Source: Natronomonas salina (GTDB lineage Archaea > Halobacteriota > Halobacteria > Halobacteriales > Haloarculaceae). From it: a DNA stretch of 64,000 bases. The stretch is from NCBI RefSeq assembly GCF_013391105.1, contig NZ_CP058335.1, forward strand, positions 1 through 64,000, given 5' to 3'. The notes beneath the pieces are model-generated. The model ran no database searches. It was not told the origin of the DNA and saw only the letters and a list, made by a program, of their open reading frames with translations. Of this stretch, positions 1 through 64,000 are shown piece by piece. Position 1 is the first letter of the stretch. Every line of letters begins with the position of its first letter. The position numbers and the translations under genes are program-made.

Positions 1-110
1 GAGTCGCAGTTCTCCTCGTGCTGTCGGGCGTCGGACTGGTCGTCGAACAGCAGGCCACACTTTTCGCACTCGTACCACGTCGACCCGTCCCGATCTGTGG
101 TCGCGACCAT
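1..110 (-). CDS. C2HC zinc-finger small protein (3' part cut by window edge)
   Basis: The frame starts at an ATG at 110 and runs off the left edge. The visible 36 residues contain a C-x2-C-x12-H-x4-C pattern (CEKC, then an H and a C in the stretch QHEENC), a typical single zinc knuckle of very small haloarchaeal proteins such as the DUF7128-type family. The role is unknown; nucleic-acid or protein binding is the usual guess for this fold. It is divergent from the CDC48 gene, whose start lies 94 bases away, so the two share an intergenic promoter region. Only the N-terminal part can be judged. Confidence 0.7.
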
Positions 111-203
111 GGTGTGTATGGGCCGTCCCGCCGTATATTCGTTTCTCCGGGCCCGGCCGCGACCGGCGGAACGGTAAAGCGGGAGGCGGCCGGAGGCCCG
201 TAC

Positions 204-2318
204 ATGGAACGGCGGGTCACGCTCACTGTGCAGGGGGCCGAGAAGCGGGACGCGGGACGGGGGGTCGCCCGGCTCCCGGAGTCGGCCCGGCAGTCCCTCG
301 GCGTCCTCAGCGGCGACACCGTCGTCGTCGAGGGCGAGCGGCCGACCGTCACGAAGGTGTGGCCGGCCGGCGACGGCGACGGGACGGTCCGCATCGACGC
401 CGAGACCCGCGCCAACGCCGGGGTGAACATCGGCGAGACGGTGACGGTCCGCCCGGTCTCCGTCGAGGACGCCGACGAGGTCGTCGTCGAGTTGCCCGTG
501 ACCGTCGACGACGAACTGCTGGACGCGGTCGCCTCGGAGCTCCGCGACCGACCGCTGCAGGTCGGCGAGCAGCTCCGGCTCGAACCGCCGGGCGTCCGCG
601 CGACCGTCGTGGAGACCTCCCCCGACGGCACCGTCCGCGTCACCGGACGGACGACCGTGCGGGTCCGGGAGGCGTCGGCCGGCGAGCCGGAGACGCGGAC
701 CGAATCGTCGGCGTCCGGGCCGACCGCGACGGGCGAGGACCGGTCGGCTCCCGAGCCCGCGGCGGACGTCACCTACGAGGACATCGGCGGCCTCGACGAG
801 GAACTGGAGCAGGTCCGCGAGATGATCGAGCTGCCGCTGTCGGAGCCGGAGCTGTTCCGGAAGCTCGGCATCGACCCGCCGTCGGGGGTGCTGCTGTACG
901 GCCCCCCCGGCACCGGTAAGACGCTCATCGCGAAGGCGGTCGCCAACGAGGTCGACGCCCACTTCGAGGTCGTCGATGGCCCGGAAATCGTCTCGAAGTA
1001 CAAGGGCGAGAGCGAGGAGCGGCTCCGGGAGGTGTTCGACCGCGCCGTCGAGAACTCCCCCGCCGTCATCTTCGTCGACGAGATCGACTCCATCGCGGGC
1101 GCCCGCGACGAGGACGCGGACATGGAGAACCGCGTCGTCGCCCAGTTGCTCACCCTGATGGACGGCCTGGAGGACCGCGGGCAGGTCATCGTCATCGGCG
1201 CGACGAACCGCGTCGACGTCGTCGACCCGGCGCTGCGCCGCGGCGGGCGCTTCGACCGCGAGATCGAGATCGGCGCGCCCGACGAGGACGGCCGTCGGGA
1301 GATCCTGGAGGTCCACGCACGCGGGATGCCGCTGGCCGACGACGTCGACCTCGACCAGCTGGCGGCCCGGACCCACGGCTTCGTCGGCGCCGACGTCCAC
1401 TCGCTGGTCACGGAGGCCGCGATGCGCGCGCTGCGAGACCGCGACGAGCGCGAGGACCTCGAGGTGACGAAGGCAGACTTCGAGGCCGCCCTCGCGGCGG
1501 TCGACCCCTCGGCGATGCGGGAGTACGTCGCGGAGACGCCCCACGTCACCTTCGAGGACGTCGGCGGCCTCGAGGAGGCCAAGCAGGTGCTCACCGAGGC
1601 CGTCGAGTGGCCCCTCTCCTACGGCCGGCTGTTCGACGTGACCAACACCGACCCGCCGTCGGGCGTGCTGCTGTACGGGCCCCCCGGAACCGGCAAGACG
1701 CTGCTCGCGCGGGCCCTCGCCGGCGAGAGCGACGTCAACTTCGTCAGCGTCGCCGGCCCCGAACTGCTCGACAAGTACGTCGGCGAGTCCGAGAAGGCCG
1801 TCCGCGAGGTGTTCGACCGCGCGCGGCAGTCGGCGCCCGCCATCGTCTTCTTCGACGAGATCGACGCCGTCGCCGGGGTCCGGGGGGAGTCCTCGGAGGC
1901 CTCCGAGCGCGTCGTCTCCCAGCTGTTGACCGAACTCGACGGGCTGACCGACAATCCCAACCTCGTCGTGCTGGCGGCGACGAACCGCCGGGACGCTCTC
2001 GACCCCGCCCTGCTCCGGCCGGGGCGCCTCGAGACCCACGTCGAGGTCCCGGATCCCGACGAGGCGGCCCGCCGCGAGATTCTGGCGGTCCACGCCCGCG
2101 GCAAGCCGCTCGGCGACGACGTCGACCTCGACGAACTGGCCGCCGAGACAGAGGGCTTCTCGGGAGCGGAGCTGGCGGCGCTCCTCCGGGAGTCGTCGAT
2201 GCGGGCCATCAGGGAGCTGGCGACCGAACTCGGTCCCGAGGCCGCCAACGAGCGCGCCGACGAGATCGTCATCGGCAACGAGCACGTGACGGCGGCGATG
2301 GAGCAGGTCAGGAAGTGA
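204..2318 (+). CDS. CDC48/VCP-type AAA+ ATPase
   Basis: 704-residue double-AAA unfoldase, the archaeal counterpart of Cdc48/p97/VAT, which uses ATP to extract and unfold proteins for the proteasome. The N-terminal 185 residues look like the Cdc48 N-domain (substrate or cofactor binding). AAA1 has Walker A GPPGTGKT near residue 233 and Walker B VIFVDEID near 288. AAA2 has Walker A near 492 and Walker B IVFFDEID near 546. I chose the ATG at 204 (MERRVTLTV) rather than an in-frame start at 18, because the upstream extension is low-quality sequence that overlaps the divergent gene. At 704 residues it is slightly shorter than typical VAT-like proteins (about 730-750). Haloarchaea carry several cdc48 paralogues, so the exact letter cannot be assigned. 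Confidence 0.95.
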
Positions 2319-2321
2319 CGG

Positions 2322-3098
2322 CTATCCGCCGGCCCGTATGAGGCAGACGAGGACGCCCTCCTCGCAGTAGGACAGTGCGTGGTCGACCGGGATCGTCGAG
2401 CCGTCCGCCCGGAGGTAGACGTGCTCGCCCTCCCACTCGCCGTCCTGTCGGACCGCGGGGAGGACCTCGTCGTAGACGTCCTCGAGGTCGGCGTCCTGGT
2501 AGAGCTCCTCCCAGTGCCGGCCGACGAGGTCCTCGCGGTCGTACCCGACGAAGTCGGCGTAGGCGCGGTTGACGTAGACGAACCGGCCGTCGACGTCGAT
2601 GAGACTGATGCCTTCGCGGGCGGTCTCCATCGCCCGGAAGCTGTACTCGGCGAGCCGCTCCGAGCGACGCCGCTCGACGAGGTTCTCCACGCGGTTGGCG
2701 AGGACGCGCCACTGCTCGGTGCCGGTCTCCTTCTGGAGGTAGTCGGTGACGCCGGCGCTGATGGCCTCGCTGGCGACCTCCTCGCTTCCCTTCCCGGTGA
2801 AGAGGACGAAGGGCAGGTTCGGGCGGTCCGCCCGGACGGACTCGAGGAACTCGACGCCGTTCTCCTCCGGCATGTCGTAATCGCAGACGATGCAGTCGAC
2901 GGCCGACGACGCCAGCCGCTCCCGGGCCTCGGTCGTGCTCTCGGCCGTCGAGGCGATCAGCCCGTGGCGGGACAGGAACGTCTCGGCCAGCTCGAGGAAG
3001 GCGCGGTCGTCGTCGACGTGGAGGACGTGGGGCACCTCGTCGGCGATCGACCTCGCGAGCGCCGACGCGTCCGCGCGCGGTGACCCCTTTTCGGTCAT
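2322..3098 (-). CDS. response-regulator receiver / PAS sensor protein
   Basis: 258 residues. Residues about 23-135 form a CheY-like receiver with the acidic pocket at D29-D31, the probable phospho-acceptor D73 (in CDYDMP), T101 and K123. Residues about 150-255 form one PAS domain (GISLIDVDGRFVYVNRAY, then a GR-H-WEELY stretch). There is no histidine-kinase or DNA-binding domain, so it probably receives phosphate from a separate kinase and signals through protein contacts; the combination is common in haloarchaea. It is convergent with CDC48, with 3 bases between the stop codons. The ATG at 3098 follows directly after a possible 34-codon membrane peptide. The signal it senses is unknown. Confidence 0.88.
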   Translation of the reverse strand: MTEKGSPRADASALARSIADEVPHVLHVDDDRAFLELAETFLSRHGLIASTAESTTEARERLASSAVDCIVCDYDMPEENGVEFLESVRADRPNLPFVLFTGKGSEEVASEAISAGVTDYLQKETGTEQWRVLANRVENLVERRRSERLAEYSFRAMETAREGISLIDVDGRFVYVNRAYADFVGYDREDLVGRHWEELYQDADLEDVYDEVLPAVRQDGEWEGEHVYLRADGSTIPVDHALSYCEEGVLVCLIRAGG

Positions 3099-3101
3099 AC
3101 A

Positions 3102-3206
3102 TCAGGGACGTGTACCGGCCGGCAAATACTCGTCGTCCGTTATAGAATCCAATTGCGCGGCGACCAGAATAAGAAATAGGAGAAATACAAGCGGTATAAA
3201 TGGCAT
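3102..3206 (-). CDS. possible 34-residue membrane micro-peptide
   Basis: A small frame with ATG at 3206 and TGA at 3102 would encode an N-terminal hydrophobic helix (MPFIPLVFLLFLILVAAQ) followed by a short acidic tail. It lies just upstream of the receiver-PAS gene, with 3 bases between stop and next start, so translation could be coupled. It is AT-richer than its surroundings, which is equally what a haloarchaeal promoter region looks like; the sequence TCTATAACG inside it could be the A/T box of the downstream gene. No homologue is recognised. I list it as a candidate only. Confidence 0.3.
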   Translation of the reverse strand: MPFIPLVFLLFLILVAAQLDSITDDEYLPAGTRP

Positions 3207-3305
3207 ACGCCGGTGATTGAGTCGTGTAACCGCCGATTCGTGTCGACTATGAGGCCCGTCCGCCCCCCGTCGCTATCACTCGCTCGGTGAATACTGTGGG
3301 CGCGG

Positions 3306-6146
3306 TCAGTCCCAGAACGACTTCGTCTTCGCGTAGTTCCGCTCGCGGGCGAGGATGTCGCGGTAGAAGTCCTCCTCGTCCTCGCGGTGGTTGTTGATGA
3401 CGTAGGCGGCGTTCCGGGGGCCGACGCCGCGGGCCGCCAGCGCGATGACGGCCCGCTTGCCGTGGCTCTGGACGAGGCTGGCGGCCTTGTATGCGCGCTC
3501 GGTCATCTTCTCCTGCTCGCCGTCCTTCTCGCCGGCGCGGACGGCTTCCAGGACCTCGTCGGCCCAGGGGTTCAGCGCCGCGACGCGGGTCGACCCGCAG
3601 TTCGGACACTCCGGCTGCTCGGGCACTCGGCTCACCTGCTGGCGGCGGTCCCACTCCTGGCAGTGGAGGCAGGCAAGCAGCACCCGGTCGCCCTGGATGC
3701 GCTCCTTGACGGTCTCGATGACCGAGGCGTCGGCGTTCTCCGGCGAGAGCAGCTCCTGGCCCGACGACCGCCCGCCGCGGCCCATCGGCGTCCGCTCGCC
3801 GACGGTCGCCAGTTCGAGGTCGCCGTCCTGGAGCCGGCGGAGCACCTCGCCGGCGCCGTCGACGTGCAGTTGCTCGTGGAGGACGACGCGGATGGCCTCG
3901 TCGTAGACGGGGGTGTCCTCGAGGGCCTTCAGCAGGCGGTCCTTCCCGAAGCGGTTCTGGCTCGACCCCTTGCCCTTCCAGCGCTTGATGGCGCCGAACT
4001 TCGCGGCGACCTGCGCGAGCGTGAACTTCAGCGAGTCGGAGTTCTTCAGGCTCAACTCGATGAGGCCGGCGACGTGGTCGGGGTCTGTCTCCTCCAGGAC
4101 CTCGACGACGTCGCCGATGGTGACGCCGCCCGGCACCTCCAGTTCGATGCGGTAGGGGTCGGCCTCCATCGCCACCGAGGAGCCGGTCCGCTGGCCGATG
4201 AGCGCCGACAGCAGCCGGCCGAGCGTCTCGTTGACGGTGTGGCCGAAGGCCGCGTTGACGACGATCTCGCGGCCGTACGCCTCGACGACGACCCGGTCGT
4301 CGCTCGGCATCGGCGCCTCGTGGCGCTCGACCGGGTCCAGCGCCCGGCTCGCGGTGTACTCGTCGGTCGGGAAGCGGTCGGCGAGCCCGCGCGCGACCAG
4401 CTCCCTGCTCGCGCCGTCGTCGAACCGCTGTCGGGCCTCGTCGCGGGTGCGGCCGACGTGCTGGGCGACGTCGTACGGGACCGGGATCTCCTGGCCGACC
4501 CACGACGGCACCTCGCCGGTGGGGTCCTCGATGGGGCTGACGAGGACCTCCTCCTCTTCGTCGTCGATCTCGGTGATGCGCCACATCTCGCCGCCCTGGA
4601 CGAACGTCTCGCCGGGCTGGGTGAACGTGACGACGAACCGCTCGGCGAGCGTCCCAACGACGTTGCCGGAGGCCATGTCCTTCACGCGGTAGTTGGCCTC
4701 GTCGGGGATCATCGAGAGGTTCGCGTAGAAGTACTGCCAGGTCCCGCCGGACTTCTCGATGCGGTCGGCCTCCTCGTCGAGCCAGAGCACGCGGTTCGAT
4801 GAGAGCTCCCGGACGACTGCCCGGAAGTCGTCCTCCGAGAGGTTCCGGAACGGGTACGCGCGGGTGACGATGTCGTAGGCCCGTGCGGCCGACAGTTCGC
4901 CGAAGCCCATCAGCAGGCCGGGGATCTGGTTGGCGACCGTGTCGAGGCTGGCGTGGTGGATGCCGGCGGCCTCGACCTCCCCGCGCTCGGCGCGGTCGAC
5001 GATGGCCAGCGCCTCGAAGGTGTCGTCCGGCCGGGTCGTGAGGACCGTCCCCGACGACGTCTCGGCGCGGCGGTGGCCGGCGCGGCCGACCCGCTGGAGG
5101 AGCCGGCGGACCTCCCGCGGGCTGGAGTACTGGACGACGTGGTCGATGCGGCCGACGTCGATGCCCAGCTCCATCGAGGAGGTGCACATCAGCGCGTCGA
5201 TCTCGCCGGCCTTGAACCGGTCCTCGACGTCGATGCGGGCCTCCTTCGACAGCGAGCCGTGGTGGATTCCGATGTCGGTGCCGTAGGCCTTCAGCCGCGA
5301 CCCGAGCCCCTCGGCCGTCTGTCGGGTGTTCACGAAGACGAGCGTCGACTCGTTGGCCGAGACGAGCTCGTCGATGGCGCGGACGTGGCTGGCGACCGAC
5401 GCGTCGGTCATCAGCTCGCCGGCGGCCTGCTGGTCCTCGCCGGTGATCTCGGGTTCGCGGACCTCGACGTCGATGTTCGAGCCGGCGTCGACCTCGACGA
5501 CCCGACAGCCGCGGTCGCCGGTGAGGAACCGCCCGACCTCGCCTGGGTCCCCGACGGTCGCCGACAGGCCGATACGCTGGAAGGTGCCGGCGTGCTCCCG
5601 GAGGTGTTCCAGCCCGATGGTGAGCTGGGCGCCGCGCTTCGACGCCGCCAGCTCGTGGACCTCGTCGACGACGACGTGCTCGACGTCCTCGAGGGCCCGC
5701 CGGAGCTTCTCGCCGGTGAACATCGCCTGCAGCGTCTCCGGCGTCGTCACGAGGACGTCCGGGGGGTTCTCGGCCTGCTTCTGCCGCTGGTAGTCCGTCG
5801 TGTCGCCGTGGCGGACGCCGACGTCGACGTCGAGGGTCTCGCCCCACCAGTCGAGCCGCTCGCGCATGTCGCGGTTCAGCGCCCGCAACGGCGTGACGTA
5901 CAGCGCCTGCACCCCGTGGCGGTGGTCCCGCCCGCAGATGGCCGAGAGGACGGGCAGCATCGCGGTCTCCGTCTTCCCCGACCCCGTCGGCGCGACGACC
6001 AGCCCGTGTTCGCCCGCGGCCAGCGGCGGGATGGCCTCCCGCTGGGGTTCGGTCGGCGTCGAGAAGCCGCGCTCGGAGAGCGCCGCGCGCACCTCGCGGT
6101 GGAGGTGCGAGAAGGCGTCCATCCCGTCCAGCGCGGCGTCGCTCAT
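3306..6146 (-). CDS. Lhr-type DEAD/DEAH-box ATP-dependent helicase
   Basis: 946-residue superfamily 2 helicase of the large-helicase-related (Lhr) family, linked in archaea and bacteria to DNA repair and fork processing. Visible motifs: Q-motif region PTEPQREAIP near residue 31, Walker A PTGSGKT at about 53-59, DEVH (VVVDEVHEL) near 158, a helicase C domain with FVNTRQTAE and QRVGRAGHRR, then the Lhr winged-helix and beta-sheet region. The C terminus has a four-cysteine zinc ribbon (CLHC about 20 residues before CPNC). The length fits Lhr-core enzymes. The start at 6146 (MSDAALDGMDAF) gives a complete N terminus. It stands alone in its transcription direction; the RPA operon further upstream is also on this strand. 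Confidence 0.92.
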   Translation of the reverse strand: MSDAALDGMDAFSHLHREVRAALSERGFSTPTEPQREAIPPLAAGEHGLVVAPTGSGKTETAMLPVLSAICGRDHRHGVQALYVTPLRALNRDMRERLDWWGETLDVDVGVRHGDTTDYQRQKQAENPPDVLVTTPETLQAMFTGEKLRRALEDVEHVVVDEVHELAASKRGAQLTIGLEHLREHAGTFQRIGLSATVGDPGEVGRFLTGDRGCRVVEVDAGSNIDVEVREPEITGEDQQAAGELMTDASVASHVRAIDELVSANESTLVFVNTRQTAEGLGSRLKAYGTDIGIHHGSLSKEARIDVEDRFKAGEIDALMCTSSMELGIDVGRIDHVVQYSSPREVRRLLQRVGRAGHRRAETSSGTVLTTRPDDTFEALAIVDRAERGEVEAAGIHHASLDTVANQIPGLLMGFGELSAARAYDIVTRAYPFRNLSEDDFRAVVRELSSNRVLWLDEEADRIEKSGGTWQYFYANLSMIPDEANYRVKDMASGNVVGTLAERFVVTFTQPGETFVQGGEMWRITEIDDEEEEVLVSPIEDPTGEVPSWVGQEIPVPYDVAQHVGRTRDEARQRFDDGASRELVARGLADRFPTDEYTASRALDPVERHEAPMPSDDRVVVEAYGREIVVNAAFGHTVNETLGRLLSALIGQRTGSSVAMEADPYRIELEVPGGVTIGDVVEVLEETDPDHVAGLIELSLKNSDSLKFTLAQVAAKFGAIKRWKGKGSSQNRFGKDRLLKALEDTPVYDEAIRVVLHEQLHVDGAGEVLRRLQDGDLELATVGERTPMGRGGRSSGQELLSPENADASVIETVKERIQGDRVLLACLHCQEWDRRQQVSRVPEQPECPNCGSTRVAALNPWADEVLEAVRAGEKDGEQEKMTERAYKAASLVQSHGKRAVIALAARGVGPRNAAYVINNHREDEEDFYRDILARERNYAKTKSFWD

Positions 6147-6330
6147 CGACTACGTTTGTGCCCGCAGGGAATTAAGCGAACCGCTCGAGGGGAGGCGAAT
6201 CCACGCGAGACCGACATAAAGGACCGCTTCTATCCCGCGTCAGGCACTTGCCACCCCGTCCCCAGGTGGCGTCCGCAGGGGATGCACCCGCCGTTCGCCG
6301 CGCCGGTGGCGGGCGTCGTTCTTTCGCGGT

Positions 6331-7065
6331 TCAGACATGCCGGTAGTCGCCGAGCCGCGTCCCGTCCAGCAGGTACGCGTCGGCGTCGGCGAGGCCGTCG
6401 GGGAGGAACGGCGAGAGGAAGTCCGGCGCCTCGTTGACGACCGTCCCGCCCGAGAGGTCGTTGAACGCCGGGCAGACGACCATCCGGTCGCCCACCGCCT
6501 CGTACTCGGGGAACCCCTCGGCGTCGACGCGGCCGCGCAGCCACGTCCGCTCGGTCCGGCTGCCGCCGACCTCGTCCTCCAGCCGGACGAGCGGGTGCTC
6601 GTGGGCGGTACAGAGCGTCGGCGCCCTGAGGACCGCCTCGTCGGGCCAGGTGTGGCCGTGGCAGAACCCGACGTCGCCGACCCGGACGCCCGGGCCGTCG
6701 GCCACCTCGACGCCGGCGAACATGTCGGTGACCGTCTCGATGCCGCCGTCGTGGTTGCCCTTCGTGACGGTCACGGGGACGCGCTGGCTGACGGCGCCGA
6801 ACAGTGCCTCTATCTCGGCGCGTTCCGTCCCGGTCGGTTCGCCGATGCCGTCGCCGACGTCGCCGAGGAGGACCAGTCGGTCGGCGCCGGTGTCCTCCAG
6901 CAACCCCAGGAGCTTCTCGCGGCGCTCGGCCTCGCGGCTCCGGATCTCGACGCCGTCGCGGCGCAGCCCGACCTCCAGGCCGGCGTGGTAGTCGGCGACG
7001 ACGAGCGCGCGCTCGGGGCCGCAGTCGGCGACCGCGACCGGCTCGTCGGGCACCGGCTCCAGCAT
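6331..7065 (-). CDS. rpe: RPA-operon calcineurin-like phosphoesterase
   Basis: 244 residues with the metallophosphoesterase motif set: DYH (VVADYHAG), GDVGD, GNHDG and CHGHTWP, which together bind two metals. It belongs to the archaeal MJ0037-like group. The ATG at 7065 follows immediately after the stop of the RPA-associated protein gene, so it is the last gene of a three-gene operon. In Haloferax an rpa operon of the same order, including a phosphoesterase called rpe, has been described, and I use that name by synteny. The substrate is unproven; processing of nucleic-acid ends is a reasonable inference from the operon partners. Confidence 0.88.
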   Translation of the reverse strand: MLEPVPDEPVAVADCGPERALVVADYHAGLEVGLRRDGVEIRSREAERREKLLGLLEDTGADRLVLLGDVGDGIGEPTGTERAEIEALFGAVSQRVPVTVTKGNHDGGIETVTDMFAGVEVADGPGVRVGDVGFCHGHTWPDEAVLRAPTLCTAHEHPLVRLEDEVGGSRTERTWLRGRVDAEGFPEYEAVGDRMVVCPAFNDLSGGTVVNEAPDFLSPFLPDGLADADAYLLDGTRLGDYRHV

Positions 7066-8853
7066 TCAGATGGACTTCAGCACGCCGTCGGAGGGCTCGT
7101 AGCACCGCCCGCTCATCAGCGCGTCCTGGATGGCGTCTTCCACGGCGTCGGGGTCGGCGCCGTACTCGTCGGTCACCGTCGCGACCAGTTCCTCGCGGTC
7201 CGCGCCGTCGCCCTCGTCGATGGACTCCATCGTCTGCATGACCGCGTCTTCAAGGTCGACGTCCTCGGCGGACTCTGCCGACGCTTCGTCGGTCTCCGGT
7301 TCCCCGACGTCCGAGCCGGGCTCGGAGTCGGTCTCTGCGTCCGGTTCCGGTTCGGGCTCGGCCGCCGGTTCCGTCTCAGTGTCCGCTTCGGTCTCCTCGG
7401 TCGGCGCCTCCTCGGCCAGTTCGGCCTCGGTGGGCGTCTCGGCGTCCTCCTCGCCCACGTCCGGGGTCGCGTCGGGCGACCCCACCTCGTCGGCCGTCGA
7501 GAACTCGGTGCCGTACTCCTCCTCGACCTCGCGGCGCTCCTCCTCGTCGAGTTCGAACTCGCCGGGGTCGAAGTCGTCGTCGAGTTCGACGTCCTCCGGG
7601 TCCGGCTCCTGGCCGGCGCCCTCGACGGACTCGGCGGTCGGCTCGGTCTCGGCCGCGTCCGGCGTCACGTCGGGTTCGGGCTCGGCCGCCGCCTCGGTGG
7701 CCGACTCCGGTTCGAGTTCGTCCGTCGGGCCTTCGGTTCCGGATCCTAGGTCAGTGTCGGTCTTTGTCTCTGTCTCTGTCTCAGCCCCCGTCTCGACTCC
7801 GGAATCAGCGTCCGGTTCGTCGGCCTCCTCCGGTACCGGGTCCGTCCCCGAAACCGCGCCCGCGTCGGGGTCGGCGTCGGTCTCGGTCGTCGCGTCCGGT
7901 TCGGCGCCGGCCGCGGCGGACGTCCCGGTCTCGGCGTCGGCCTCCGTCTCGACGTCGGGGTCCGAGGTGGTCGGTGACTCCGTCGTGGCGCCGGCCGAAG
8001 CCTGTTGGGGCTCGGCGTCCGCCGACCCGGCCTCGCCGCCCGGTTCCGCGTCGGCCAGTTCGTCGTCGGACGGTTCCTCGCCCAGCGGCTCCTCGGGTCC
8101 GTCCGCCGGTGCTCCGGTGTCGGGTGCCGACAGTTCGAGGGTCGCCAGCGGTCCGGCGTCGCCCATCCCCTCGTCGGGGGCGACGTCGAGGCGGTCGACC
8201 TCGTCCTTCTCGCCGGCGACGACCCGGGCCGCGTCGAGGGCGGTCTCCCGGAGGGCCTCCAGGTACGCCGGCGTCGTGCCGTAGTAGTCCAGCGCCAGCG
8301 CGACGCCGTCGGCGAGGCGCTCGTCGACGTCCTCGGCCTCCAGGGCGGCGCGGAGCCGGTCGCCGGTCAGCCCGGACTCGATGGCCGAGGCCATGATGCC
8401 GACGCGTTCGAGGGTGCGCTCGGCCGCGGTGACGACCCAGCGGTCCCGCGTCTCGGCGTCGACCTCGCTGACCGACTCCGGTCGGACGGAGGTGTAGATG
8501 CGGTCGCCGTCGTCCGGTTCGAACGTGCGGGCCTTCCCGGAGAGCGCGAGGAACGTCGGCGGGTCGACCCGCTCGAGGAAGGCCAGTTCGTCGGGCTGGT
8601 ACTGGCCGGCGTAGGTGACGAACGCGCCGGTGGGGTCGACGACCCGGCCGCGGACCATCTCGGGGTTGACGTCCTCGACCTCGGTGAGGACGCCCACCGC
8701 GAACAGGCGGTTGACGCGCGCGCCGGTCGGCGTGACGACGAAGTTCGGCGCGCGCTCCTCGTCGGACTCGCTGTAGGAGAACTCTGCGTCGTCGAACTCC
8801 GCGGCGAACAGCCGGTAGGCGACCTCGCGGCGCCCGGGGCCGGAGTCGCTCAT
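7066..8853 (-). CDS. rpap1: RPA-associated protein (COG3390-type)
   Basis: 595 residues. The first 240 residues form a conserved OB-fold-containing region (start MSDSGPGRREVAYRLFAAEF). Residues about 250-530 are an extremely acidic, Thr/Ser/Pro-rich low-complexity linker. The last 60 residues look like a small helical winged-helix domain (ending in CYEPSDGVLKSI). Its ATG overlaps the RPA stop by four bases (ATGA), so the two are translationally coupled and very likely act as one complex on single-stranded DNA, as shown for Haloferax Rpa/Rpap pairs. I used the ATG at 8853 and not the much longer upstream frame, which runs in antiphase through the RPA gene. Confidence 0.9.
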   Translation of the reverse strand: MSDSGPGRREVAYRLFAAEFDDAEFSYSESDEERAPNFVVTPTGARVNRLFAVGVLTEVEDVNPEMVRGRVVDPTGAFVTYAGQYQPDELAFLERVDPPTFLALSGKARTFEPDDGDRIYTSVRPESVSEVDAETRDRWVVTAAERTLERVGIMASAIESGLTGDRLRAALEAEDVDERLADGVALALDYYGTTPAYLEALRETALDAARVVAGEKDEVDRLDVAPDEGMGDAGPLATLELSAPDTGAPADGPEEPLGEEPSDDELADAEPGGEAGSADAEPQQASAGATTESPTTSDPDVETEADAETGTSAAAGAEPDATTETDADPDAGAVSGTDPVPEEADEPDADSGVETGAETETETKTDTDLGSGTEGPTDELEPESATEAAAEPEPDVTPDAAETEPTAESVEGAGQEPDPEDVELDDDFDPGEFELDEEERREVEEEYGTEFSTADEVGSPDATPDVGEEDAETPTEAELAEEAPTEETEADTETEPAAEPEPEPDAETDSEPGSDVGEPETDEASAESAEDVDLEDAVMQTMESIDEGDGADREELVATVTDEYGADPDAVEDAIQDALMSGRCYEPSDGVLKSI

Positions 8854-10121
8854 CGGCCCACCTCCGCGAGCAGGTCGCTGGCACGCTCGGCCGGCTCGTC
8901 GTCGCTCTCGGCGAACTCGCTGGCGTCGAGGTTGGCGCCGTACTCGTCGACCGACAGCGCCCCGCGGACGCGGTACTCCTTGCCGACGAGTTCGGCGGCG
9001 ATCTCCTCGGAGACGACCTCGCGGTCCATCGCGTCGCGGGCGTGGTCGAGGGCCTCCTCGAGGGTGCCGCCGTAGATCTCCTCGGTCAGGTCGCGGCCGA
9101 GGACGACAGTCACCGTGTCGGTGCCGTCGTCGAGGATGGCCTTTACGCGCATGTCGTCCTCGGGGTCGACGGCGCCGTGGCTGCGGCACTGGTCGTTCTG
9201 GACGACGCGGCCGCACTCGGGACAGCGCTGGATGAGGCCGGAGCCGTCCCGGACCTCGATGACGTTGCCCACGAGCTCGACGTCGAAGACGCCGCCGGCG
9301 TCGACGGCCTCGGCGACGGTCATCTCCGTCGCCGAGTCGCTGACGTCGACCTCGCCGATGGGTTCGACCGTCGAGAACTCCGTGACGTTCACCGACGGGA
9401 CGCCGCGGAACTCACGGACGTAGACGTCCTCGATACGGACGGACTCGCCCTCGGCGATCTCCGCGTGGGGGTCCCAGTCGGTGAAGGGCAGCCGCGCCGT
9501 CTCGTCGCCGACGACGCCCGAGAGAATCTCGGTCTCGCCGTCGCGGCCGTCGATGGTCTTCCGCTCGACCTCGACGGCCTTCACCTCGACCGTCCGGCCG
9601 CGGTCGCCGGGCCGGAGGTCGATGAGGTCGCGCTCGCCGCCGACCTCGTAGGGCACGTCGAGGGGCTCGTCGTTCATCGTCACGGTGGTCGACTCGCCGA
9701 GGTTGAGCTCGGGTTCTCCCTCCCACTCCCGGACCCCCGCGTTGCCCGCCGTGATGGTGTCGCCGGGCGACAGCGAGAAGTCGGTCCAGGCGGTGTAGGA
9801 GATGGTCCCCGTCCCGTCGGCGAGTTCGCCCTCGAAGATGACCTGGTCTTCGCCCTCGTAACGGATGGACCGCTTGCCGACGGTCAGCACGCGCGCGGTC
9901 ACGGTCACGTTGCCCGAGTCGGGGTCGATGTCGCCGACGTCCGTCGCCGGCGGCTCGCCGCCGCCACCGCCGTCGCCGCCGCCGTACTTCCGCCGCAGGC
10001 TCTGCTTCGCCTCGTCCATCGGCACCGAGTACGAGACGAGCTTCTCTAAGTCCTCTTTGACCTCCGATTTGTCAACGCCGAGGGTGGAGGCGAGCTCCTC
10101 GGCAGCGTCGTCGAGACTCAT
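8850..10121 (-). CDS. rpa1: single-stranded DNA-binding protein RPA (large subunit type)
   Basis: 423 residues. An N-terminal helical segment (1-45) and a Gly-rich hinge (47-56) lead into three probable OB folds (about 70-155, 165-255 and 275-395). The third contains a zinc finger C300-x2-C303-x8-C312-x2-H315 (CPECGRVVQNDQCRSH). This layout is typical of the haloarchaeal RPA encoded with an rpap and an rpe gene. It coats single-stranded DNA during replication and repair. First gene of the operon RPA-Rpap-phosphoesterase. A divergent UDG-like gene starts 146 bases away. The family is certain; the numbering (rpa1) rests on the zinc finger and on operon content. Confidence 0.93.
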   Translation of the reverse strand: MSLDDAAEELASTLGVDKSEVKEDLEKLVSYSVPMDEAKQSLRRKYGGGDGGGGGEPPATDVGDIDPDSGNVTVTARVLTVGKRSIRYEGEDQVIFEGELADGTGTISYTAWTDFSLSPGDTITAGNAGVREWEGEPELNLGESTTVTMNDEPLDVPYEVGGERDLIDLRPGDRGRTVEVKAVEVERKTIDGRDGETEILSGVVGDETARLPFTDWDPHAEIAEGESVRIEDVYVREFRGVPSVNVTEFSTVEPIGEVDVSDSATEMTVAEAVDAGGVFDVELVGNVIEVRDGSGLIQRCPECGRVVQNDQCRSHGAVDPEDDMRVKAILDDGTDTVTVVLGRDLTEEIYGGTLEEALDHARDAMDREVVSEEIAAELVGKEYRVRGALSVDEYGANLDASEFAESDDEPAERASDLLAEVGR

Positions 10122-10267
10122 CGAACGGGGGTTGGACTCGGGGGGTGAAAAGCGTTCTCGCGTCGGCCCGCGCGGCCGGGACAGGCGGGGGTCCGGACGG
10201 CGCGTTCGTCGTCCTCGTCGGCCGACGCGCCGTCTCGCTTTTGTAGCCCGACGACCTACCGGCGGCC

Positions 10268-10855
10268 GTGAAGCGAGTGACGGACCGGGTGTCGAACCCC
10301 TTCGGGATGCGGGCGCCGGGGGAGCCGGCGGTGTACGGCTACGGCGACGCCAACGCCGACTTCCACGTCCTCGGCGCCGACGCCGACACCCACGGCGGCG
10401 CCGAGACCGGCGTCCCGTTCACCGGGTCGACGGCCGGCGAACGGCTCCAGGCCGTCCTCCACGCGGTCGGATTCGCCGCGGAACCGTACAGCGACGCCCC
10501 CGACCTGTCGAACTGCTACCTCTCGTATCTCCGGCTGTCGCCCGGCGACCCCGCGGTCCTCGAACCCTTCGCCGACGCCGAACTCCGGGCGATCAACGCG
10601 CACATCCTGTTGCCCGTCGGCGACGACGCGCTGTCGTACGTCCTCGAGGAGTTCACGACGCAGGCGCGGGCGCTGCCGCACGACGCGGCGGAACTGCACG
10701 CCTCGGAGGTCCGGGGTCGCGGCTTCTTGGTCGTCCCGGTGAAGGACCCCGCCGACTGGGAGGTGGGCGACCGCGAGGCGCTGGTCGAGCGACTGGCGGC
10801 GCTACTGGCCAGCGACTACCGGCAGACGAAGGGCGTCGCGACGACCGTCGGCTGA
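10268..10855 (+). CDS. uracil-DNA-glycosylase-superfamily-like protein
   Basis: 195 residues, start GTG at 10268. The N terminus has a degenerate version of the UDG fold signature: a buried strand (FHVLGADADTHGG), then GVPFTGSTAGERLQ, which matches the GxPFxGxxGxxL turn of family 4/5 UDGs, then NCYLSYLRLSPGD in place of the usual TNVVKCRPP. I do not see the His-Pro-Ser motif that completes the active site; VPVKDPADW stands near that place. It may be a diverged or non-catalytic member. It is divergent from the RPA operon and convergent with the dehalogenase gene, which is consistent with DNA repair but does not prove it. Confidence 0.7.
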   Translation: MKRVTDRVSNPFGMRAPGEPAVYGYGDANADFHVLGADADTHGGAETGVPFTGSTAGERLQAVLHAVGFAAEPYSDAPDLSNCYLSYLRLSPGDPAVLEPFADAELRAINAHILLPVGDDALSYVLEEFTTQARALPHDAAELHASEVRGRGFLVVPVKDPADWEVGDREALVERLAALLASDYRQTKGVATTVG

Positions 10856-10865
10856 TCGCGACCCC

Positions 10866-11822
10866 TCAGGTCCGCTCGACGAACGCCGCGATCTCCTCGG
10901 CGATCTCCTCGCCGGCGTCTTCCTGCAGGAAGTGCATCGCGCCCTCGATCCAGGTGTCGGGCTGCTCGGAGGCGGTCGGGATGAGGTCGCGGATCGGGTC
11001 GCGGGCGTTGCCGGTGATCGGATCGGAGTCGGAGAACAGCACGAACGCCGGCTTCTCCCACTCGCTCAATCGCTCCTTGGCCTCCCGCATCGTGTCGGCG
11101 CCCTCGTCGTCGGGCGACTGCGGGATGAGGAAGGGGAGCTTGCGCGCGCAGGCCTTCGATTCCTCGGTGTGGAACGGCGCCTCGTAGGCGGCGACGACGT
11201 CGTCGTCGAGGTCCGTCGCCGTCGCGTTCTCGATGAGCATCCCGATGGGGAGCTCGTCGACGGTCTTCACGAAGTTCGCGAAGTCGTGCCAGGCGTCGGA
11301 CATCTCCTGGGTGCCGTCCGGGACGCCGGTGTTCATCGGGACGAGGCGGGCGAACCGCTCGGGGTGGTGGCCAGCCAGCGCGAGTCCGAGGATGCCGCCC
11401 CAGTCCTGGCAGACGAGCGTGACGTCCTCGAGGTCGAGTTCGTCGAACAGTAGTGTCTCGAAGCTCTCGTAGTGGAGGTCGAAGCTGTAGGCGTCGGGGT
11501 CGGTATACTTGTCGGAGCGGCCCAGTCCGAGGAAGTCCGGCACGACGACGCGGCCGTGCTCGGAGAGCGTCGGGATCAGCTTCCGGTAGAGGAACCCCCA
11601 GGTCGGCTCGCCGTGCATGAGAAGGAACGTCTCGTCGCCGTCCCCCTCAACGTCCTCAGAACGCGAAGCGTTCTGATGGGCTGCGGAAGACGACTCCGTC
11701 GTCTTCCGAACGTCGACGTAGGCCATCTCCGCGCCGTCGTCGGTGACGGGGACCTTCTCGTAAGGGTAATCGTAGTCCGGGACGTCCTCGAAGCGCTCCT
11801 CGGGCGTGGTGGTAAGTGTCAC
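10866..11822 (-). CDS. haloalkane dehalogenase-like alpha/beta hydrolase
   Basis: 318 residues. The oxyanion segment HGEPTWGFLYRK (about 70-81), the nucleophile D140 in CQDWGG and a late His (MHFLQED, near residue 299) match haloalkane dehalogenases, which cleave carbon-halogen bonds through an Asp nucleophile; epoxide hydrolases share this layout, so the substrate is not settled. Odd point: residues about 40-63 (a Ser/Asp-rich stretch) are encoded by two perfect hairpins at 11656-11676 and 11684-11708 and look like an in-frame insertion in the N-terminal beta hairpin. Convergent with the UDG-like gene. GTG or ATG variants upstream are not needed; the start at 11822 gives a full N terminus. 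Confidence 0.88.
   Translation of the reverse strand: MTLTTTPEERFEDVPDYDYPYEKVPVTDDGAEMAYVDVRKTTESSSAAHQNASRSEDVEGDGDETFLLMHGEPTWGFLYRKLIPTLSEHGRVVVPDFLGLGRSDKYTDPDAYSFDLHYESFETLLFDELDLEDVTLVCQDWGGILGLALAGHHPERFARLVPMNTGVPDGTQEMSDAWHDFANFVKTVDELPIGMLIENATATDLDDDVVAAYEAPFHTEESKACARKLPFLIPQSPDDEGADTMREAKERLSEWEKPAFVLFSDSDPITGNARDPIRDLIPTASEQPDTWIEGAMHFLQEDAGEEIAEEIAAFVERT
11656..11708. repeat. two perfect hairpins inside the dehalogenase coding region
   Basis: Positions 11656-11676 form a perfect 9-bp stem (TCAGAACGC) with a GAA loop. Positions 11684-11708 form a perfect 11-bp stem (CGGAAGACGAC) with a TCC loop, which reads GGA on the coding strand. They are only 7 bases apart and keep the reading frame. 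They match the design of other short hairpins seen in this window at 14994-15008, 15069-15083, 57811-57823 and 60484-60533. Confidence 0.85.
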
Positions 11823-11947
11823 GGTCGGAACTCCGGTGGGCGGACCAAAACGGTTCGGGTGAGCGAGGCCGCTGCTGGTGACACGAGTGTAACCAGGTGG
11901 CGACGGGGTGAGAGCGATTACTTGAGGGCGGGGCCCCTAACGGAGGT

Positions 11948-12556
11948 ATGGAGCACACACCGGAACACGACGTCACCGCCGAGCGGCCCGACAGCCCCGT
12001 CCACACGATCGGAACCGACCACATGACCGTCATGGGCGGTGACGCCGCCAGCACCATCGCCTTCTACCGCGACCTGCTCGGCATGCCGCTCGTCCTCGAG
12101 CAGCCGAACCTCGACGCGCCCGAGTTGACCCACCTGTTCTTCGACACCGGCGACGGCCGCATCCTCACGTTCTTCGTCGGCGAGGACCGCCCCGTCCGCC
12201 CGTACCGCGGCCCCGGCAACGTCCACCACCTCGCCTTCTCCATCGCCCCCGAGGAGTTCGGGGACACCCAGGACGCCCTATCGGCGGCGGGTTACAACTT
12301 CAACGAGTTCGACCGCGGAGCCTTCCACTCGCTGTACACCCAGGACCCCGCCGGCCTCGTCGTCGAGTTGGTCGTCGAGAAGTACGACTTCCCTGCGGAG
12401 CGACGCGGCGACGTGCTCGCGCTCGCCCACGAGAAGCGCGTCGAGGCCGGCGCCGGCTTCGTCGACGACGAGCACATGCAGGAAGCCCTCGAGGAACTCG
12501 GCCTCGACCCCGAACCCCGGTTCGAGGGCGAGGCGCCAACCGGGACCGGCGTCTGA
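11948..12556 (+). CDS. VOC-family (glyoxalase/ring-cleaving dioxygenase-like) protein
   Basis: 202 residues with two beta-alpha-beta-beta-beta modules of the vicinal-oxygen-chelate fold. The first module carries HTIGTDHMTVMGGD and IAFYRDLLGMPLVLEQ; the second carries NVHHLAFSI and DPAGLVVELV, so candidate metal ligands are the His near HMTV, the His in HHLAF and the Glu in VELV. Such proteins bind Fe, Mn or Ni and open rings or isomerise; the substrate cannot be read from sequence. Start at 11948 (MEHTPEHD). It is divergent from the dehalogenase gene. A C-terminal 60-residue acidic tail follows the second module. Confidence 0.85.
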   Translation: MEHTPEHDVTAERPDSPVHTIGTDHMTVMGGDAASTIAFYRDLLGMPLVLEQPNLDAPELTHLFFDTGDGRILTFFVGEDRPVRPYRGPGNVHHLAFSIAPEEFGDTQDALSAAGYNFNEFDRGAFHSLYTQDPAGLVVELVVEKYDFPAERRGDVLALAHEKRVEAGAGFVDDEHMQEALEELGLDPEPRFEGEAPTGTGV

Positions 12557-12635
12557 GGCCGGACGGTGTGCGCCGACGGTCCGCGCCGACTTCCGGCAGG
12601 GAAAGGCTTTCGCGTCGGGCCGCCGGATTCCGTGT

Positions 12636-12932
12636 ATGCGCGTCGAGTTCGAGTTCTACGGGACGCTGCGCGAGGCGGTCGGGGAGAAGACGGTCTCTCG
12701 GGAGATCGAATCCGGGACGACCGCCCTCGAGGCGACGCGGGCCGTCGCCGACGAGCACGAGAAAGTCGGGTCGCTGCTCTTCCGCTCGAACGGCGAGGTC
12801 CGACCGAACGTCACCGTCTCGGTGAACGGCGACCCGGTCCTCGACGAGAGCGGCGACGTGGCCCTCGAGGAGGGCGACGAACTGGTGCTGGCACCGGGCG
12901 TCTCCGGCGGGTCGACGGAGGTGGATCGTTGA
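12636..12932 (+). CDS. ubiquitin-like small modifier protein (SAMP/MoaD-like)
   Basis: 98 residues with a beta-grasp fold (MRVEFEFYGTLREAVGE). This is the archaeal MoaD/SAMP family, whose C-terminal Gly-Gly is adenylated by the E1-like UbaA enzyme and used for protein tagging or sulfur transfer to molybdopterin and tRNA. Here the diglycine (G91-G92 in APGVSGG) is not terminal: six more residues (STEVDR) follow before the stop. Mature SAMPs end at the diglycine, so either processing is needed or this copy does not conjugate. The TGA overlaps the next gene's ATG (TGATG), so the two are coupled. Confidence 0.88.
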   Translation: MRVEFEFYGTLREAVGEKTVSREIESGTTALEATRAVADEHEKVGSLLFRSNGEVRPNVTVSVNGDPVLDESGDVALEEGDELVLAPGVSGGSTEVDR

Positions 12933-13975
12933 TGACCGACCCCGAACTCGACTTCGAACTCGGGATCGTCACTCTGGGCAACCACGCCTTCGAGGGCAAC
13001 AACAACGCCTACGTCGTCGGCCTCGAGGACGGCGCGACCACGACGCTGGTCGACACCGGCGTCGCCGACTCGGCGACCCGCGAGCAGTTACAGGACGGCC
13101 TCGCACGGTACGACCTGGCGTTCGCCGACGTCGAGCGGATCTTCCTCACCCACCACCACGCCGACCACGTCGGCCTCGCGGGCGAGATCCAGACCGAGAG
13201 CGACTGCGAGGTGTTCGTCCACGAGGCCGACGCGCCGCTCGTCGAGCAGCGTCCCGACGCGGTCGAGGCGAACGAGGACCGCCTCCGCCGATATATCGAG
13301 TCGTGGGGGATGCCCGACGGGAAGCAGGCGGAGCTCCTCTCGTTCCTCGACGGGTCCGCCGGCATGGACGGCAACCCGCCCGAGGTGACCACCTTCGAGG
13401 GCGGCGAGACGTTCGACCTCGGCAGCGTCGAACTGGAGGCCGTCCACATGCCGGGCCACGCCGCCGGCCTGGCCGGCTACGTCTTCGACGGCCGGGACGG
13501 CGAGGAGGTGTTCAGCGGCGACGCCCTGCTCCCGTACTACACGCCGAACGTCGGCGGGGCGGACACCCGCGTCGAGGGCGCGCTCGCGAAGTACCTCGAG
13601 ACCCTCGCCGGCGTCGTCGAGCGCGACTACGCCCGCGCCTGGCCCGGCCACCGCGGCCCCATCGTCGACCCCGCCGGCCGGGCGGCCGACATCGTCGTCC
13701 ACCACCGCGAGCGCACCGAGCGCGTCCTCGGCGTCCTGGAGGACGGTCCCGCGACGCCCTGGGAGGTCAGCGCCGAACTGTTCGGCTCCCTCGAGTACAT
13801 CCACATCCTCCACGGGCCCGGCGAGGCGTACGCCCACCTCGAACACCTCGAGGAGGCCGGCGTCGTCGCCCGGGACGGCCGCGCCTTCGAGCTCGTCGAC
13901 GAGGACCCCGACCTCGAGGCGCTGTTCCCCGACGTCGCCGCGGCGCTGACGCCGGACCGCCAGCCAGGCCCCTGA
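12932..13975 (+). CDS. metallo-beta-lactamase-fold hydrolase with C-terminal winged helix
   Basis: 347 residues. The zinc-binding motif THHHADH is at H74-H79; later ligands are the His in HMPGHAAG, the Asp in FSGDALLP and the His in WPGHRGP. The last 90 residues carry a helical winged-helix-like segment (GPATPWEVSAELFG through AYAHLEHLEEAGVVARDG), as in LACTB2-type MBL hydrolases. The likely chemistry is hydrolysis of an ester, thioester or phosphodiester. The start is the ATG at 12932 because it overlaps the stop of the SAMP-like gene. The coupling suggests joint expression, but no known SAMP pathway uses this family. Confidence 0.88.
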   Translation: MTDPELDFELGIVTLGNHAFEGNNNAYVVGLEDGATTTLVDTGVADSATREQLQDGLARYDLAFADVERIFLTHHHADHVGLAGEIQTESDCEVFVHEADAPLVEQRPDAVEANEDRLRRYIESWGMPDGKQAELLSFLDGSAGMDGNPPEVTTFEGGETFDLGSVELEAVHMPGHAAGLAGYVFDGRDGEEVFSGDALLPYYTPNVGGADTRVEGALAKYLETLAGVVERDYARAWPGHRGPIVDPAGRAADIVVHHRERTERVLGVLEDGPATPWEVSAELFGSLEYIHILHGPGEAYAHLEHLEEAGVVARDGRAFELVDEDPDLEALFPDVAAALTPDRQPGP

Positions 13976-14067
13976 TCCGTCGATCGCCAGAGGACGCTTC
14001 TGCGAGTGTGCACAGCCTGCACCAGAGCGACCGACAGTTAAGCGACAAGCGCCCCACCTTCCGATAC

Positions 14068-14331
14068 ATGACCGACACCGACTCGGAAGTCGCGTCCCTG
14101 CCGCCGAGCGCGAAGCTCGTCTACAAGACGCTCGAGTACGAGGGCCCTCTGACCCAGTCGCAGCTCGCCGAGGAGTCGCTCCTCCCGCAGCGGACGGTCC
14201 GCCACGCCCTCGGGAAGCTGGAAGACGCCGACGTCGTCGAGGAGTCCGTCTACCTCATGGACGCTCGCAAGTCGAACTACAAGATCCGCTCCGCCGACGA
14301 GGACGACGGCATCGACGCCGTCACCGCCTGA
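14068..14331 (+). CDS. MarR/TrmB-like winged-helix regulator
   Basis: 87 residues, essentially one winged-helix domain: LPPSAKLVYKTLEYEGPLT, a recognition-helix region LLPQRTVRHALGKLEDADVVEE and a wing ending in DARKSNYKI. Short single-domain regulators of this kind are common in haloarchaea and usually bind palindromic promoters as dimers. The ATG at 14068 has an A/T box-like GTTAAGC about 30 bases upstream, consistent with a leaderless transcript. Target genes are unknown. Convergent with the next gene, 4 bases apart. Confidence 0.85.
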   Translation: MTDTDSEVASLPPSAKLVYKTLEYEGPLTQSQLAEESLLPQRTVRHALGKLEDADVVEESVYLMDARKSNYKIRSADEDDGIDAVTA

Positions 14332-14335
14332 CGAC

Positions 14336-14605
14336 TCACTTCTCTACGGTCTCGACGCGTTTCACGCGCCCGACCAGAGTCTCCCCGTCCGCACCGCGGA
14401 AAGCCCGGACGACGCCGTCGCGTTCCCGCTCGCGGAGCACCACGGTCGCGTGGTCGCCGCTCGCCGCCTCGACGGCCAGCGTCACCGCCGGGCCGTCGCA
14501 CTCGACGACGCCGACCAGCCGCTGGTCCTCGCGGGGCTTCGGGACGGTCACGCGGACGCGCTCGCCGTCAAGTTCCCCGAACTCGTCGAGCGTCGGGCCT
14601 GACAT
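14336..14605 (-). CDS. small beta-rich hypothetical protein
   Basis: 89 residues from ATG 14605 (MSGPTLDEFGELDGERVRV). It appears as alternating short strands (RVRVTVPKP, RLVGVVE, VTLAVEA, ATVVLRERE, LVGRVKRVETVE), suggesting a small barrel. I do not recognise the family; a TRAM- or OB-like nucleic-acid-binding barrel would be compatible but is a guess. Codon use and acidity match its neighbours. It is divergent from the zinc-ribbon gene at 14690. Confidence 0.65.
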   Translation of the reverse strand: MSGPTLDEFGELDGERVRVTVPKPREDQRLVGVVECDGPAVTLAVEAASGDHATVVLRERERDGVVRAFRGADGETLVGRVKRVETVEK

Positions 14606-14689
14606 GTCGGTTCCTTCGGTGGCCGGACGGTAAAGCCCTCCCGGCCGACGGCCCCGAGTTTTTCCGCCGCGGAGCCCTACCGCGACGTG

Positions 14690-14923
14690 ATGTCGGAAGA
14701 CCCGGACGGCAGTCGGTCGGAGGACGACCCCCTCGAAGCGGACGAGCGGTTGGACGAGGACCAGTCCGACGAGGCGGTCGTCGACGAGTTCATGGAACGG
14801 CACGACCTCGACGACGACGAGGGGTGGATCGAGGACGGCGAGAAGTACCGCTGCCCCGAGTGCGAGGCGGTCCACGAGGAGCGCGCCGCCGAGTGCCGGG
14901 TCTGCGGGTGGTCCGCCGAGTGA
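14690..14923 (+). CDS. small acidic zinc-ribbon protein
   Basis: 77 residues: a highly acidic N-terminal half with many Asp and Glu, then a C-terminal zinc ribbon with CPEC and CRVC separated by about 11 residues. The family is one of the many small CxxC...CxxC proteins of haloarchaea. No function is known. A GTG immediately before the ATG is in frame; I chose the ATG at 14690 because TTTTTCC, a plausible A/T box, lies about 30 bases upstream. Confidence 0.75.
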   Translation: MSEDPDGSRSEDDPLEADERLDEDQSDEAVVDEFMERHDLDDDEGWIEDGEKYRCPECEAVHEERAAECRVCGWSAE

Positions 14924-14975
14924 CGCGCTGATCGGGGTTCTGTTCCGTGCTCGTTGGTATCGGGACAGAACAGCG

Positions 14976-15125
14976 GGCGTGGCGGGACTGAGGGAACGCG
15001 GAGCGTTCGCGAAGGTTGCCGTGGAGGTGACCGAACGGCGTGGGGGAGCAGGCGTGGCGGGACTGAGGGAACGCGGAGCGTTCGCGAAGGTCGCCGCGGC
15101 CGTGACCGAACGGCGTGAGGGAACG
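14976..15125. repeat. 75-bp tandem repeat, two copies
   Basis: Copy 1 is 14976-15050 and copy 2 is 15051-15125, with only a few differences in the middle and last bases. Each begins with a tRNA-Arg 3'-end fragment (GGCGTGGCGGGA) and contains the perfect hairpin GAACGC-GGA-GCGTTC (14994-15008 and 15069-15083). A third, truncated unit starts at 15126 and passes into a longer tRNA T-arm-like piece. Confidence 0.85.
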
Positions 15126-15133
15126 GCCGCGGC

Positions 15134-15204
15134 GGGAGTCGAACCGGAGCCAGACGTGCTCGCTCACTGCGTTCGCTGCGCGCGACTGGCAGGGTTCGAT
15201 TCCC
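15134..15204. repeat. imperfect hairpin whose arms resemble tRNA T-arms
   Basis: The left arm 15134-15153 and right arm 15186-15204 are near-perfect reverse complements (GGGAGTCGAACC paired with GGGTTCGATTCCC, plus GCCAG with CTGGC). Both contain the TTCGA core of a tRNA T-loop. About 32 bases separate the arms. No D-arm or anticodon arm can be built, so this is not a tRNA gene. Confidence 0.7.
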
Positions 15205-15247
15205 TTACGGTCAGCTGTCCGTCCTCGCTGCCGCTCGGACAGAACAG

Positions 15248-15321
15248 CGGGCGTGGCGGGAGTCGAACCCGCGCTCTAGAGGTTAGGAACCTCTCGCCGT
15301 AGTCCACTAGGCCACACGCCC
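15248..15321 (-). tRNA. tRNA-Arg (anticodon CCT)
   Basis: Reading the minus strand from 15321: a 7-bp acceptor stem GGGCGTG/CACGCCC, D-arm GCC...GGC with AGTGGA in the loop, anticodon stem AGAGG/CCTCT with loop TTCCTAA (anticodon CCT, decoding AGG), variable loop AGAGC, T-arm GCGGG/CCCGC with loop TTCGACT, and discriminator G. CCA is not encoded, as usual in archaea. The gene is 74 nt with no intron. Confidence 0.95.
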
Positions 15322-15344
15322 TGCCGGAGATGCGTCTCCCTGCC

Positions 15345-15353
15345 CGATAAGAA
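15345..15353 (-). promoter_or_regulatory. A/T box of tRNA-Arg
   Basis: On the minus strand TTCTTATCG lies about 27 bases upstream of the tRNA 5' end, the expected place for an archaeal TATA element in an otherwise GC-rich region. Confidence 0.5.
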
Positions 15354-15373
15354 TGACTGAAAAGCTCGCGACC

Positions 15374-15736
15374 TCAGTTGGTCTCTTCTTCGGTCTCCGC
15401 GTCCGCGATGTCGAACTCCTCGTCGCCGCCCTCGGTGGTGGTCGACTCCGCCGCGGTGGTCTCGGGATTTCCGACGTCGGTCCCCGTCGTCTCGGCCGCC
15501 GTGTCGGTCGTGGTGCCGGTCTCGGTGTCGTCGCCCGGCGTGGCGCCCTCGCGCATCTCCTGGAGCTCCTGTTCGACCTCCTCGCGGCCCTTCTGGAACT
15601 CGCCCATCGCCTCGCCGGTCGAGCGAGCGAGCTTCGGGATCTTGTTCGCGCCGAACAGCAGTACAGCGATCAACAGGATAACGAGCAGCTCCGGACCGCC
15701 GGGAATCCCGAGCTGCAGGGGGAGTGTTTGTATCAT
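15374..15736 (-). CDS. tatA: TatA-like twin-arginine translocase protein (copy with long tail)
   Basis: 120 residues from ATG 15736. One N-terminal membrane helix (PELLVILLIAVLLFGANKIPKLA), the FGxxKxPxLA hinge and an amphipathic helix (RSTGEAMGEFQKGREEVEQE) define the TatA/TatE family, which forms the pore of the Tat export system for folded proteins. A Thr/Asp/Glu-rich tail of about 65 residues follows. TTATAG lies about 30 bases upstream of the ATG. A second TatA-like gene lies upstream in the same orientation. Haloarchaea rely heavily on Tat, and several Tat-signal proteins are encoded in this window. Confidence 0.93.
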   Translation of the reverse strand: MIQTLPLQLGIPGGPELLVILLIAVLLFGANKIPKLARSTGEAMGEFQKGREEVEQELQEMREGATPGDDTETGTTTDTAAETTGTDVGNPETTAAESTTTEGGDEEFDIADAETEEETN

Positions 15737-15800
15737 CGTGTGGGTGGGATTAACCGAGTAGCGATTATAGGCTTTTTCCTCGTGCTCAGTCGGGTTTTCT

Positions 15801-16046
15801 TCAGGCGTTGGTCGGTTCGGCGTCGGGTTCCGGCTCTGCAGCGACGGTTTCCGCCTCCGCCGTCTCCTGAACGCTCTGCAGTTCCTCATCGACCTGCTGG
15901 CGGCCCTTCTTGAACTCGCCGGTCGCAGACCCCATCGACCGCGCGAGGGTCGGGAGCTTGCTTGCGCCGAACAGCAGTATCATGACGCCCGCGATCAGCC
16001 CGAGTTCCATGGGCCCGAGCCCACCGACGAACAGTAGTGTTGTCAT
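15801..16046 (-). CDS. tatA: TatA-like twin-arginine translocase protein (short copy)
   Basis: 81 residues from ATG 16046: a membrane helix (PMELGLIAGVMILLFGASKLPTLA), the same FGxxKLPxLARSMG hinge, and an amphipathic helix GEFKKGRQQVDEELQ. It has the same architecture as the neighbour but a much shorter acidic tail. The ATG lies 64 bases upstream of the next gene's ATG region, and each gene has its own A/T box-like element (GCCTACAAG at about 16068-16077 here). They may be separately transcribed paralogues with different partners. No tatC gene is in the window. Confidence 0.92.
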   Translation of the reverse strand: MTTLLFVGGLGPMELGLIAGVMILLFGASKLPTLARSMGSATGEFKKGRQQVDEELQSVQETAEAETVAAEPEPDAEPTNA

Positions 16047-16193
16047 GGCTTCGAGTTCGCGGGTCGACTTGTAGGCCTTTCGGCGATTCCTCGGAACAAG
16101 TTCCATGCAACCGAATAGCAAGTGGCCGGTTCGGCGAGCGGGGGCAGCGAGCAGAAGTCAAACGTTTACGGGTTGCAGGCCGAACGCAGGGGT

Positions 16194-16673
16194 ATGGTAT
16201 CCGAAGGCGACGACGCACCCGAGTTCACCGCACCGATGGCCACCGCCGACGGCGACATCGAGGAGGTCGGCCTCGATGACCTCGTCGACGACGGCCCGGC
16301 CGTGCTGGCGTTCTTCCCCGGCGCCTTCACGAGCGTCTGCACCCACGAGATGGTCACGTTCCGTGACCGCCTCGACAACCTCACCGAGGAGGGCGCGTCC
16401 CTCTACGGCGTCAGCGTCGACTCGCCGTTCTCGCTGCAGGAGTTCGCCGAGCAGAACGACCTGGAGTTCCCGCTGGTCAGCGACACCAACAAGGAGCTCA
16501 TCGACGCCTACGACGTCTCGATGGACTTCGCGGACCTCGGCTTCGAGGGCGTCGCCAAGCGCGCCGTCTTCGTCGTCGACGACTCGGGGACCGTCACCTA
16601 CGCGTGGGTCGCCGACGACCCCGGCGTCGAGCCGGACTACGAGGACGTCGAGGCGGCCGCCGCCGAGGCCTGA
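16194..16673 (+). CDS. 1-Cys peroxiredoxin (AhpE/BCP-like)
   Basis: 159 residues with a thioredoxin fold. The peroxidatic cysteine is C49 in the PxxxTxxC signature (PGAFTSVCTHEM), which reduces hydrogen peroxide and organic peroxides. No second cysteine is present, so recycling must use an external thiol. The start ATG 16194 (MVSEGDDAPEF) has TTTAC about 27 bases upstream, consistent with leaderless transcription. T6 at 16684-16689, just after the stop, could serve as terminator or as the next gene's promoter. Confidence 0.93.
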   Translation: MVSEGDDAPEFTAPMATADGDIEEVGLDDLVDDGPAVLAFFPGAFTSVCTHEMVTFRDRLDNLTEEGASLYGVSVDSPFSLQEFAEQNDLEFPLVSDTNKELIDAYDVSMDFADLGFEGVAKRAVFVVDDSGTVTYAWVADDPGVEPDYEDVEAAAAEA

Positions 16674-16714
16674 GCGACCGACGTTTTTTCCGCTCGCCCG
16701 TCCTCGGTCGGCAC

Positions 16715-17545
16715 ATGAGCGACGACCTCGACGAGGCCGACCCGGACGGGAGCGTCCGGGTGTACGACCCCGACGACGACCACGACTTCCCCGACGAGCG
16801 GCTCAACGCCGTCCTCGAGGTGGTCGAGAACGACCCCGAGATCGTCGCGTACCTCGAGGCCCAGAACGTCAACCCCGTGATGCGGAAGGGGTACAACGAC
16901 CACGGACGCAAGCACATCGAGATCGTCCGGAACCGCGCGCTCTGCCTGTACGAACTGCTCAAGGCGGGCGGCGTCCAGTTCAACGGCGCCGGCGACCAGG
17001 GGCTCCAGGAGGCCGACGAGGGCGTCATCGTCGCGCTCGCGGCGACGCTGCACGACATCGGCCACGTCGTCCACCGCGACGACCACCCCTACTACTCGAT
17101 TCCGCTGGCAGCCGACGTCCTCGACCGCGTCCTCCGGGAACTGGAGTTCTACGACGTCGGGGAGGCGGTCCGCGTGAAGGGCGAGGTGCTGCACGCCATC
17201 CTCTGTCACCACACCGAGGAGGAGCCGCTGACCAACGAGGCCGGCATCGTCCGCGTCGCCGACGCCCTCGACATGGAACGGGGCCGCTCGCGCATCCCCT
17301 ACGAGGAGGGCGGCCGCGGCATCAACACCATCTCCAGTCAGGCGATCCGGAAGGTGACCCTCCAGCCCGGCGACACGGCGCCCGTCATGGTCGAGATCGA
17401 GATGGTCGACGCCGCCGGCGTGTTCCAGGTCGACGAACTGCTGAAGGCGAAGCTCAAGGGCTCTCGTATCGATGAGCACGTCCGCATCGTCGCCATCAAC
17501 ACCCACAGCGACGACGGCGACCTCGTCGAGCGCATCGAACTCTGA
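16715..17545 (+). CDS. HD-domain metal-dependent phosphohydrolase
   Basis: 276 residues. Key residues are HGRKHIEIV, the HD pair in ATLHDIGHVVHRDDH and a late CHHTEEEPLTNEAG, the His/Asp ligand set of HD hydrolases. The C-terminal third is beta-rich with FQVDELLKAKLKGSRI. HD proteins hydrolyse nucleotides or cyclic nucleotides; the substrate here is unknown. The family is widespread in archaea as a conserved protein of about this length. Start ATG 16715; the upstream in-frame extension overlaps the peroxiredoxin gene and is dismissed. Confidence 0.88.
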   Translation: MSDDLDEADPDGSVRVYDPDDDHDFPDERLNAVLEVVENDPEIVAYLEAQNVNPVMRKGYNDHGRKHIEIVRNRALCLYELLKAGGVQFNGAGDQGLQEADEGVIVALAATLHDIGHVVHRDDHPYYSIPLAADVLDRVLRELEFYDVGEAVRVKGEVLHAILCHHTEEEPLTNEAGIVRVADALDMERGRSRIPYEEGGRGINTISSQAIRKVTLQPGDTAPVMVEIEMVDAAGVFQVDELLKAKLKGSRIDEHVRIVAINTHSDDGDLVERIEL

Positions 17546-17620
17546 GACGGTTCCCGCCGTCCGGCGCCGCTCCCGTCGCTCGCCGTGGCTGGTCGACGAA
17601 GCTCTGCGACGCGAAAATCG

Positions 17621-18205
17621 TTATTCGAAGCCGGTGCCCCGGAGCTCCAGGCCGTCCTCGTCGACGGTCGCCTCGCAGTCGAACACCGCCCGGATGGTGT
17701 TGTGCGCCTGCTCCTCGTGCATCGCCGGGTCCATCGTGAACACGCCGAACATGTCCCCAGAGCGGACCCGGGCGGTGAAGACGTGGAGGAACCGGAACAC
17801 CGTCCGCAGTTCGGCGTACATCAGCGCCGTCGAGACCGAGGAGAAGCCGACGCGGACCGGCACCGACTCGTCGCCGCCGTCGAGCAACTTCGCGAACTCC
17901 AGGCTGATTCCCGTCAGGTCCCCCGGCGAGTTCAGCCGTCGGACGGCGACGCCGTCGACGTCGTCGTCGTGGTTCGTGCAGTCGATGACGCCGATCTGGT
18001 CGCGGTCGGCGCCGCGCTCCTCGAGTTCGTCGACCACCCGCTCGGCGCCGAGGTTCATCGTGATGACGATCACCCGTTCGCCCGCCTCGGGCGTCAGCGC
18101 GTCGAACAGTCGCCGGTCGGTGTGCGTCGAGTTCCCCGTCACGAGCAGGCTCGTCCCGTCCTCGACGCTCGTAGCTTCACCGAGTCCGTCGACGCCGTAG
18201 CTCAT
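17621..18205 (-). CDS. RecA-superfamily-like haloarchaeal protein (DUF7504 type)
   Basis: 194 residues. It has the overall pattern of a RecA/KaiC-like core: a first strand (GTSLLVTGNST), a regulatory-looking ERVIVITMN strand, IGVIDCTN, and ALMYAELRTVFRFLHVFTARV. The P-loop lysine is absent, so ATP use is doubtful. Such proteins commonly sit beside signal-transduction genes in haloarchaea. Its ATG overlaps the stop of the upstream HalX regulator by four bases, so the pair is one transcription unit and probably one pathway. The role is unknown. Confidence 0.78.
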   Translation of the reverse strand: MSYGVDGLGEATSVEDGTSLLVTGNSTHTDRRLFDALTPEAGERVIVITMNLGAERVVDELEERGADRDQIGVIDCTNHDDDVDGVAVRRLNSPGDLTGISLEFAKLLDGGDESVPVRVGFSSVSTALMYAELRTVFRFLHVFTARVRSGDMFGVFTMDPAMHEEQAHNTIRAVFDCEATVDEDGLELRGTGFE

Positions 18206-18864
18206 TCACCGCCACCCCCGTCCCCGGGACGGTCCGCCGTGGACGCGCCGTCGGGGTACTCCTCGTCGGGGAACTCGTCTTCGCCCTCGATGTCCCGGAC
18301 CATCGCCACGAACTCGTCGCTCTCCATCCCGGGCAGCGCGGCGTCCAGTTCCGTCCGGAGGTCGGCGATGCGGGACTCCAGCTCCGCGAACTCCTCGCTC
18401 TCCCGGAGTTCCTCCTCGGGCTTCGAGGAACGCAGCGCCGCCTGCTTGGACGCCAGCGCGTAGAGCTCCTGTTCGAGGCCGGCGAACTCCGTCCGCGAGA
18501 GCAGGCGCTGGACCGTCTCGAGGAGTTCGTCGCGCTCGACGGGCTTCGTCAGGTAGTCGTCGAAGCCCATGGTGATCACGTCGAAGTCGGGTTCGACGGC
18601 GGTGACCATCGCCACCTTGCAGTCGGTGGTCCGCTCCCGCAGCTCCGAGAGCACCTCGTCGCCGCTCATCCCCGGCATCAGCCGGTCGAGCAGCACGACG
18701 TCGACGTCCTCGTCGAGTTCCTCGAGCGCTTGCTCGCCGCCCTCCGCCGTGCGGACGTCGTAGTCGCCCTCGAGCCACCGCACGTACAGTTCGATGAGGG
18801 CTCGCTCGTCCTCTACGACGAGGATCGTCGGTTTCTCGTCTCCCTCGTCCATTTCTTGATTCAT
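18202..18864 (-). CDS. response regulator with HalX output domain
   Basis: 220 residues. The receiver domain (1-125) has acidic residues E18-D19, phospho-acceptor D60 (VLLDRLMPG) and K107 (YLTKPVERDELL). Residues about 125-190 form the helical HalX domain, an output module found in haloarchaeal regulators that probably mediates protein contacts. No DNA-binding domain is evident. It is first in a two-gene unit with the RecA-like protein and lies directly downstream of, and on the same strand as, the pilus-like operon. TGTTATGTAT about 22 bases upstream of the ATG may be its A/T box, so it may not depend on that operon. Confidence 0.9.
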   Translation of the reverse strand: MNQEMDEGDEKPTILVVEDERALIELYVRWLEGDYDVRTAEGGEQALEELDEDVDVVLLDRLMPGMSGDEVLSELRERTTDCKVAMVTAVEPDFDVITMGFDDYLTKPVERDELLETVQRLLSRTEFAGLEQELYALASKQAALRSSKPEEELRESEEFAELESRIADLRTELDAALPGMESDEFVAMVRDIEGEDEFPDEEYPDGASTADRPGDGGGGE

Positions 18865-18961
18865 GTGTTAGGTGGTGGGGTGTTATGTATTCCGGCGAGT
18901 ATCAGGGAGTGATAATGGGGTAGACCGTTCGATACGATTGCTATTAGGAAAAAATCATTCG

Positions 18962-20518
18962 CTAATCATTACTCGGGGAGGCGAAGTAGATAGCCTGGTC
19001 ACCGTTCGATAATATGACGGTGATGACCACGTAGTCGTCTACTTCGACGTCGAAGGAATCTCCACCGGTAGTGAACCCAGCGTGGATATCGTTCTGCGGA
19101 TTAAGAGGGCCGCCTGTATTGAAGCCGCCCGAGACCTCTCCAGTGATAGATTCCGACCCGTCCGTCATCTCCCACCGGTCGGGTGGTGAGGATTTGCTGC
19201 CGGTACTGTAGTAGTTCACTCTCACAGCCTCGAAATTAAGCTCCGATGGAGCGGAGAAGTTGAATGTCATCCCGTGGCCTGTATCATCATCGGGGTCAAG
19301 GAAGTTCGCGAGATCACCCCAGAAACTGGTATTCAGGGTGGTTTCCTGTAATCGAACCCCGCCACTCGGGTTGATTACTCCACCCGGAGCGATGACGTTC
19401 ACGTCGAATTGGGCTTTACACCGCGCCTCACTGGTACAATCGTTGACGATGGTCGCGTTAGCCATTCCACTCGTCGAAGGTGAGACGGACATCGCTGCAC
19501 GCCCCTCAGTACTAGTATTCACAGTTTTCTGTTCGCCTCCGATCTCTATCTCTACCTCCTCACCCGCGACAGGATTGTTGTACTTGTCACGAACCTCGAA
19601 GATAACACTCGTTCTCCCTCCGGAATCGACGTCAGTGACGCCCGGGTCAGCCGGAACGATGTAGTGAGCATCAGGTTTCTCGACTCCCTGTTCGAGCCCG
19701 AGGCCCGCCATCCGCATCGTGTATCGTTTCTCCCCGTTCAGGTCAATTTTCACCGTACCGTTCCGAGGGCCTTCACTGATACCGAGAACAGTGTCCTGAT
19801 CTCCGTAGAGTTCGTTCCACTTCTCCACCGACATCTCGGTTGGGAGTACGAGCGTGAGGTTATCATCATCCTTTCCGGTGACCGTCACCGGCCGTGAGGG
19901 GGCACTCACGGGTCGGATGTCGAGGGATTGTGCAGTCCCAGAGCTCCGCGAGTAGTCGCCAGTCATGAAGACGAGATTGATGTCGGTATCGTCTATCACT
20001 GACCCCGTGTTCTTGACGATGGTCGTATCTCTGTGTTCGTCGTAGAGGATACCGTATTCGTACCGGGTCTCCGGTGCTTCCTGAAACTCGTTGTAATTGA
20101 CGCTGTACTCGAAAGCTCGACTCGTGACGTTGACGTCGTCAGTGCCGTTCAGATAATCAAAGACCTCTGGATCCACTGCCTCGACGTTCTTCAGAGTCGC
20201 GTTTTGAGGCTCGGTAGTAGATATCGTCCCTGTCGCTCGCGGCGGATTGAAGAACAACATCCGAGACGGATACCCGGTACCTGCCTTGATGCTGACCGAC
20301 TCACCAGAACCGGTGAGCGACACGCGTGACGCTCGCTCGTGGAACTTCGCCAGGTCGCCCTGTACCTCCTGGTTGTGGTCGAACTCCACCTGCTGGTTCG
20401 CCGCCGGGACCGCCTGCGTCTGGATGATCGCCAGCAGCGCGATCAGCAGTCCGAACACCAGGATGGCCCCGATGACCTCCGAAACACCTCTGTTGTCGTT
20501 TGTGAATTGCATTTTCAT
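18962..20518 (-). CDS. large pilin-like secreted protein with Ig-like domain (DUF7289 type)
   Basis: 518 residues from ATG 20518. The N terminus (NDNRGVSEVIGAILVFG) is the charged-turn plus hydrophobic helix of archaeal type IV pilin-like precursors processed by a PibD-type peptidase; the helix spans about 12-34. The long extracellular part is rich in Asn, Thr and Ser with N-glycosylation-type NxT/S sites. A segment near residues 325-380 (VIFEVRDKYNNPVAGEEVEIEI) is a Big/invasin-like Ig domain. It is the third gene after the ATPase and the TadC-like gene (2 bases after the TadC-like stop). This gene is clearly AT-richer than its neighbours, suggesting rapid evolution or exchange of the surface part. 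Confidence 0.85.
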   Translation of the reverse strand: MKMQFTNDNRGVSEVIGAILVFGLLIALLAIIQTQAVPAANQQVEFDHNQEVQGDLAKFHERASRVSLTGSGESVSIKAGTGYPSRMLFFNPPRATGTISTTEPQNATLKNVEAVDPEVFDYLNGTDDVNVTSRAFEYSVNYNEFQEAPETRYEYGILYDEHRDTTIVKNTGSVIDDTDINLVFMTGDYSRSSGTAQSLDIRPVSAPSRPVTVTGKDDDNLTLVLPTEMSVEKWNELYGDQDTVLGISEGPRNGTVKIDLNGEKRYTMRMAGLGLEQGVEKPDAHYIVPADPGVTDVDSGGRTSVIFEVRDKYNNPVAGEEVEIEIGGEQKTVNTSTEGRAAMSVSPSTSGMANATIVNDCTSEARCKAQFDVNVIAPGGVINPSGGVRLQETTLNTSFWGDLANFLDPDDDTGHGMTFNFSAPSELNFEAVRVNYYSTGSKSSPPDRWEMTDGSESITGEVSGGFNTGGPLNPQNDIHAGFTTGGDSFDVEVDDYVVITVILSNGDQAIYFASPSND

Positions 20519-20520
20519 TG

Positions 20521-22554
20521 TTAGATGAGTGCGAATACGGTGAGGGTGATCGCCACCAGCCCGATGCTGTACTTGACGCCCGAGAGGACGTCGTTCTCGG
20601 CGAGCTTGCCCGCCAGCAGCCCGCTGCCGATGCCCTGGATGAGCGCCGAGTGGAAGAACACCATCCGGTAGGTGTCCACCGGCACGTTGCCGACGCCCAT
20701 CAGGCCGGCTGCGCCACCGCCACCGGTAGCCTGCTGGGCGACGTTGTCGGCGGTCTCCGTCGACAGCTGGCTGATGGGCGTCAGGTAGCTGGCGTCCAGC
20801 ATCACGATGACCGCGAGGTACACCAGGAAGCCGATGACGACGATGGCGGTGTAGGCGCCCATCTCGCTGCGCCGCTTCCGCTCGATCTGGTAGCGGTTGC
20901 GGGTGTCCTCCGCCGCGATGGAGATGATCTTCGCGAGGTCGCTGGAGGAGTGGTTGCCCTTCGCGATGAGCTTCATCGTCCGGGTGACCTGCGGGACGCG
21001 GAGCCGGTTGGCGAACTCCAGGAGCGCCCGCTCGACGTCGTGGTTCCACTGGATGTCGTTGCGGACCTTCCGCAGCTCCTCGGAGAGGACGCCGTCGGAC
21101 CACCGGGCCACGAGGTTCAGCGCGTCGACGAGCCGGATGCCCATCTGGTTGGCGCTGGAGAGGATGTTCAGCGTGTCGGGGAACCGCGAGGCGATGCGCT
21201 TCTCGCGGCGGTGCTCGGACTCGTACAGCAGCGTCAGCGGCACGCTGGCGATGAGGAACGGGATCACGAACACCCCGATGGTCGACCAGATGGGCGTCTC
21301 GAGCATCCCGCCGAGCGACCGCGGGACCGCGCCCGTGACGACCATGACGACGGCGAACAGCAGCGCGGCCGGGACCGTCAGCGCCAGGGAGACGAGGGGG
21401 TTCTGCTCGCGGAGGTACCGGATCGGCTTCTCCAGCATCTCCTGGCGGGCCTGCTGGTCCTTCTGCTCCTCGTACTGCTCGTAGGCGGGGTGCTCGGTCA
21501 CCTTCGAGCTCCATTCGGTGCGGACGTGGGGGTCGTCGATCTCGAGCTGGTCGGTGTGCTCGGCGTAGGGCTTCGAGAGGATGTCGACGGCCACGAGGAA
21601 GCCGACCATGCCCAGCGGCAGGCCGACGTAGACGAGGAAGTACGTCTGCAGCATCGCCTCGCCGCCGAGGAGGCTGATCACGAGGAGGGTGACGATGAGG
21701 AACAGCGGCGCCGCGACGAACGCGACGACGAAGATCTCCGAGAGGATCGACAGCGTCCCGAGGAAGCTGTCCTGCTCGTCGCGGGCCTCGTCCATGTAGG
21801 TCTCGGCCTCGTCCTCGAGGAACGTCGCGAAGTCCGACCCGGAGTCCAGCACCGAGATCATGTCGTCGATGAACTGCTCGAGGTTCTCGCTGGGCGTCAG
21901 GTTGCGGGCGTCCCGCAAGGCCGTGAACACGTCGTTGCCGAACAGCTCGACGTCGCGGACGACCATGTCGAACTCGTTTGCGACCTCGCCGTAGACCTCG
22001 TCGGCCTCGGCGAGTTCCTTGATGACTTCGAAGGTGTTCATCCCGCCGTGGCTCAGCGCGTACATGTAGACGATGGCGTGCGGCAGCAGGATGTCGATGT
22101 TCCGCTCGCGCGTGCTCACCTGCATCCGGGGGTAGTAGTAGCCAGTCCCGAAGGCGCCGCCGGCGAACAGCCCCACCGACAGGACGACGACCAGCAGGCT
22201 CAGCGGCGCGGCCACGAACGGACTCTCGACGCCCAGGGCCGCCCAGCCGCCGAAGGCCGCCAGCTGGACGCCGAGCAGCGCGCCGAGGAACAGCCCGACG
22301 GCCGCGGCCATGACCGTGTACCCGACCACGCGGCTGAGGTAGACGTCGTAGGTGTACCCCATCCGCGCCTGGTTGAGCCACCGCTGCAGCTGGCGGAACC
22401 GGTCGGGGTTCATCAGGAACCAGGTTCTGACGTAGCCGTGCTGTTCGCGGAGCCGCTCCTCGTCGTCCTCCGAGAGGTCGTGCCGTTCCGGGAAGTACTG
22501 TTCGAGCTCGTAGTCCGGGATCGGCGTCGTGTCCTCGGCGTTGGCCTGGCTCAT
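20521..22554 (-). CDS. TadC/GspF-like pilus assembly membrane protein
   Basis: 677 residues. Two copies of the type II secretion F domain are separated by membrane helices. Visible parts include TM pairs near residues 60-130 (VVGYTVMAAAVGLFLGALLG and the GLFAGGAFGTGYY region), a conserved ALSHGGMNTFEVIKELAEADEVYGEVANEFD, and late TMs (TAIVVIGFLVYLAVIVMLDAS). These proteins anchor the pilus motor ATPase in the membrane. The size, about 680 residues, matches double-F archaeal PilC/TadC proteins. One base separates it from the ATPase stop, so they are cotranscribed. Confidence 0.93.
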   Translation of the reverse strand: MSQANAEDTTPIPDYELEQYFPERHDLSEDDEERLREQHGYVRTWFLMNPDRFRQLQRWLNQARMGYTYDVYLSRVVGYTVMAAAVGLFLGALLGVQLAAFGGWAALGVESPFVAAPLSLLVVVLSVGLFAGGAFGTGYYYPRMQVSTRERNIDILLPHAIVYMYALSHGGMNTFEVIKELAEADEVYGEVANEFDMVVRDVELFGNDVFTALRDARNLTPSENLEQFIDDMISVLDSGSDFATFLEDEAETYMDEARDEQDSFLGTLSILSEIFVVAFVAAPLFLIVTLLVISLLGGEAMLQTYFLVYVGLPLGMVGFLVAVDILSKPYAEHTDQLEIDDPHVRTEWSSKVTEHPAYEQYEEQKDQQARQEMLEKPIRYLREQNPLVSLALTVPAALLFAVVMVVTGAVPRSLGGMLETPIWSTIGVFVIPFLIASVPLTLLYESEHRREKRIASRFPDTLNILSSANQMGIRLVDALNLVARWSDGVLSEELRKVRNDIQWNHDVERALLEFANRLRVPQVTRTMKLIAKGNHSSSDLAKIISIAAEDTRNRYQIERKRRSEMGAYTAIVVIGFLVYLAVIVMLDASYLTPISQLSTETADNVAQQATGGGGAAGLMGVGNVPVDTYRMVFFHSALIQGIGSGLLAGKLAENDVLSGVKYSIGLVAITLTVFALI

Positions 22555-22555
22555 C

Positions 22556-24385
22556 TCAATCCTCTTGGACCAGGTCCTCGGGGGTCAGCGTGCCCGATTC
22601 GACCTGCTTCATCAGTTCCGCCTGGTCGTTCCCGAACATGTGGATGGCCGAGGTGACGTCGTGGTAGCCGGAGATGTCCTCGTCGACGAGGTACTGGAGG
22701 AACTCGCGGCGCTTCCGCAGCTCCTCGGCGAGTTCCTTGCCGCTCCACCCCCGGTCGTCGGCGATGTCCTGGAGGACCTGGGAGTTGTTCACCCGCTGGA
22801 TGGTGTCGGCCTCGGCGTCGCGGGCGAAGATGTCGATGGCGCGGACGGAGTCGTCGGCGTCGCCGCCGGGGAGGATCTCCGTGACGCCGTCGTTCCGCCG
22901 GACGCGGTTGCCGTCCATGAACGTCTGCTTCTGGATGGAGATGATGTCGAGTTCGAGGACCATCTGCGCGGGGACGTTCAGCGGCTTGTTCTCCAGGCGG
23001 TTGAGGACGCCCTCGACGCTCTCGGCGTGGATGGTCGTGTAGGCGGTGTGGCCCGTCCCGATGGCCTGGAAGAACGTGAACGCGACGTTCTGCTCGGTCC
23101 GGACCTCGCCGACGAGGAGGTACTCGGGGCGCTGCCGGAGGGCGGCCTGCAGGAGCTCGTACATCGAGACTTGGCCGCGACCCTCGGAGGTGATCGACTC
23201 CCGCGTGAGCGACTGGATCCAGTTGTCGTGCGGGAGCGTGATCTCGCGGGTGTCCTCGATGGAGACGACCTTCGCGTCCTCCGGGATGAACATCGAAACC
23301 GCGTTCATCGACGTCGTCTTCCCGGAGCCGGTGCCGCCGGCGAAGATGAGCGAGCGGTTGTTCTCGATGGCCAGCCAGAAGTACGCCATCTGCTCGACGC
23401 TGAACGTGCCGCGCTCGATGAGGTCGACCGGCGTGAACGGGATGTTCGCGAACTTCCGGATGGTGAAGTTCGACCCGCGCGTCGCGACGTCGGAGCCGAA
23501 GGTCAGCTGCACCCGTGAGCCGTCCGGGAGCGTCCCGTCCATCAGCGGCTCGGAGACGGAGACCTGCTCGCCGGCGCGCTGGGCGAGCCGGAGCGCAAAG
23601 GAGGAGAGCCGCTGCTTGTCGAAGGTGATGTTCGAGGGGAGGTCGCGGTGCTCGAAGTGGTAGACGTAGACGGGGATGTCGATCCCGTCACAGGAGATGT
23701 CCTCGATGTTCGGGTCCCGCATGATGGGGTCGATGGGCCCGAGGTGGACGAAGTCCCGCAGGAGGTAGTACTTCAGCTTCAGCAGCGAGCCGTCATCGAT
23801 GGTCGCCGCGGCGTGGTCGGAGATGATCTCCTTGGCCTTCTGCTCGAAGATGACCTCGCGGTCGTCCTCGTCCTCGAGGTCCTGGTACATCAGGCTGTTC
23901 CGCAGGATCTTCACGAGGTCCTCGCGGACGTACTCCTCGAACTCCGTGAGGTGGGGCTCGTGGACGTGGTAGCGGAGCTTCTCCTCGCCGTCGCGGCGCA
24001 GGATCGACACGTACGCGTACGGCTTGTTCACCCACAGCCGCTCGACCTCCTCGTGGTTGTCGAGGTAGGAGAAGTCGAAGAACTGCGACTTGATGAACTC
24101 CGGGTCCGGCCGGTCGGCGAACGACCGGTCGAGGCTGGCCTCCTCGAAGTGCTCGTCGACCTCCCGGAGAATCTCGCCCTTGATCGGGTGGTCCGAGACC
24201 AGGCTCCGGTCGTCGCCGGTCTGCTGTGCGGCCGGAGTCGGTCCGTCGACCACCTCGACGCCGTCGGGACGGTCGTCGTCCGAAAGCGCTAGCTCTTCGA
24301 CCTCGTCGTCCGAGGCGTCGCGATCACCGCTCACCGCACCGCCGTCGGGCGCCGTCGCCCCCTCCCTGTCCGGTTCGTCGTCCAT
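22556..24385 (-). CDS. type II/IV secretion (pilus) motor ATPase
   Basis: 609 residues from ATG 24385; a GTG six codons upstream is also in frame. The N-terminal 190 residues are an acidic leader domain. The core has Walker A GGTGSGKTT near residue 345, an Asp-box ATPase segment (VVSIEDTREI), GHTAYTTIHAESV and a conserved ALRQRPEYLLVGEVR (Walker B). This is the PilB/TadA/GspE family, which powers assembly of archaeal type IV pili. First gene of the operon ATPase-TadC-pilin-like protein. CCTATAAGG at about 24455-24463 is a plausible A/T box with a leader of some 45 bases. Confidence 0.93.
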   Translation of the reverse strand: MDDEPDREGATAPDGGAVSGDRDASDDEVEELALSDDDRPDGVEVVDGPTPAAQQTGDDRSLVSDHPIKGEILREVDEHFEEASLDRSFADRPDPEFIKSQFFDFSYLDNHEEVERLWVNKPYAYVSILRRDGEEKLRYHVHEPHLTEFEEYVREDLVKILRNSLMYQDLEDEDDREVIFEQKAKEIISDHAAATIDDGSLLKLKYYLLRDFVHLGPIDPIMRDPNIEDISCDGIDIPVYVYHFEHRDLPSNITFDKQRLSSFALRLAQRAGEQVSVSEPLMDGTLPDGSRVQLTFGSDVATRGSNFTIRKFANIPFTPVDLIERGTFSVEQMAYFWLAIENNRSLIFAGGTGSGKTTSMNAVSMFIPEDAKVVSIEDTREITLPHDNWIQSLTRESITSEGRGQVSMYELLQAALRQRPEYLLVGEVRTEQNVAFTFFQAIGTGHTAYTTIHAESVEGVLNRLENKPLNVPAQMVLELDIISIQKQTFMDGNRVRRNDGVTEILPGGDADDSVRAIDIFARDAEADTIQRVNNSQVLQDIADDRGWSGKELAEELRKRREFLQYLVDEDISGYHDVTSAIHMFGNDQAELMKQVESGTLTPEDLVQED

Positions 24386-24703
24386 GCTATTCGAAGTTAC
24401 CACTTGAGTTTGTTTGCGTAGACATTACACTTGACCCGTGCTGCTTCGGCTTTCCTTATAGGATCTCCCGCCGCTGGAGAGACGGCGCGTAGCGCCGCCG
24501 GAGCGCTCTTCGATATGTGAAACGAGGACATGACTGCTGGCTCAGAGTCGTCGTCCGCCTTATTATTGCTGAGGTGCGACACAGCGGCTGAACTGACGGT
24601 GGTATATATACGGCCGGGCGTGAGGTCCGGTCGCGGCCGCACGTGGTCGGTAGAAGGATCGTGATCGTTCGACTGCCGACTCGTCTCCGGCGAATCTCGA
24701 GGA
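24386..24703. other. intergenic promoter region of the pilus operon
   Basis: No credible gene. It holds the possible pilus-operon A/T box at 24455-24463, a perfect hairpin with a GTA loop at 24483-24497 (stem CGGCGC), and a second strong A/T box, TATATATA near 24603-24608, which is palindromic and could serve either strand. A 44-codon frame on the minus strand (stop at 24397) has no recognisable features. Confidence 0.55.
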
Positions 24704-25102
24704 CTACCCGCCCGTCAGGACCTCGTCGGGGCGGATGCGCAGGATGATCCGTTCGGACTCGATCGGCTGGGGGTACTCGTCCTCGCCCATGTACCGCCGG
24801 GCGAGTTCGTCGATGTGCTCGCGGGCGCCCTCGGTGGTGACCTCGTCGACCTCGCCGGTCACCGACAGGAACCGGTAGGGGTTCTCCGGGTCGGTCATGC
24901 TGACGGCCACGGTCGGGTCGCGCTCCACGTTCTGGGCCTTCCGGCGGTGCCGTTCGGTGTTGACGAGGATCCGGTCGTCGTCGGCGTCGTAGTCGACCCA
25001 CACCGGCGTCGAGTGGGGCTTGTCCTCCGGACTCATCGTCACCACGTGGGCGAACGTCTCCTTCTCGAACAGGTCCTGGTATTCGCCTGGAATCTCCGAC
25101 AT
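24704..25102 (-). CDS. pyridoxamine-5'-phosphate-oxidase-fold (F420/flavin) protein
   Basis: 132 residues from ATG 25102 (MSEIPGEYQDLF). The split-barrel fold is indicated by FAHVVTMSPEDKPHSTPVWVDYD, ILVNTERHRRKAQNVERDPTVAVSM and PYRFLSVTGEVDEVT, which form the flavin or F420 phosphate-binding strands. Members are F420- or FMN-dependent reductases or heme-binding proteins; haloarchaea use F420, so an F420 role is plausible but not shown. Divergent from prephenate dehydrogenase, 162 bases away. A longer upstream frame is dismissed as it overlaps the divergent promoter. Confidence 0.85.
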   Translation of the reverse strand: MSEIPGEYQDLFEKETFAHVVTMSPEDKPHSTPVWVDYDADDDRILVNTERHRRKAQNVERDPTVAVSMTDPENPYRFLSVTGEVDEVTTEGAREHIDELARRYMGEDEYPQPIESERIILRIRPDEVLTGG

Positions 25103-25264
25103 GCTTCGTCGTTGTACCGCTCGACAGATAGACCTGTCCGCGAACGGGCATTCGGAATCCGGCACATCGCGACGTGATAGCTCGCCGGATGGATTCGGTC
25201 AGCAGCGGTCTCCCCGCCTCCCCGGAACGAACGCCTTTTGAGCGACGCGGGGCAATCCGGGGCC

Positions 25265-26005
25265 ATGCAACTGCTGGTCGTCGGCGCGGGTGAGATGGGG
25301 CGGTGGTTCGCCCGGTCCAGCGGCGCCGACGAGGTCGCCTTCGCCGACCGCGACCGGGCCGTCGCCGAAGCGGCCGCCGACGCACTCGCCGAGACCACAC
25401 CATCCCGTGCGGTGCCGCTGGACGGGGACGAGCGGTTCGACGCGGTCTGTCTCGCGGTGCCGATGAATACTATCCCCGGTGCCGTCGCCGAGCACGCCGA
25501 CCGGGCGACCGAGGCGGTCGTCGACGTCTCCGGGGAGATGCGCGACTCCGTCGCCGCGTTGCGCGAACACGCCGAGGGTCGGGAGCGAGCGAGCTTCCAC
25601 CCGCTGTTCTCGGCGTCGAACGCCCCGGGGAACGTCCCAGTCGTCGTCGACGAGGACGGTCCCGTGGTGGCGTCCATCCGCGAGACGCTGTCGGCGGCCG
25701 GCAACGAGGTCTTCGAGACGACGCCCGCGGAACACGACCGGGCGATGGAGACCGTCCAGGCGAAGGCCCACACCGCCGTGCTGGCGTACGCGCTCGCGGG
25801 CGACGACGTCGACCCGCGGTTCCACACGACGCTGTCGGCGCCGCTCGGCGACCTCGTCGCACAGGTCGTCGACGGCACCCCCGAGGTCTACGCCGACATC
25901 CAGGACCGGTACGACGGCAGCGAGGCGGTCGCCGAGGCCGCCCGGACGCTCGCCGACGCGGACCGCGAGGCGTTCGTCGACCTCTACGAGGACGCCGGCC
26001 GATGA
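25265..26005 (+). CDS. tyrA: prephenate dehydrogenase (tyrosine synthesis)
   Basis: 246 residues. It has a Rossmann fold with GAGEMGRWFARSSG, the AVPMNTI and VDVSGEMRDSV segments and a helical C-terminal domain with HDRAMETVQAKAHTA, which contains the catalytic-site His. It oxidises prephenate to 4-hydroxyphenylpyruvate using NAD(P). Start ATG 25265 gives the full nucleotide-binding strand. Its stop overlaps the ATG of the Rsm22-like gene (ATGA). Other steps of the pathway (shikimate kinase, chorismate mutase, AroA, AroC) are also in this window but in separate units. Confidence 0.9.
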   Translation: MQLLVVGAGEMGRWFARSSGADEVAFADRDRAVAEAAADALAETTPSRAVPLDGDERFDAVCLAVPMNTIPGAVAEHADRATEAVVDVSGEMRDSVAALREHAEGRERASFHPLFSASNAPGNVPVVVDEDGPVVASIRETLSAAGNEVFETTPAEHDRAMETVQAKAHTAVLAYALAGDDVDPRFHTTLSAPLGDLVAQVVDGTPEVYADIQDRYDGSEAVAEAARTLADADREAFVDLYEDAGR

Positions 26006-27396
26006 CCGACACCGACGCCATCCTCGACAACGCGCGGTACCTCCGGAACGTCCGCCCGATCGACCCCGAGGAGATCTACGAGTACGTCGACGGCCAGCCC
26101 CACCCGGCGGTCGTCCGGCAGACCCTCCGCGAGCACGTCTTCGAACTCGGCCTCCGCGAGCGCGAGGACGGCACCTTCGTCCCCGTCGAGGAGGGACCGG
26201 TCTCGTCGACGTTCGCCGGCGTCGAACGCTTCCCGGAGGAGCACGCCCGCCGGCTGGAGGACCTGCTCGTCGAACGGTACGGTCCCGGCTGGCCCGACGG
26301 CGACAGCGGCGACGACCTCCGCGAGCGCATCGACCGCATGAAGGAGGCGTACTTCGCCGACGCGGCCGTCACGTACGACGCCGACACGGCGCTGGCCTAC
26401 GCCATCTACCACCTCCCGGACTACTACGCGGCGATCCAGTACCTCCTCGACGACCTCGCCCGCGACGGCCTGCTCGCCCGGAAGCTCCGCGTCCTCGACG
26501 TCGGCGCCGGGACGGGCGGCCCCGCGCTCGGTCTCCACGACTTCCTGCCCGACGACGCGCTCGTCGACTACGACGCCGTCGAGCCGAGCGAGGCCGCCGA
26601 CGTCCTCGAGGAGATGCTCGCGGCGACCCGGCCGGGCTTCGACGAGACGGTCCACCGGGAGACCGCCGAGGCGTTCGACCCCGAGACGGAGTACGACCTC
26701 GTGGTGTTCGGCAACGTCCTCTCGGAACTCGAGGCGCCCGCCGACGCCGTCGAGCGGTACCTCGACGCGCTGGCCGACGACGGGACGATCGTCGCGCTGT
26801 CGCCAGCCGAGGAGCGGACCGCGACCCGCCTGCGGGAGATCGAACGCGACCTCGTCGACCGTCGACGGGCTGCTACGGTCTACGCCCCGACGCTCCGGCT
26901 TTGGCCGAGCGAGACGCCGGACGACTACGGCTGGACGTTCCGGCGGGAGCGCGACCTCGAGGTACCGTCCTTCCAGCGGCGCCTCGACGAGGCCGCCGCC
27001 GGCGACGGCACCTACGTCAACGTCGACGTGCAGTTCGCCTACCTCCTGCTGCGGACCGACGGCCGCCGGGCCGTCGAGTACGAGCCCGACCCCGACGAGG
27101 TGGCGAAGATGGCCGAGATGGAGCGGCACGTCACCGACCGGATCGACCTCGACGCGCTGAAGCTCTCGCCGAACCTCGCCGACGAGGGGAACCCGCTGTT
27201 CAAGGTCAGCGACGGCTCCGAGCAGGTCGACCACTACGCCGTGTTGACCCGGGAGTCGGCGCTCAACGAGGACCTCCAGCGGGCGCCCTACGGCGCGCTC
27301 CTGCGCTTCGAGAACGTCCTCGCGCTGTGGAACGACGACGAGGAGGCGTACAACCTGGTCGTCGACGCCGAGACCGTCGTCGACCGGCTGGCCTGA
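26002..27396 (+). CDS. Rsm22-like ribosomal methyltransferase family protein
   Basis: 464 residues. The central SAM-binding motif is LRVLDVGAGTGGPALGL (motif I), then LVVFGNVLSEL (motif IV position) and DDGTIVALSPAEERTATRLREIER. The N-terminal helical region (YYAAIQYLLDDLARDGLLARKL) and the whole layout match the Rsm22 family, linked to small ribosomal subunit maturation in mitochondria and archaea. I see no cysteine cluster for the iron-sulfur site reported in some members. Translationally coupled to TyrA by the overlap; no functional link is obvious. Confidence 0.82.
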   Translation: MTDTDAILDNARYLRNVRPIDPEEIYEYVDGQPHPAVVRQTLREHVFELGLREREDGTFVPVEEGPVSSTFAGVERFPEEHARRLEDLLVERYGPGWPDGDSGDDLRERIDRMKEAYFADAAVTYDADTALAYAIYHLPDYYAAIQYLLDDLARDGLLARKLRVLDVGAGTGGPALGLHDFLPDDALVDYDAVEPSEAADVLEEMLAATRPGFDETVHRETAEAFDPETEYDLVVFGNVLSELEAPADAVERYLDALADDGTIVALSPAEERTATRLREIERDLVDRRRAATVYAPTLRLWPSETPDDYGWTFRRERDLEVPSFQRRLDEAAAGDGTYVNVDVQFAYLLLRTDGRRAVEYEPDPDEVAKMAEMERHVTDRIDLDALKLSPNLADEGNPLFKVSDGSEQVDHYAVLTRESALNEDLQRAPYGALLRFENVLALWNDDEEAYNLVVDAETVVDRLA

Positions 27397-27471
27397 ACGC
27401 GGCACCGACTGTCGACCGCCGAGCGGCCCACCTCCCGACGCGCTTTTGCGACGGGCCGACGCAGGCCGGGT

Positions 27472-28248
27472 ATGGACATCCTGCTGACGAACGACGACGG
27501 CATCGAGGCCGTCGGGATCCGGGCGCTGTACGAGGCCCTCGAGCCGGTCGCCGACGTGACGGTGGTGGCGCCGGCCGACGACCAGAGCGCCGTCGGACGG
27601 CAGCTCTCGCACAACGTCGAACTCCACGACCACGAACTCGGCTACGCGGTCGACGGCACGCCGACCGACTGCGTCGTCGCCGCCGTCGGCGCCCTCGACT
27701 TCGACCCGGACCTCGTCGTCGCCGGCTGCAACGAGGGCGCCAACCTCGGCGAGTACGTCCTGGGGCGCTCCGGGACCGTCTCCGCCGCCGTGGAGGCCGC
27801 CTTCTTCGGCGTCCCGGCCATCGCCGCCTCCGTCTACTTCCCGGTCGGCGACGTCACCTACGAGGAGCTCGAGCCCGATCGCGACGACTTCGCCGAGGCC
27901 GCCCGCGCGGTCCGGTACCTCGTCGAACACGGTCCCGGCGTCGACGTCTTCGAGGGCGTCGACTACCTGAACGTCAACGCGCCGCTGCCGCCGGAGTCGG
28001 GCCACGCCGAGATGGAGATCACCCGCCCCTCGCACGTCTACGAGATGGACGCCGAACGCGAGGGCGACACCATCCGCATCCGCGACGGCATCTGGCAGCA
28101 GATGGCCGAGGGCGACATCTCCGACCCGCTCGGCAGCGACCGCCGGGCCGTCGTCGAGGGCCGTGTCAGCGTCTCGCCGCTCACCGCGCCGCACACGACA
28201 GAGGACCACGAGGCGCTGGACGGGCTCGCGGAGACGTACGGCGAGTGA
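27472..28248 (+). CDS. surE: SurE 5'-nucleotidase
   Basis: 258 residues. The family signature starts the protein: MDILLTNDDGIEAVGIRAL, with the metal-binding Asp pair D8-D9; then APADDQSAVGRQLSH, AVDGTPTDCV and VAGCNEGANLGEYVLGRSGTVSAA, containing the N and S ligands. SurE hydrolyses nucleoside 5'-monophosphates (and 3' forms) and acts in nucleotide turnover. A CTTTTGC element lies about 28 bases upstream of the ATG. Convergent with the winged-helix gene, 18 bases apart. Confidence 0.95.
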   Translation: MDILLTNDDGIEAVGIRALYEALEPVADVTVVAPADDQSAVGRQLSHNVELHDHELGYAVDGTPTDCVVAAVGALDFDPDLVVAGCNEGANLGEYVLGRSGTVSAAVEAAFFGVPAIAASVYFPVGDVTYEELEPDRDDFAEAARAVRYLVEHGPGVDVFEGVDYLNVNAPLPPESGHAEMEITRPSHVYEMDAEREGDTIRIRDGIWQQMAEGDISDPLGSDRRAVVEGRVSVSPLTAPHTTEDHEALDGLAETYGE

Positions 28249-28266
28249 CCGCGAGTCCGCGGCGCC

Positions 28267-28551
28267 TCACCCGGAGAAGCCGAAGGCCTCCTGGTCGATC
28301 TCCGTCTCGACGTAGTCCGAACCGCGGTCGGACACCTCGTAGTACTCGCCCTCGCGGTCCAGTTGCCTGACGAGGCCCGCGTCCTCCAGTCCCGACAGCG
28401 CCTCGTTCACGGCGGTCGAGCCGTGGGACTCGTCGGCGTAGGCGTCGAGGTTGGCGACGATGCTGTCCGGCGAGAGCGCGACGCCCGCCTGGTAGAGGAC
28501 GCGCATCACCGGCTCGGTCGCTTCGGTCTGTTGGTCGGATGACAGCTCCAT
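28267..28551 (-). CDS. winged-helix DNA-binding protein
   Basis: 94 residues from ATG 28551. The single helix-turn-helix region is PVMRVLYQAGVALSPDSIVANL, then HGSTAVNEALSGLEDAGLVRQLDREGEYYEVSDRG, the wing typical of haloarchaeal phage-repressor-like or PadR-like small regulators. The ORF frame extends much further upstream but the extension is out of character, so the ATG at 28551 is preferred. Divergent from the cupredoxin gene (129 bases), which makes that gene a possible target. Confidence 0.78.
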   Translation of the reverse strand: MELSSDQQTEATEPVMRVLYQAGVALSPDSIVANLDAYADESHGSTAVNEALSGLEDAGLVRQLDREGEYYEVSDRGSDYVETEIDQEAFGFSG

Positions 28552-28680
28552 ATCGAGACGCACACATCGAAGCCTGTTAACTGGTCTGCCGGCGGACCGA
28601 CCCGGGTACCCACGCTGGCCGGCCGGCGAGTAATCGCGCCGACCGAAAATACTGTCAATGAAGTGAACGAACCCGGACGT

Positions 28681-29232
28681 ATGAGCGACGGACCATCCCG
28701 TCGACGGCGAACAGTCCTGACAGCCTGTGCGGCCGGCCTGGCGTCGCTGGCCGGCTGTGGGAATCCGCTCTCGGACTCCGGCGACGACGGCCAGAACGGC
28801 ACGTCGGGTGACGAGCCGAACGGGACGTCGGGGAACGAGACGACCGGAAATGGGACGAACGGGACGTCGGGGAACGAGACGAACGGCGGTACGGGCGGGG
28901 GTATCGACGCAGGATCGACGATCCGCCTCGGCGGCGAGAGCCAGGGCTGGGTCGGCGAGGAACCGGAGTCCATCGCCGGCGAGACGAACCCGCCGCTCCA
29001 GCTCCAGGCGGGCGAGACCTACGAGATCGTCTGGGAGAACCTCGACGGCGCGGAGCACGAGCTCATCTTCGTCGACGAGAACGGTGAGGAGGTGGCGGCC
29101 TCCGAGTCCTCGGAGTCGGAGGGCGAGACCGTCTCCATGGAGGTCACGGCCAGCGAGGAGTTCGCGGAGTACTTCTGCGAGTACCACCCCGAGGCGATGC
29201 GCGGCAGCGTCGAGGTCGCCGCCGGCGAGTAG
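28681..29232 (+). CDS. Tat lipoprotein cupredoxin (plastocyanin/halocyanin-like)
   Basis: 183 residues. A Tat signal with RRRRTVLTACAAGLASLAGC gives a lipid-modified Cys near residue 24. A Gly/Asn/Thr/Ser-rich linker (about 35-70, with repeats of NGTSGNET) connects to a cupredoxin domain whose copper ligands are the His in EHELIFV and C-x2-H-x4-M in FCEYHPEAM. Such halocyanin-like proteins carry electrons on the outer face of the membrane. The DNA encoding the linker has a near-repeat of about 36 bases (around 28820-28885). An A/T box (GAAAATAC) lies about 33 bases upstream. Confidence 0.92.
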   Translation: MSDGPSRRRRTVLTACAAGLASLAGCGNPLSDSGDDGQNGTSGDEPNGTSGNETTGNGTNGTSGNETNGGTGGGIDAGSTIRLGGESQGWVGEEPESIAGETNPPLQLQAGETYEIVWENLDGAEHELIFVDENGEEVAASESSESEGETVSMEVTASEEFAEYFCEYHPEAMRGSVEVAAGE

Positions 29233-29618
29233 GGCCGACAGTCGGCCCCGGACGACGGCCGTCGGCGTTAGCGGATCGGGAAACTGCCCCGAATATCGTC
29301 GTGTAGGTGGGGTTCATCTGTACGTTCTACCGGTACAGCGATCGGCAGAATCGGCTCTCTCCGAACCTCAGTCCCTGGGATCTGCTGGTGCAGGGAACTC
29401 GCATATGGGCCTAACTAGTCCCGTACCGTCTCAGATGAGGAATATCAGCTAACTGAAAATATCATACTGTTTCTATATACCGAATAATTAATTAGAGCCT
29501 GTTGAAGTATAATCTATATGCACCTAGCCCTGATTGGACCGATAGTAGATTCACCGGCTGCACCGGATCGGACGGCCCCAAGTCGGTATTCTCCCCGGTA
29601 GCACCTCTCTTATCAACA
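29233..29618. other. AT-rich intergenic region
   Basis: No gene seen. The right half (about 29440-29520) is unusually AT-rich for this genome (runs such as AATAATTAATTAG). GGTATTCT at about 29585-29592 is a plausible A/T box for the next gene. GAGCCTGTTGAAG near 29494 resembles the end of some transposable elements, but no partner repeat is visible. Confidence 0.6.
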
Positions 29619-30950
29619 ATGAATATCGACCACCGATGGTTTCGCGTGTTCTTCGTGGTGTTACTCGTCGTCCTCCTGCTGCCGTTCCCCTACTCGTATC
29701 TCACTGCGGCCGATTCGTACACGTACGATTCGAGCGTCGGGGAGCAGGTCGCACCGGAACGAAACGCTACGACCGTCATCGTGGCAGACAGCCACGGGGG
29801 TGGGTCCGTCGCCTCGGTCGCACCCGATGGGACACTACAGTACTACAACACCACGTACGACGCGTATCACGACGTCGATCAAGTTACAGGGCAACCCTCC
29901 ACCGTCGAGTACATCGCCCACGAGATCATCCCCGCGAGTCAGTGTGCTGGCGGGACAGCCGGGAACGGGGACTGCTATCGAACTGTCATCGAACGGTTGG
30001 ACGTGGAAACGGGCGAAACCACGCAGCTCTACAGTCGAATCCGACCGAAGCGAGGCTCCACGGCCGCCCACGACTTCGACCGCATCGACGAGAACCGGGT
30101 CGCGATCGCGGAGATCGGAGAGCCCGACCGCGTCTCTATCGTGAACACCGAGACCGGCATCATCACGTGGACCTGGGACCCCCAGTCGGATCTCCCTGTC
30201 ACGAGCGGCGGGATATTCCCCGACGACTGGACGCACCTCAACGACGTCGAGGTGCTGAACGATAGCCGGATCATGGTGAGTCTCCGCAACCAGGACCAGG
30301 TAGTGTTCGTGAACCGCTCGACCGGTATGAACGACTCCTGGACGTTGGGCGAGGACGACGACCACGACACCCTCTACGAACAGCACAATCCCGACTACAT
30401 CGACGCCAGTCGTGGGGGACCAGCGGTACTCGTCGCCGACTCCGAAAACAGCCGTATCGTCGAGTATCAACGCGAGGGAGAGTCGTGGACCCGATCGTGG
30501 GAGTGGAGCGACGACCGGTTACAGTGGGCGCGCGACGCAGATCGGCTCCCGAATGGCAATACACTGATTACTGATACGAACGGCGGACGGGTACTCGAAG
30601 TAGACCGTCAGGGGGAGATCGTGTGGTCGATGGATTACGCCGGCCCGTACGAGGCGGAACGGCTGACGACACAACCCGAGAGCAAAGATGGGGAATCCGC
30701 GCAGTCGAACGAGCTGGTGTCACGAAGTGAGGGGGGAGGACAGACCAGCAGTGAGGGCGGAACGAGTATCACGCGGGCGGTGGTCGATCTGTTCCCACCC
30801 CTGCTCATCAACGGCGCACTGTACATGCTCCCGGTCTGGGTCACTCCGATAAGCGTCGTCTGTCTGTTCGGCGCAATCGCCGTCGTTATCGGATGGGCCG
30901 GATTCGAACTGTACCACTCTCCGTACCGAATATCGGTCACGACCGAATAG
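29619..30950 (+). CDS. arylsulfotransferase (ASST)-like membrane-anchored beta-propeller
   Basis: 443 residues from ATG 29619 (MNIDHRWFRVFFVV). An N-terminal signal-anchor helix (residues 9-28) is followed by an extracellular six-bladed propeller: HGGGSVASVAPDGTL, TAAHDFDRIDENRVAIAEIG, WTHLNDVEVLNDSRIMVSLRN and RDADRLPNGNTLITDTNGGRVLEVDRQGEIVW. These repeated NGNTLIxD-type segments mark ASST/arylsulfotransferase-like proteins. Two further TM helices near the C terminus (residues about 390-430) anchor it. Base composition is clearly lower in GC than its neighbours. Many haloarchaeal homologues exist; whether it transfers sulfate is not known. Confidence 0.8.
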   Translation: MNIDHRWFRVFFVVLLVVLLLPFPYSYLTAADSYTYDSSVGEQVAPERNATTVIVADSHGGGSVASVAPDGTLQYYNTTYDAYHDVDQVTGQPSTVEYIAHEIIPASQCAGGTAGNGDCYRTVIERLDVETGETTQLYSRIRPKRGSTAAHDFDRIDENRVAIAEIGEPDRVSIVNTETGIITWTWDPQSDLPVTSGGIFPDDWTHLNDVEVLNDSRIMVSLRNQDQVVFVNRSTGMNDSWTLGEDDDHDTLYEQHNPDYIDASRGGPAVLVADSENSRIVEYQREGESWTRSWEWSDDRLQWARDADRLPNGNTLITDTNGGRVLEVDRQGEIVWSMDYAGPYEAERLTTQPESKDGESAQSNELVSRSEGGGQTSSEGGTSITRAVVDLFPPLLINGALYMLPVWVTPISVVCLFGAIAVVIGWAGFELYHSPYRISVTTE

Positions 30951-31011
30951 TACGTCAAATGTGAGTGGGCTCCTTCCGTCCCTCTGATATTCTGTATCGG
31001 GCGGTCTCCGC

Positions 31012-31314
31012 CTACCGTGTCTCCCGCTGCTCGACCTTGTTCAGCTCGATGAGCAGCCGGAAGATGGCCTTCACGAGGTTCGCGTCGACGTCGAACTGCT
31101 CGGCGTTGTCGCCGGCGCGCTCCATGACGGCCTCCTCCTGGGACTCGTCGGTCGTCGGCAGCCCCTTCTCGCGCTTGACGGCCGCGATGCCCTCGGCGAC
31201 GTAGGTCCGCTGGGCGATGAGCTCGACGATCTCGCGGTCGATGGTCTGGATCTCCTCGCGGAGTTCGTCGAGATCCATCTCTGCCGGGTCGCCTCGCTCT
31301 GGTTGGTCGTTCAT
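31012..31314 (-). CDS. chorismate mutase (AroQ type)
   Basis: 100 residues. The helical AroQ fold is shown by MDLDELREEIQTIDREIVELIAQR, the conserved R-x10-K (VAEGIAAVKREKG) and the QEEAVMERA helix. It converts chorismate to prephenate, the substrate of the TyrA at 25265. I start it at 31314 because that ATG overlaps the stop of the shikimate kinase gene (ATGA), the usual coupling here; a longer start at 31353 would add 13 acidic residues. Cotranscribed with shikimate kinase, so both act in the same pathway. Confidence 0.9.
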   Translation of the reverse strand: MNDQPERGDPAEMDLDELREEIQTIDREIVELIAQRTYVAEGIAAVKREKGLPTTDESQEEAVMERAGDNAEQFDVDANLVKAIFRLLIELNKVEQRETR

Positions 31315-32159
31315 CTCGTCGTCGCTCCGGTCTGTTGTGTCGTCGTGAGCCATGTGTGTCCCTCTCGTTCGCTCCAGGTGCCCTCGAGTTCCTCCAGCGC
31401 CGCGCGGTCGCCGACGGCGGTGTAGCTCGGTCCCGTCCCGGACAGCGACGCCGCGCAGTCGGGCATCGCCTCGACGACGGGCTCGCTCGGGAACCCGAGC
31501 GCCGCGCAGAACGCGAAGCCGTTGACGCCCATCGCCCGCTCGTAGTCGCCGTCCAGCGCCAGGTCCCGGACCACGTCGGCGGTCGGCGCGACGCGCTCGC
31601 AGCGCGAGACGTCGGCGTCCGCCGAGAACGATCGCTCCTCGGGCGTGTAGACGAGGACGTCCCAGTCGGGTTCGTCCCGGCGGAGCAGTTCGTCCTCGGC
31701 GTTGTCGGTGACGGTGACGCCGCCGAGCATGGAAGCGGAGGCGTCGTCGAAGGCGCCGGTCACGGTCACGCCGGCGTCGCGGGCTGCCTCGACGCCGAGG
31801 CGACAGGCGTCCTCGCGGTCAATCGCCTCGAGCGCGTCGAGCGCGTCGAGGGTCGCAAGCACTGTCGCGTTCGCAGCGGCGCTGGAGGACTTGAGTCCGG
31901 AGGCCATCGGCACGTCGCTCTCGGTGCGGACGTGGCCGCCCTCGCCGTCGCCGAACCGGTCGACGACCATCTCGACGCAGCGCTCGACGAGCCGGGTGTC
32001 GGCGTCGGGCGCTCCGGCGACCTTGCCGGTCACGGGCCCGGACGCGTCGAGTTCCACCGTCGCCTCCGTGTAGGCGTCGATGGCGAACGCCGACCCGTAG
32101 CCGTTCGCGAGGGCGTTCAGCACCGTGCCCGCCGCCGGGGCGGCCGCGCGACCGTTCAT
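31311..32159 (-). CDS. aroK: archaeal shikimate kinase (GHMP family)
   Basis: 282 residues. This is the GHMP-type enzyme archaea use instead of bacterial AroK: the ATP-binding loop is VPMASGLKSSSAAANATVLA (near residues 88-107), with the third motif SLSGTGPSYTAVGD near the C terminus. It phosphorylates shikimate for EPSP formation by the AroA at 46090. A GTG directly before the ATG is in frame; I chose ATG 32159. GCTTTGTAG about 26 bases upstream may be the A/T box. Overlaps the downstream chorismate mutase start by four bases. Confidence 0.92.
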   Translation of the reverse strand: MNGRAAAPAAGTVLNALANGYGSAFAIDAYTEATVELDASGPVTGKVAGAPDADTRLVERCVEMVVDRFGDGEGGHVRTESDVPMASGLKSSSAAANATVLATLDALDALEAIDREDACRLGVEAARDAGVTVTGAFDDASASMLGGVTVTDNAEDELLRRDEPDWDVLVYTPEERSFSADADVSRCERVAPTADVVRDLALDGDYERAMGVNGFAFCAALGFPSEPVVEAMPDCAASLSGTGPSYTAVGDRAALEELEGTWSEREGHTWLTTTQQTGATTR

Positions 32160-32243
32160 CACCTCTCTCTCGCCGTGGCGGCTACAAAGCGGTGGCGGTT
32201 AGCGCAAGGCCGAACCCGGAGCGCTCCGGCGTTCCATCCCCGA

Positions 32244-32663
32244 TCAGGCTTCCAGCAGTTCGACCAGGTGTCCGTCCGGGTCCCGTATGAACACGAGGCG
32301 CGTGCCGCTGGCGGTGGTCTGCGGCTCGCTCACGCGCTCGACGGCCGCCGGCAGGTCGTCGACGAACGCGTCCACGTCGTCGACGGCCAGTCCGAGGTGG
32401 GCGGCGCCCGGCTGATTCAGTTCGGCGCCGGTGTGGTCGTCGCCAGCGGGTTCGTACTCGACGAGTTCGACGCGGACGCCGTCGGCGTCGAGGTGGGCGA
32501 ACGACCCGGACGCCCCCGGGACATCGACCGCCGTCGCGAACGCGTCGCCGGCGACCTCGAACCGGTCGCGGACGTCCAGTCCGAGGCCGTCGCGGTAGAA
32601 CTCGACCGACCGCTCGAGGTCGGTCACGGTCAGTCCGACGTGGTGTGCGGAGAGGTTCGGCAC
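32244..32663 (-). CDS. VOC-family glyoxalase-like protein
   Basis: 139 residues, two short VOC modules: HHVGLTVTDLERSVEFYRDGLGL (with the first metal-ligand His) and AAHLGLAVDDVDAFVDDL, ending in RDPDGHLVELLEA, where the Glu is the last ligand. This pattern fits glyoxalase I-like and bleomycin-resistance-like proteins. The substrate is unknown. It stands alone between shikimate kinase and a zinc-ribbon gene; both are on the same strand, so a loose operon is possible. Confidence 0.88.
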   Translation of the reverse strand: MPNLSAHHVGLTVTDLERSVEFYRDGLGLDVRDRFEVAGDAFATAVDVPGASGSFAHLDADGVRVELVEYEPAGDDHTGAELNQPGAAHLGLAVDDVDAFVDDLPAAVERVSEPQTTASGTRLVFIRDPDGHLVELLEA

Positions 32664-32740
32664 GTTCGACGGGTCGCTCGCACGCGGAGAAGAGCTTTCG
32701 AAATCGGCGCCTCGCCGGGAGAGTCGCGGTTAGACTGGGG

Positions 32741-32932
32741 TCAGCGCTCCAGGTACGTCACGTCGCGTTCGACCTCGTAGCCCTTCGGCACCCCGACGAT
32801 CTCGAGACAACCCTCGCAGAGCGGTTTCTCCATGTCCTTGTTGTTCTGGCGTTCGAGCACCACGGCGTCGGCGAGCGGGACGACCGCGTCGCAGCGACTG
32901 CAGACCGTCTTGTTCCCGTCGATGATCTCCAT
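32741..32932 (-). CDS. small CxxC...CxxC zinc-binding protein
   Basis: 63 residues from ATG 32932 (MEIIDGNKTVCSRCDAVV). CSRC near residues 11-14 and CEGC near 40-43 would bind one zinc ion. It resembles single-ribbon haloarchaeal proteins. No function known. A much longer upstream frame is dismissed because it runs through the divergent DUF5796-like gene. Confidence 0.78.
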   Translation of the reverse strand: MEIIDGNKTVCSRCDAVVPLADAVVLERQNNKDMEKPLCEGCLEIVGVPKGYEVERDVTYLER

Positions 32933-33082
32933 ACCGATTCCAGGTCTGTCGACGAGTAAGCGTTCTGTCCCGTTTCGAGGACCGATATCAGTCGGTTCGG
33001 GACGTGTGCGACGAAATAAATCGCTTCCGGGGGTCGCGTGCCAATCGCCTCCCTTTTGACCGTACCCGTCCAACGGCCGGCA

Positions 33083-33550
33083 ATGAGCTACCGAAGCGAC
33101 GTCGCTCCGGAGACGCTCCAGATCTCGCTGGAACCGGAGGGGATCGAGGTGGAGTACCTGGACGGCCGGTCGGTGTTCTACCACGGCGTGCCGGCCGTCC
33201 GCGAGGGGTCGGTCGTCTGCGGGCCCGGCAAGGACGTCCACGTCCTCGTCACGTCGCCGGACGAGCGCGAGGGCGTGATGGTCTACGTGAACGACCGGGA
33301 CACCCACGACGAGATCCTCGAGACGACGGGCGTCGGCCGGGTCCTCCTCGAGCGGGACGAGGAGACGTCGCTGTTCCCCGGCGTCGACGCGACGAACCAC
33401 GGCTACCGGATCGAGGTGACGGCCGACCCCGAGGCCGCCCGCGGGCGCGTGTTCGTCTTCGCGGAGGACGGCCGCGGTGAGTCCTCCTACGAGATCGTCG
33501 CCCCCGAAAACGGCGGGGACGCCGAGGGCGAGAGGACCGGAACCGAGTGA
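33083..33550 (+). CDS. conserved haloarchaeal protein (DUF5796-like)
   Basis: 155 residues. It is mostly beta-strands with a Glu/Gly-rich tail: ISLEPEGIEVEYLDGRSVFYHG, CGPGKDVHVLVT, GVMVYVNDRDTHDEILETTGVGRVLLE and GRVFVFAEDGRGESSYEIVAPE. I recall this signature from the haloarchaeal DUF5796 family. No function is known. Start ATG 33083 has CTTTTGACC about 28 bases upstream. Its TGA overlaps the next ATG (TGATG). Confidence 0.82.
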   Translation: MSYRSDVAPETLQISLEPEGIEVEYLDGRSVFYHGVPAVREGSVVCGPGKDVHVLVTSPDEREGVMVYVNDRDTHDEILETTGVGRVLLERDEETSLFPGVDATNHGYRIEVTADPEAARGRVFVFAEDGRGESSYEIVAPENGGDAEGERTGTE

Positions 33551-33792
33551 TGCCACTGAAGAAGGCCTGGGAACCGCTCGAGCGAGCGACCGTCGGCAAG
33601 GCCCCGGACCGGTACGGTATCTACGAGCTCGGGGACGCCGACGGGACCGTCCTCGCGGTCGAGCACGGCCCGCTCCGGGACAGTCTCAAGGAGGCGCTCG
33701 CCTACGGCGACGGCGAGCGGGTGCGCTGGAAGGCGACGCAGAACCGCGAGCAGGCCGAGCGACTGGTCGAGGAACACAGAGAACGACTGTAG
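33550..33792 (+). CDS. small GIY-YIG-like conserved protein
   Basis: 80 residues from ATG 33550. The beginning (VGKAPDRYGIYELGDADGTVLAVEHGPLRDSLKEAL) has the strand-turn-strand-helix outline of a minimal GIY-YIG module (YGIYEL in place of GIYY), and RWKATQNREQAERLVEEHRERL resembles the following arginine-bearing helix. The catalytic Arg and Glu cannot be assigned, so nuclease activity is not claimed. Its start overlaps the upstream stop, so the two genes are coupled. Confidence 0.75.
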   Translation: MPLKKAWEPLERATVGKAPDRYGIYELGDADGTVLAVEHGPLRDSLKEALAYGDGERVRWKATQNREQAERLVEEHRERL

Positions 33793-33813
33793 CGGCCAGA
33801 AGCGAGGCCGGCC

Positions 33814-34269
33814 TCAGATCTCGACGCCGCTGGGGATGAGGCTCCGGCTGCGGAGGAGCTCCCCCTCGGCGTCGTAGACGAGCAGCGTCGACTTGTCGTA
33901 GGTCGCGAGACGGTCGCCGTCGGCCTCCACGACGATTCGGTAACGGTCCTCGGAGTCGCTCGTGTCTCCGAACTCGCGGGCGGCGTCGATGAACGCGAAG
34001 ACGTCGTCGGCGTCGGCGTTGAGCTCGAAGGCGTACTCGCCGGTGACGCGGTCGGCGATCGCCACCACGCCGGTCGGGTCGTCGTCCTCCAGGGCGTCCT
34101 GGAGCCGGTAGGCGACGTCGATCTCCTCGTCGTCGAGGATCGAGTCGCCCTTGCTGAGCTGGGTCTCCAGCTGGTCGGTGGGCCCCTCGTAGGCGATGGT
34201 GACGACCGGTCGCTCGGCTCCGGCCCCGGCGACACCGTCGACGGTCAGAGTGAAGTAGTCACGCCGCAT
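33814..34269 (-). CDS. conserved haloarchaeal protein (DUF5793-like)
   Basis: 151 residues, acidic, starting MRRDYFTLTVDGVAGAGA. It shows alternating strands and helices (PVVTIAYEGPTDQLETQL, EEIDVAYRLQ, GVVAIADRVTGEYAFELN, YRIVVEADGDRLATYDKS). The pattern matches the Halobacteria-only DUF5793 group as I remember it. No catalytic motif stands out. Convergent with the GIY-YIG-like gene (21 bases) and divergent from the membrane protein gene. Confidence 0.78.
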   Translation of the reverse strand: MRRDYFTLTVDGVAGAGAERPVVTIAYEGPTDQLETQLSKGDSILDDEEIDVAYRLQDALEDDDPTGVVAIADRVTGEYAFELNADADDVFAFIDAAREFGDTSDSEDRYRIVVEADGDRLATYDKSTLLVYDAEGELLRSRSLIPSGVEI

Positions 34270-34378
34270 CCCTTAGTGGAGGGTCGTACGGTATCCGTGG
34301 GCATGAACGTAACGCCCCCGTCAGACGCGGCCGGCTCGTCGGAGCCGTGCCACGACTATCGGCGTGAGCCCGGCGATA

Positions 34379-34387
34379 TCTTTTACC
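34379..34387 (+). promoter_or_regulatory. A/T box of the DUF7549-like membrane protein
   Basis: TCTTTTACC is centred about 28 bases upstream of the ATG at 34411, a leaderless haloarchaeal promoter arrangement. Confidence 0.5.
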
Positions 34388-34410
34388 GCCTGGGGAGTCC
34401 CCGACGCTGT

Positions 34411-34983
34411 ATGTGGGTCCGCTCGGAGTACGCCGGTGAACTCGCGGTGCTGTCCGCGTGGCTGTGTGCGCTGCTGCCCTGGAGCATCTCCTACGGCAGC
34501 GGCCAGGGGATACGCCTGATCCGCGTCCACTTCCTCTACGTCTACTTCCAGTTCGCCCCGGGTTCGGGGCTCTCGAACCTCCTGGACACGACCGTGTTCG
34601 TCCACGAGGCGGCCGGCTTCGCCGACAACACGTCGGTCGTCTTCGGCTACCGGCTCTGGCTGCTCGGCATGGCCATCGTGACGCTGGCGCTCGCACTCAG
34701 CGTCGCCTACTACCGCCTCGACGAGGACCTCGAGGCGCGCTCGCCGATCGACCCGGTGCGGCTGATGGGCGGACTCCTGGTCGCCGCCGCCGCGCCGCTG
34801 GCCGCCGCGACCTACTTCCTGCACGCCGGCCTCGTCGGGTTCACGGTCCCCGTCGGCGTCCTGTTCATGCTCGTCCTCGGCGGGCTGTTGCTCCTCGTCG
34901 AGCGGACCGACGACGTCGCCGACGCGACGGGCGCCGTCCCAGAGGGGCCGAACAGCCCCGTCGAGGACGACGTTAGCGACTGA
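34411..34983 (+). CDS. haloarchaeal integral membrane protein
   Basis: 190 residues with about four TM helices: ELAVLSAWLCALLPWSISYG, the LWLLGMAIVTLALALSVAYY region, MGGLLVAAAAPLAAATYFL and GFTVPVGVLFMLVLGGLLLLV. An acidic tail follows. It starts MWVRSEYAGELAV and resembles a Halobacteria-specific family (DUF7549-like). No function known. Downstream, on the same strand and 68 bases away, is the second pilus ATPase. Confidence 0.75.
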   Translation: MWVRSEYAGELAVLSAWLCALLPWSISYGSGQGIRLIRVHFLYVYFQFAPGSGLSNLLDTTVFVHEAAGFADNTSVVFGYRLWLLGMAIVTLALALSVAYYRLDEDLEARSPIDPVRLMGGLLVAAAAPLAAATYFLHAGLVGFTVPVGVLFMLVLGGLLLLVERTDDVADATGAVPEGPNSPVEDDVSD

Positions 34984-35051
34984 GCCAGCCGCGCTATTTA
35001 TCTGGGAGGGCCGCACACGTAACTGGAAAGTGTTGGGGGAAGGTGTGACAG

Positions 35052-36677
35052 ATGGCGAGTGACCGTCGCGGCGGCACGGTGGACGGCGTCCGCGAACAGC
35101 TCGTCCGCACGATCGAGATGCTCCGCGGCTCCCGGGTCCCCGGGGAGCCGTTCCGCCCCGGCGAGCACGGGCTGGTCGTCGAGGACCGCTCGTTCGACGA
35201 CCGGGAGATCGAACGCTACTGGCTCAACGCCCCCTTCTCGTACGCCGTCGTCACCTACAGCGACGACGACAACAAGCACCTCTACCGGGTCGTCGAGCCC
35301 GAACTGGACCGCTTCGAGTCGGACCTCCTCGAGACGCTGTACGACGACGTCAGGACGCCGCTGCTCTACAAGACCGAGGAGGGGACCCCCGAGGACATGC
35401 TGCGCAGCGAGCTGCGGAGCCGCCTGGAGAAGTACGCCGTCGACGTCGACGTCGCGGGATTCTACCGGCTGTACTACTACCTCTACCGTCGCTTCCAGGG
35501 GTTCGGCCGGCTCGACCCCCTGATGCACGACCCGAACATCGAGGACGTCTCCTGCGACGGCTACGAGATCCCACTGTACGCCTACCACGACGGGTACCAG
35601 GACATCGAGACGAACGTCTCCTTCCACGAGGAGGAGCTGGACAGCTACATCGTCCGGATGGCCCAGCAGGCCGGCCGGCACATCTCCGTTGGGAACCCGG
35701 TCGTCGAGACGACGCTCCAGGACGGCTCGCGGGCCGAACTCGCCCTCGGGGAGGAGGTGACCCCCCGCGGGTCGGCGTTCACCATCCGGAAGTACTCCGA
35801 CGAGCCGCTGACGCCCATCGACCTCCTGGAGTTCGGCACCTACTCGCTCCAACAGATGGCCTACCTCTGGCTGGCCATCGAGCACAACCGCAACATCATC
35901 TTCGCGGGCGGGACGGCCTCGGGGAAGACGACGTCGATGAACGCCATCTCGATGTTTATCCCGCCGCGGTCGAAGCTCATCACCATCGAGGACACCCGCG
36001 AGCTGGCGTTACACCACGACAACTGGCTGTCCTGCGTCACCCGCGAGCGCCTCGACGAGGGGTCGAACGTCACGATGTACGACCTGCTGCGGTCGGCGCT
36101 CCGGCACCGCCCCGAGTACATCCTCGTCGGCGAGGTCCGCGGCGAGGAGGCGATGACGCTGTTCCAGGCGATGAATACCGGCCACACGACGCTGTCGACG
36201 ATGCACGCCGACTCGGTGCAGACCGTCATCAACCGCTTAGAGAACGAGCCCATCAACGTCCCGCGGCCGATGGTCCAGTCGCTGGACGTCCTCTGCGTGC
36301 AGACGCTGGCGCGGTTCGGCGGCGAGCGGGTCCGGCGGGCCGACGCCATCGCCGAGATCGAGGGCATCGACCAGCGGACCGGCGAACTCGACTACACCTC
36401 CGCCTACAGGTGGGACTCCGGCGCCGACACGTTCAGCGAGGGGAACAAGAAGCTCCTCGAGGAGATCCGCGAGGAGCGCGGCTGGTCGCAGTCGACGCTG
36501 CTGCAGGAGCTCCGGCACCGCCAGCGGTTCCTCAAGTACCTCTGGGACCGGGACATCACCCAGTACCAGCAGTTCACCGCGATGGTGAACCGCTACTACG
36601 CCGTCCCCGACCAGGTGATCGCACAGATCGAGGACGTCGACCTCGACGCCGACGGCCGCGAGGCGCCGAGCCCGTAG
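35052..36677 (+). CDS. second type II/IV secretion (pilus) motor ATPase
   Basis: 541 residues. It resembles the ATPase at 22556 through the N domain (LNAPFSYAVVTY, YYLYRRFQGFGRLDPLMHDPNIEDVSCDG) and the core: Walker A GGTASGKTT at about 286-294, ITIEDTRELALHH, ALRHRPEYILVGEVRG and GHTTLSTMHADSV. The N-terminal leader is shorter. It powers a type IV pilus-like machine or a related secretion system. GCTATTTATC at 34993-35002 would allow a leader of some 30 bases. It abuts its membrane partner with no gap. Confidence 0.93.
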   Translation: MASDRRGGTVDGVREQLVRTIEMLRGSRVPGEPFRPGEHGLVVEDRSFDDREIERYWLNAPFSYAVVTYSDDDNKHLYRVVEPELDRFESDLLETLYDDVRTPLLYKTEEGTPEDMLRSELRSRLEKYAVDVDVAGFYRLYYYLYRRFQGFGRLDPLMHDPNIEDVSCDGYEIPLYAYHDGYQDIETNVSFHEEELDSYIVRMAQQAGRHISVGNPVVETTLQDGSRAELALGEEVTPRGSAFTIRKYSDEPLTPIDLLEFGTYSLQQMAYLWLAIEHNRNIIFAGGTASGKTTSMNAISMFIPPRSKLITIEDTRELALHHDNWLSCVTRERLDEGSNVTMYDLLRSALRHRPEYILVGEVRGEEAMTLFQAMNTGHTTLSTMHADSVQTVINRLENEPINVPRPMVQSLDVLCVQTLARFGGERVRRADAIAEIEGIDQRTGELDYTSAYRWDSGADTFSEGNKKLLEEIREERGWSQSTLLQELRHRQRFLKYLWDRDITQYQQFTAMVNRYYAVPDQVIAQIEDVDLDADGREAPSP

Positions 36678-38756
36678 ATGTGGCGCTACGTCCCGCTGCT
36701 GGCGGTCCTGCTCGTCGGCTGGACGTTCCTCCTGGCGGCCTACAGCGACTGGATCGACGCGATGCTGTCGCGGCTGGCCTTCTGGCTGTTCCGCGGCGAA
36801 CGCGTCCAGCCGGCACCGAAACGCGAACGGCTCCTCCGGACGGCCGCCATCGGAACGCCCTACCGCGAGTACGTCACGAAGACCTACCTCTACGTCCTCG
36901 GGCTGGGGACCGCCGGCGCGATTCTCGGCGTCTACGTCGGGATCGGACTCCTCGTCCTCGGACGGTCGCTCGGCATCGAATCGCGACCCTCGCTCCCCTC
37001 TCCCGGCATCTTCACCAACGCGCCGGACGTCTCGTGGCTCGGGCCGCTCCTCGCGCGCGTCGCCGACTTCGACGGCATCGTCTTCCTGTGGTTGCTCGCC
37101 GCCAGCGCGACCGCGGCCGTCTTCGGCGCCGTCGGCACGTACCTCGTCCGCTGGAAGGTCCCGTCGCTGCGGGCCGACACCCGACGGCGCCAGATCGACG
37201 CCGGCATGCCCCAGATGGTGGCGTTCGTCTACGCGCTCACCCGCGGCGGGATGGCGTTCCCGGACGTGCTGCGGGCGCTCTCCCGGAACCAGGGGATCTT
37301 CGGCGAGGGGGCCACCGAGTTCGGCGTCGCGGTGCGCAACATCGACCTCTTCGGCGTCGACCTCGTGACGGCGGTCCAGGACCTCTCGAAGCGGACACCC
37401 TCCGAGCAGTTCGAGAAGTTTACCGAGAACCTCGCGAGCGTCCTCCAGAGCGGACGGAACCTCTCGGCGTTCCTCCACGAGCAGTACGAGCGCTACCGCG
37501 AGGAGGCCGAGGAGCAGCAGGAGGAGATCCTCGAACTGCTGGCGACCACCGCCGAGGTGTACGTCACCGTCGTCGTCGCCGGGATACTCTTCCTCGTCAC
37601 CATCCTGCTCATCATCGGGCTGACCGCCGGCGACACGCTGTTGCTCATCCAGCTCATCGCCTACGTCGTCCTGCCGCTGGCGAACCTGCTGTTCCTCGCG
37701 TACCTCGCGGAGGTTACCGGACCGCTTCGTGCGACCCGCGACGACGACCGCACCGTCCTCGAGGACTCGACCGTCAGAGGCACCCGCGGACCGTCCCGGA
37801 CCGACGGCGGCTACACCCGCCAGGGATCGCGGGCCAACCACGACCGGCTCCGCGCCTACGAGCGTGTCCGGTCGCTCGCAGGGACGGTCGCCTCCCCGGT
37901 CAAATCGGCCATCGATCGGCCGATGCTCGTCCTCTACGTGACGGTCCCGATCGCCGTGGCCGTCACCGCCTACCGACTCCCGGCGGCGTTCGTCGCCGGG
38001 AGCCTCGCCGTCGAGGTCCTCGACGATATCGTCGTCCAGGCAGTCCTCTTCGTGATGGGCACCTTCGCGGCGTTCTACGAGGTGAACAAGCGGCGCTCGC
38101 GGCGCCTCGAGGAGTCCATCCCGGACCTCCTCGAGCGGCTGGCCAGCCTCAACGAGGCCGGCATCGCCGTGGTCTCGTCGTTCGAACGGGTCCGCGGCAG
38201 CGACATCGGCGCCCTCGACCAGGAGGTCGAGCGCATCTGGCGGGACGTCCAGTGGGGCGCGACCGTCGCGCAGGCGCTGGACCGCTTCGAACGCCGCGTC
38301 CGGACGCCGTCGATCACCCGCGTCGTGACGCTGATCACGAACGCGATGCGGGCGTCCAACGAGATCGGCCCGGTGCTCCGCATCGCCGCCGAGCAGGCCC
38401 GCGCCGACCGCCGGCTCCGCCGGCAGCGCCGCCAGGAGATGCTCACCTACCTGGTCGTCATCTACGTCTCCTTCGTCGTCTTCCTCATCGTCATCGCGGC
38501 GCTGGACTACGTGCTCATCCCGAACCTGCCCGACACCAGCGGCATCAGCGTCCAGAACGGGCCGAGCATCCTCGGGAGCTTCTCCGGCGGCGACGAGGAC
38601 GCCTACCGGCGGGCGTTCTTCCACACCGCCCTCATCCAGTCGACGCTCTCCGGGCTCGTCGGTGGCATGATGGGCGGCGGCTCCATCAAGGACGGCGTCA
38701 AGCACGCCACGGTCATGCTGGCGATCACCTACGCCGTCCTGACGCTGCTTGGGTGA
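36678..38756 (+). CDS. second TadC/GspF-like pilus assembly membrane protein
   Basis: 692 residues. Two F domains are marked by YALTRGGMAFPDVLRALSRNQGIFGEGATEFG and by VEVLDDIVVQAVLFVMGTFAAFYEVNK, with ETRVVTLITNAMRASN-like helices in the second; TM helices are near the N terminus (PLLAVLLVGWTFLLAAYSDW), at about 300-345 and near the C terminus. It starts directly after the ATPase stop. No pilin-like gene follows; the next genes are a Trm9-like methyltransferase and an iron-transport unit. Its pilin substrates must be elsewhere or shared with the first system. Confidence 0.92.
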   Translation: MWRYVPLLAVLLVGWTFLLAAYSDWIDAMLSRLAFWLFRGERVQPAPKRERLLRTAAIGTPYREYVTKTYLYVLGLGTAGAILGVYVGIGLLVLGRSLGIESRPSLPSPGIFTNAPDVSWLGPLLARVADFDGIVFLWLLAASATAAVFGAVGTYLVRWKVPSLRADTRRRQIDAGMPQMVAFVYALTRGGMAFPDVLRALSRNQGIFGEGATEFGVAVRNIDLFGVDLVTAVQDLSKRTPSEQFEKFTENLASVLQSGRNLSAFLHEQYERYREEAEEQQEEILELLATTAEVYVTVVVAGILFLVTILLIIGLTAGDTLLLIQLIAYVVLPLANLLFLAYLAEVTGPLRATRDDDRTVLEDSTVRGTRGPSRTDGGYTRQGSRANHDRLRAYERVRSLAGTVASPVKSAIDRPMLVLYVTVPIAVAVTAYRLPAAFVAGSLAVEVLDDIVVQAVLFVMGTFAAFYEVNKRRSRRLEESIPDLLERLASLNEAGIAVVSSFERVRGSDIGALDQEVERIWRDVQWGATVAQALDRFERRVRTPSITRVVTLITNAMRASNEIGPVLRIAAEQARADRRLRRQRRQEMLTYLVVIYVSFVVFLIVIAALDYVLIPNLPDTSGISVQNGPSILGSFSGGDEDAYRRAFFHTALIQSTLSGLVGGMMGGGSIKDGVKHATVMLAITYAVLTLLG

Positions 38757-38838
38757 GACGGCTGTCCGGGCGGTGGAAGCCGCCGAGATTCCTGGACCGT
38801 ACCGCCGCGTTCATGGTCACACCGCCTGCAGAACCCGC

Positions 38839-39477
38839 ATGGCCGACCCGGACCGGCGGGACGTGCGCGCGACGTACGAGCGCATCGCCGAGCACTTCGC
38901 GACGACGCGGGAGTACGCCTGGCCGGAGGTCGTCGAGTTCTGCGAGGGTCGACGGGCGAGGACGGCCCTCGACGTCGGCTGCGGGAACGGGCGGCACGCC
39001 GAACTGCTTACCGAACACGCCGACAGGGTCGTCGGCGTCGACGCGAGTCGAGGGCTACTGTCGGTCGCCAGGGAGCGGGTTCCCGACGCCCATCTCCTGC
39101 AGGGCGACGCCGCCGAGTTGCCGCTGACCGACGGTTCCGTCGACCTGGCGGTGTACGTCGCGACGCTCCACCACCTGCCCACCCGCGGACTCCGTCGGCA
39201 GAGTCTGGACGAACTGGCGCGAGTCCTCGCTCCCGGCGGGACGGCGCTGGTCAGCGCCTGGAGTACGGCGCACGACCGTTTCGACGCCTCGGCGGACGAC
39301 TCGGAGGGGTTCGACGCCGACGTCGACTGGACGCTCCCCGGCGGCGAGACGGTCCCCCGATTCTACCACGTCTACGCGCCCGCGGAGTTCGACGCGGACC
39401 TCGCCGCGAGCGCGCTCACGGTCGTCGACAAGCGGGTCTCAAGCGGGAACTGCTACGCCGTCGTGGAACCGGTCTGA
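38839..39477 (+). CDS. Trm9/ABH8-like tRNA methyltransferase family protein
   Basis: 212 residues from ATG 38839 (MADPDRRDVRATYERIAEHF). Class I SAM fold: motif I ALDVGCGNGRHAELL, VVGVDASRGLLSVA, AVYVATLHHLPT and LAPGGTALVSAWS. The N-terminal YERIAEHFATTREYAWPEVVEF and the late DVDWTLPGG...PRFYHVYAP are the signatures of eukaryotic Trm9 and ALKBH8, which finish 5-carboxymethyl modifications on wobble uridines. No AlkB or Trm112 partner is in the window. The longer in-frame upstream extension overlaps the TadC gene and is dismissed. Confidence 0.85.
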   Translation: MADPDRRDVRATYERIAEHFATTREYAWPEVVEFCEGRRARTALDVGCGNGRHAELLTEHADRVVGVDASRGLLSVARERVPDAHLLQGDAAELPLTDGSVDLAVYVATLHHLPTRGLRRQSLDELARVLAPGGTALVSAWSTAHDRFDASADDSEGFDADVDWTLPGGETVPRFYHVYAPAEFDADLAASALTVVDKRVSSGNCYAVVEPV

Positions 39478-39490
39478 CGAGGGTCTCGAG

Positions 39491-40435
39491 TCAGTCCTGC
39501 TCTCGATCCATCGACTGGTCCGAGTCCGCGTCCCCGGACTGCAGGTACGCTCGCATCCTGTCGTCGTCGAGGTGTTCGAGGAGGCGCTCGTCGTCGAGAT
39601 GCTCGAGGAGTCTGTCGTGGGCTCGGTCGCGGCGGAGCTCGATCTCCGCGTCGCTGAGGTAGACGTCGGCGCGGCGTTCGACGTCGGCCTCCCGGAGCGC
39701 TTCGAGGTGCCCGGCGTCGCCGTCGTAGTCGTCGGGGACGCGGTCGTCGAACCACTCGCGCCAGCGATCGCGCCACTCCGGGTCGCGTTCGGCGTCCCGG
39801 CGGAGCCAGTCCCAGTGGTCGGCGAGGGTATCCGGGTACCCCTGCTCGCGCCGCCGGTCGGCGATGAGCGCGCGGGCTACCCGTGCGCCGCGGGCGGCGG
39901 AGAGTATGGCCTGCGCGTTCTGCTCGCCGGCCGGCGCCGCGACGTAGAGGCCGTCCACGGGCGTCCGACCCTCGGCGTCGGCATAGTCGAGGTCGAAGCG
40001 CTCGTCGACCGCACCGTCCTCGCCCTCGACGGTCCGGAACATCGCGTCGCCGTCGAGCGGCCGGAGGTAGTCGCCGCCGTAGCGCGTGGCGGCGACGACG
40101 CGGTTGGCCGTGACTCGGCGGCCGGACTGGGTCTCCAGTTCGAACGCCGAACCGTCCGGCCGCTCGACCCGTTGGACCAGCTCCCGGACGACGTCGCAGC
40201 CGGCTTCCGTCGCGTGGTCGTACATCAGGTCGTAGAACGTCTCCACGTCGATACCGGCGGGGAAGCCGAGGAAGTTCTCCAGGTGGGCACACTGGCGGAG
40301 CGAGGCGTTCCCGCGGTCGAAGACGACGGTGTCGAGGCCGTATCGGGCGGCGAAGACGCCCGCGGAACACCCCGCCGGCCCGCCGCCGACGATCGCGACG
40401 TCGCGGTCGACGGGGTCGCTCCGGCCGCCGGCCAT
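39491..40435 (-). CDS. short FAD-dependent oxidoreductase (thioredoxin-reductase-like) in iron unit
   Basis: 314 residues from ATG 40435. The N terminus has the FAD motif VAIVGGGPAGCSAGVFAARYG; residues 45-60 (LRQCAHLENFLGFPAGIDV) match the flavoprotein fold of the thioredoxin-reductase group, and a late FAD segment (GLYVAAPAG...AILSAARGARVARAL) closes it. The redox CxxC pair and the separate NADPH domain are absent. Residues 210-314 form a novel Asp/Arg-rich helical tail. Its ATG overlaps the stop of the siderophore-binding lipoprotein gene (TGATG), so it is iron-coregulated and may reduce ferric siderophore or act on the ligand; this is inference. Confidence 0.82.
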   Translation of the reverse strand: MAGGRSDPVDRDVAIVGGGPAGCSAGVFAARYGLDTVVFDRGNASLRQCAHLENFLGFPAGIDVETFYDLMYDHATEAGCDVVRELVQRVERPDGSAFELETQSGRRVTANRVVAATRYGGDYLRPLDGDAMFRTVEGEDGAVDERFDLDYADAEGRTPVDGLYVAAPAGEQNAQAILSAARGARVARALIADRRREQGYPDTLADHWDWLRRDAERDPEWRDRWREWFDDRVPDDYDGDAGHLEALREADVERRADVYLSDAEIELRRDRAHDRLLEHLDDERLLEHLDDDRMRAYLQSGDADSDQSMDREQD

Positions 40436-41571
40436 CAGAAGTCGCCGTTGACGATGTCTGCGACCTGCTGGCGGTCGAACAGCTCCTCGTCGACACCGTA
40501 GACCTGGCCGGCGGCGCGCTCGGTCAGCACGAGGTTCGTGATGGGGCCCTGGTAGAGCGGGCCGCCGCGGTAGACGTCGCCGCTCTGGACGGCCGCCAGG
40601 TCGCTGGCGACGTCGTGGTCCTCCATGAACGCGACGACGGTGTCCTGGAACTCCTCGCGGGTCTTGGCCTCGTGGCCTCGGAACAGGAGGACGTCCGGAT
40701 CGATCTCCAGGAGGGTCTCGTAGTCGACGCTCCCCCGAGAGCTGTGGAAGTCCCGGACGTCGGTCTCGGCGAAGGCGTCGCGGACGCCGAGGTCGCGCCA
40801 CTGCTTGAAGCTGGTCCCCTCGCCGATCAGGTACGGGGAGAACTCCTCGGGTTCGTCGCTGCCGGCCCACATGATCGCGACCGTGGGACGCTCGGACTCG
40901 TCCTCGGGGACGATCTCGTCGAGCGACGCCTGGAACTCGTCGTGGAGGTCGACGAAGGCGTCGTAGCGGTCCGTCGCCTGGAAGACCTCGGCCAGCTTGC
41001 CGAAGGCCTCGTACAGCGAGAGGTACGGGTAGTCCTGGTGCCACTCGTAGCCCGTCGAGAAGATGCTGTTGCCGAAGAAGGGAGCGATGCGGTCGCCGAC
41101 CTCCTCGATGTCGCTTTCGTCCCACCCCTTGAAGCGGTTCATCAGGAAGTTCGGATCGATAACGTGGACGTCGGCGTTCAGCTCGTAGAACCGCTCCTTG
41201 TCGACGCCGTCCTGGTAGAGGGCGACCACGTCCTCGGTGTCGACCTCGACGTCGGGGATCTCGTCGTAGTACCGGGTGTGGTAGCGGGAGGTCATCCAGA
41301 CGGCTGCCGGCGGCTCCCGGCCGAGCGCGGTCCCCATGTCCGCCCAGCTGGCGTTGTTCGCGACCCAGGTCTCGGGGACGCCGTCGAACTCGACGGTTCC
41401 GACCGGCTCCATCGTCACGGAGTAACTGTCGCCGCCCGAATCGCCCCCGGCCTCGTTCGACCCGTCGTCGGAGCCCGGAATCGACGTACAGCCGGCGAGA
41501 GCGCCTCCGCCCGCCACGGCCGCGCTCACTCGCAGTACGCTCCGCCTCGTCGGTCGCGTCTGATCGGTCAT
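40435..41571 (-). CDS. iron-siderophore ABC transporter, substrate-binding Tat lipoprotein
   Basis: 378 residues. The Tat lipoprotein signal (RRSVLRVSAAVAGGGALAGC) is followed by a linker rich in Gly, Asp and Ser and then the two-lobed BtuF/FepB type domain (VEFDGVPETWVANNASWADMG, FYELNADVHVIDPNFL, SERPTVAIMWAGSDEPEEF). It presents ferric siderophore to the FecCD-type permease at 42508. It lies downstream of the A/T box and palindrome at 41576-41593, so expression probably follows iron. Translationally coupled to the flavoprotein gene. Confidence 0.92.
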   Translation of the reverse strand: MTDQTRPTRRSVLRVSAAVAGGGALAGCTSIPGSDDGSNEAGGDSGGDSYSVTMEPVGTVEFDGVPETWVANNASWADMGTALGREPPAAVWMTSRYHTRYYDEIPDVEVDTEDVVALYQDGVDKERFYELNADVHVIDPNFLMNRFKGWDESDIEEVGDRIAPFFGNSIFSTGYEWHQDYPYLSLYEAFGKLAEVFQATDRYDAFVDLHDEFQASLDEIVPEDESERPTVAIMWAGSDEPEEFSPYLIGEGTSFKQWRDLGVRDAFAETDVRDFHSSRGSVDYETLLEIDPDVLLFRGHEAKTREEFQDTVVAFMEDHDVASDLAAVQSGDVYRGGPLYQGPITNLVLTERAAGQVYGVDEELFDRQQVADIVNGDF

Positions 41572-41575
41572 CGTG

Positions 41576-41593
41576 TTTTAGGCTCGCCTAAAA
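41576..41593. promoter_or_regulatory. DtxR/IdeR-type iron box at the siderophore-binding protein promoter
   Basis: The perfect palindrome TTTTAGGCTCGCCTAAAA sits between CTTATACAC (an A/T box on the minus strand, at about 41594-41602) and the ATG at 41571, so a bound repressor would block the start site of a leaderless transcript. The half-site TTAGG matches consensus for iron regulators of the DtxR/IdeR/SirR family, which haloarchaea possess. Confidence 0.8.
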
Positions 41594-41635
41594 GTGTATA
41601 AGCGTTCTGGAACTCGGCGAGGCGGGGCGGAACGG

Positions 41636-42508
41636 TCAGCGGTCGTCGTCCGCGAGCGCCCGCTTCGGGAGGATCTGGAGCTGCGGCTCGTACTCGACGG
41701 TCGCCTCGACCTGGAAGACGTCGGCGAGCAGCTGTTCGGTCACGACGTCCTCGGGCGGTCCCCAGTCGTACAGCTGGCCGTCGCGCATCGCGACGAGGTA
41801 GTCGGCGAACCGCGCCGCCTGGGAGATGTCGTGGAGGACGATCGCGACGGTCACCCCCTTCCGCTCGTTGAGCTGGCGGACGGTCTCCAGGACCCGGAAC
41901 TGGTGGTAGAGGTCGAGGAACGTCGTCGGCTCGTCGAGCAGGAGGACGTCGGTGTCCTGGGCGAGCACCATCGCGATCCAGGCGAGCTGCTTCTGGCCGC
42001 CGCTGAGCTGGCCGAGTTCGGCGTGCCGGAGGTCCTCGACGCCGGCCAGCTCGAGTGCGCGGTCGACGGCCTCGCGGTCCTCGGCGGTGACGCTGTCGAA
42101 GAAGCCGCGGTGGGGGTACCGGCCATGGTAGGCGAGGTCCTCGACGGTGATGCTCCCGAGGGACTCGTTCTCCTGTGAGAGGATGCCGAGTTCCCGGGCG
42201 AGCTCCTTCTGGCCGAACGAGTCCAGGTCGTCGCCGCGGAGCCGCACCACGCCCTCGTCGGGGTCGAGGTGGTTGGAGAGGGCCTTCAGCATCGTGCTCT
42301 TCCCGCTGCCGTTCGGCCCGACCAGCGCCGTCACCTCGCCTTCGGGGATGTCCAGGCGTGCGCAGTCGACGACCGTCTCCTCGCTCGTCGGGTAGCTCAG
42401 CGCGAGGTCCTCTCCGACCAGTGCGCTCTGGACGACGTTGCCGTTCCCGTCGGTGATCCGGTTCGTCTCCGCCGTCTCGGTCTCGGTCTCCGTCTGTGTT
42501 CCGTCCAT
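41636..42508 (-). CDS. iron-siderophore ABC transporter ATP-binding protein
   Basis: 290 residues. Walker A GPNGSGKST near residue 80, signature LSGGQKQLAW, Walker B LLLDEPTTFLD and a switch His (LHDISQAARF). The order and homology fit FepC/BtuD-type subunits that drive siderophore import. It starts exactly where the permease gene ends (TGATG overlap at 42508), so it is downstream of the iron box at 43622. An N-terminal 25-residue leader rich in Thr/Glu precedes the ABC core. Confidence 0.93.
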   Translation of the reverse strand: MDGTQTETETETAETNRITDGNGNVVQSALVGEDLALSYPTSEETVVDCARLDIPEGEVTALVGPNGSGKSTMLKALSNHLDPDEGVVRLRGDDLDSFGQKELARELGILSQENESLGSITVEDLAYHGRYPHRGFFDSVTAEDREAVDRALELAGVEDLRHAELGQLSGGQKQLAWIAMVLAQDTDVLLLDEPTTFLDLYHQFRVLETVRQLNERKGVTVAIVLHDISQAARFADYLVAMRDGQLYDWGPPEDVVTEQLLADVFQVEATVEYEPQLQILPKRALADDDR

Positions 42509-43617
42509 CAGAGTTCACCCATGGAGTCCTGCTTGCGCATCAGGTAGAGGAAGTACGGCCCGCCGAGCAGTCCCGTGACGACGCCGACCGGCATCTGCTG
42601 GCCGCTCAGCGCCAGTCGGGCGCCGACGTCGGCGGCGACCATCAGCGCCGGCCCGGCGAACAGGCAGCCGACCATCAGCTGCCGGTAGTCGCTCCCGACG
42701 ACGTTCCGGACGATGTGCGGGACGACGAGCCCGAAGAAGCTCACGATGCCCGCCACGGAGATGGCGACGCTGGCCGCCAGGATGGCGACGCCGGACAGCA
42801 GGAACCGGACGCGCTCGACGCGCATCCCCAGCGACTGGGCCGTCCGCTCGCCGAGCAGCAGGAGGTTCAGCTGCCGGGCGCCGGCCAGCGCGATCAGGAT
42901 CGCGATTGCGGCCGGGATGATGGAGAACCGGACCTGCTCCCAGCCGGTGCCCGTCAGCGAGCCGGTGATCCAGGCGATGCCGGTCTGGACGACGCCGAGG
43001 TCGTCGGCCATGAAGAACAGCCCGCGCTGCAGGGAGTGGAACACCATGTTGACGATGACCCCGGCGAGGACGAGCCGGACGGGACTGGTCCCGCCCTTCC
43101 AGGCGATGGCGTAGACGATCAGGAACGCGACGGTGCCGCCGGCGGCGGCGATGAAGGGGAGGAACGGCGCGAGCCCGCTGAAGACGACGAGCGTCGCCAG
43201 CACCGCGAAGCCCGCCCCGGAGCTGACCCCCAGCACGAACGGGCTGGCGAGCTCGTTGCGGGTCACGGCCTGGAAGACCGCCCCCGAGACCGCCAGCGTC
43301 GCGCCGGCGATCATCGCGACGAAGACCCGCGGCAGCCGGATGTTCCAGACGATGAGGCTTCGGCGGTCCATCTCCGGCATCTCGCCGCCGAGCAGGAAGG
43401 CGTTCCAGGCGGCGGGGTCGAACACTACCTCGGGGTCGAAGACGGCCGCCCAGGCCTCGAACAGCGTCATCGAGAACGACCCGAAGCTGACCTGGACGAG
43501 TCCCCCGAGGACCGTGATCACCGCGCTCCCGAGGCAGAACAGCACGAGAGAGCTTGTGACCCACCCGTCGTGCTCCCGGGCGGAACGGTCGGCGGCAGCG
43601 GAGTGAGAGCTCGCCAT
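42508..43617 (-). CDS. iron-siderophore ABC transporter permease (FecCD type)
   Basis: 369 residues with about ten TM helices. The cytoplasmic consensus for FecCD permeases is visible as RLPRVFVAMIAGATLAVSGAVFQAVTRNELASPFVLGVSSGAGF, i.e. LPR...GxxLAxSG near residues 105-145, and VVPHIVRNVVGSDYR near 300. It forms the membrane channel for siderophore uptake. First gene of the permease-ATPase unit. It starts at ATG 43617, 4 bases from a palindrome that resembles the one at 41576. Confidence 0.93.
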   Translation of the reverse strand: MASSHSAAADRSAREHDGWVTSSLVLFCLGSAVITVLGGLVQVSFGSFSMTLFEAWAAVFDPEVVFDPAAWNAFLLGGEMPEMDRRSLIVWNIRLPRVFVAMIAGATLAVSGAVFQAVTRNELASPFVLGVSSGAGFAVLATLVVFSGLAPFLPFIAAAGGTVAFLIVYAIAWKGGTSPVRLVLAGVIVNMVFHSLQRGLFFMADDLGVVQTGIAWITGSLTGTGWEQVRFSIIPAAIAILIALAGARQLNLLLLGERTAQSLGMRVERVRFLLSGVAILAASVAISVAGIVSFFGLVVPHIVRNVVGSDYRQLMVGCLFAGPALMVAADVGARLALSGQQMPVGVVTGLLGGPYFLYLMRKQDSMGEL

Positions 43618-43621
43618 CTGG

Positions 43622-43639
43622 TTTTAGGGAGGCCTAAAG
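43622..43639. promoter_or_regulatory. DtxR/IdeR-type iron box at the permease promoter
   Basis: TTTAGG-GAGG-CCTAAA (43623-43638) is an inverted repeat with the same half-site as 41576-41593. On the minus strand it sits between CCATAAGC (A/T box at about 43643-43650) and the ATG at 43617, the same geometry as the first box. Confidence 0.78.
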
Positions 43640-43780
43640 GACGCTTATGGATTTCGGTCCGTGGTCGGGGATAGCGAGGAGACGAACCGCGGGGAACGGA
43701 AAGGTCCTTAGGGGGAGGCGTATTAGCCTCGATTGCGAGACGGGTCGGCGATTGCGGTGCGCGGCGAGCGAAGTGAGTGA

Positions 43781-43851
43781 GCGCCGATGGTCTAGTGGTA
43801 GGACCTGAGCCTTCCAAGCTCATGGCCCGGGTTCAAATCCCGGTCGGCGCA
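43781..43851 (+). tRNA. tRNA-Gly (anticodon TCC)
   Basis: Acceptor stem GCGCCGA/TCGGCGC, anticodon stem TGAGC/GCTCA with loop CTTCCAA (anticodon TCC), T-arm CCGGG/CCCGG with loop TTCAAAT, discriminator A. It is 71 nt with no intron and no encoded CCA. The 5' flank holds a partially palindromic GCGAGCGAAGTGAGTGAGC. Confidence 0.96.
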
Positions 43852-43899
43852 TCTCGTGACGACCGGACTACTTACCGAATAGCGGCGTCTTCCGCTACC

Positions 43900-44373
43900 T
43901 CACCGCGGCTCGGAGAACTCCTCGGGGTCGACCACGCCCTCGTCGAGCATCTCGAGCCGGCGGCCTCTCGTCCGGTAGATCTCGGCGATCATCTGTTCGA
44001 AGGACTCGAGCAGTTCGTCGAACGACTCCGCCTCGAGTGCGACCTCCACCGGCGGTTCGATGAGGAGCTTGAGCTCGGAGTCGAACTCGCAGTGCAGCGC
44101 GTACCCGTCTTCGTCCAGTTCGATCTCGGCGAGGAGGAACGGTGGATTGGTCAGCGTGAGCAGCCCGTCCTCGAGTTCGACGTACTCGGGGGCCGCCTCG
44201 GGCGGGTCGCTGTCACCGAGGGAGTACGCGCCGAGGTCCCTGGCGACGTCCTGGTCGCCGACTGGCGAGACGTCCTGGACGAGCGTCTCCAGGGCGACGG
44301 CGAGGAAGCGCTCGGTGCGGGGGCCGTCGAAGACCTGTCCCTCCTCGGGGAACGACGGCGGAACGTCCGTCAT
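43900..44373 (-). CDS. conserved haloarchaeal protein of unknown function
   Basis: 157 residues from ATG 44373 (MTDVPPSFPEEGQVF). Acidic, with alternating strands (EYVELEDGLLTLTNPPFLLAEIEL, YALHCEFDSELKLLIEPPVEVALEA) and helical ends (FDELLESFEQMIAEIYRTRG). GGTTAAGTCG about 27 bases upstream on the minus strand fits a leaderless promoter. I do not recognise the family. The upstream in-frame extension (to 44475) is dismissed. Confidence 0.7.
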   Translation of the reverse strand: MTDVPPSFPEEGQVFDGPRTERFLAVALETLVQDVSPVGDQDVARDLGAYSLGDSDPPEAAPEYVELEDGLLTLTNPPFLLAEIELDEDGYALHCEFDSELKLLIEPPVEVALEAESFDELLESFEQMIAEIYRTRGRRLEMLDEGVVDPEEFSEPR

Positions 44374-44567
44374 CGTGTGGTGGTTTCGCGCAGAGCGACT
44401 TAACCGGACGGGACGCGACGTCGCCGTGGCTCCGGGAGTAGAATCGAACGGCGGCTCAGGAGTGGTCGTCGTCACACGGGGCTCGGAGCGGGGGTAGGAG
44501 CCTCATCATCGCCGCCGGCGGTCGGTAGGCGGCGGGGGCTATTGTACCTTGCCGGACCGGCCGAGCC

Positions 44568-44723
44568 TCACCCCTCGAGCAGCCGGAACTCGTTGCTCCC
44601 GCAGCGACAGCTGGGGTTCCCCACGGTCCGGATCTCGCCGCTGGGGTCGACCTCGACGGGCTGGACCGACTCGCACTCCTCGCAGACGGCGAGACCGTGT
44701 CTCGGATCGTCGCTGCTGGCCAT
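44568..44723 (-). CDS. small zinc-ribbon protein
   Basis: 51 residues from ATG 44723 (MASSDDPRHGLAVCEEC). The two pairs are CEEC near residues 14-17 and C-R-C (SCRCGS) near 38-41, so one zinc could be bound, with spacing typical of a rubredoxin-like ribbon. It is shorter than most tracks report, and its stop lies at 44568. No function is known. Downstream lies the M24 peptidase gene region; the transcription unit is alone. Confidence 0.65.
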   Translation of the reverse strand: MASSDDPRHGLAVCEECESVQPVEVDPSGEIRTVGNPSCRCGSNEFRLLEG

Positions 44724-44818
44724 GTCACGTGGTCGGTGCGGGCGCGCTAAGAGGTACGCCGTCGAACGGCGGTCGAAAGGGACTGAACACTTTTACCCAC
44801 TCGCAGAAGTCGAGAACG

Positions 44819-45991
44819 TTACGCCACCCGCAGGGACTTCTCGTAGTCCGTGAGGTTCTCGTAGCCGTCCTCGGTGACGACGACGAGGTCCTCGATGCGG
44901 ACGCCGCCGACGTTGGGGTCGTAGAGGCCCGGCTCGACGGTGACGACGTGACCGGCCCGGAGTTCGTTGTCCTGCTCGGAGAGCCGTGGCGACTCGTGGA
45001 TGTCGAGGCCGACCCCGTGGCCGGTGGTGTGGATGAACCCCGTCTCGGTGGTCTCGTCGGCCCGGAGCGTCGGCTGTCCGGCGTCCTCGTAGACGTCGCA
45101 GACCGCGCCGTGGACCTCGCTGCCGGAGACGCCCGCCGCGATGGCGTCGAGGGCGGCCGTCTGTGCCTCGAGGGTGAGGTCGTACCACTCCGCGATGGTC
45201 TCGGAGGGCTCGCCGACGCAGAAGGTGCGGGTCATGTCCGCGTAGTAGCCGGTCTCCTTCGACCGCGGGAAGATGTCGACGATGATGGCCTGGTCGGCCG
45301 ACAGCGGGCCGGAGCCGCGGTCGTGGGGGTCGGCCGCGTCCGCGCCGCAGGCGACGATGGTCTCGTCGAGCGCGCAGCCGTGCCGGAGCAGTTCGATCTC
45401 GATCTCCTGTTTGACGCGCTCGGCGGTCAGCGCCTCGCCGTCGTGGACGAGCGTGCCGTCGTCGACCGTCGCGGCGGCGAGGAGCTCCTCAGCGCGGGCC
45501 ATCGCCGACTCGTTGGCCTTCTGGGCGGCGCGGACGTGCTCGACCTCCTCGTCGGTCTTCGTCGCGCGGATGTCTCCGACGACGCCGTCGTGGTCGGCCC
45601 GCACCTCGACGCCCAGGTCGCGGAGGCCGTCGGCCGTCCCCAGCGGGAAGTCGGTCGGCGCCGAGACGGATTCGACGTCGTGGGCGTCGAGGAACGCCGC
45701 CAGGGTGCGGTGGCCGCCCTCGGTGGGGCCGTACTCCTCGACCTTCGCGCGGTGGTCGTAGTCGGAGTGCCGCTCGACGCCGTCGGCGCGGGCGTTCCGC
45801 TTCGCGCGGCCGTACTCCAGCGCCGAGACGAGCAGGTGCACCTCGCCGGTGTAGAGGGTGACGAACGGGTCGGGCGCGGTGAACCCCGAGAGGTACCGCT
45901 GGTCGGGGGCCTCCCCGTCCGCCTCGATCAGGTAGCCGTCGACGCCCGAGTCGCGGAGGTGGGCGTCGAGCTTCGAGAGGTCCGGTTCCAT
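44819..45991 (-). CDS. M24-family Xaa-Pro aminopeptidase/dipeptidase
   Basis: 390 residues. The N-terminal creatinase-like domain (1-130) is followed by the pita-bread catalytic domain. The metal ligands are visible in order: D in IIVDIFPRSKETG, D in YYADMTRTF, H in TTGHGVGLDIHESP, E in TVEPGLYDP and E in VRIEDLVVV. It removes N-terminal residues before proline or splits Xaa-Pro dipeptides. Start ATG 45991 (MEPDLSKLDAHLRDSG). Divergent from AroA, 98 bases apart. Confidence 0.94.
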   Translation of the reverse strand: MEPDLSKLDAHLRDSGVDGYLIEADGEAPDQRYLSGFTAPDPFVTLYTGEVHLLVSALEYGRAKRNARADGVERHSDYDHRAKVEEYGPTEGGHRTLAAFLDAHDVESVSAPTDFPLGTADGLRDLGVEVRADHDGVVGDIRATKTDEEVEHVRAAQKANESAMARAEELLAAATVDDGTLVHDGEALTAERVKQEIEIELLRHGCALDETIVACGADAADPHDRGSGPLSADQAIIVDIFPRSKETGYYADMTRTFCVGEPSETIAEWYDLTLEAQTAALDAIAAGVSGSEVHGAVCDVYEDAGQPTLRADETTETGFIHTTGHGVGLDIHESPRLSEQDNELRAGHVVTVEPGLYDPNVGGVRIEDLVVVTEDGYENLTDYEKSLRVA

Positions 45992-46089
45992 ACCGGACCG
46001 CGGGGCGGCGAGACCATATGGATTGCCGTCCCGGAAGCCCCACAGTCCGCAGTCGGTAGCCTCTTTTCCGGGGGCCGCAAGCGGGGGAT

Positions 46090-47409
46090 ATGGACGTTCG
46101 CATCTCGCCGTCCCGCGTCCGGGGGACGGCCCGCGCGCCGCCGTCGAAGAGCTACACCCACCGGGCCATCCTCGCGGCCGGGTACGCCGACGGCGCGGTG
46201 GTCCGGAACCCGCTGTTCAGCGCCGACACCCGCGCGACGGCCCGCGCGGTGGAGGCCTACGGCGGCGCGACCGAACGGACGGACGACGACCTCGAGGTGG
46301 AGGGATTCGAGGGCGACCCGGCGACGCCCGAGGACGTCATCGACTGCGCGAACAGCGGGACGACGATGCGGCTGACGACGGCCACCGGGGCACTCGTCGA
46401 CGGGCTGGCGGTCCTGACGGGCGACGACTCGCTGCGCTCGCGGCCGCAGGGCCCGCTGCTGGAGGCGCTCGAACAGCTCGACGCGAGTGCCGACTCGACG
46501 AGGGCGAACGGACAGGCCCCGCTCGTCGTCGGCGGCGGGATCGGCGGCGGGTCGGTGCGCATCCCAGGAGACGTCTCCTCGCAGTACATCACCGGGTTGC
46601 TGATGGCCGGGGCGGTCACCGAGGGGGGCGTCGAGATCGACCTGACCACGGCGCTCAAATCGGCGCCGTACGTCGACATCACCCTCGAGGTCCTGGACGA
46701 CTTCGGCGTCGAGGCGGCGGTCCTGGGCGGGGACGACAGCGACATCCGCTCGTCCGGCGCGGACGGCTTCCGCGTCGAGGGGGGCCAGACCTACGCCCCC
46801 GAGGGCGGCGAGTACCACGTCCCCGGCGACTTCTCCTCGATGTCGTACCTGCTCGCCGCGGGCGCGCTGGCCGCCGAGGACGAACTGGTCGTCGAGGGCG
46901 CCCACCCGAGCGCGCAGGGGGACTCGGCGATCGTCGACGTCCTCGAACGGATGGGCGCCGACGTCGAGTGGGACCGCGAGGCGGGCCGGATCACCGTCGG
47001 CCGCTCCGACCTGGAGGGGATCGAGGTCGGCGTCGCGGACACGCCCGACCTCCTGCCGACGATCGCGGTGCTGGGCGCCGCGGCGGAAGGGACGACCAGA
47101 ATCACCGACTGCGAGCACGTCCGGCTGAAGGAGACCGACCGCGTGGCGGCGATGGCGTCGGAACTCTCGAAACTGGGCGTGGACGTTGACGAGTACGAGG
47201 ACGAACTCGTGGTCCACGGCGGCGACATCGACGGGGCGACCGTCGAGGGCTACGACGACCACCGCATCGTCATGTCGCTGGCCGTCGCCGCCCTGGTGGC
47301 CGACGGCGAGACGAGGATCGAGGGCGCCGAGCACGTCGACGTCTCCTTCCCCGACTTCTTCGACGTCCTCGCGGACCTGGGGGTCGCCCTCGAGGGGACG
47401 GATACCTAA
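46090..47409 (+). CDS. aroA: 3-phosphoshikimate 1-carboxyvinyltransferase (EPSP synthase)
   Basis: 439 residues. Signature regions: [19 protein letters not shown] (near residue 14), [10 protein letters not shown] (near 90), [12 protein letters not shown], a [14 protein letters not shown] centre, and late [13 protein letters not shown] and [14 protein letters not shown]. It transfers the enolpyruvyl group of PEP to shikimate-3-phosphate. Single-gene unit, separate from the shikimate kinase/chorismate mutase pair at 31011-32159. A short A/T-rich CTCTTTTCC is about 28 bases upstream. Confidence 0.96.
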
Positions 47410-47576
47410 TTACCAAGGCATAATATTGACCCTTGTACCGTCGAAAGCAGGAGATGCGTTGGGTCGATGACCCTCGACCGGCGCACTGCAGTGGTCCACC
47501 TGCACGGATCGGGTATCCCCACCCCCACATCCCGTTCTGGCTTTTCACACCGGCGAGCCGCCGCACCCGGTAACCG

Positions 47577-48611
47577 TCAGTCCTTCCGCGCGAACCCGTG
47601 AGCGCCGTTGCGGCCCTTCGTCGTCTCGTTGACCTCCATGAACTCCGCGTTCTCGCGTGCGGTCTCGAGGTCGTGGGCGCCCGCGTAGGAGAACCCCGAG
47701 CGGAGGCCGGCGGCGAACTCCTCGAGTCTGGGCCCGACGGGGCCGGTGTACTCGGTGACCGCCTCGACGCCCTCGTCGGCGTCGACGTCGCCGTTCTTGT
47801 CGTCGCGGTCCTCGGCGGCCGCCGCCGTCGACATACCCCGGGAGCGCTTGTACCGCTGGCCGTCGAGCTCGACGATCTCGCCGGGCGACTCGTCGCAGCC
47901 CGCGAAGAAGCCGCCCATCATGACCGCGTCGGCGCCGGCCAGCAGCGCCTTCACGGCGTCGCCGGACGTCCTGATTCCCCCGTCCGCGACCGTCGTCACG
48001 CCCCGCTCGCGGGCCTCCGCGGCGCATCGCTCGACGGCCGTGAACTGCGGGACGCCGAAGCCCGTCACCTCGCGGGTAGTGCAGTGTGAGCCGGGGCCGA
48101 CGCCGACTTTCACGCAGTCGGCGCCCGCCGCGGCGAGGTCGGCGACCCCCTCGCGGGTGGCGACGTTGCCGGCGCAGAGCGGCGTCTCGGGGAACCGCTC
48201 GGCGAGTTCGGCGGTCGCGTCGAGTGTCCGCTCCATGTGGCCGTGGGCGACGTCGACGACGAGTATCGCGGCGCCGGCGTCGACGAGCGCCTCTGCCCGG
48301 TCGAGGTGGTCCTCGGCGATGCCGACGGCGCCCGTCGCCGCCAGTCCGTCCTCGGCGACCGACCGGACCATCGCGGCCTGCTCCTCGACAGTCAGGAACC
48401 GGTGGACGACGCCGAGCCCGCCGACCTCGGCGACGGCCCGGGCCATCTCGGCCTCGGTCACGGTGTCCATCGCCGCGGTCAGGACCGGCACCGACAGCTC
48501 GAGGCCGTCTGCCAGCTCGGTCGAGAGGTCGACGTCGTCCCGCGAGTCGACCGGCGACCGCTGCGGCACGAGCAACACGTCGTCGTACGAGAGTCCCGTT
48601 TCGTAGGGCAT
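47577..48611 (-). CDS. IMP dehydrogenase/GMP reductase-like enzyme without CBS domains
   Basis: 344 residues from ATG 48611 ([16 protein letters not shown]). TIM-barrel core motifs of the IMPDH/GMPR superfamily are [42 protein letters not shown], and the active-site loop with the catalytic Cys, [18 protein letters not shown]. The CBS pair found in the middle of classic IMPDH is missing, which accounts for the short length. The loop ends in GFGVPQ, so it could be a GMP reductase or an IMPDH-like enzyme; the sequence alone does not decide. TTATAACG about 35 bases upstream may be the A/T box. Confidence 0.88.
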
Positions 48612-48739
48612 ACGCAAACCTTCACCGGATAACGTACCGGGCGTTATAAGCCCGTCGGAGTGACTCACCGACCGACGCGGAGGGCCCCGGGGTTGCGCGA
48701 ATGTAAAGGCTAAACCCGCGGCGACCCGAGAGGCCGGTA

Positions 48740-49927
48740 ATGAACGGAAACCGCTTCGGTCGGCTCTTCCAGGTCACCACCTTTGGGGAGAGCCACGGCG
48801 AGGCGATGGGCGTCACCGTCTCGGGGTGTCCCGCCGGCGTCGAACTCGACGAGGAGGCCATCCAGTACGAGCTGGACCGCCGGAAACCGGGCCAGTCGCA
48901 GATCACCACCTCGCGGGGCGAACCCGACGAGGTGACCATCAACTCCGGGACGCAGGACGGCTACACCACCGGCACGCCGATCGGGATGGTCATCCAGAAC
49001 AAGGACGCCCGCTCGGGCAAGTACGAGCCCTTCATCACCGCGCCTCGGCCCTCCCACGGCGACTTCACGTACTCGGCGAAGTTCGGCACCCGCAACTGGG
49101 GCGGCGGCGGCCGCTCGTCGGCCCGCGAGACGGTCAACTGGGTCGCCGCCGGCGCCGTCGCCAAGCAGGTCCTCGAGCAGTCCGACCACGACGTCCGTAT
49201 CAAAGCGCACGTCAACCAGATCGGCGACGTCGAGGCGCCCGACGTGACCTTCGAGGAGATGCTCGAGCACAGCGAGGACAACGAGGTCCGCTGCGCCCAC
49301 CCGGAGACCGCCGCGGAGATGCGCGAGCGCATCGACGAGTACCAGGAGGCCGGCGACTCAATCGGCGGCTCCATCGAGTTCGAGGTCCGCGGCGTCCCGC
49401 GCGGCCTCGGCGCACCCCGGTTCGACGCCTTCGAGGCCCGCCTCGGCCAGGCGATGATGGCTGTCCCCGCCACGACGGCCTTCGAGTTCGGCCTCGGGAA
49501 GGAGGCCCGCACCCTCACCGGCAAGGAGCGAAACGACGACTGGACGTTCCACGACGGTGACGACGACTCGATCGTCGCCGAGGAAGGCGACCCCGTCCCC
49601 GTCGAGAACGACCACGGCGGCCTCCAGGGCGGCATCACGACCGGCCTGCCGATCTACGGTGAGGTGACGCTGCACGCGCCGACGTCCATCCCGAAGGAAC
49701 AGCAGACCGCCGACTGGGAGTCGGAGGAGATCGTCGACGACGCGAAGGTCATCGGTCGGCACGACCCCGTCCTCCCGCCGCGCGGTGTCCCGGTCGTCGA
49801 GGCGATGCTCTACCTCACCGTCCTCGACTTCATGCTGCTGGGCGGTCGAATCAACCCCGAACGCATCGACGACCGCCCCGGCGAGTACGACACCGACTAC
49901 CACCCCTCGAGTCCGCGCAACGAGTAG
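48740..49927 (+). CDS. aroC: chorismate synthase
   Basis: 395 residues. The family signature opens the protein (NRFGRLFQVTTFGESHG), then GRRPGQS-type RRKPGQSQITT, RTAPRPSHGDFTYSAKFG, WGGGGRSSARETVN and late GGLQGGITTGLP and RHDPVLPPRGVPV. It removes phosphate from EPSP using reduced flavin to give chorismate. Start at ATG 48740; AAAGGCTAAA lies about 28 bases upstream. tRNA-Ser lies 62 bases downstream on the opposite strand. Confidence 0.97.
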   Translation: MNGNRFGRLFQVTTFGESHGEAMGVTVSGCPAGVELDEEAIQYELDRRKPGQSQITTSRGEPDEVTINSGTQDGYTTGTPIGMVIQNKDARSGKYEPFITAPRPSHGDFTYSAKFGTRNWGGGGRSSARETVNWVAAGAVAKQVLEQSDHDVRIKAHVNQIGDVEAPDVTFEEMLEHSEDNEVRCAHPETAAEMRERIDEYQEAGDSIGGSIEFEVRGVPRGLGAPRFDAFEARLGQAMMAVPATTAFEFGLGKEARTLTGKERNDDWTFHDGDDDSIVAEEGDPVPVENDHGGLQGGITTGLPIYGEVTLHAPTSIPKEQQTADWESEEIVDDAKVIGRHDPVLPPRGVPVVEAMLYLTVLDFMLLGGRINPERIDDRPGEYDTDYHPSSPRNE

Positions 49928-49989
49928 GAGAGAATCTGATTCTGCCGTTTGGCGATCCCGTCGCTCGCGGTTCGCTCGCGACAGGAATG

Positions 49990-50071
49990 CGGTGGGACTG
50001 GGATTTGAACCCAGGAGGCTTGCGCCACCTGCTTTCAAGGCAGGCGCAATGGGCCGCTCTGCCATCCCACC
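49990..50071 (-). tRNA. tRNA-Ser (anticodon TGA)
   Basis: Minus strand from 50071: acceptor GGTGGGA/TCCCACC, anticodon stem CCTGC/GCAGG with loop CTTGAAA (anticodon TGA), a long variable arm (TGGCGCAAGCCT region) as in class II tRNAs, T-arm CTGGG/CCCAG with loop TTCAAAT, discriminator G. It is 82 nt with no intron. A weak A/T box (GTTACG) lies about 17-22 bases upstream. Confidence 0.95.
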
Positions 50072-50265
50072 AGTCCGAGCCCCCGTAACGGCGCCGAACG
50101 GGCGCCTCGGGGTGTACTCGTAACCGAGTGTCGGCCGCAAGTTCAAGGTGTCGCTCTCCGCGCCGTCCGGCGAACCGTCCAGGTGGTTGCCGGATGTCGT
50201 CCCGTTCGTTTCACTCGTCCGAACAGTTTTGCACGTTGTCATCCTATCTCCACGTGAGGTCACCC

Positions 50266-50787
50266 ATGAGTTCTACCCAGACCGAAATCCACGAGATCGA
50301 GGAACAGCTCGTCTACGAGCTCGAGGCCGTCTACGACATGGAGCTGAAGCTCGTCGACGCCCTCGACGAGATGTCGCGGAACGCATCCAACGACAACATC
50401 AGCGAGGGGTTCGCCAAGCACCGCGAGGAGACCGAACGGCACGTCCAGCGCGTCGAGGAGGCCTTCGAGGAGCTCGGCCGGCAGCCGAACCAGCGGACCA
50501 ACGCCGTCGTCGACGCGCTCATCGAGGAGACCGAGCAGTTCGAGCGGCGGGTCTCCGACGACACCCTCCGTGACCTCCACTACCTCAACGCCGGGATGAA
50601 GACCGAGCGCATCGAGATGACCGCCTACGAGGGGCTCATCATGCTCGCGAAGAAGGCCGACGTCGACGACGACGTCGTCGACCCCCTCGAGGAGAACCTC
50701 GACGAGGAGGAGAAGACCTTCAAGAAGCTGAAGGGTCTCTCGACGGGCTCGGAGCTGAAGAGCCTCTGGAACAAGCTCACCGGCTGA
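50266..50787 (+). CDS. DUF892 (YciF-like) ferritin-like protein
   Basis: 173 residues. A four-helix ferritin-like pattern: IEEQLVYELEAVYDMELKLVDAL, ISEGFAKHREETERHVQRVEEAFEELG, ALIEETEQFERR and TERIEMTAYEGLIMLAKKA, with conserved Glu and His that could form a di-iron site. DUF892 proteins are stress-related. Start at ATG 50266 (MSSTQTEIHE). The upstream region from 50072 contains no gene; AGTTTTGCACG at about 50225-50235 may be its A/T box. Confidence 0.92.
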   Translation: MSSTQTEIHEIEEQLVYELEAVYDMELKLVDALDEMSRNASNDNISEGFAKHREETERHVQRVEEAFEELGRQPNQRTNAVVDALIEETEQFERRVSDDTLRDLHYLNAGMKTERIEMTAYEGLIMLAKKADVDDDVVDPLEENLDEEEKTFKKLKGLSTGSELKSLWNKLTG

Positions 50788-50826
50788 GCACGGACACCCC
50801 GCGACCCTCGATCTTTCTTCGCCGCC

Positions 50827-51543
50827 TCAGCGCGTCAGCGACAGTTCGCCGCCATCTGCGTGGACGACCAGATCGCTCTCCGCGGCCCACTCGGCGAGGT
50901 GCGGCGGCACGATGGCCTCGCTCTTCCGGCGGGCCCGGAGCTGGACGAGGACGTCCGCGAGGTCGGCGCCGGTCTCCAGCAGCGGACCGTTCGCGATGAA
51001 GTCGACGCCGAAGCCGGCGTCGATGGCCCGGTCGGTCAGCGTCTCGACGGCCGGCGGCGCGTAGGCGTCCTCGAAGTCGATCGCTTCGGCGAAGGCGGCG
51101 TAGTACACCCGGCCGCCCTGGGCGGGGCCCAGCACGACCTCGCTGCTGCGGAGCTTCATCGCGGCCTCGTCGATCTGTGTGCGGGCGAGGAACGCCGCCT
51201 CGGGGCTGACGGCGGCGACCGAGCCCGTGTCCTCGGTCTCCAGCAGGTGGGTCACGGTGTTGCCGACGCGGCCGGCGTACGTCTCGCCGACCTGCACCTC
51301 GAACCGGGCGTCCCCGGGGTCGACGGCCTCGGCGACGACCTCCCGGACAGCGTCCTCAGCGTCCTCGTCGCGGTAGTTCACCAGCAGGTCCCCGCCGCTC
51401 CGGGCGACCGAGAGGGCGGTGTCCTTCAGCAGCGCGGCGTAGAGCGACTCGGTCTCCGACGCCGAGAGCGGCGAGGTCTCCGCGAGTCCCTGGAGGACGC
51501 GCTCGGACCCCGGCGCGTCGCAGAGCACGGCGACTGTGGTCAT
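50827..51543 (-). CDS. DUF2064-like glycosyltransferase-fold protein
   Basis: 238 residues. It begins MTTVAVLCDAPGSERVLQGLAETSPLSAS, then a helical-strand series; the segment VVLGPAQGGRVYYAAFAEAIDFEDAY is the most conserved part and looks like the strand-plus-ligand core of TIGR04282/DUF2064 (GT-A fold, CofC-like). The DxD metal motif of active transferases is unclear. Function unknown. Convergent with DUF892. Confidence 0.7.
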   Translation of the reverse strand: MTTVAVLCDAPGSERVLQGLAETSPLSASETESLYAALLKDTALSVARSGGDLLVNYRDEDAEDAVREVVAEAVDPGDARFEVQVGETYAGRVGNTVTHLLETEDTGSVAAVSPEAAFLARTQIDEAAMKLRSSEVVLGPAQGGRVYYAAFAEAIDFEDAYAPPAVETLTDRAIDAGFGVDFIANGPLLETGADLADVLVQLRARRKSEAIVPPHLAEWAAESDLVVHADGGELSLTR

Positions 51544-51613
51544 ACAGGGAGTCTCCGGGCCGGGCGTATATATCCCCGCAGGTTCGTGTCGCGGGCCGCC
51601 GGAAGTACTCAGA

Positions 51614-51620
51614 TTTTATT
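51614..51620 (+). promoter_or_regulatory. A/T box of the two-TM protein
   Basis: TTTTATT is centred about 28 bases upstream of the ATG at 51645, typical for a leaderless haloarchaeal gene. Confidence 0.5.
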
Positions 51621-51644
51621 GCCCCCGGCGTCGTGAGGTCGCGT

Positions 51645-51863
51645 ATGGAGTGGACGAGACCTCTCTCGCTGGTACTGGTCGCCCTCGTCGCCGTCCTCGC
51701 GCTCGGCGCCGCGGTCGAGATCGGACGGACGACGCTCGCGAGCGCCGACTACGCGGTCGTCTCAGGCGCGGCCCTGGCGTTCGTCGTCCTGGTCGTCGCC
51801 GGCGTTACCGCGTTCGGCGCCAAGAACCGCCAGTGGCTGCAGAACCCCGACTCGTACTGGTAG
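51645..51863 (+). CDS. small two-helix membrane protein
   Basis: 72 residues from ATG 51645 (MEWTRPLSLVLVALVAVLAL). Two hydrophobic helices (about 7-26 and 41-60, VVSGAALAFVVLVVAGVTAF) and a charged end (GAKNRQWLQNPDSYW). A recurrent small haloarchaeal membrane family; no function known. An in-frame upstream start adds MRSR only. Confidence 0.68.
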   Translation: MEWTRPLSLVLVALVAVLALGAAVEIGRTTLASADYAVVSGAALAFVVLVVAGVTAFGAKNRQWLQNPDSYW

Positions 51864-51957
51864 CGACCCGATTCTGCGGTCCGATCGCTGTAGTGGATAG
51901 CTGATAGAAATATATGCTTTTGGACGGTGGATCTCGCCAGGAGTACCGGCGTGAAAC

Positions 51958-52605
51958 CTAACAGCCCTCCTCGTCCTTCTTCTCCTTCTCCTTGTCCGTC
52001 GGCGTCTCGGTTTCGGTCGGCGTCTCGGTCTCCGAGTCGTCCGGCGTGTCTGTTGGCGTCTCCGGGTCGTCCGGCGTGTCTGTCGGTGTCTCCGAATCGT
52101 CCGGAGTGTCAGTCTCGGTTTCGGTCTCCGTCTCGGTCGGCGTTTCCGTCTCGGTCGGTGTGCCCGACTCGTGGCGGTCCTCGTCGCTCCGGGCGATGAC
52201 CGACTCCTGATCCTCGGTTTCGACGGTGTAGGTGTCGGATTCGTCGTTGTTCATCACTGCCGCGCCGCGCTCGAAGTCGACGTCGGCATCCTCGACGTTC
52301 TCGGCCCCCGTGGCGACCGTGATGGACCCGTTCGCGGGGATGCTAGTTGCGCCGTACTCGGAGTCGAACTGGTTGGTCTGGTCTTCCTGTTGCCCGTATT
52401 CCCAGTTCATCCAGAGACCGTCGATGTCGACTTCGCTGCTCCCCTCGTTGTGGAGTACTACGTACTCCCCCTCGTGGTTTATCTCGCCGAAGGTGATTTC
52501 GGGAAGATCGCTTCCCTCCTGTTGACCGCTGACACTTGCTGCAGCCCCAATACCTGTTATCGTTACTCCTGCCCCGAGGATGTACTGTCGTCGTGTCGTG
52601 ACCAT
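51958..52605 (-). CDS. Tat-exported lamin-tail-domain (LTD) protein with acidic repeat tail
   Basis: 215 residues. A Tat signal (TTRRQYILGAGVTITGIGAAASVSG) is followed by an LTD-like beta domain (ITFGEINHEGEYVVLHNEGSSEVDIDGLWMNWEYG, then IPANGSITVATGAENVEDADVDFERGAAVMNNDESDTYTVE). Residues about 145-204 are repeats of TPTDTPDDSE/TETETP, encoded by a 30-bp tandem repeat at 52031-52118. The C terminus is unusual for a haloarchaeal protein: KEKEKKDEEGC, with a terminal Cys. LTD proteins are extracellular; the role is unknown. Confidence 0.85.
   Translation of the reverse strand: MVTTRRQYILGAGVTITGIGAAASVSGQQEGSDLPEITFGEINHEGEYVVLHNEGSSEVDIDGLWMNWEYGQQEDQTNQFDSEYGATSIPANGSITVATGAENVEDADVDFERGAAVMNNDESDTYTVETEDQESVIARSDEDRHESGTPTETETPTETETETETDTPDDSETPTDTPDDPETPTDTPDDSETETPTETETPTDKEKEKKDEEGC
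52031..52118. repeat. 30-bp tandem repeat inside the LTD gene
   Basis: Three near-identical units (52031-52060, 52061-52090 and 52091-52118) encode the TDTPDD(S/P)ETP repeats. The copies differ at a few synonymous or conservative positions. Confidence 0.8.
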
Positions 52606-52895
52606 ACAGAACGTCCGTCGAGCGGGTTGGATTTAGTAGTGTAGATTCTTGGGATAAACACTACCAAATTGAAATATACGTGGTTAATTGCAGGCTCTTC
52701 TGTCTCCGGAAACTCTTCGAGAAAAAGGCTCGACGAATCTCTCCGTGGGCCATCGTGATTCCGCAGATGATGGAAGTCGACGGACGAACTGAAGCCGTCG
52801 GCCCCCTGGGTGAAGTGAGGACAGCGTCGGAGCACTCACCCCTGGGCATCCGCCCGAACCGGCCCCGCCACCGGGATTCGGAAACGTTCGTTCCG
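52606..52895. other. intergenic region between LTD and FKBP genes
   Basis: 290 bases with no credible gene. Overlapping frames on both strands lack family features. The part near 52636-52690 is AT-richer and probably holds the LTD promoter (minus strand). Nothing else stands out. Confidence 0.5.
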
Positions 52896-53882
52896 TTACT
52901 CCAGTTCCTCGGCGATCTCGTCGGCGTCGATGTCGGCCTCCTCGAGGGCCTCCTCGATGTCGACGTCGCCCTCGCCGCCGGCGCCGCCCATGCCGCCCAT
53001 CATGCCGCCCATGCCCATCCCCATGCCCTGGCCGTCCAGGACCTCCTGGATGAGGATGCGGTCGATGTTGGTCTGGTCGATGACCTGCTGGGCGATCTGC
53101 TGCTTCTGCATCATCCACTGCTGGTTCATCGACAGCTGCGGGTTGGACTCGACGTAGAGGGTGCGCTTCTCGACGGTCTCGGTGATCGTCTCGGGTTCGG
53201 CGTCCTCCTCGTCCTCGTCGGGCTCCTCGACGCGGGTCTCCTCGACCTCGTCGTCCTCGACCCACATCTCGAGGTCGAGGTCCAGGAACATCCCGAGCAG
53301 CCCCTCGGCCTGCTCGACGTCGTCCTCGACGACCTCGAGGATCTCGTAGTCGTACTGGATGTCGTCGCCGGCCAGCGGGTGGTTGAAGTCCACGCGGGCG
53401 CGGCCGCCGATGATTGTCTCGAGGACGCCCTGCTCGCCGTCGATCTGGACGCGGGCGCCGGGGTAGCGGTCGTCCTCGTCGATCTTGTCGGCGGAGACGG
53501 TGCGGACCTGCTCCTCGTCGTACTCGCCGAAGGCCTCCTCGGAGGTGACGGTGACGCTGCCCTCGTCGCCGACCTCCTTGCCGCGGATGTCGTCCTCGAC
53601 CTCGGGGAAGAGGTGGCCCTCGCCGAGCACGATGACGCGGGGCTCGAAGGTGCCCTGGTCGGCGACGCCCTCCTCCTCGGCGACCTCCTCGTCGGTCGTG
53701 TCGACGAGCTGGTCGTCCTCGGCGGTGCGGGCGGTGTAGGCCAGCCGGATGAAGTCCCCGTCCTGCAGCCCCTCGGCGCTCTCCTCGGCGTCCTGCTCCT
53801 CGGTCTCGGCGTCGGTCACTTCGTCGTCGGCCGCGTCCGACGCGGCGTCGGTCTCCTCGACCTCATCGGGTTCGTCACTCAT
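52896..53882 (-). CDS. slyD: SlyD-type FKBP peptidyl-prolyl isomerase with Met/Gly-rich C terminus
   Basis: 328 residues from ATG 53882 (MSDEPDEVEETDAA). An acidic N-terminal 38 residues precede the FKBP core (GDFIRLAYTART...FEPRVIVLGEGHLFPEVEDDIRG) with an inserted-flap domain, and the SlyD signature VDFNHPLAG near residue 165. It catalyses cis-trans isomerisation before proline and acts as a chaperone. A second acidic domain (190-255) with coiled-coil-like QWMMQKQQIAQQVIDQTNID follows. Residues about 287-306 are a Met/Gly repeat (GMGMGMGGMMGGMGGAGG) before an acidic end. Confidence 0.92.
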   Translation of the reverse strand: MSDEPDEVEETDAASDAADDEVTDAETEEQDAEESAEGLQDGDFIRLAYTARTAEDDQLVDTTDEEVAEEEGVADQGTFEPRVIVLGEGHLFPEVEDDIRGKEVGDEGSVTVTSEEAFGEYDEEQVRTVSADKIDEDDRYPGARVQIDGEQGVLETIIGGRARVDFNHPLAGDDIQYDYEILEVVEDDVEQAEGLLGMFLDLDLEMWVEDDEVEETRVEEPDEDEEDAEPETITETVEKRTLYVESNPQLSMNQQWMMQKQQIAQQVIDQTNIDRILIQEVLDGQGMGMGMGGMMGGMGGAGGEGDVDIEEALEEADIDADEIAEELE

Positions 53883-53986
53883 ACCTCGAACGTCAGCCGT
53901 CGCTCCCTTAACAATCACGTTTCGGCGCCGTGGCGAGTCAGCGCCGAGCCGCGGCGTTTTTCCGCCGTCGGGGCGACCGCCCGTCC

Positions 53987-54523
53987 ATGTACGAGGTGGA
54001 GGTGAAGGTCCGCGCCGACCACGACGCGGTCCGGGACCGATTGCCGGACCTCGACGCCGAGTCGCTGGGCACCGTCGAGCAGGCGGACACCTACTACGGC
54101 CACCCGGTGCGCGACTTCGCCGAGACCGACGAGGCGCTCCGGGTCCGCCGGGAGACCCGCGACGGAGAGTCCGACGCGGAGGCGCGGGTCACCTACAAGG
54201 GTCCGCTCGTCGAGGAGGCGTCGAAGACGCGCGAGGAGTTCGAGACCGGCGTCGGCGACGGCGACACGATGGCCGCGATTCTCGAGGAACTCGACTTCGA
54301 GGCCGTCGAGACCGTCGAGAAGACCCGCGAGCGGTTCCGGGTCGGCGAGTACACCGTGACGCTCGATACGATCGACGGCCTGGGAGAGTTCGTCGAGGTG
54401 GAGACCGAGTCCGAGACCGTTGAGCCGGCGCGGGAAGGCGCCCAGGCGGTCCTCCGAGACCTTGGCCTGGACCCCGACGAGCAGATCCGGACGTCGTACC
54501 TCGGGCTGCTGCTGGACGGATAG
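53987..54523 (+). CDS. cyaB: class IV adenylate cyclase / CYTH-domain protein (CyaB-like)
   Basis: 178 residues. The N terminus carries the EXEXK signature of the CYTH triphosphate-tunnel fold (MYEVEVKVRAD: E3, E5, K7). Further basic and acidic tunnel residues are in LRVRRET, ARVTYKGP and LGEFVEVETE. Such enzymes handle triphosphates; class IV adenylate cyclase is one activity and thiamine triphosphatase another. Start ATG 53987. The S-adenosylmethionine synthetase lies 76 bases downstream with its own promoter. Confidence 0.88.
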   Translation: MYEVEVKVRADHDAVRDRLPDLDAESLGTVEQADTYYGHPVRDFAETDEALRVRRETRDGESDAEARVTYKGPLVEEASKTREEFETGVGDGDTMAAILEELDFEAVETVEKTRERFRVGEYTVTLDTIDGLGEFVEVETESETVEPAREGAQAVLRDLGLDPDEQIRTSYLGLLLDG

Positions 54524-54567
54524 ATATGCCTGTGGGTAATCAGAACTCGGACTGAGGTTTCCGTAAG

Positions 54568-54573
54568 TTATAG
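54568..54573 (+). promoter_or_regulatory. A/T box of S-adenosylmethionine synthetase gene
   Basis: TTATAG lies 27-32 bases upstream of the ATG at 54600, with a purine-rich BRE-like flank, giving a leaderless transcript. I saw no leader long enough for a riboswitch. Confidence 0.6.
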
Positions 54574-54599
54574 AACCGCAGGCGGGGTAGGTGGGCGTA

Positions 54600-55805
54600 A
54601 TGAGCGAGCGAAACATCCGCGTCGAGCCGGTGGACGGCCGCGCGGTCGAGGACCAGGAAGTCGAGATCGTCGAGCGGAAGGGGCTAGGCCACCCCGACTC
54701 CATCTGCGACGGCATCGCCGAGCACGTCTCGCAGGCCCTCGCCAGCGAGTACATCGACCGCGTCGGCAAGGTCCTCCACTACAACACCGACGAGACGCAA
54801 CTGGTCGCCGGCACCTCCGCGCCCGCCTTCGGCGGCGGCGAGGTCGTCGACCCCATCTACCTCCTGATCGTCGGCCGGGCGACCAAGGAGTACCAGGGGA
54901 CGAAGATCCCCGCCGAGACCATCGCGCTCCGGGCCGCCCGCGAGTACTTCGAGGAGCACTTCCCGCTCATCGAGTTCGGCACCGACGTCGTCGTCGACGT
55001 CAAGCTCGGCGAGGGCTCCGGCGACCTCCAGGAGGTCTTCGGCGAGGAGGGCCGGCAAGTCCCGATGGCCAACGACACCTCCTACGGCGTCGGCCACGCC
55101 CCGCTCAGCGAGACCGAGCGGATCGTCCTCCAGACCGAACGGCGGCTCAACGGCGACTACAGCGACGAGAACCCCGTCGTCGGCCAGGACGTGAAGGTCA
55201 TGGGCAAGCGCGAGGGCGACGCCATCGACGTCACCGTCGCGGTCGCGATGGTCGACCGGTACGTCGACGACGTCGACGACTACGACGACGCCGTCCGCGG
55301 CGTCCGCGAGTTCGTCACCGACCTCGCCGGCGACGTCACCGACCGCGAGGTGAACGTCCACGTCAACACCGCCGACGACTACGAGGAGGGGTCCATCTAC
55401 CTCACGACCACCGGCACCTCCGCCGAGCAGGGCGACGACGGCTCGGTCGGCCGGGGCAACCGCGCCAACGGCCTCATCACGCCCAACCGCTCGATGTCGA
55501 TGGAGGCCACGTCGGGGAAGAACCCCGTCAACCACATCGGGAAGATCTACAACCTCCTGTCGACGGAGATCGCCAAGAGCGTCGTCGAGGAGGTCGACGG
55601 CATCCGCGAGATCCGCATCCGGCTGCTCAGCCAGATCGGCCAGCCCATCGACAACCCCCACGTCGCCGACGCCAGCCTCGTCACCGAGGAGGGCGTCGAG
55701 GTCGGCGACATCGAGGCGGAGGTCTCCGAGATCATCGACCGGGACCTCGCCGACGTCACGTCGATCACCGAGCAGGTCATCGACGGCGAGCTGACCACCT
55801 TCTAA
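54600..55805 (+). CDS. mat: archaeal methionine adenosyltransferase (S-adenosylmethionine synthetase)
   Basis: 401 residues of the archaeal AdoMet synthetase family, distinct from bacterial MetK. Visible family motifs: [82 protein letters not shown] and [43 protein letters not shown]. It makes SAM, the cofactor of the Trm9-like and Rsm22-like enzymes here. ATG 54600 preferred over a GTG nine bases earlier. Its stop overlaps the convergent DUF2243 stop by four bases. Confidence 0.96.
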
Positions 55806-56317
55806 CCGCGCGACGGAGCTGCGACCGCCTCGTCGCGTCGGACGATTCCGTATCCGCCGACGAGGAAGAGCAGACCCCAGACCAGAAACGCGACGTCCCA
55901 GATGAGGACGCTCCCGGGGCCGGCGGGCCAGACGTGGTGGATGCCGAGGAGCTGGTGGTTCACGAGTCCCTCGACCAGGTTGAACAGCCCCCAGCCCGCG
56001 ACGATAGCTCCGAGGAGGGTCCGCCCCGACGCGGGGACGTCGGAGCGCCGCCGCGCCCGCCACAGCAGCCCGATCCCGATCACCGTGAAGACGTAGGTGG
56101 CGGCGTGGAAGAGCCCGTCCGCGAGGACGTTCAGCCGGAGGTCCTCCGCGACGGTCGGGTCTGGATGCGAGGAGAGCATGTGGTGGAACTGCAGGATCTG
56201 GTGGAGGACGATCCCGTCGAAGAAGCCGCCCAGGCCGAGTCCCAGGAGGACGCCCGCCTGCACGAGCGGCTTCGCCCGACGCTGGAGTCCGAGCCACGTC
56301 TCCGTCGTGTCGCTCAC
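55802..56317 (-). CDS. DUF2243 membrane protein
   Basis: 171 residues from GTG 56317 (VSDTTETWLGLQRRA). About four TM helices; conserved His pattern GFFDGIVLHQILQFHHMLSSH, then FHAATYVFTVIGIGLLWRA and LVEGLVNHQLLGIHHVWP, which suggests metal or heme contact in the membrane. DUF2243 proteins are of unknown function. A longer frame with an ATG upstream overlaps the divergent gene and is not used. Convergent with the SAM synthetase (4-base overlap of stops). Confidence 0.85.
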   Translation of the reverse strand: MSDTTETWLGLQRRAKPLVQAGVLLGLGLGGFFDGIVLHQILQFHHMLSSHPDPTVAEDLRLNVLADGLFHAATYVFTVIGIGLLWRARRRSDVPASGRTLLGAIVAGWGLFNLVEGLVNHQLLGIHHVWPAGPGSVLIWDVAFLVWGLLFLVGGYGIVRRDEAVAAPSRG

Positions 56318-56445
56318 GCGCCGAGTACGGGCCGGTTCGGGGAATGCGTGAGGCTTGCAAGCGTCGGCTCCTTCCGGGCGCGGACCATCGGAGGAGGACT
56401 CTGGGGAACGGAATCGCTTTTTGCCGGGCCCCCGCATCACCGACC

Positions 56446-56898
56446 ATGACCCGGGTCTGTCTCGTCGGCAAGGAGGACGTCGAGTTGCGCTACGAGCTGG
56501 TCAGCCGCGAGACGTCCCGCGAGGCGCTGGCGACCTACGAGCTCCGCGAGCCCTACCAGAACACGGTCGCCCTGGAGACCGTCTCGCTCGGCGCCGCCGT
56601 CGCGCTGATGAACGACCTGAACTGGTACCTCGTCCGGTTCGTCGACGAGGCGCTCGTCCTCGAGCCCTCCATCGACGACGAGGAGTGGCTCTCGCGGACG
56701 CTCGCGAAGGCGATCCGCGACAACGAGGTCGCGCCGGCGGAGACCGACCGGTTCCTGAAGGTCTTCGGCGTCGCCGACGGCGAGCTGCTCGAGCCGATGT
56801 TCGTCACCCGGACCGGCCGGGACCTCCCGGAGTACGACCTCCACGACGTCGACGAGACGCTGGTCGTCCGCGTCACCGAATCGGAGTTCGGCGCCTGA
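56446..56898 (+). CDS. conserved haloarchaeal protein (DUF5804-like)
   Basis: 150 residues from ATG 56446 (MTRVCLVGKEDVELRYEL). Mixed alpha/beta: ELVSRETSREALATYELREPYQ, VALETVSLGAAVALMNDLNWYLVRFVDEALVLEPS and LKVFGVADGELLEPMFVTRTGRDLPEYDLHDV. I associate this with the Halobacteria-only DUF5804 family. No motif for activity is visible. CTTTTTGCC lies about 28 bases upstream. Confidence 0.78.
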   Translation: MTRVCLVGKEDVELRYELVSRETSREALATYELREPYQNTVALETVSLGAAVALMNDLNWYLVRFVDEALVLEPSIDDEEWLSRTLAKAIRDNEVAPAETDRFLKVFGVADGELLEPMFVTRTGRDLPEYDLHDVDETLVVRVTESEFGA

Positions 56899-56912
56899 CC
56901 GCCGGCCCACGC

Positions 56913-56918
56913 TATTTA
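56913..56918 (+). promoter_or_regulatory. A/T box of the alpha/beta hydrolase gene
   Basis: TATTTA (in GCTATTTACC) is centred about 27 bases upstream of the ATG at 56942, giving a probable leaderless transcript. Confidence 0.55.
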
Positions 56919-56941
56919 CCCGTCGAGGACGAACAGTACGT

Positions 56942-57802
56942 ATGAGCGAACTTGCCGGCGAAGTGCGTGACGTCGACGTCGACGGGTTGAACGTTCGCTG
57001 CCACGTGGACGGCCCCGAGGAGGCCCCGCCCATCGTGCTGGTTCACGGCGCAGGGCCGGACGCTGCCGGGATGTCCTGGAAGAAGGTCTACCCGGCCCTG
57101 GCCGACTCCTACCGCGTCTACGCGATGGACCTGCCGGGGTACGGAGAGAGCGACCGTGTCCCGCAGCACGTCACCCCCACCATCGACTTCTACGTCGGGA
57201 TGCTCGACGGCCTGCTCGAGGAACTGGGCGTCGTCGACGCGACGCTGGCAGGCATCTCGAAGGGCGGCGGCATCTCGCTGGGCTACGCCCTCGAACACCC
57301 GGAGCGGATCTCACAACTCGTCCTCGTCGACAGCTACGGCCTCGGCGACCAGGTGCCGGGCGGCCGGAAGACCGGCGTGATGGTCAAGATCCCGAAGCTG
57401 ATGGAGGGGTCGTGGTGGGCGATGAAGAAGAGCCGCAAACTGCTGAAGGCGAACCTCGCGAACATCCTCCACCCGGACAACCTCACCGACGAGATCGTCG
57501 AGGACGCCCACCGGCAGATCCGCCGTCCGCACTCCGGGGACGCGTACATCCGGTTCGGGCGCGCGGAGATGCACGTCTCGGGGCCCCGGACGAACTACTT
57601 CGACCGGATCGGCGACCTCCAGGTCCCGACGCTGTTCGTCCACGGCGAGGACGACCCACTCATCCCGGCGAAGCTCTCGAAGCGGGCCGCCGACCGGGCG
57701 CCCGTCGCGGACCTGTTCACCCTCGACAAGTGCGGCCACTGGACGACCCGCGAGCACCCGGACGTGTTCGTCTCGCGGCTCGAGGCGTGGCTGGACAAGT
57801 AA
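56942..57802 (+). CDS. alpha/beta hydrolase
   Basis: 286 residues. The oxyanion motif is VLVHGAGPDAAGMSWKKVYP (near residue 33), the nucleophile elbow LAGISKGGGISLGYAL (S near residue 104), an acid in FVHGEDDPLIPAKL and the His in DKCGHWTTREHP. A Ser-Asp-His catalytic triad is therefore complete. The substrate is unknown; lipases and esterases of this shape are common. Convergent with the cysteine synthase gene, with a perfect hairpin between them. Confidence 0.9.
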   Translation: MSELAGEVRDVDVDGLNVRCHVDGPEEAPPIVLVHGAGPDAAGMSWKKVYPALADSYRVYAMDLPGYGESDRVPQHVTPTIDFYVGMLDGLLEELGVVDATLAGISKGGGISLGYALEHPERISQLVLVDSYGLGDQVPGGRKTGVMVKIPKLMEGSWWAMKKSRKLLKANLANILHPDNLTDEIVEDAHRQIRRPHSGDAYIRFGRAEMHVSGPRTNYFDRIGDLQVPTLFVHGEDDPLIPAKLSKRAADRAPVADLFTLDKCGHWTTREHPDVFVSRLEAWLDK

Positions 57803-57810
57803 CAGCGCCA

Positions 57811-57823
57811 GTCGCGAAGCGAC
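57811..57823. terminator. short GAA-loop hairpin between convergent genes
   Basis: GTCGC-GAA-GCGAC is a perfect 5-bp stem with a GAA loop, 9 bases after the hydrolase stop and 10 before the cysteine synthase stop. It has no T-run, so a terminator role is only possible; its form matches the other GAA/GGA-loop hairpins in the window. Confidence 0.4.
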
Positions 57824-57832
57824 GGGCTCGCC

Positions 57833-58822
57833 CTAGTCGAACATCCCGGTCGACATGTAGCGTTCGCCGGAGTCCCAGAAGACGGTGACGACGAGCGGCG
57901 CGTCCTCCGGGATGGACTCGTGGGCGACGGGGTCGTCCGAGAGGATGCCCACGTCGTTGCTCGGGCCGGGGACAGCGTCGGGGTCGACGCCGCGCTCCTC
58001 GGCGAGGCGCTCGGCGACCCGCTTGGCGGCGAGCAGCGAGGCGCCGGAGGACTGCCCGACGAGGATGCCCTCCTCGCTGGCGAGGCGGCGGCACTCCGCC
58101 TCGGCGTCGTCGATGTCGACGATCTCGACGTCGTCGAGCATCTCGCGGTCGAGGTTCGGCGAGACGAAGCCGGGACCCATCCCCTGGAAGTCGTCGTCGC
58201 CGGGCGATTCGCCGGAGAGGACGGCGTTGCCCGCCGGCTCGACGCCGACGACGGTCATCTCGGGGAACGCCTCCTTCAGCCGCCGCCCCGTGCCGGTGAT
58301 GGTCCCGCCGGTGCCGATGCCGGCGACCAGCGCGTCGACGGTGCGGTCGCCGACCTGCTCGAGGATCTCCTTGCCCGTCGTCCGGTAGTGGGACTCGGGA
58401 TTCGAGGGGTTGTCGAACTGCCGTATCTGGACCATCCCCTCCTGTTCCTCGAGTTCGTCGGCTCGGTCCTTCGCCGCCGAGATCGTCCCCTCCACCAGCT
58501 CGAGGTCGGCGCCGTAGGCTTTCATGATCTGCCGGCGCTCCGGGGACTTCGAGCCGGGCATCACGACCGTGACGTCGTAGCCCTTCGCGGCGGCGACCAT
58601 CGAGAGGCCGATACCGGTGTTCCCGGAGGTGGGCTCGACGATGCGGTCGCCCGGCTGGAGTTCGCCGGCCGCCTCCGCGGCCTCGATCATCGCCAGCGCC
58701 GGGCGGTCCTTCGCCGAGCCGCCGGGGTTCTTCGATTCGACCTTCGCCGCGATCACGGCGCCGGGCGGGGATTCGACCTGCACCAGCGGCGAACCGACGG
58801 TTCCGAGGATTCCCCGTTGCAT
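57833..58822 (-). CDS. cysK: cysteine synthase (PLP-dependent)
   Basis: 329 residues from ATG 58822 (MQRGILGTVGSPLVQVES). The PLP lysine is in KNPGGSAKDRPA, the substrate-binding loop PTSGNTGIGLS follows, and the phosphate-binding Gly run GIGTGGTITGTGR is near residue 180. It makes cysteine from O-acetylserine or O-phosphoserine, or acts as a cystathionine-beta-synthase-like enzyme. A strong A/T box lies 28 bases upstream. The upstream in-frame extension through the HD gene is dismissed. Confidence 0.93.
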   Translation of the reverse strand: MQRGILGTVGSPLVQVESPPGAVIAAKVESKNPGGSAKDRPALAMIEAAEAAGELQPGDRIVEPTSGNTGIGLSMVAAAKGYDVTVVMPGSKSPERRQIMKAYGADLELVEGTISAAKDRADELEEQEGMVQIRQFDNPSNPESHYRTTGKEILEQVGDRTVDALVAGIGTGGTITGTGRRLKEAFPEMTVVGVEPAGNAVLSGESPGDDDFQGMGPGFVSPNLDREMLDDVEIVDIDDAEAECRRLASEEGILVGQSSGASLLAAKRVAERLAEERGVDPDAVPGPSNDVGILSDDPVAHESIPEDAPLVVTVFWDSGERYMSTGMFD

Positions 58823-58846
58823 TTGCTCGCCGGTTCGGCTGGCGGG

Positions 58847-58853
58847 TATAAAA
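58847..58853 (-). promoter_or_regulatory. A/T box of cysteine synthase gene
   Basis: On the minus strand TTTTATA is centred 28 bases upstream of the ATG at 58822, a clear leaderless promoter in an otherwise GC-rich region. Confidence 0.65.
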
Positions 58854-58963
58854 CCCCCGTGAAGGCGGGAGCGGATGCCGCCGTCGGTGACCGGGCGGTC
58901 CGGGACGACCTCTCGAAGAGACGCTCCGCAGGAGTCAAGACTACCGCCGCCGGACGGACGGCC

Positions 58964-59611
58964 ATGTCGCACCCGCCGGCGGACGTCGACCCGCTCTTCG
59001 AGGCCGTCGCCGCGGAGATGGCCGCGTGGCTCGGCGACGACGCGACGGGCCACGACCTCGCGCACGGCTGGCGGGTCTTCCACACCGCGATGGAGCTGGC
59101 CGATTCGTACCCGGAGGCCGACCGCGAGGTGCTCGGGGCCGCCGCGCTCGTCCACGACGTCCACCGCGCGATGGGTGCCGGAAGGGACGCGTACGTCCAC
59201 CCGGAGGACTCCCTCGAAGAGGTCGCGGCGGTGCTCGACGACGCGGGGTTCCCCGACGCGAAGCGCGACGCGGTACTGCACTGCGTCGCGCTCCACGAGG
59301 AGTACGAGTACCGGGGCGACCGCCGTGACGGCGACCGCATCGAGGTCGACCTGCTTCGGGACGCCGACAACCTCGACGCGATGGGCGCCGTCGGCGTCGC
59401 GCGCTGCTTCGCGTACTCCGGCGCCCACGACCGCCCGATGTGGACGCCCGACTCGGACGACCCCTCCGCCGTCGACCACTTCCACGAGAAGCTGCTGCAC
59501 CTCCGCGAGGAGATGCACACCGACGCCGCCCGCGAGGTGGCCGAGTCGCGCCACGACTTCCTCGTGGCGTTCCTCGAGCGGTTCGAGGCGGAGTGGTACG
59601 GGCGGGCCTGA
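58964..59611 (+). CDS. HD-domain phosphohydrolase (YedJ-like)
   Basis: 215 residues from ATG 58964 (MSHPPADVDPLFEAV). Key residues: H-x3-H-x-W in TGHDLAHGWRVFHTA, the HD pair in LVHDVHRAMG, a late D in LLRDADNLDAMG. Small uncharacterised HD phosphohydrolases of this size often act on nucleotides. The much longer upstream frame (from 57920) runs antiparallel to the cysteine synthase gene and is dismissed. Downstream DUF488 gene starts 69 bases later. Confidence 0.88.
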   Translation: MSHPPADVDPLFEAVAAEMAAWLGDDATGHDLAHGWRVFHTAMELADSYPEADREVLGAAALVHDVHRAMGAGRDAYVHPEDSLEEVAAVLDDAGFPDAKRDAVLHCVALHEEYEYRGDRRDGDRIEVDLLRDADNLDAMGAVGVARCFAYSGAHDRPMWTPDSDDPSAVDHFHEKLLHLREEMHTDAAREVAESRHDFLVAFLERFEAEWYGRA

Positions 59612-59679
59612 GGAGTCGGACGGCCCGCCGCAGGCGTCCGGCGGATAGACTTTTGCTCGCCGGGCCGTTACCCACCCCC

Positions 59680-60099
59680 GTGACCGGAACCGTCGGGGAG
59701 ACCTACGTCGCCGCCATCCAGCACGACCTCGTGGACCTCGAGGGAGCCACGGCCGTCGGGGTCGTCCGGCGCCCGACCGGCTGGTTCCACGGCGTCGTCG
59801 ACGAGAACGTCCCGGAGCTGGGGCCGCCCCAGGAGCTTTTGGACGAGGTCAAGGAGCGCCAGGAGGACCTCGCGATGGCCGGCATGTGCGACAGCGGCGC
59901 CCACAACGCCGCCTGGGAGGAGACCGACTTCGAGGCGCGCTACCGGGAGCACGTCGACTCCGACCCCGAGGCGCAGGCGGCCCTGGCAGAGCTCCGCGAC
60001 CGGGTCCGCGACGGCGAGGACGTCGCGCTCGTCTGCTTCGAGGGCGACGACAAGCGGTGTCACCGCCACACCCTGCTCGAGTACATCGACGTCGGGTGA
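59680..60099 (+). CDS. DUF488 family protein
   Basis: 139 residues from GTG 59680 (VTGTVGETYVAAIQHD). The conserved end is DVALVCFEGDDKRCHRHTL, the Cys-x6-CHR motif of DUF488, a thiosulfate-sulfurtransferase-like or nuclease-like group of unknown activity. The N-terminal strand (AIQHDLVDLEGATAVGVVRRP) and an alpha-helical middle follow the family layout. CTTTTGCTC about 28 bases upstream suits a leaderless gene. Confidence 0.85.
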   Translation: MTGTVGETYVAAIQHDLVDLEGATAVGVVRRPTGWFHGVVDENVPELGPPQELLDEVKERQEDLAMAGMCDSGAHNAAWEETDFEARYREHVDSDPEAQAALAELRDRVRDGEDVALVCFEGDDKRCHRHTLLEYIDVG

Positions 60100-60192
60100 C
60101 CCGGCAGGCGATGGGCGACGCGGTCGAGAGCAAACTGGACGGGACCCGTCCCCGAGCGGCGTCCTTATGAACCGCGCGCCGAATCGGTAGGT

Positions 60193-60633
60193 ATGGAACT
60201 GGAGACGATGCGCCCCAACCCCGTCTTCGACGAGAACGTCTACGACGACGAGATAGAGGTCTTCGAAGCACTCGCCGGCGACGTCGTCGTGAAGGTCTGG
60301 GGCGGCGACTGGTGCAAGGACTGCCGCTCGCAGCTACCCGACTTCGGCGCCGCGCTGGACGCCGCCGGCGTCGAGAACGTCGAGCACTATCCCGTCGAGA
60401 AGGAAGACGACGGCTCGAAGGTCGGCCCGCAGGTCGAGGAGTACGGTATCGAACTCATCCCGACCGTCGTCGTGGAGCGCGCACCGCGAAGCGGCGCGGA
60501 CGGGGCGAGCGGGGAGCGTAGCGACCCGCTCGCCGACGCCGAGACGGGCGAGGAACTCGCCCGCTTCGTCGAGGAGGAGGACCGCCCCATCGCGGTCTAC
60601 CTCGCCGAGCGGCTCGAGCAGTACGCGGACTGA
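60193..60633 (+). CDS. thioredoxin-fold protein with in-frame hairpin insert
   Basis: 146 residues from ATG 60193. The active site is WGGDWCKDCRSQLPDFG (C-x2-C near residue 41), then YPVEKEDDGSKVGPQVEEYGIELIPTVVV with the cis-Pro. Residues about 97-113 (RAPRSGADGASGERSD) lie on top of two DNA hairpins (60484-60494 and 60505-60533) and look like an insertion before the last helix. It is a reductase or redox carrier of unknown partner. CTTATGA at 60164-60170 is a good A/T box. Convergent with the DUF255 gene. Confidence 0.88.
   Translation: MELETMRPNPVFDENVYDDEIEVFEALAGDVVVKVWGGDWCKDCRSQLPDFGAALDAAGVENVEHYPVEKEDDGSKVGPQVEEYGIELIPTVVVERAPRSGADGASGERSDPLADAETGEELARFVEEEDRPIAVYLAERLEQYAD
60484..60533. 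repeat. paired hairpins inside the thioredoxin-fold gene
   Basis: 60484-60494 is CCGC-GAA-GCGG. 60505-60533 has a perfect 9-bp stem (GCGAGCGGG/CCCGCTCGC) with an 11-nt loop. Both lie in the coding region without breaking the frame, as in the dehalogenase gene. Confidence 0.8.
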
Positions 60634-60636
60634 TTC

Positions 60637-62745
60637 TCAGCGGCCCGAGTCGGCCCACGCGAGGGCCTCGCGCATGTCGTGTTTCGGCGGCGAGCAGGTG
60701 AACGACCGGCAGGCGTACACCGTCGGCTCGCCGTCGAGGGCCTCACGGTCGGCCCAGATCGGCGGGACGCCGTCGAGGCCGAGTTCGTCGGCCCACACCT
60801 CGACGCCGGCCTCGTCCGGCGGGCGGACGGTGAGGAACCGCGACGGCACGTAGGTCTCCGCGAGGGCGTCCCGCCACTCGTCGGGCAGCCCGTCGGCGGC
60901 GACGGTCAGCTCCAGGGCGCCGACGGCGAGGTCGTCCGCGGCCAGGGCGAGTGCGGCGTGGGACAGCGGGTCGGACTCCAGCTTCGAGGCGTGCGTCTCG
61001 ACGACGGTCTCGGCGACGTCGCCGAAGCCCTCCTCGGGCGCGACGTGCTCCAGGGCGCCGAGCAGCTGGACGGCGACGCCCGTGCTGGAGGGCGTCGAGG
61101 CGTCAGTCACCTCCTGGGGTCGCGCGACAAGCGACTCCCCGCCCGTCGGCGTGAAGTACAGCGTCGCCTCGTCCTCGTCGTAGAAGGCCTCGCGAATCAC
61201 GCGGCCGAGTTCGACCGCGAAGACGAGGTGCTCGACGTCGCCGGTCGCCTGGTAGGTGTCCAGGGCGCCGCGGCCCAGGAAGGCGTAGTCCTCGAGGTAC
61301 CCCGGGATGCCGACCTCCCGGTCCTTGAACCGACGGTTCAGGCGTCGCTCGTCCTCGTCCCAGAGGTACTCCCGCGCGAAGTCGATGGCTTCGGCCGCGA
61401 CGTCGCCGTACTCAGGGTCGAGCGTGATGGCACCCTCGGCGAACGCCGAGGCCATCAGACCGTTCCAGCCGGCGAGGACCTTCTCGTCGCGCGGCGGCCG
61501 GGGACGCTCCTCGCGGGCCTCGAAGACCTGCTGGCGGGCGCGTTCGACCCGGTCGGCCACCGTCTCCGCGTCGAGGTCGTACTCGTCGGCGAGGGCCTCG
61601 ACCGACGCGGACTCGGTGAGGACGGTCTGCCCGTCCTCGAAGTTCCCGGCCTCGGTGACGCCGTAGCGGTCGCAGAAGAGGTCGGCGTCGGTGCCGTCGT
61701 CGACCGCATCGTGGACTGCTCCGGGCGTCCAGACGTAGAAGGCGCCCTCCTCCCGCTCGCCGGCCTCGTCCTCACTCTGGGCATCCAGCGTCGAGTAGAA
61801 GCCGCCGTCCGGGTGGGTGAGCTCCCGCTCGACGAACGCGAAGGTCTCCCGCGACACCTCGGCGTACCGTTCGTCGCCGGTCAGCTGGTAGCCGGCGAGG
61901 AACGCCCGGGGGAGCTCCGCGTTGTCGTACAGCATCTTCTCGAAGTGCGGGACCGTCCAGTCGCGGTCGACGCAGTAGCGGTGGAAGCCGCCGCCGACGT
62001 GGTCGTAGAGCCCGCCGGCGGCCATCGCGTCGAGCGTCTCGACGGCGACCTCGCGGTACTCCTCGCGGCCGGTGCGGTCGTAGGCCCGCAGGAGCAGGTG
62101 GAGCCGGCCGGGTTGGGGGAACTTCTGGCCGCGGCCCCAGCCGCCGTGCTCGCGGTCGGCGCCCCGGACCGCCGCGCTCGCGGCGGCGTCGACGAACTCG
62201 GCGTCGGGGGCGTCGCCGGGGGCGTCGGGGGTGTCCTCGAGTTCGCCGGCGACGGCGTCGGTCCACTGGTCGGCGCGGTGCTCCATCTCCTCGCGGTCCT
62301 GCGGGCGCTGCCAGGACTCGGCGATGTCCTCGAGCAGGTCGCCGAAGGCGGGCATCCCGCGCTTCGACTCCGGCGGGAAGTACGTCCCGACGTGGAAGGG
62401 CCGGCCGTCGGGGGTCAGCCACACCGACAGCGGCCAGCCGCCCTGGCCGCGGACGAGCTGGCAGACGGTCATGTAGACGCTGTCGACGTCCGGTCGCTCC
62501 TCGCGGTCGACCTTGATCGGGACGAAGTGCTCGTTGAGCACCTCCGCGACCTCCGGGTCGGAGAAGCTCTCCTCCTCCATCACGTGACACCAGTGGCAGG
62601 CCGAGTAGCCGATCGAGAGGAAGATCGGGACGTCCCGTTCGCGGGCGAGTTCGCGGGCCTCCTCGTCCCAGGGCTGCCAGGCGACCGGGTTGTCGGCGTG
62701 CTGGCGGAGGTACGGCGACGACGCCTCGTCGAGGCGGTTGTCCAT
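60637..62745 (-). CDS. DUF255 thioredoxin-domain protein (YyaL/SPATA20-like)
   Basis: 702 residues. It begins with a thioredoxin domain, active site near residue 48 (SIGYSACHWCHVMEEES), followed by LNEHFVPIKVDREERPDVDSVYM and GWPLSVWLTPDGRPFHVGTYFPP. The rest is an (alpha/alpha)6 barrel resembling glycoside hydrolases (GGLYDHVGGGFHRYCVDRDW, WNGLMASAFAEGAI). A Cys-rich C terminus (VYACRSFTCSPP) closes it. Full length (about 700) is normal. Function unknown; conserved in all domains. No start problem: ATG 62745 (MDNRLDEASSPYLRQHADNP). Confidence 0.95.
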   Translation of the reverse strand: MDNRLDEASSPYLRQHADNPVAWQPWDEEARELARERDVPIFLSIGYSACHWCHVMEEESFSDPEVAEVLNEHFVPIKVDREERPDVDSVYMTVCQLVRGQGGWPLSVWLTPDGRPFHVGTYFPPESKRGMPAFGDLLEDIAESWQRPQDREEMEHRADQWTDAVAGELEDTPDAPGDAPDAEFVDAAASAAVRGADREHGGWGRGQKFPQPGRLHLLLRAYDRTGREEYREVAVETLDAMAAGGLYDHVGGGFHRYCVDRDWTVPHFEKMLYDNAELPRAFLAGYQLTGDERYAEVSRETFAFVERELTHPDGGFYSTLDAQSEDEAGEREEGAFYVWTPGAVHDAVDDGTDADLFCDRYGVTEAGNFEDGQTVLTESASVEALADEYDLDAETVADRVERARQQVFEAREERPRPPRDEKVLAGWNGLMASAFAEGAITLDPEYGDVAAEAIDFAREYLWDEDERRLNRRFKDREVGIPGYLEDYAFLGRGALDTYQATGDVEHLVFAVELGRVIREAFYDEDEATLYFTPTGGESLVARPQEVTDASTPSSTGVAVQLLGALEHVAPEEGFGDVAETVVETHASKLESDPLSHAALALAADDLAVGALELTVAADGLPDEWRDALAETYVPSRFLTVRPPDEAGVEVWADELGLDGVPPIWADREALDGEPTVYACRSFTCSPPKHDMREALAWADSGR

Positions 62746-62842
62746 GCGCTAGCTCGGGTCGCCACGTTACTAAACGTCAGGACTCGGGCCCGGTCGAGCG
62801 GCCGCCGATAGCCGCCGTTCGGGCGTCGAAACGCTGTGTACC

Positions 62843-62848
62843 TTATTA
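62843..62848 (+). promoter_or_regulatory. A/T box of the 62872 gene
   Basis: TTATTA is centred about 27 bases upstream of the GTG at 62872, in the leaderless geometry. Confidence 0.55.
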
Positions 62849-62871
62849 CCCGGTAGTCACCTAGCCGAGGC

Positions 62872-63222
62872 GTGAGCGTCCCCGTGGAGTTCGACCCGAC
62901 CGAGACCTGGCTGCTCGAGGACCGCCTGGAGGACCTCCTCGAGGCCGTCCGGTACGAGACCGACCACGTCGCCATCACCCGTTCGGGCGACGAGGCGCTG
63001 CTGGAGAGCACGCAGGCGTCAGGCACGTACGCCCACATCGCGGTGCTGCACCACCGCGAGGCGGTCGGCGAGGCGTCGACGACGGCCGGCGATACCGAGG
63101 GCGACGGGCTCGTCCGGGCGAGCTACCAGCACGAGGACTCCCCGCGGACCGACAGCGTCCAGCGGGCGCTGGAACCGTTCCGCCGAGCGACCCTCGACCA
63201 CGCCTCCGGTCGGCGTCGATAG
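62872..63222 (+). CDS. conserved haloarchaeal protein, unknown function
   Basis: 116 residues from GTG 62872 (VSVPVEFDPTETWLLEDRLEDLL). A helix-strand start (ETDHVAITRSGDEALLES) and YAHIAVLHHREAVGEA, then an acidic, low-complexity middle and a basic-tinged end. I do not recognise the family. It is followed closely by the Tat lipoprotein gene, 36 bases away, which has its own A/T box. Confidence 0.62.
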   Translation: MSVPVEFDPTETWLLEDRLEDLLEAVRYETDHVAITRSGDEALLESTQASGTYAHIAVLHHREAVGEASTTAGDTEGDGLVRASYQHEDSPRTDSVQRALEPFRRATLDHASGRRR

Positions 63223-63226
63223 CGGC

Positions 63227-63232
63227 TTATTT
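63227..63232 (+). promoter_or_regulatory. A/T box of the edge lipoprotein gene
   Basis: TTATTT is centred about 28 bases upstream of the ATG at 63258, consistent with its own leaderless transcript. Confidence 0.5.
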
Positions 63233-63257
63233 CAACGACCCGCCTGAGGGTCCGTAC

Positions 63258-64000
63258 ATGAGACTCTCGCGCAGAGACGCCCTCCGGGTCGGCGGCGGTC
63301 TGCTGGCGACCGCCGGGGCCGCGGGCTGCGTCGAACGGCGGATCACGAGCCGGGAGACGCGGGTCCAGGACAGTTCGTCGTGGGCGCTGTCGCCCGCTGT
63401 CGACGCGTCGCTCGGCGAATCGGCCTTCCAGGAGTACGTCGACGAGATGGCCGACACGTACGACGACAGCGGGGTCTGGGGGCTGGACGCCGAGCCCGCC
63501 GACTCGTTCGAGGGGGCGTACGTCCAGCGACTCGGCATCCCGGAGGACGAGCCCGGGGAGTCGTCGCTCGACCCGGACTCCCTCGACCTCGAGTCACCGC
63601 TGCTGGTCGCAGACGCCGCCGTCGCCGTCTACGAGGTCGACGACGGCGTGTACCGCTACTGGCTGTGGGCCGCGGCCGACGGCACCGATGACCGGCTCGT
63701 CCGGAACGTCGACGTCTCCGTCCTCTCGGCGCGGGTCGTCTTCCGGAACGGCACGCTCTCGGGCGCGGCGGACGTCGAACGCGACGGCGACGAGGCGACC
63801 GTCTCCCTCGGCGGCGCTCCCGAGGGGAGCTTCCCGCTCAAGGAGACGACGGGGAGCGTCGAATCGACGAGCCAACAGGAGCAGGAAGACGACCCCAGTT
63901 ACGGCGTCGACTGGAGCGGCGGCGTCGAGGGCGCCCAGTCCGTCAACGGGGTCTGCGAGGAGGAGCGCGACGGCGCCCACGACTTCTTCTGGCGCATCGC
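63258..64000 (+). CDS. Tat lipoprotein, C-terminal part cut by window edge
   Basis: At least 247 residues, open to the right edge. The Tat lipobox (RRDALRVGGGLLATAGAAGC) is followed by a soluble domain with many beta-strands (LLVADAAVAVYEVDDGVYRYWLWAAADG). The end of the window reads NGVCEEERDGAHDFFWRI. No family is recognised. It joins the other surface lipoproteins in the window; direct sequence beyond 64000 would be needed to name it. Confidence 0.75.
   Translation, partial: MRLSRRDALRVGGGLLATAGAAGCVERRITSRETRVQDSSSWALSPAVDASLGESAFQEYVDEMADTYDDSGVWGLDAEPADSFEGAYVQRLGIPEDEPGESSLDPDSLDLESPLLVADAAVAVYEVDDGVYRYWLWAAADGTDDRLVRNVDVSVLSARVVFRNGTLSGAADVERDGDEATVSLGGAPEGSFPLKETTGSVESTSQQEQEDDPSYGVDWSGGVEGAQSVNGVCEEERDGAHDFFWRI

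What the first reader, a model, noticed from the sequence alone, without database searches (positions are those of the whole stretch)
14964..15321. tRNA-Arg-derived repeat cassette next to the intact tRNA-Arg gene
A 24-bp direct repeat (14964-14987 and 15238-15261) includes the 3' end of tRNA-Arg; between the copies lie two 75-bp tandem units each starting with a tRNA end fragment and carrying a perfect hairpin, then a hairpin whose two arms look like T-arms (15134-15204). No integrase is nearby. It may be the scar of serial integration at the tRNA end, the remains of a small element that uses the tRNA end as attachment site, or a regulatory RNA locus.
Basis: seen in the sequence. Interest (0 to 1): 0.55.

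Follow-up and report, generated by a model that had tools for sequence, protein, structure and literature searches.

The report
Hairpin repeats copying tRNA gene ends
Directly after many tRNA genes, salt-loving archaea carry small hairpin repeats that end in a copy of that tRNA's own last 22 bases; the window holds one such array, and it appears to belong to a widespread, undescribed family of DNA or RNA hairpins.

Summary
The array is not a local oddity. It is one member of a family of structured repeats found just 3' of tRNA genes across haloarchaea. A unit reads V-hairpin / inverted T-arm / conserved hairpin with a T·T mismatch / direct copy of tRNA positions 52-73. A covariance model finds the family in 112 of 116 haloarchaeal genomes and in none of 124 other genomes of the phylum. 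In the window's genome, all 10 hits with E<=0.001 lie at tRNA genes.

Each copy matches its own tRNA (113 of 127 units beat every tRNA for another amino acid) and follows species-specific changes. It starts sharply at position 52 and usually stops at 73. The hairpin stem shows strong compensatory change. Sister species show gain, loss and decay at one tRNA-Lys site.

Most likely these are resident palindromic elements sitting at tRNA ends, multiplied, shrunk and kept in step with the tRNA by recombination between the tRNA-end copies. A functional RNA trailer is the main rival; transcription could not be tested. Serial-integration scars are unlikely: integrase-bearing elements at two sites displace intact tails. 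The conserved hairpin alone also occurs away from tRNA genes. I found no description in the searched papers.

The parts
15247..15321 (-). tRNA-Arg(CCT), intact; positions 52-73 (copy F0, the repeat source) = 15248-15269
   Evidence: positions counted from the T-loop
15215..15247 (-). V hairpin directly after the tRNA (CTGTCC...GGACAG, 15237-15242 / 15215-15220)
   Evidence: sequence
15193..15214 (-). R1: degenerate inverted copy of the tRNA 3' end (GGGAATCGAACC)
   Evidence: sequence; left arm of model hit 15133-15205
15133..15205 (-). A unit found by covariance model R1 (77.2 bits): inverted T-arm, 8-bp stem with T-T mismatch (CCAGTCG/CGTCTGG), inner GC-GAA-type hairpin, direct T-arm
15124..15145 (-). 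F1: direct copy of tRNA positions 52-73 (CGCCGCGGCCG in place of CGCCACGCCCG)
   Evidence: sequence; one search score 17
15092..15134 (-). 12-bp perfect palindrome joining the altered F1 acceptor (15123-15134) to the following inverted arm R2 (15092-15103)
   Evidence: inverted pair I1
15047..15121 (-). B unit 1 (75 bp): inverted acceptor arm, GAACGC-hairpin, acceptor copy F2 (15049-15063)
14972..15046 (-). B unit 2 (75 bp, 92% like unit 1): inverted arm, hairpin, acceptor copy F3 (14974-14988)
14963..14987 (-). distal copy of the tRNA end plus first bases of V (the reported 24-bp direct repeat; other copy 15238-15261)

Best explanation
The locus is a tRNA-anchored palindromic repeat array. 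Each unit consists of a V hairpin, an inverted copy R of the tRNA T-arm, a conserved hairpin c, and a direct copy F of tRNA positions 52-73, giving the chain F-V-R-c-F. SHOWN: the anatomy, its place 3' of tRNAs on the same strand, the sharp borders of the copy, the species-specific agreement of the copy with its own tRNA, and structure conserved through paired changes. INFERRED: a small non-coding palindromic element without genes of its own became established at tRNA 3' ends in the haloarchaeal ancestor, with the tRNA end duplicated at its far side. It persists there. Arrays grow and shrink by recombination between the F copies (and sometimes F+V), and the same exchange keeps F identical to the functional tRNA. 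The R arms stay complementary through selection on the hairpin or hairpin-templated repair. The tRNA is left intact, so the element does little harm. Whether the folded form acts as single-stranded DNA or as RNA is not settled.
For: Distribution: 20 of 20 genomes of the genus, 112 of 116 of the class, 0 of the other 124 of the phylum sample. Location: own genome 10 of 10 hits at E<=0.001; 26 of 26 best-per-genome class loci L148-L173 have a tRNA within 290 nt upstream on the same strand; 38 of 40 fetched regions of six sister genomes and G010 have an intact tRNA upstream, and the other two have a truncated tRNA end. Tracking: the copy scores 17.5 of 20 to its own tRNA vs 8.3 to other amino acids' tRNAs. 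Where same-isotype tRNAs of two species differ, both copies follow their own tRNA at 139 of 184 comparisons, crossed 1, otherwise 44 (comparisons share species and are not independent). Borders: identity .25 at position 51.92 at 52; after 73 it falls to .46 vs .36 for random pairing. Structure: 219 cells with both-side changes vs 60.5 shuffled. Turnover: at tRNA-Lys(TTT), G003 has F-V-R-c-F-V with two identical ~100-nt F+V copies, G016 has F-V only, G002 a remnant. Cores >=0.9 alike in one genome are shared only between tRNAs with near-identical ends: 2 of 16 vs 0 of 371 pairs.
Against: No enzyme was identified, and no empty site with clean borders was found; G002 is a remnant, not a pre-insertion site. 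The absence of near-identical cores at unrelated tRNAs (0 of 371) gives no sign of recent jumps, so mobility is inferred only. The conserved inner hairpin and paired changes in >100 genomes are also what a functional RNA would show. The hairpin core also occurs away from tRNAs (44 of 80 matches examined, mainly Halorubrum loci chosen by a core pattern), so the tRNA link is not a property of the core alone.
Confidence: 0.5

Rival explanations
1. Functional structured tRNA trailer: the tail is transcribed with the tRNA, folds through the inverted T-arm and direct T-arm, and either tunes 3' processing of the tRNA or is released as a small RNA (as recalled for rtT RNA of E. coli tyrT).
For: Strong covariation; same strand as the tRNA; the inverted arm follows its own tRNA at positions 57 and 59 (0.95 vs 0.48 and 0.97 vs 0.78); near-universal in the class.
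Against: Present on only 7 of 40 tRNAs examined in this genome and patchy between sister species, so not needed for any given tRNA. No shift of T-runs from the tRNA end to the tail end. G-U pairs hardly occur in the two hypervariable stem pairs (2 GT and 2 AC in 378 cells), although tRNA acceptor stems are also low (13 of 602), so this is weak. No transcript data were available.
Confidence: 0.25
2. Scars of serial integration and deletion of integrase-borne elements at tRNA ends, each leaving a partial tRNA copy.
For: Direct copies of a tRNA 3' end are what integration leaves. Integrase-bearing elements do occur at these sites (L225, L226), and the copied block 52-73 fits a T-loop type attachment core.
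Against: Those elements lie between the tRNA and an intact tail behind a 13-15 nt tRNA remnant, so they displace tails rather than create them. One conserved, covarying hairpin beside some 30 tRNA kinds is not expected from unrelated scars.
Confidence: 0.1
3. Fold-back (template-switch) replication of the tRNA 3' end makes alternating direct and inverted copies without any element.
For: The chain is strictly forward-inverted-forward. In the window an altered F1 is matched by an equally altered R2 in a perfect 12-bp palindrome.
Against: The core hairpin sequence is shared across genomes and tRNAs and is not derived from tRNA; arms alone could be made this way, the core could not.
Confidence: 0.1

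Closest known systems
E. coli tyrT 178-bp repeats / rtT RNA (recalled from general knowledge; no paper read)
   Same: Tandem units behind a tRNA gene, each containing a copy of the tRNA's own 3' end.
   Different: Bacterial and, as recalled, mainly at one tRNA locus. Here many tRNA kinds, an inverted T-arm and a conserved covarying hairpin. No Rfam family, RtT included, was reported over the tails in six loci searched to E 5.
Casposon insertion at tRNA 3' ends (PMC6977970, passages read)
   Same: Insertion at the end of a tRNA gene with duplication of target sequence.
   Different: There the duplication is 14 bp with only the last 4 bp of the tRNA; here 22 nt, positions 52-73, with no genes in the unit.
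tRNA attachment sites of archaeal tyrosine recombinases (PMC8371274, passages read; partial tRNA-Thr copy without a nearby integrase and prophages with partial tRNA copies in Haloquadratum, PMC3119063, passages read)
   Same: Direct copies of tRNA 3' ends flanking an insert, without harm to the tRNA.
   Different: Those inserts are kilobases and carry genes; here the insert is about 100 nt of hairpins, repeated and class-wide.
Palindromic MITE/REP-like repeats and integron attC sites (recalled)
   Same: Imperfect hairpins conserved in structure more than in sequence, with a frequent fixed mismatch.
   Different: No transposase or integron integrase linked; the ends copy the local tRNA.

Membership tests
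rtT RNA family (Rfam RtT) | scores on the Rfam RtT covariance model | tested here: not met
   six tail loci searched against all 4227 families to E 5; no RtT match listed
rtT RNA family (Rfam RtT) | stable RNA released from the tRNA precursor | not testable with these tools
   no transcript data
Casposon | 14-15 bp duplication overlapping the last bases of the tRNA | tested here: not met
   copied block is 52-73 and ends at 73 in most units
Casposon | cas1-like integrase within the element | tested here: not met
   unit median about 148 nt from tRNA end to copy end, too short for such a gene; no genome-wide cas1 search was made
Integrated element of a tyrosine recombinase | integrase gene between the two tRNA-end copies | tested here: not met
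   none in the window array; 10 ORFs around it hold no integrase
Integrated element of a tyrosine recombinase | direct repeat = tRNA 3' end with sharp borders | tested here: met
MITE / REP-like element | short, non-coding, palindromic, many copies per genome | tested here: met
   about 73-nt hairpin unit, 2-39 copies per genome at E<=0.01 in the genus
MITE / REP-like element | mobilised by a named transposase recognising its ends | not tested
   no partner enzyme searched for or found
Integron cassette array (attC) | attC end motifs and an integron integrase | not tested
   only the general likeness of folded sites was considered

The most novel reading that the evidence does not exclude
The tails are minimal cassettes moved as folded single strands. 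The R-c-F hairpin, with its frequent T-T mismatch, would be the folded recombination site of a tyrosine recombinase, and the tRNA T-loop the anchor site. tRNA ends in haloarchaea would then carry integron-like arrays of tiny cassettes (F-V-R-c, formally a dumbbell) that use and restore each tRNA's own 3' end.
Probability: 0.1. Interest if true: 0.88.

Novelty: new variant of a known kind. Interest (0 to 1): 0.62.

Why it matters
A structured repeat family sits behind tRNA genes in nearly every haloarchaeal genome sampled, and I found no Rfam family or held paper that describes it. It offers a clean natural case of concerted evolution between an essential gene's end and a non-coding repeat, and a set of conserved hairpins whose recogniser (a recombinase, a repair path or an RNA-processing enzyme) can be looked for genetically in tractable archaea. 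It also warns that partial tRNA copies near tRNA genes in these genomes are often tails, not prophage attachment scars.

Tried and rejected
Tried and rejected or inconclusive. (1) Serial-integration scar: weighed against displaced tails and rejected as the main cause. (2) Own-genome BLAST with the whole array: besides the array's own repeats only short palindromic matches (best E 0.006); the family was visible only with a structure model. (3) RNA versus DNA by G-U counts: inconclusive, because tRNA stems in these GC-rich genomes also have few G-U pairs; the stem placement also favours Watson-Crick pairs by construction. (4) Terminator shift: no difference. (5) Viral contigs with one exact core pattern and phage records by BLAST: no match; both are narrow tests. 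(6) Plasmid records: four matches, two haloarchaeal (one of these, L244, fetched: no tRNA found) and two on Paraburkholderia plasmids; the bacterial ones belong to a plasmid repeat with a differing inner hairpin, so I treat the likeness as probably chance. (7) Recent jumping between unrelated tRNAs: not seen. (8) Core similarity of the same isotype across genomes (0.577) is barely above that of other isotypes (0.55), so no strict vertical descent of cores could be shown. (9) Rfam on five non-tRNA core loci: one sub-threshold chance match. (10) Paper searches found no description of such tails; the library lacks most subscription journals, so absence from print is not shown.

Selection to keep in mind: the 130 units are 84 of 95 matches (nine opposite-strand echoes and two weak same-strand hits dropped) and 46 of 95; the matches left out are mostly those without a nearby tRNA in loci chosen by the core pattern. 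Units in one array are not independent. The tRNA-Trp copies in the own genome were read by eye; one search did not report that intron-containing tRNA.

Full report
CHECK. The window is the first 64 kb of a 3.75-Mb haloarchaeal chromosome. tRNA-Arg(CCT) lies on the minus strand at 15247-15321. Read on the tRNA strand, the array is a chain of forward (F) and inverted (R) pieces of the tRNA 3' end: F0 (the tRNA), V hairpin, R1, hairpin c, F1 (15124-15145), R2, hairpin, F2 (15049-15063), R3, hairpin, F3 (14974-14988), and then the first bases of V again. F1 has drifted from the tRNA, and R2 has drifted with it into a perfect 12-bp palindrome.

NOT ONE OF A KIND. Of 40 tRNAs of this genome that I examined, 7 have a strong copy of their own last bases downstream and none has one upstream: Lys-TTT, Lys-CTT, Ala-CGC, Leu-TAG, Arg-GCG, Phe and Arg-CCT. 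Sister species have tails behind tRNA-Arg(CCT) too: 11 of 15 gave a copy at the score limit; L020, L021, L024 and L026 did not. From 14 units I built model R1 (73 positions, 25 pairs). It hits 20 of 20 genomes of the genus, 112 of 116 of the class sample (43 of 45 genera) and, in a phylum sample of 148, 22 of the 24 haloarchaeal genomes and none of the other 124 (most of the genomes without a match are not listed there one by one). In the own genome all 10 hits at E<=0.001 lie at tRNA genes (the two at tRNA-Trp read by eye).

LOCATION. In 26 of 26 best-per-genome class loci (L148-L173) a tRNA lies within 290 nt upstream on the same strand. Of 40 regions fetched around listed hits in sister genomes, 35 show a tRNA at once, three more an intron-containing tRNA, and two (L113, L121) a truncated 13-15 nt tRNA end instead. 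Near those two tails lie integrase genes (Pfam Phage_integrase, 6e-13 for L225 and a sub-cutoff 1e-4 for L226). So mobile elements have entered between tRNA and tail. In contrast, an exact search for the inner core among named genomes gave 50 loci, and of 80 R1 matches examined in L148-L223, 44 have no tRNA nearby, chiefly in Halorubrum. The hairpin core is therefore broader than the tails.

THE COPY FOLLOWS ITS OWN tRNA. For 127 of 130 selected units with an upstream tRNA, the copy scores 17.5 of 20 against its own tRNA and 8.3 against tRNAs for other amino acids; 113 of 127 beat all of those. Identity by position is .08.43.25 at 49-51, then .92-.98 at 52-64 and .85-.92 at 65-72. Just past 73 it falls to .46 (random .36), and only 14 of 106 units share 75% of the next 40 bases. 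G52 and G53 are common to nearly all tRNAs, so the true left border is between 52 and about 57. Where the same tRNA differs between two species, both copies follow their own tRNA in 139 comparisons, are crossed in 1, and otherwise fail in 44. The inverted arm matches only about 52-63, but it too follows the own tRNA at 57 (.95 vs .48) and 59 (.97 vs .78).

STRUCTURE. In A4 (76 distinct rows) 219 cells change on both sides against 60.5 (sd 5.8) in shuffles and at most 58 in slid controls. A4 was fitted to the model, which favours the structure; A2, aligned by MAFFT without a structure, shows the same (34 vs 10.8). Two stem pairs run through GC, CG, AU and UA. One pair is a T·T mismatch in 86 of 93 rows of A4 and 44 of 94 of A3.

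TURNOVER. At tRNA-Lys(TTT), three sister genomes with the same flanks hold F-V-R-c-F-V with two identical ~100-nt F+V copies (G003), F-V only (G016), and a short remnant (G002). At tRNA-Leu(TAA), G002 has a tail where G003 and G016 have none; G003 keeps what looks like a decayed copy further on. Within one genome, cores at least 0.9 alike at different tRNAs occur only where the 3' ends are near-identical: 2 of 16 pairs against 0 of 371. The numbers are small, but they point to exchange through homology of the ends and give no sign of recent jumps to unrelated tRNAs.

READING. I take the tails as resident palindromic elements at tRNA ends, kept in step with the tRNA by recombination between the copies (0.5). 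A functional RNA trailer (0.25) is the main rival and cannot be tested without transcripts. The T-run test and the G-U test do not decide between RNA and DNA. Integration scars (0.1) and pure fold-back copying (0.1) explain parts but not the conserved core. The boldest reading not excluded is an integron-like array of folded mini-cassettes anchored on the T-loop (0.1 as a separate estimate).

KNOWN RELATIVES. The likeness to E. coli tyrT repeats and rtT RNA is recalled, not read. Casposons (PMC6977970, passages) duplicate 14 bp reaching only 4 bases into the tRNA. Archaeal integrase sites (PMC8371274, passages) and Haloquadratum partial tRNA copies (PMC3119063, passages) concern kilobase elements. 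Nine paper searches returned no description of these tails; most listings were seen only as titles and abstract starts.

Noticed in passing
L179, L182, L212 (named genomes): The core hairpin, read on the other strand, lies in tiny ORFs (RRSCSxRCAGCD in each) just before and overlapping the start of a following gene that looks by eye like argB (L179), an amino-acid biosynthesis gene (L182) or leuC (L212). Gene names are my reading of the translation, not a search result.
   Followed up: partly
L174-L223, many Halorubrum loci: The same core hairpin recurs in a longer repeat without tRNA, flanked by GGGACTCAAAGGGGC-like and GGGGCTTTGG-like sequence; similar contexts appear in Halorussus, Haladaptatus and Halobellus.
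   Followed up: no
L243 1514-1544 (Paraburkholderia plasmid): A 31-base stretch nearly identical to the archaeal core lies in a repeat found on 76 plasmid records; the inner hairpin differs on the other plasmids looked at, so the likeness may be chance.
   Followed up: partly
L224 961-1464 (G000:C1:166960-167463): tRNA-Trp (intron gene, read by eye) has a tail behind it and a second tail in front of it that starts with a 21-base piece of the tRNA-Trp end; L144 of G010 shows a similar doubled Trp tail 1.1 kb apart.
   Followed up: partly
L018 downstream of tRNA-Arg: A long run of short tandem units (TTCGTTCRGGACGCACTCGC-like) follows the tail in G006.
   Followed up: no
window 15374-16121, minus strand: Two adjacent TatA-type genes lie upstream of the tRNA (Pfam TatA_B_E).
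   Followed up: no
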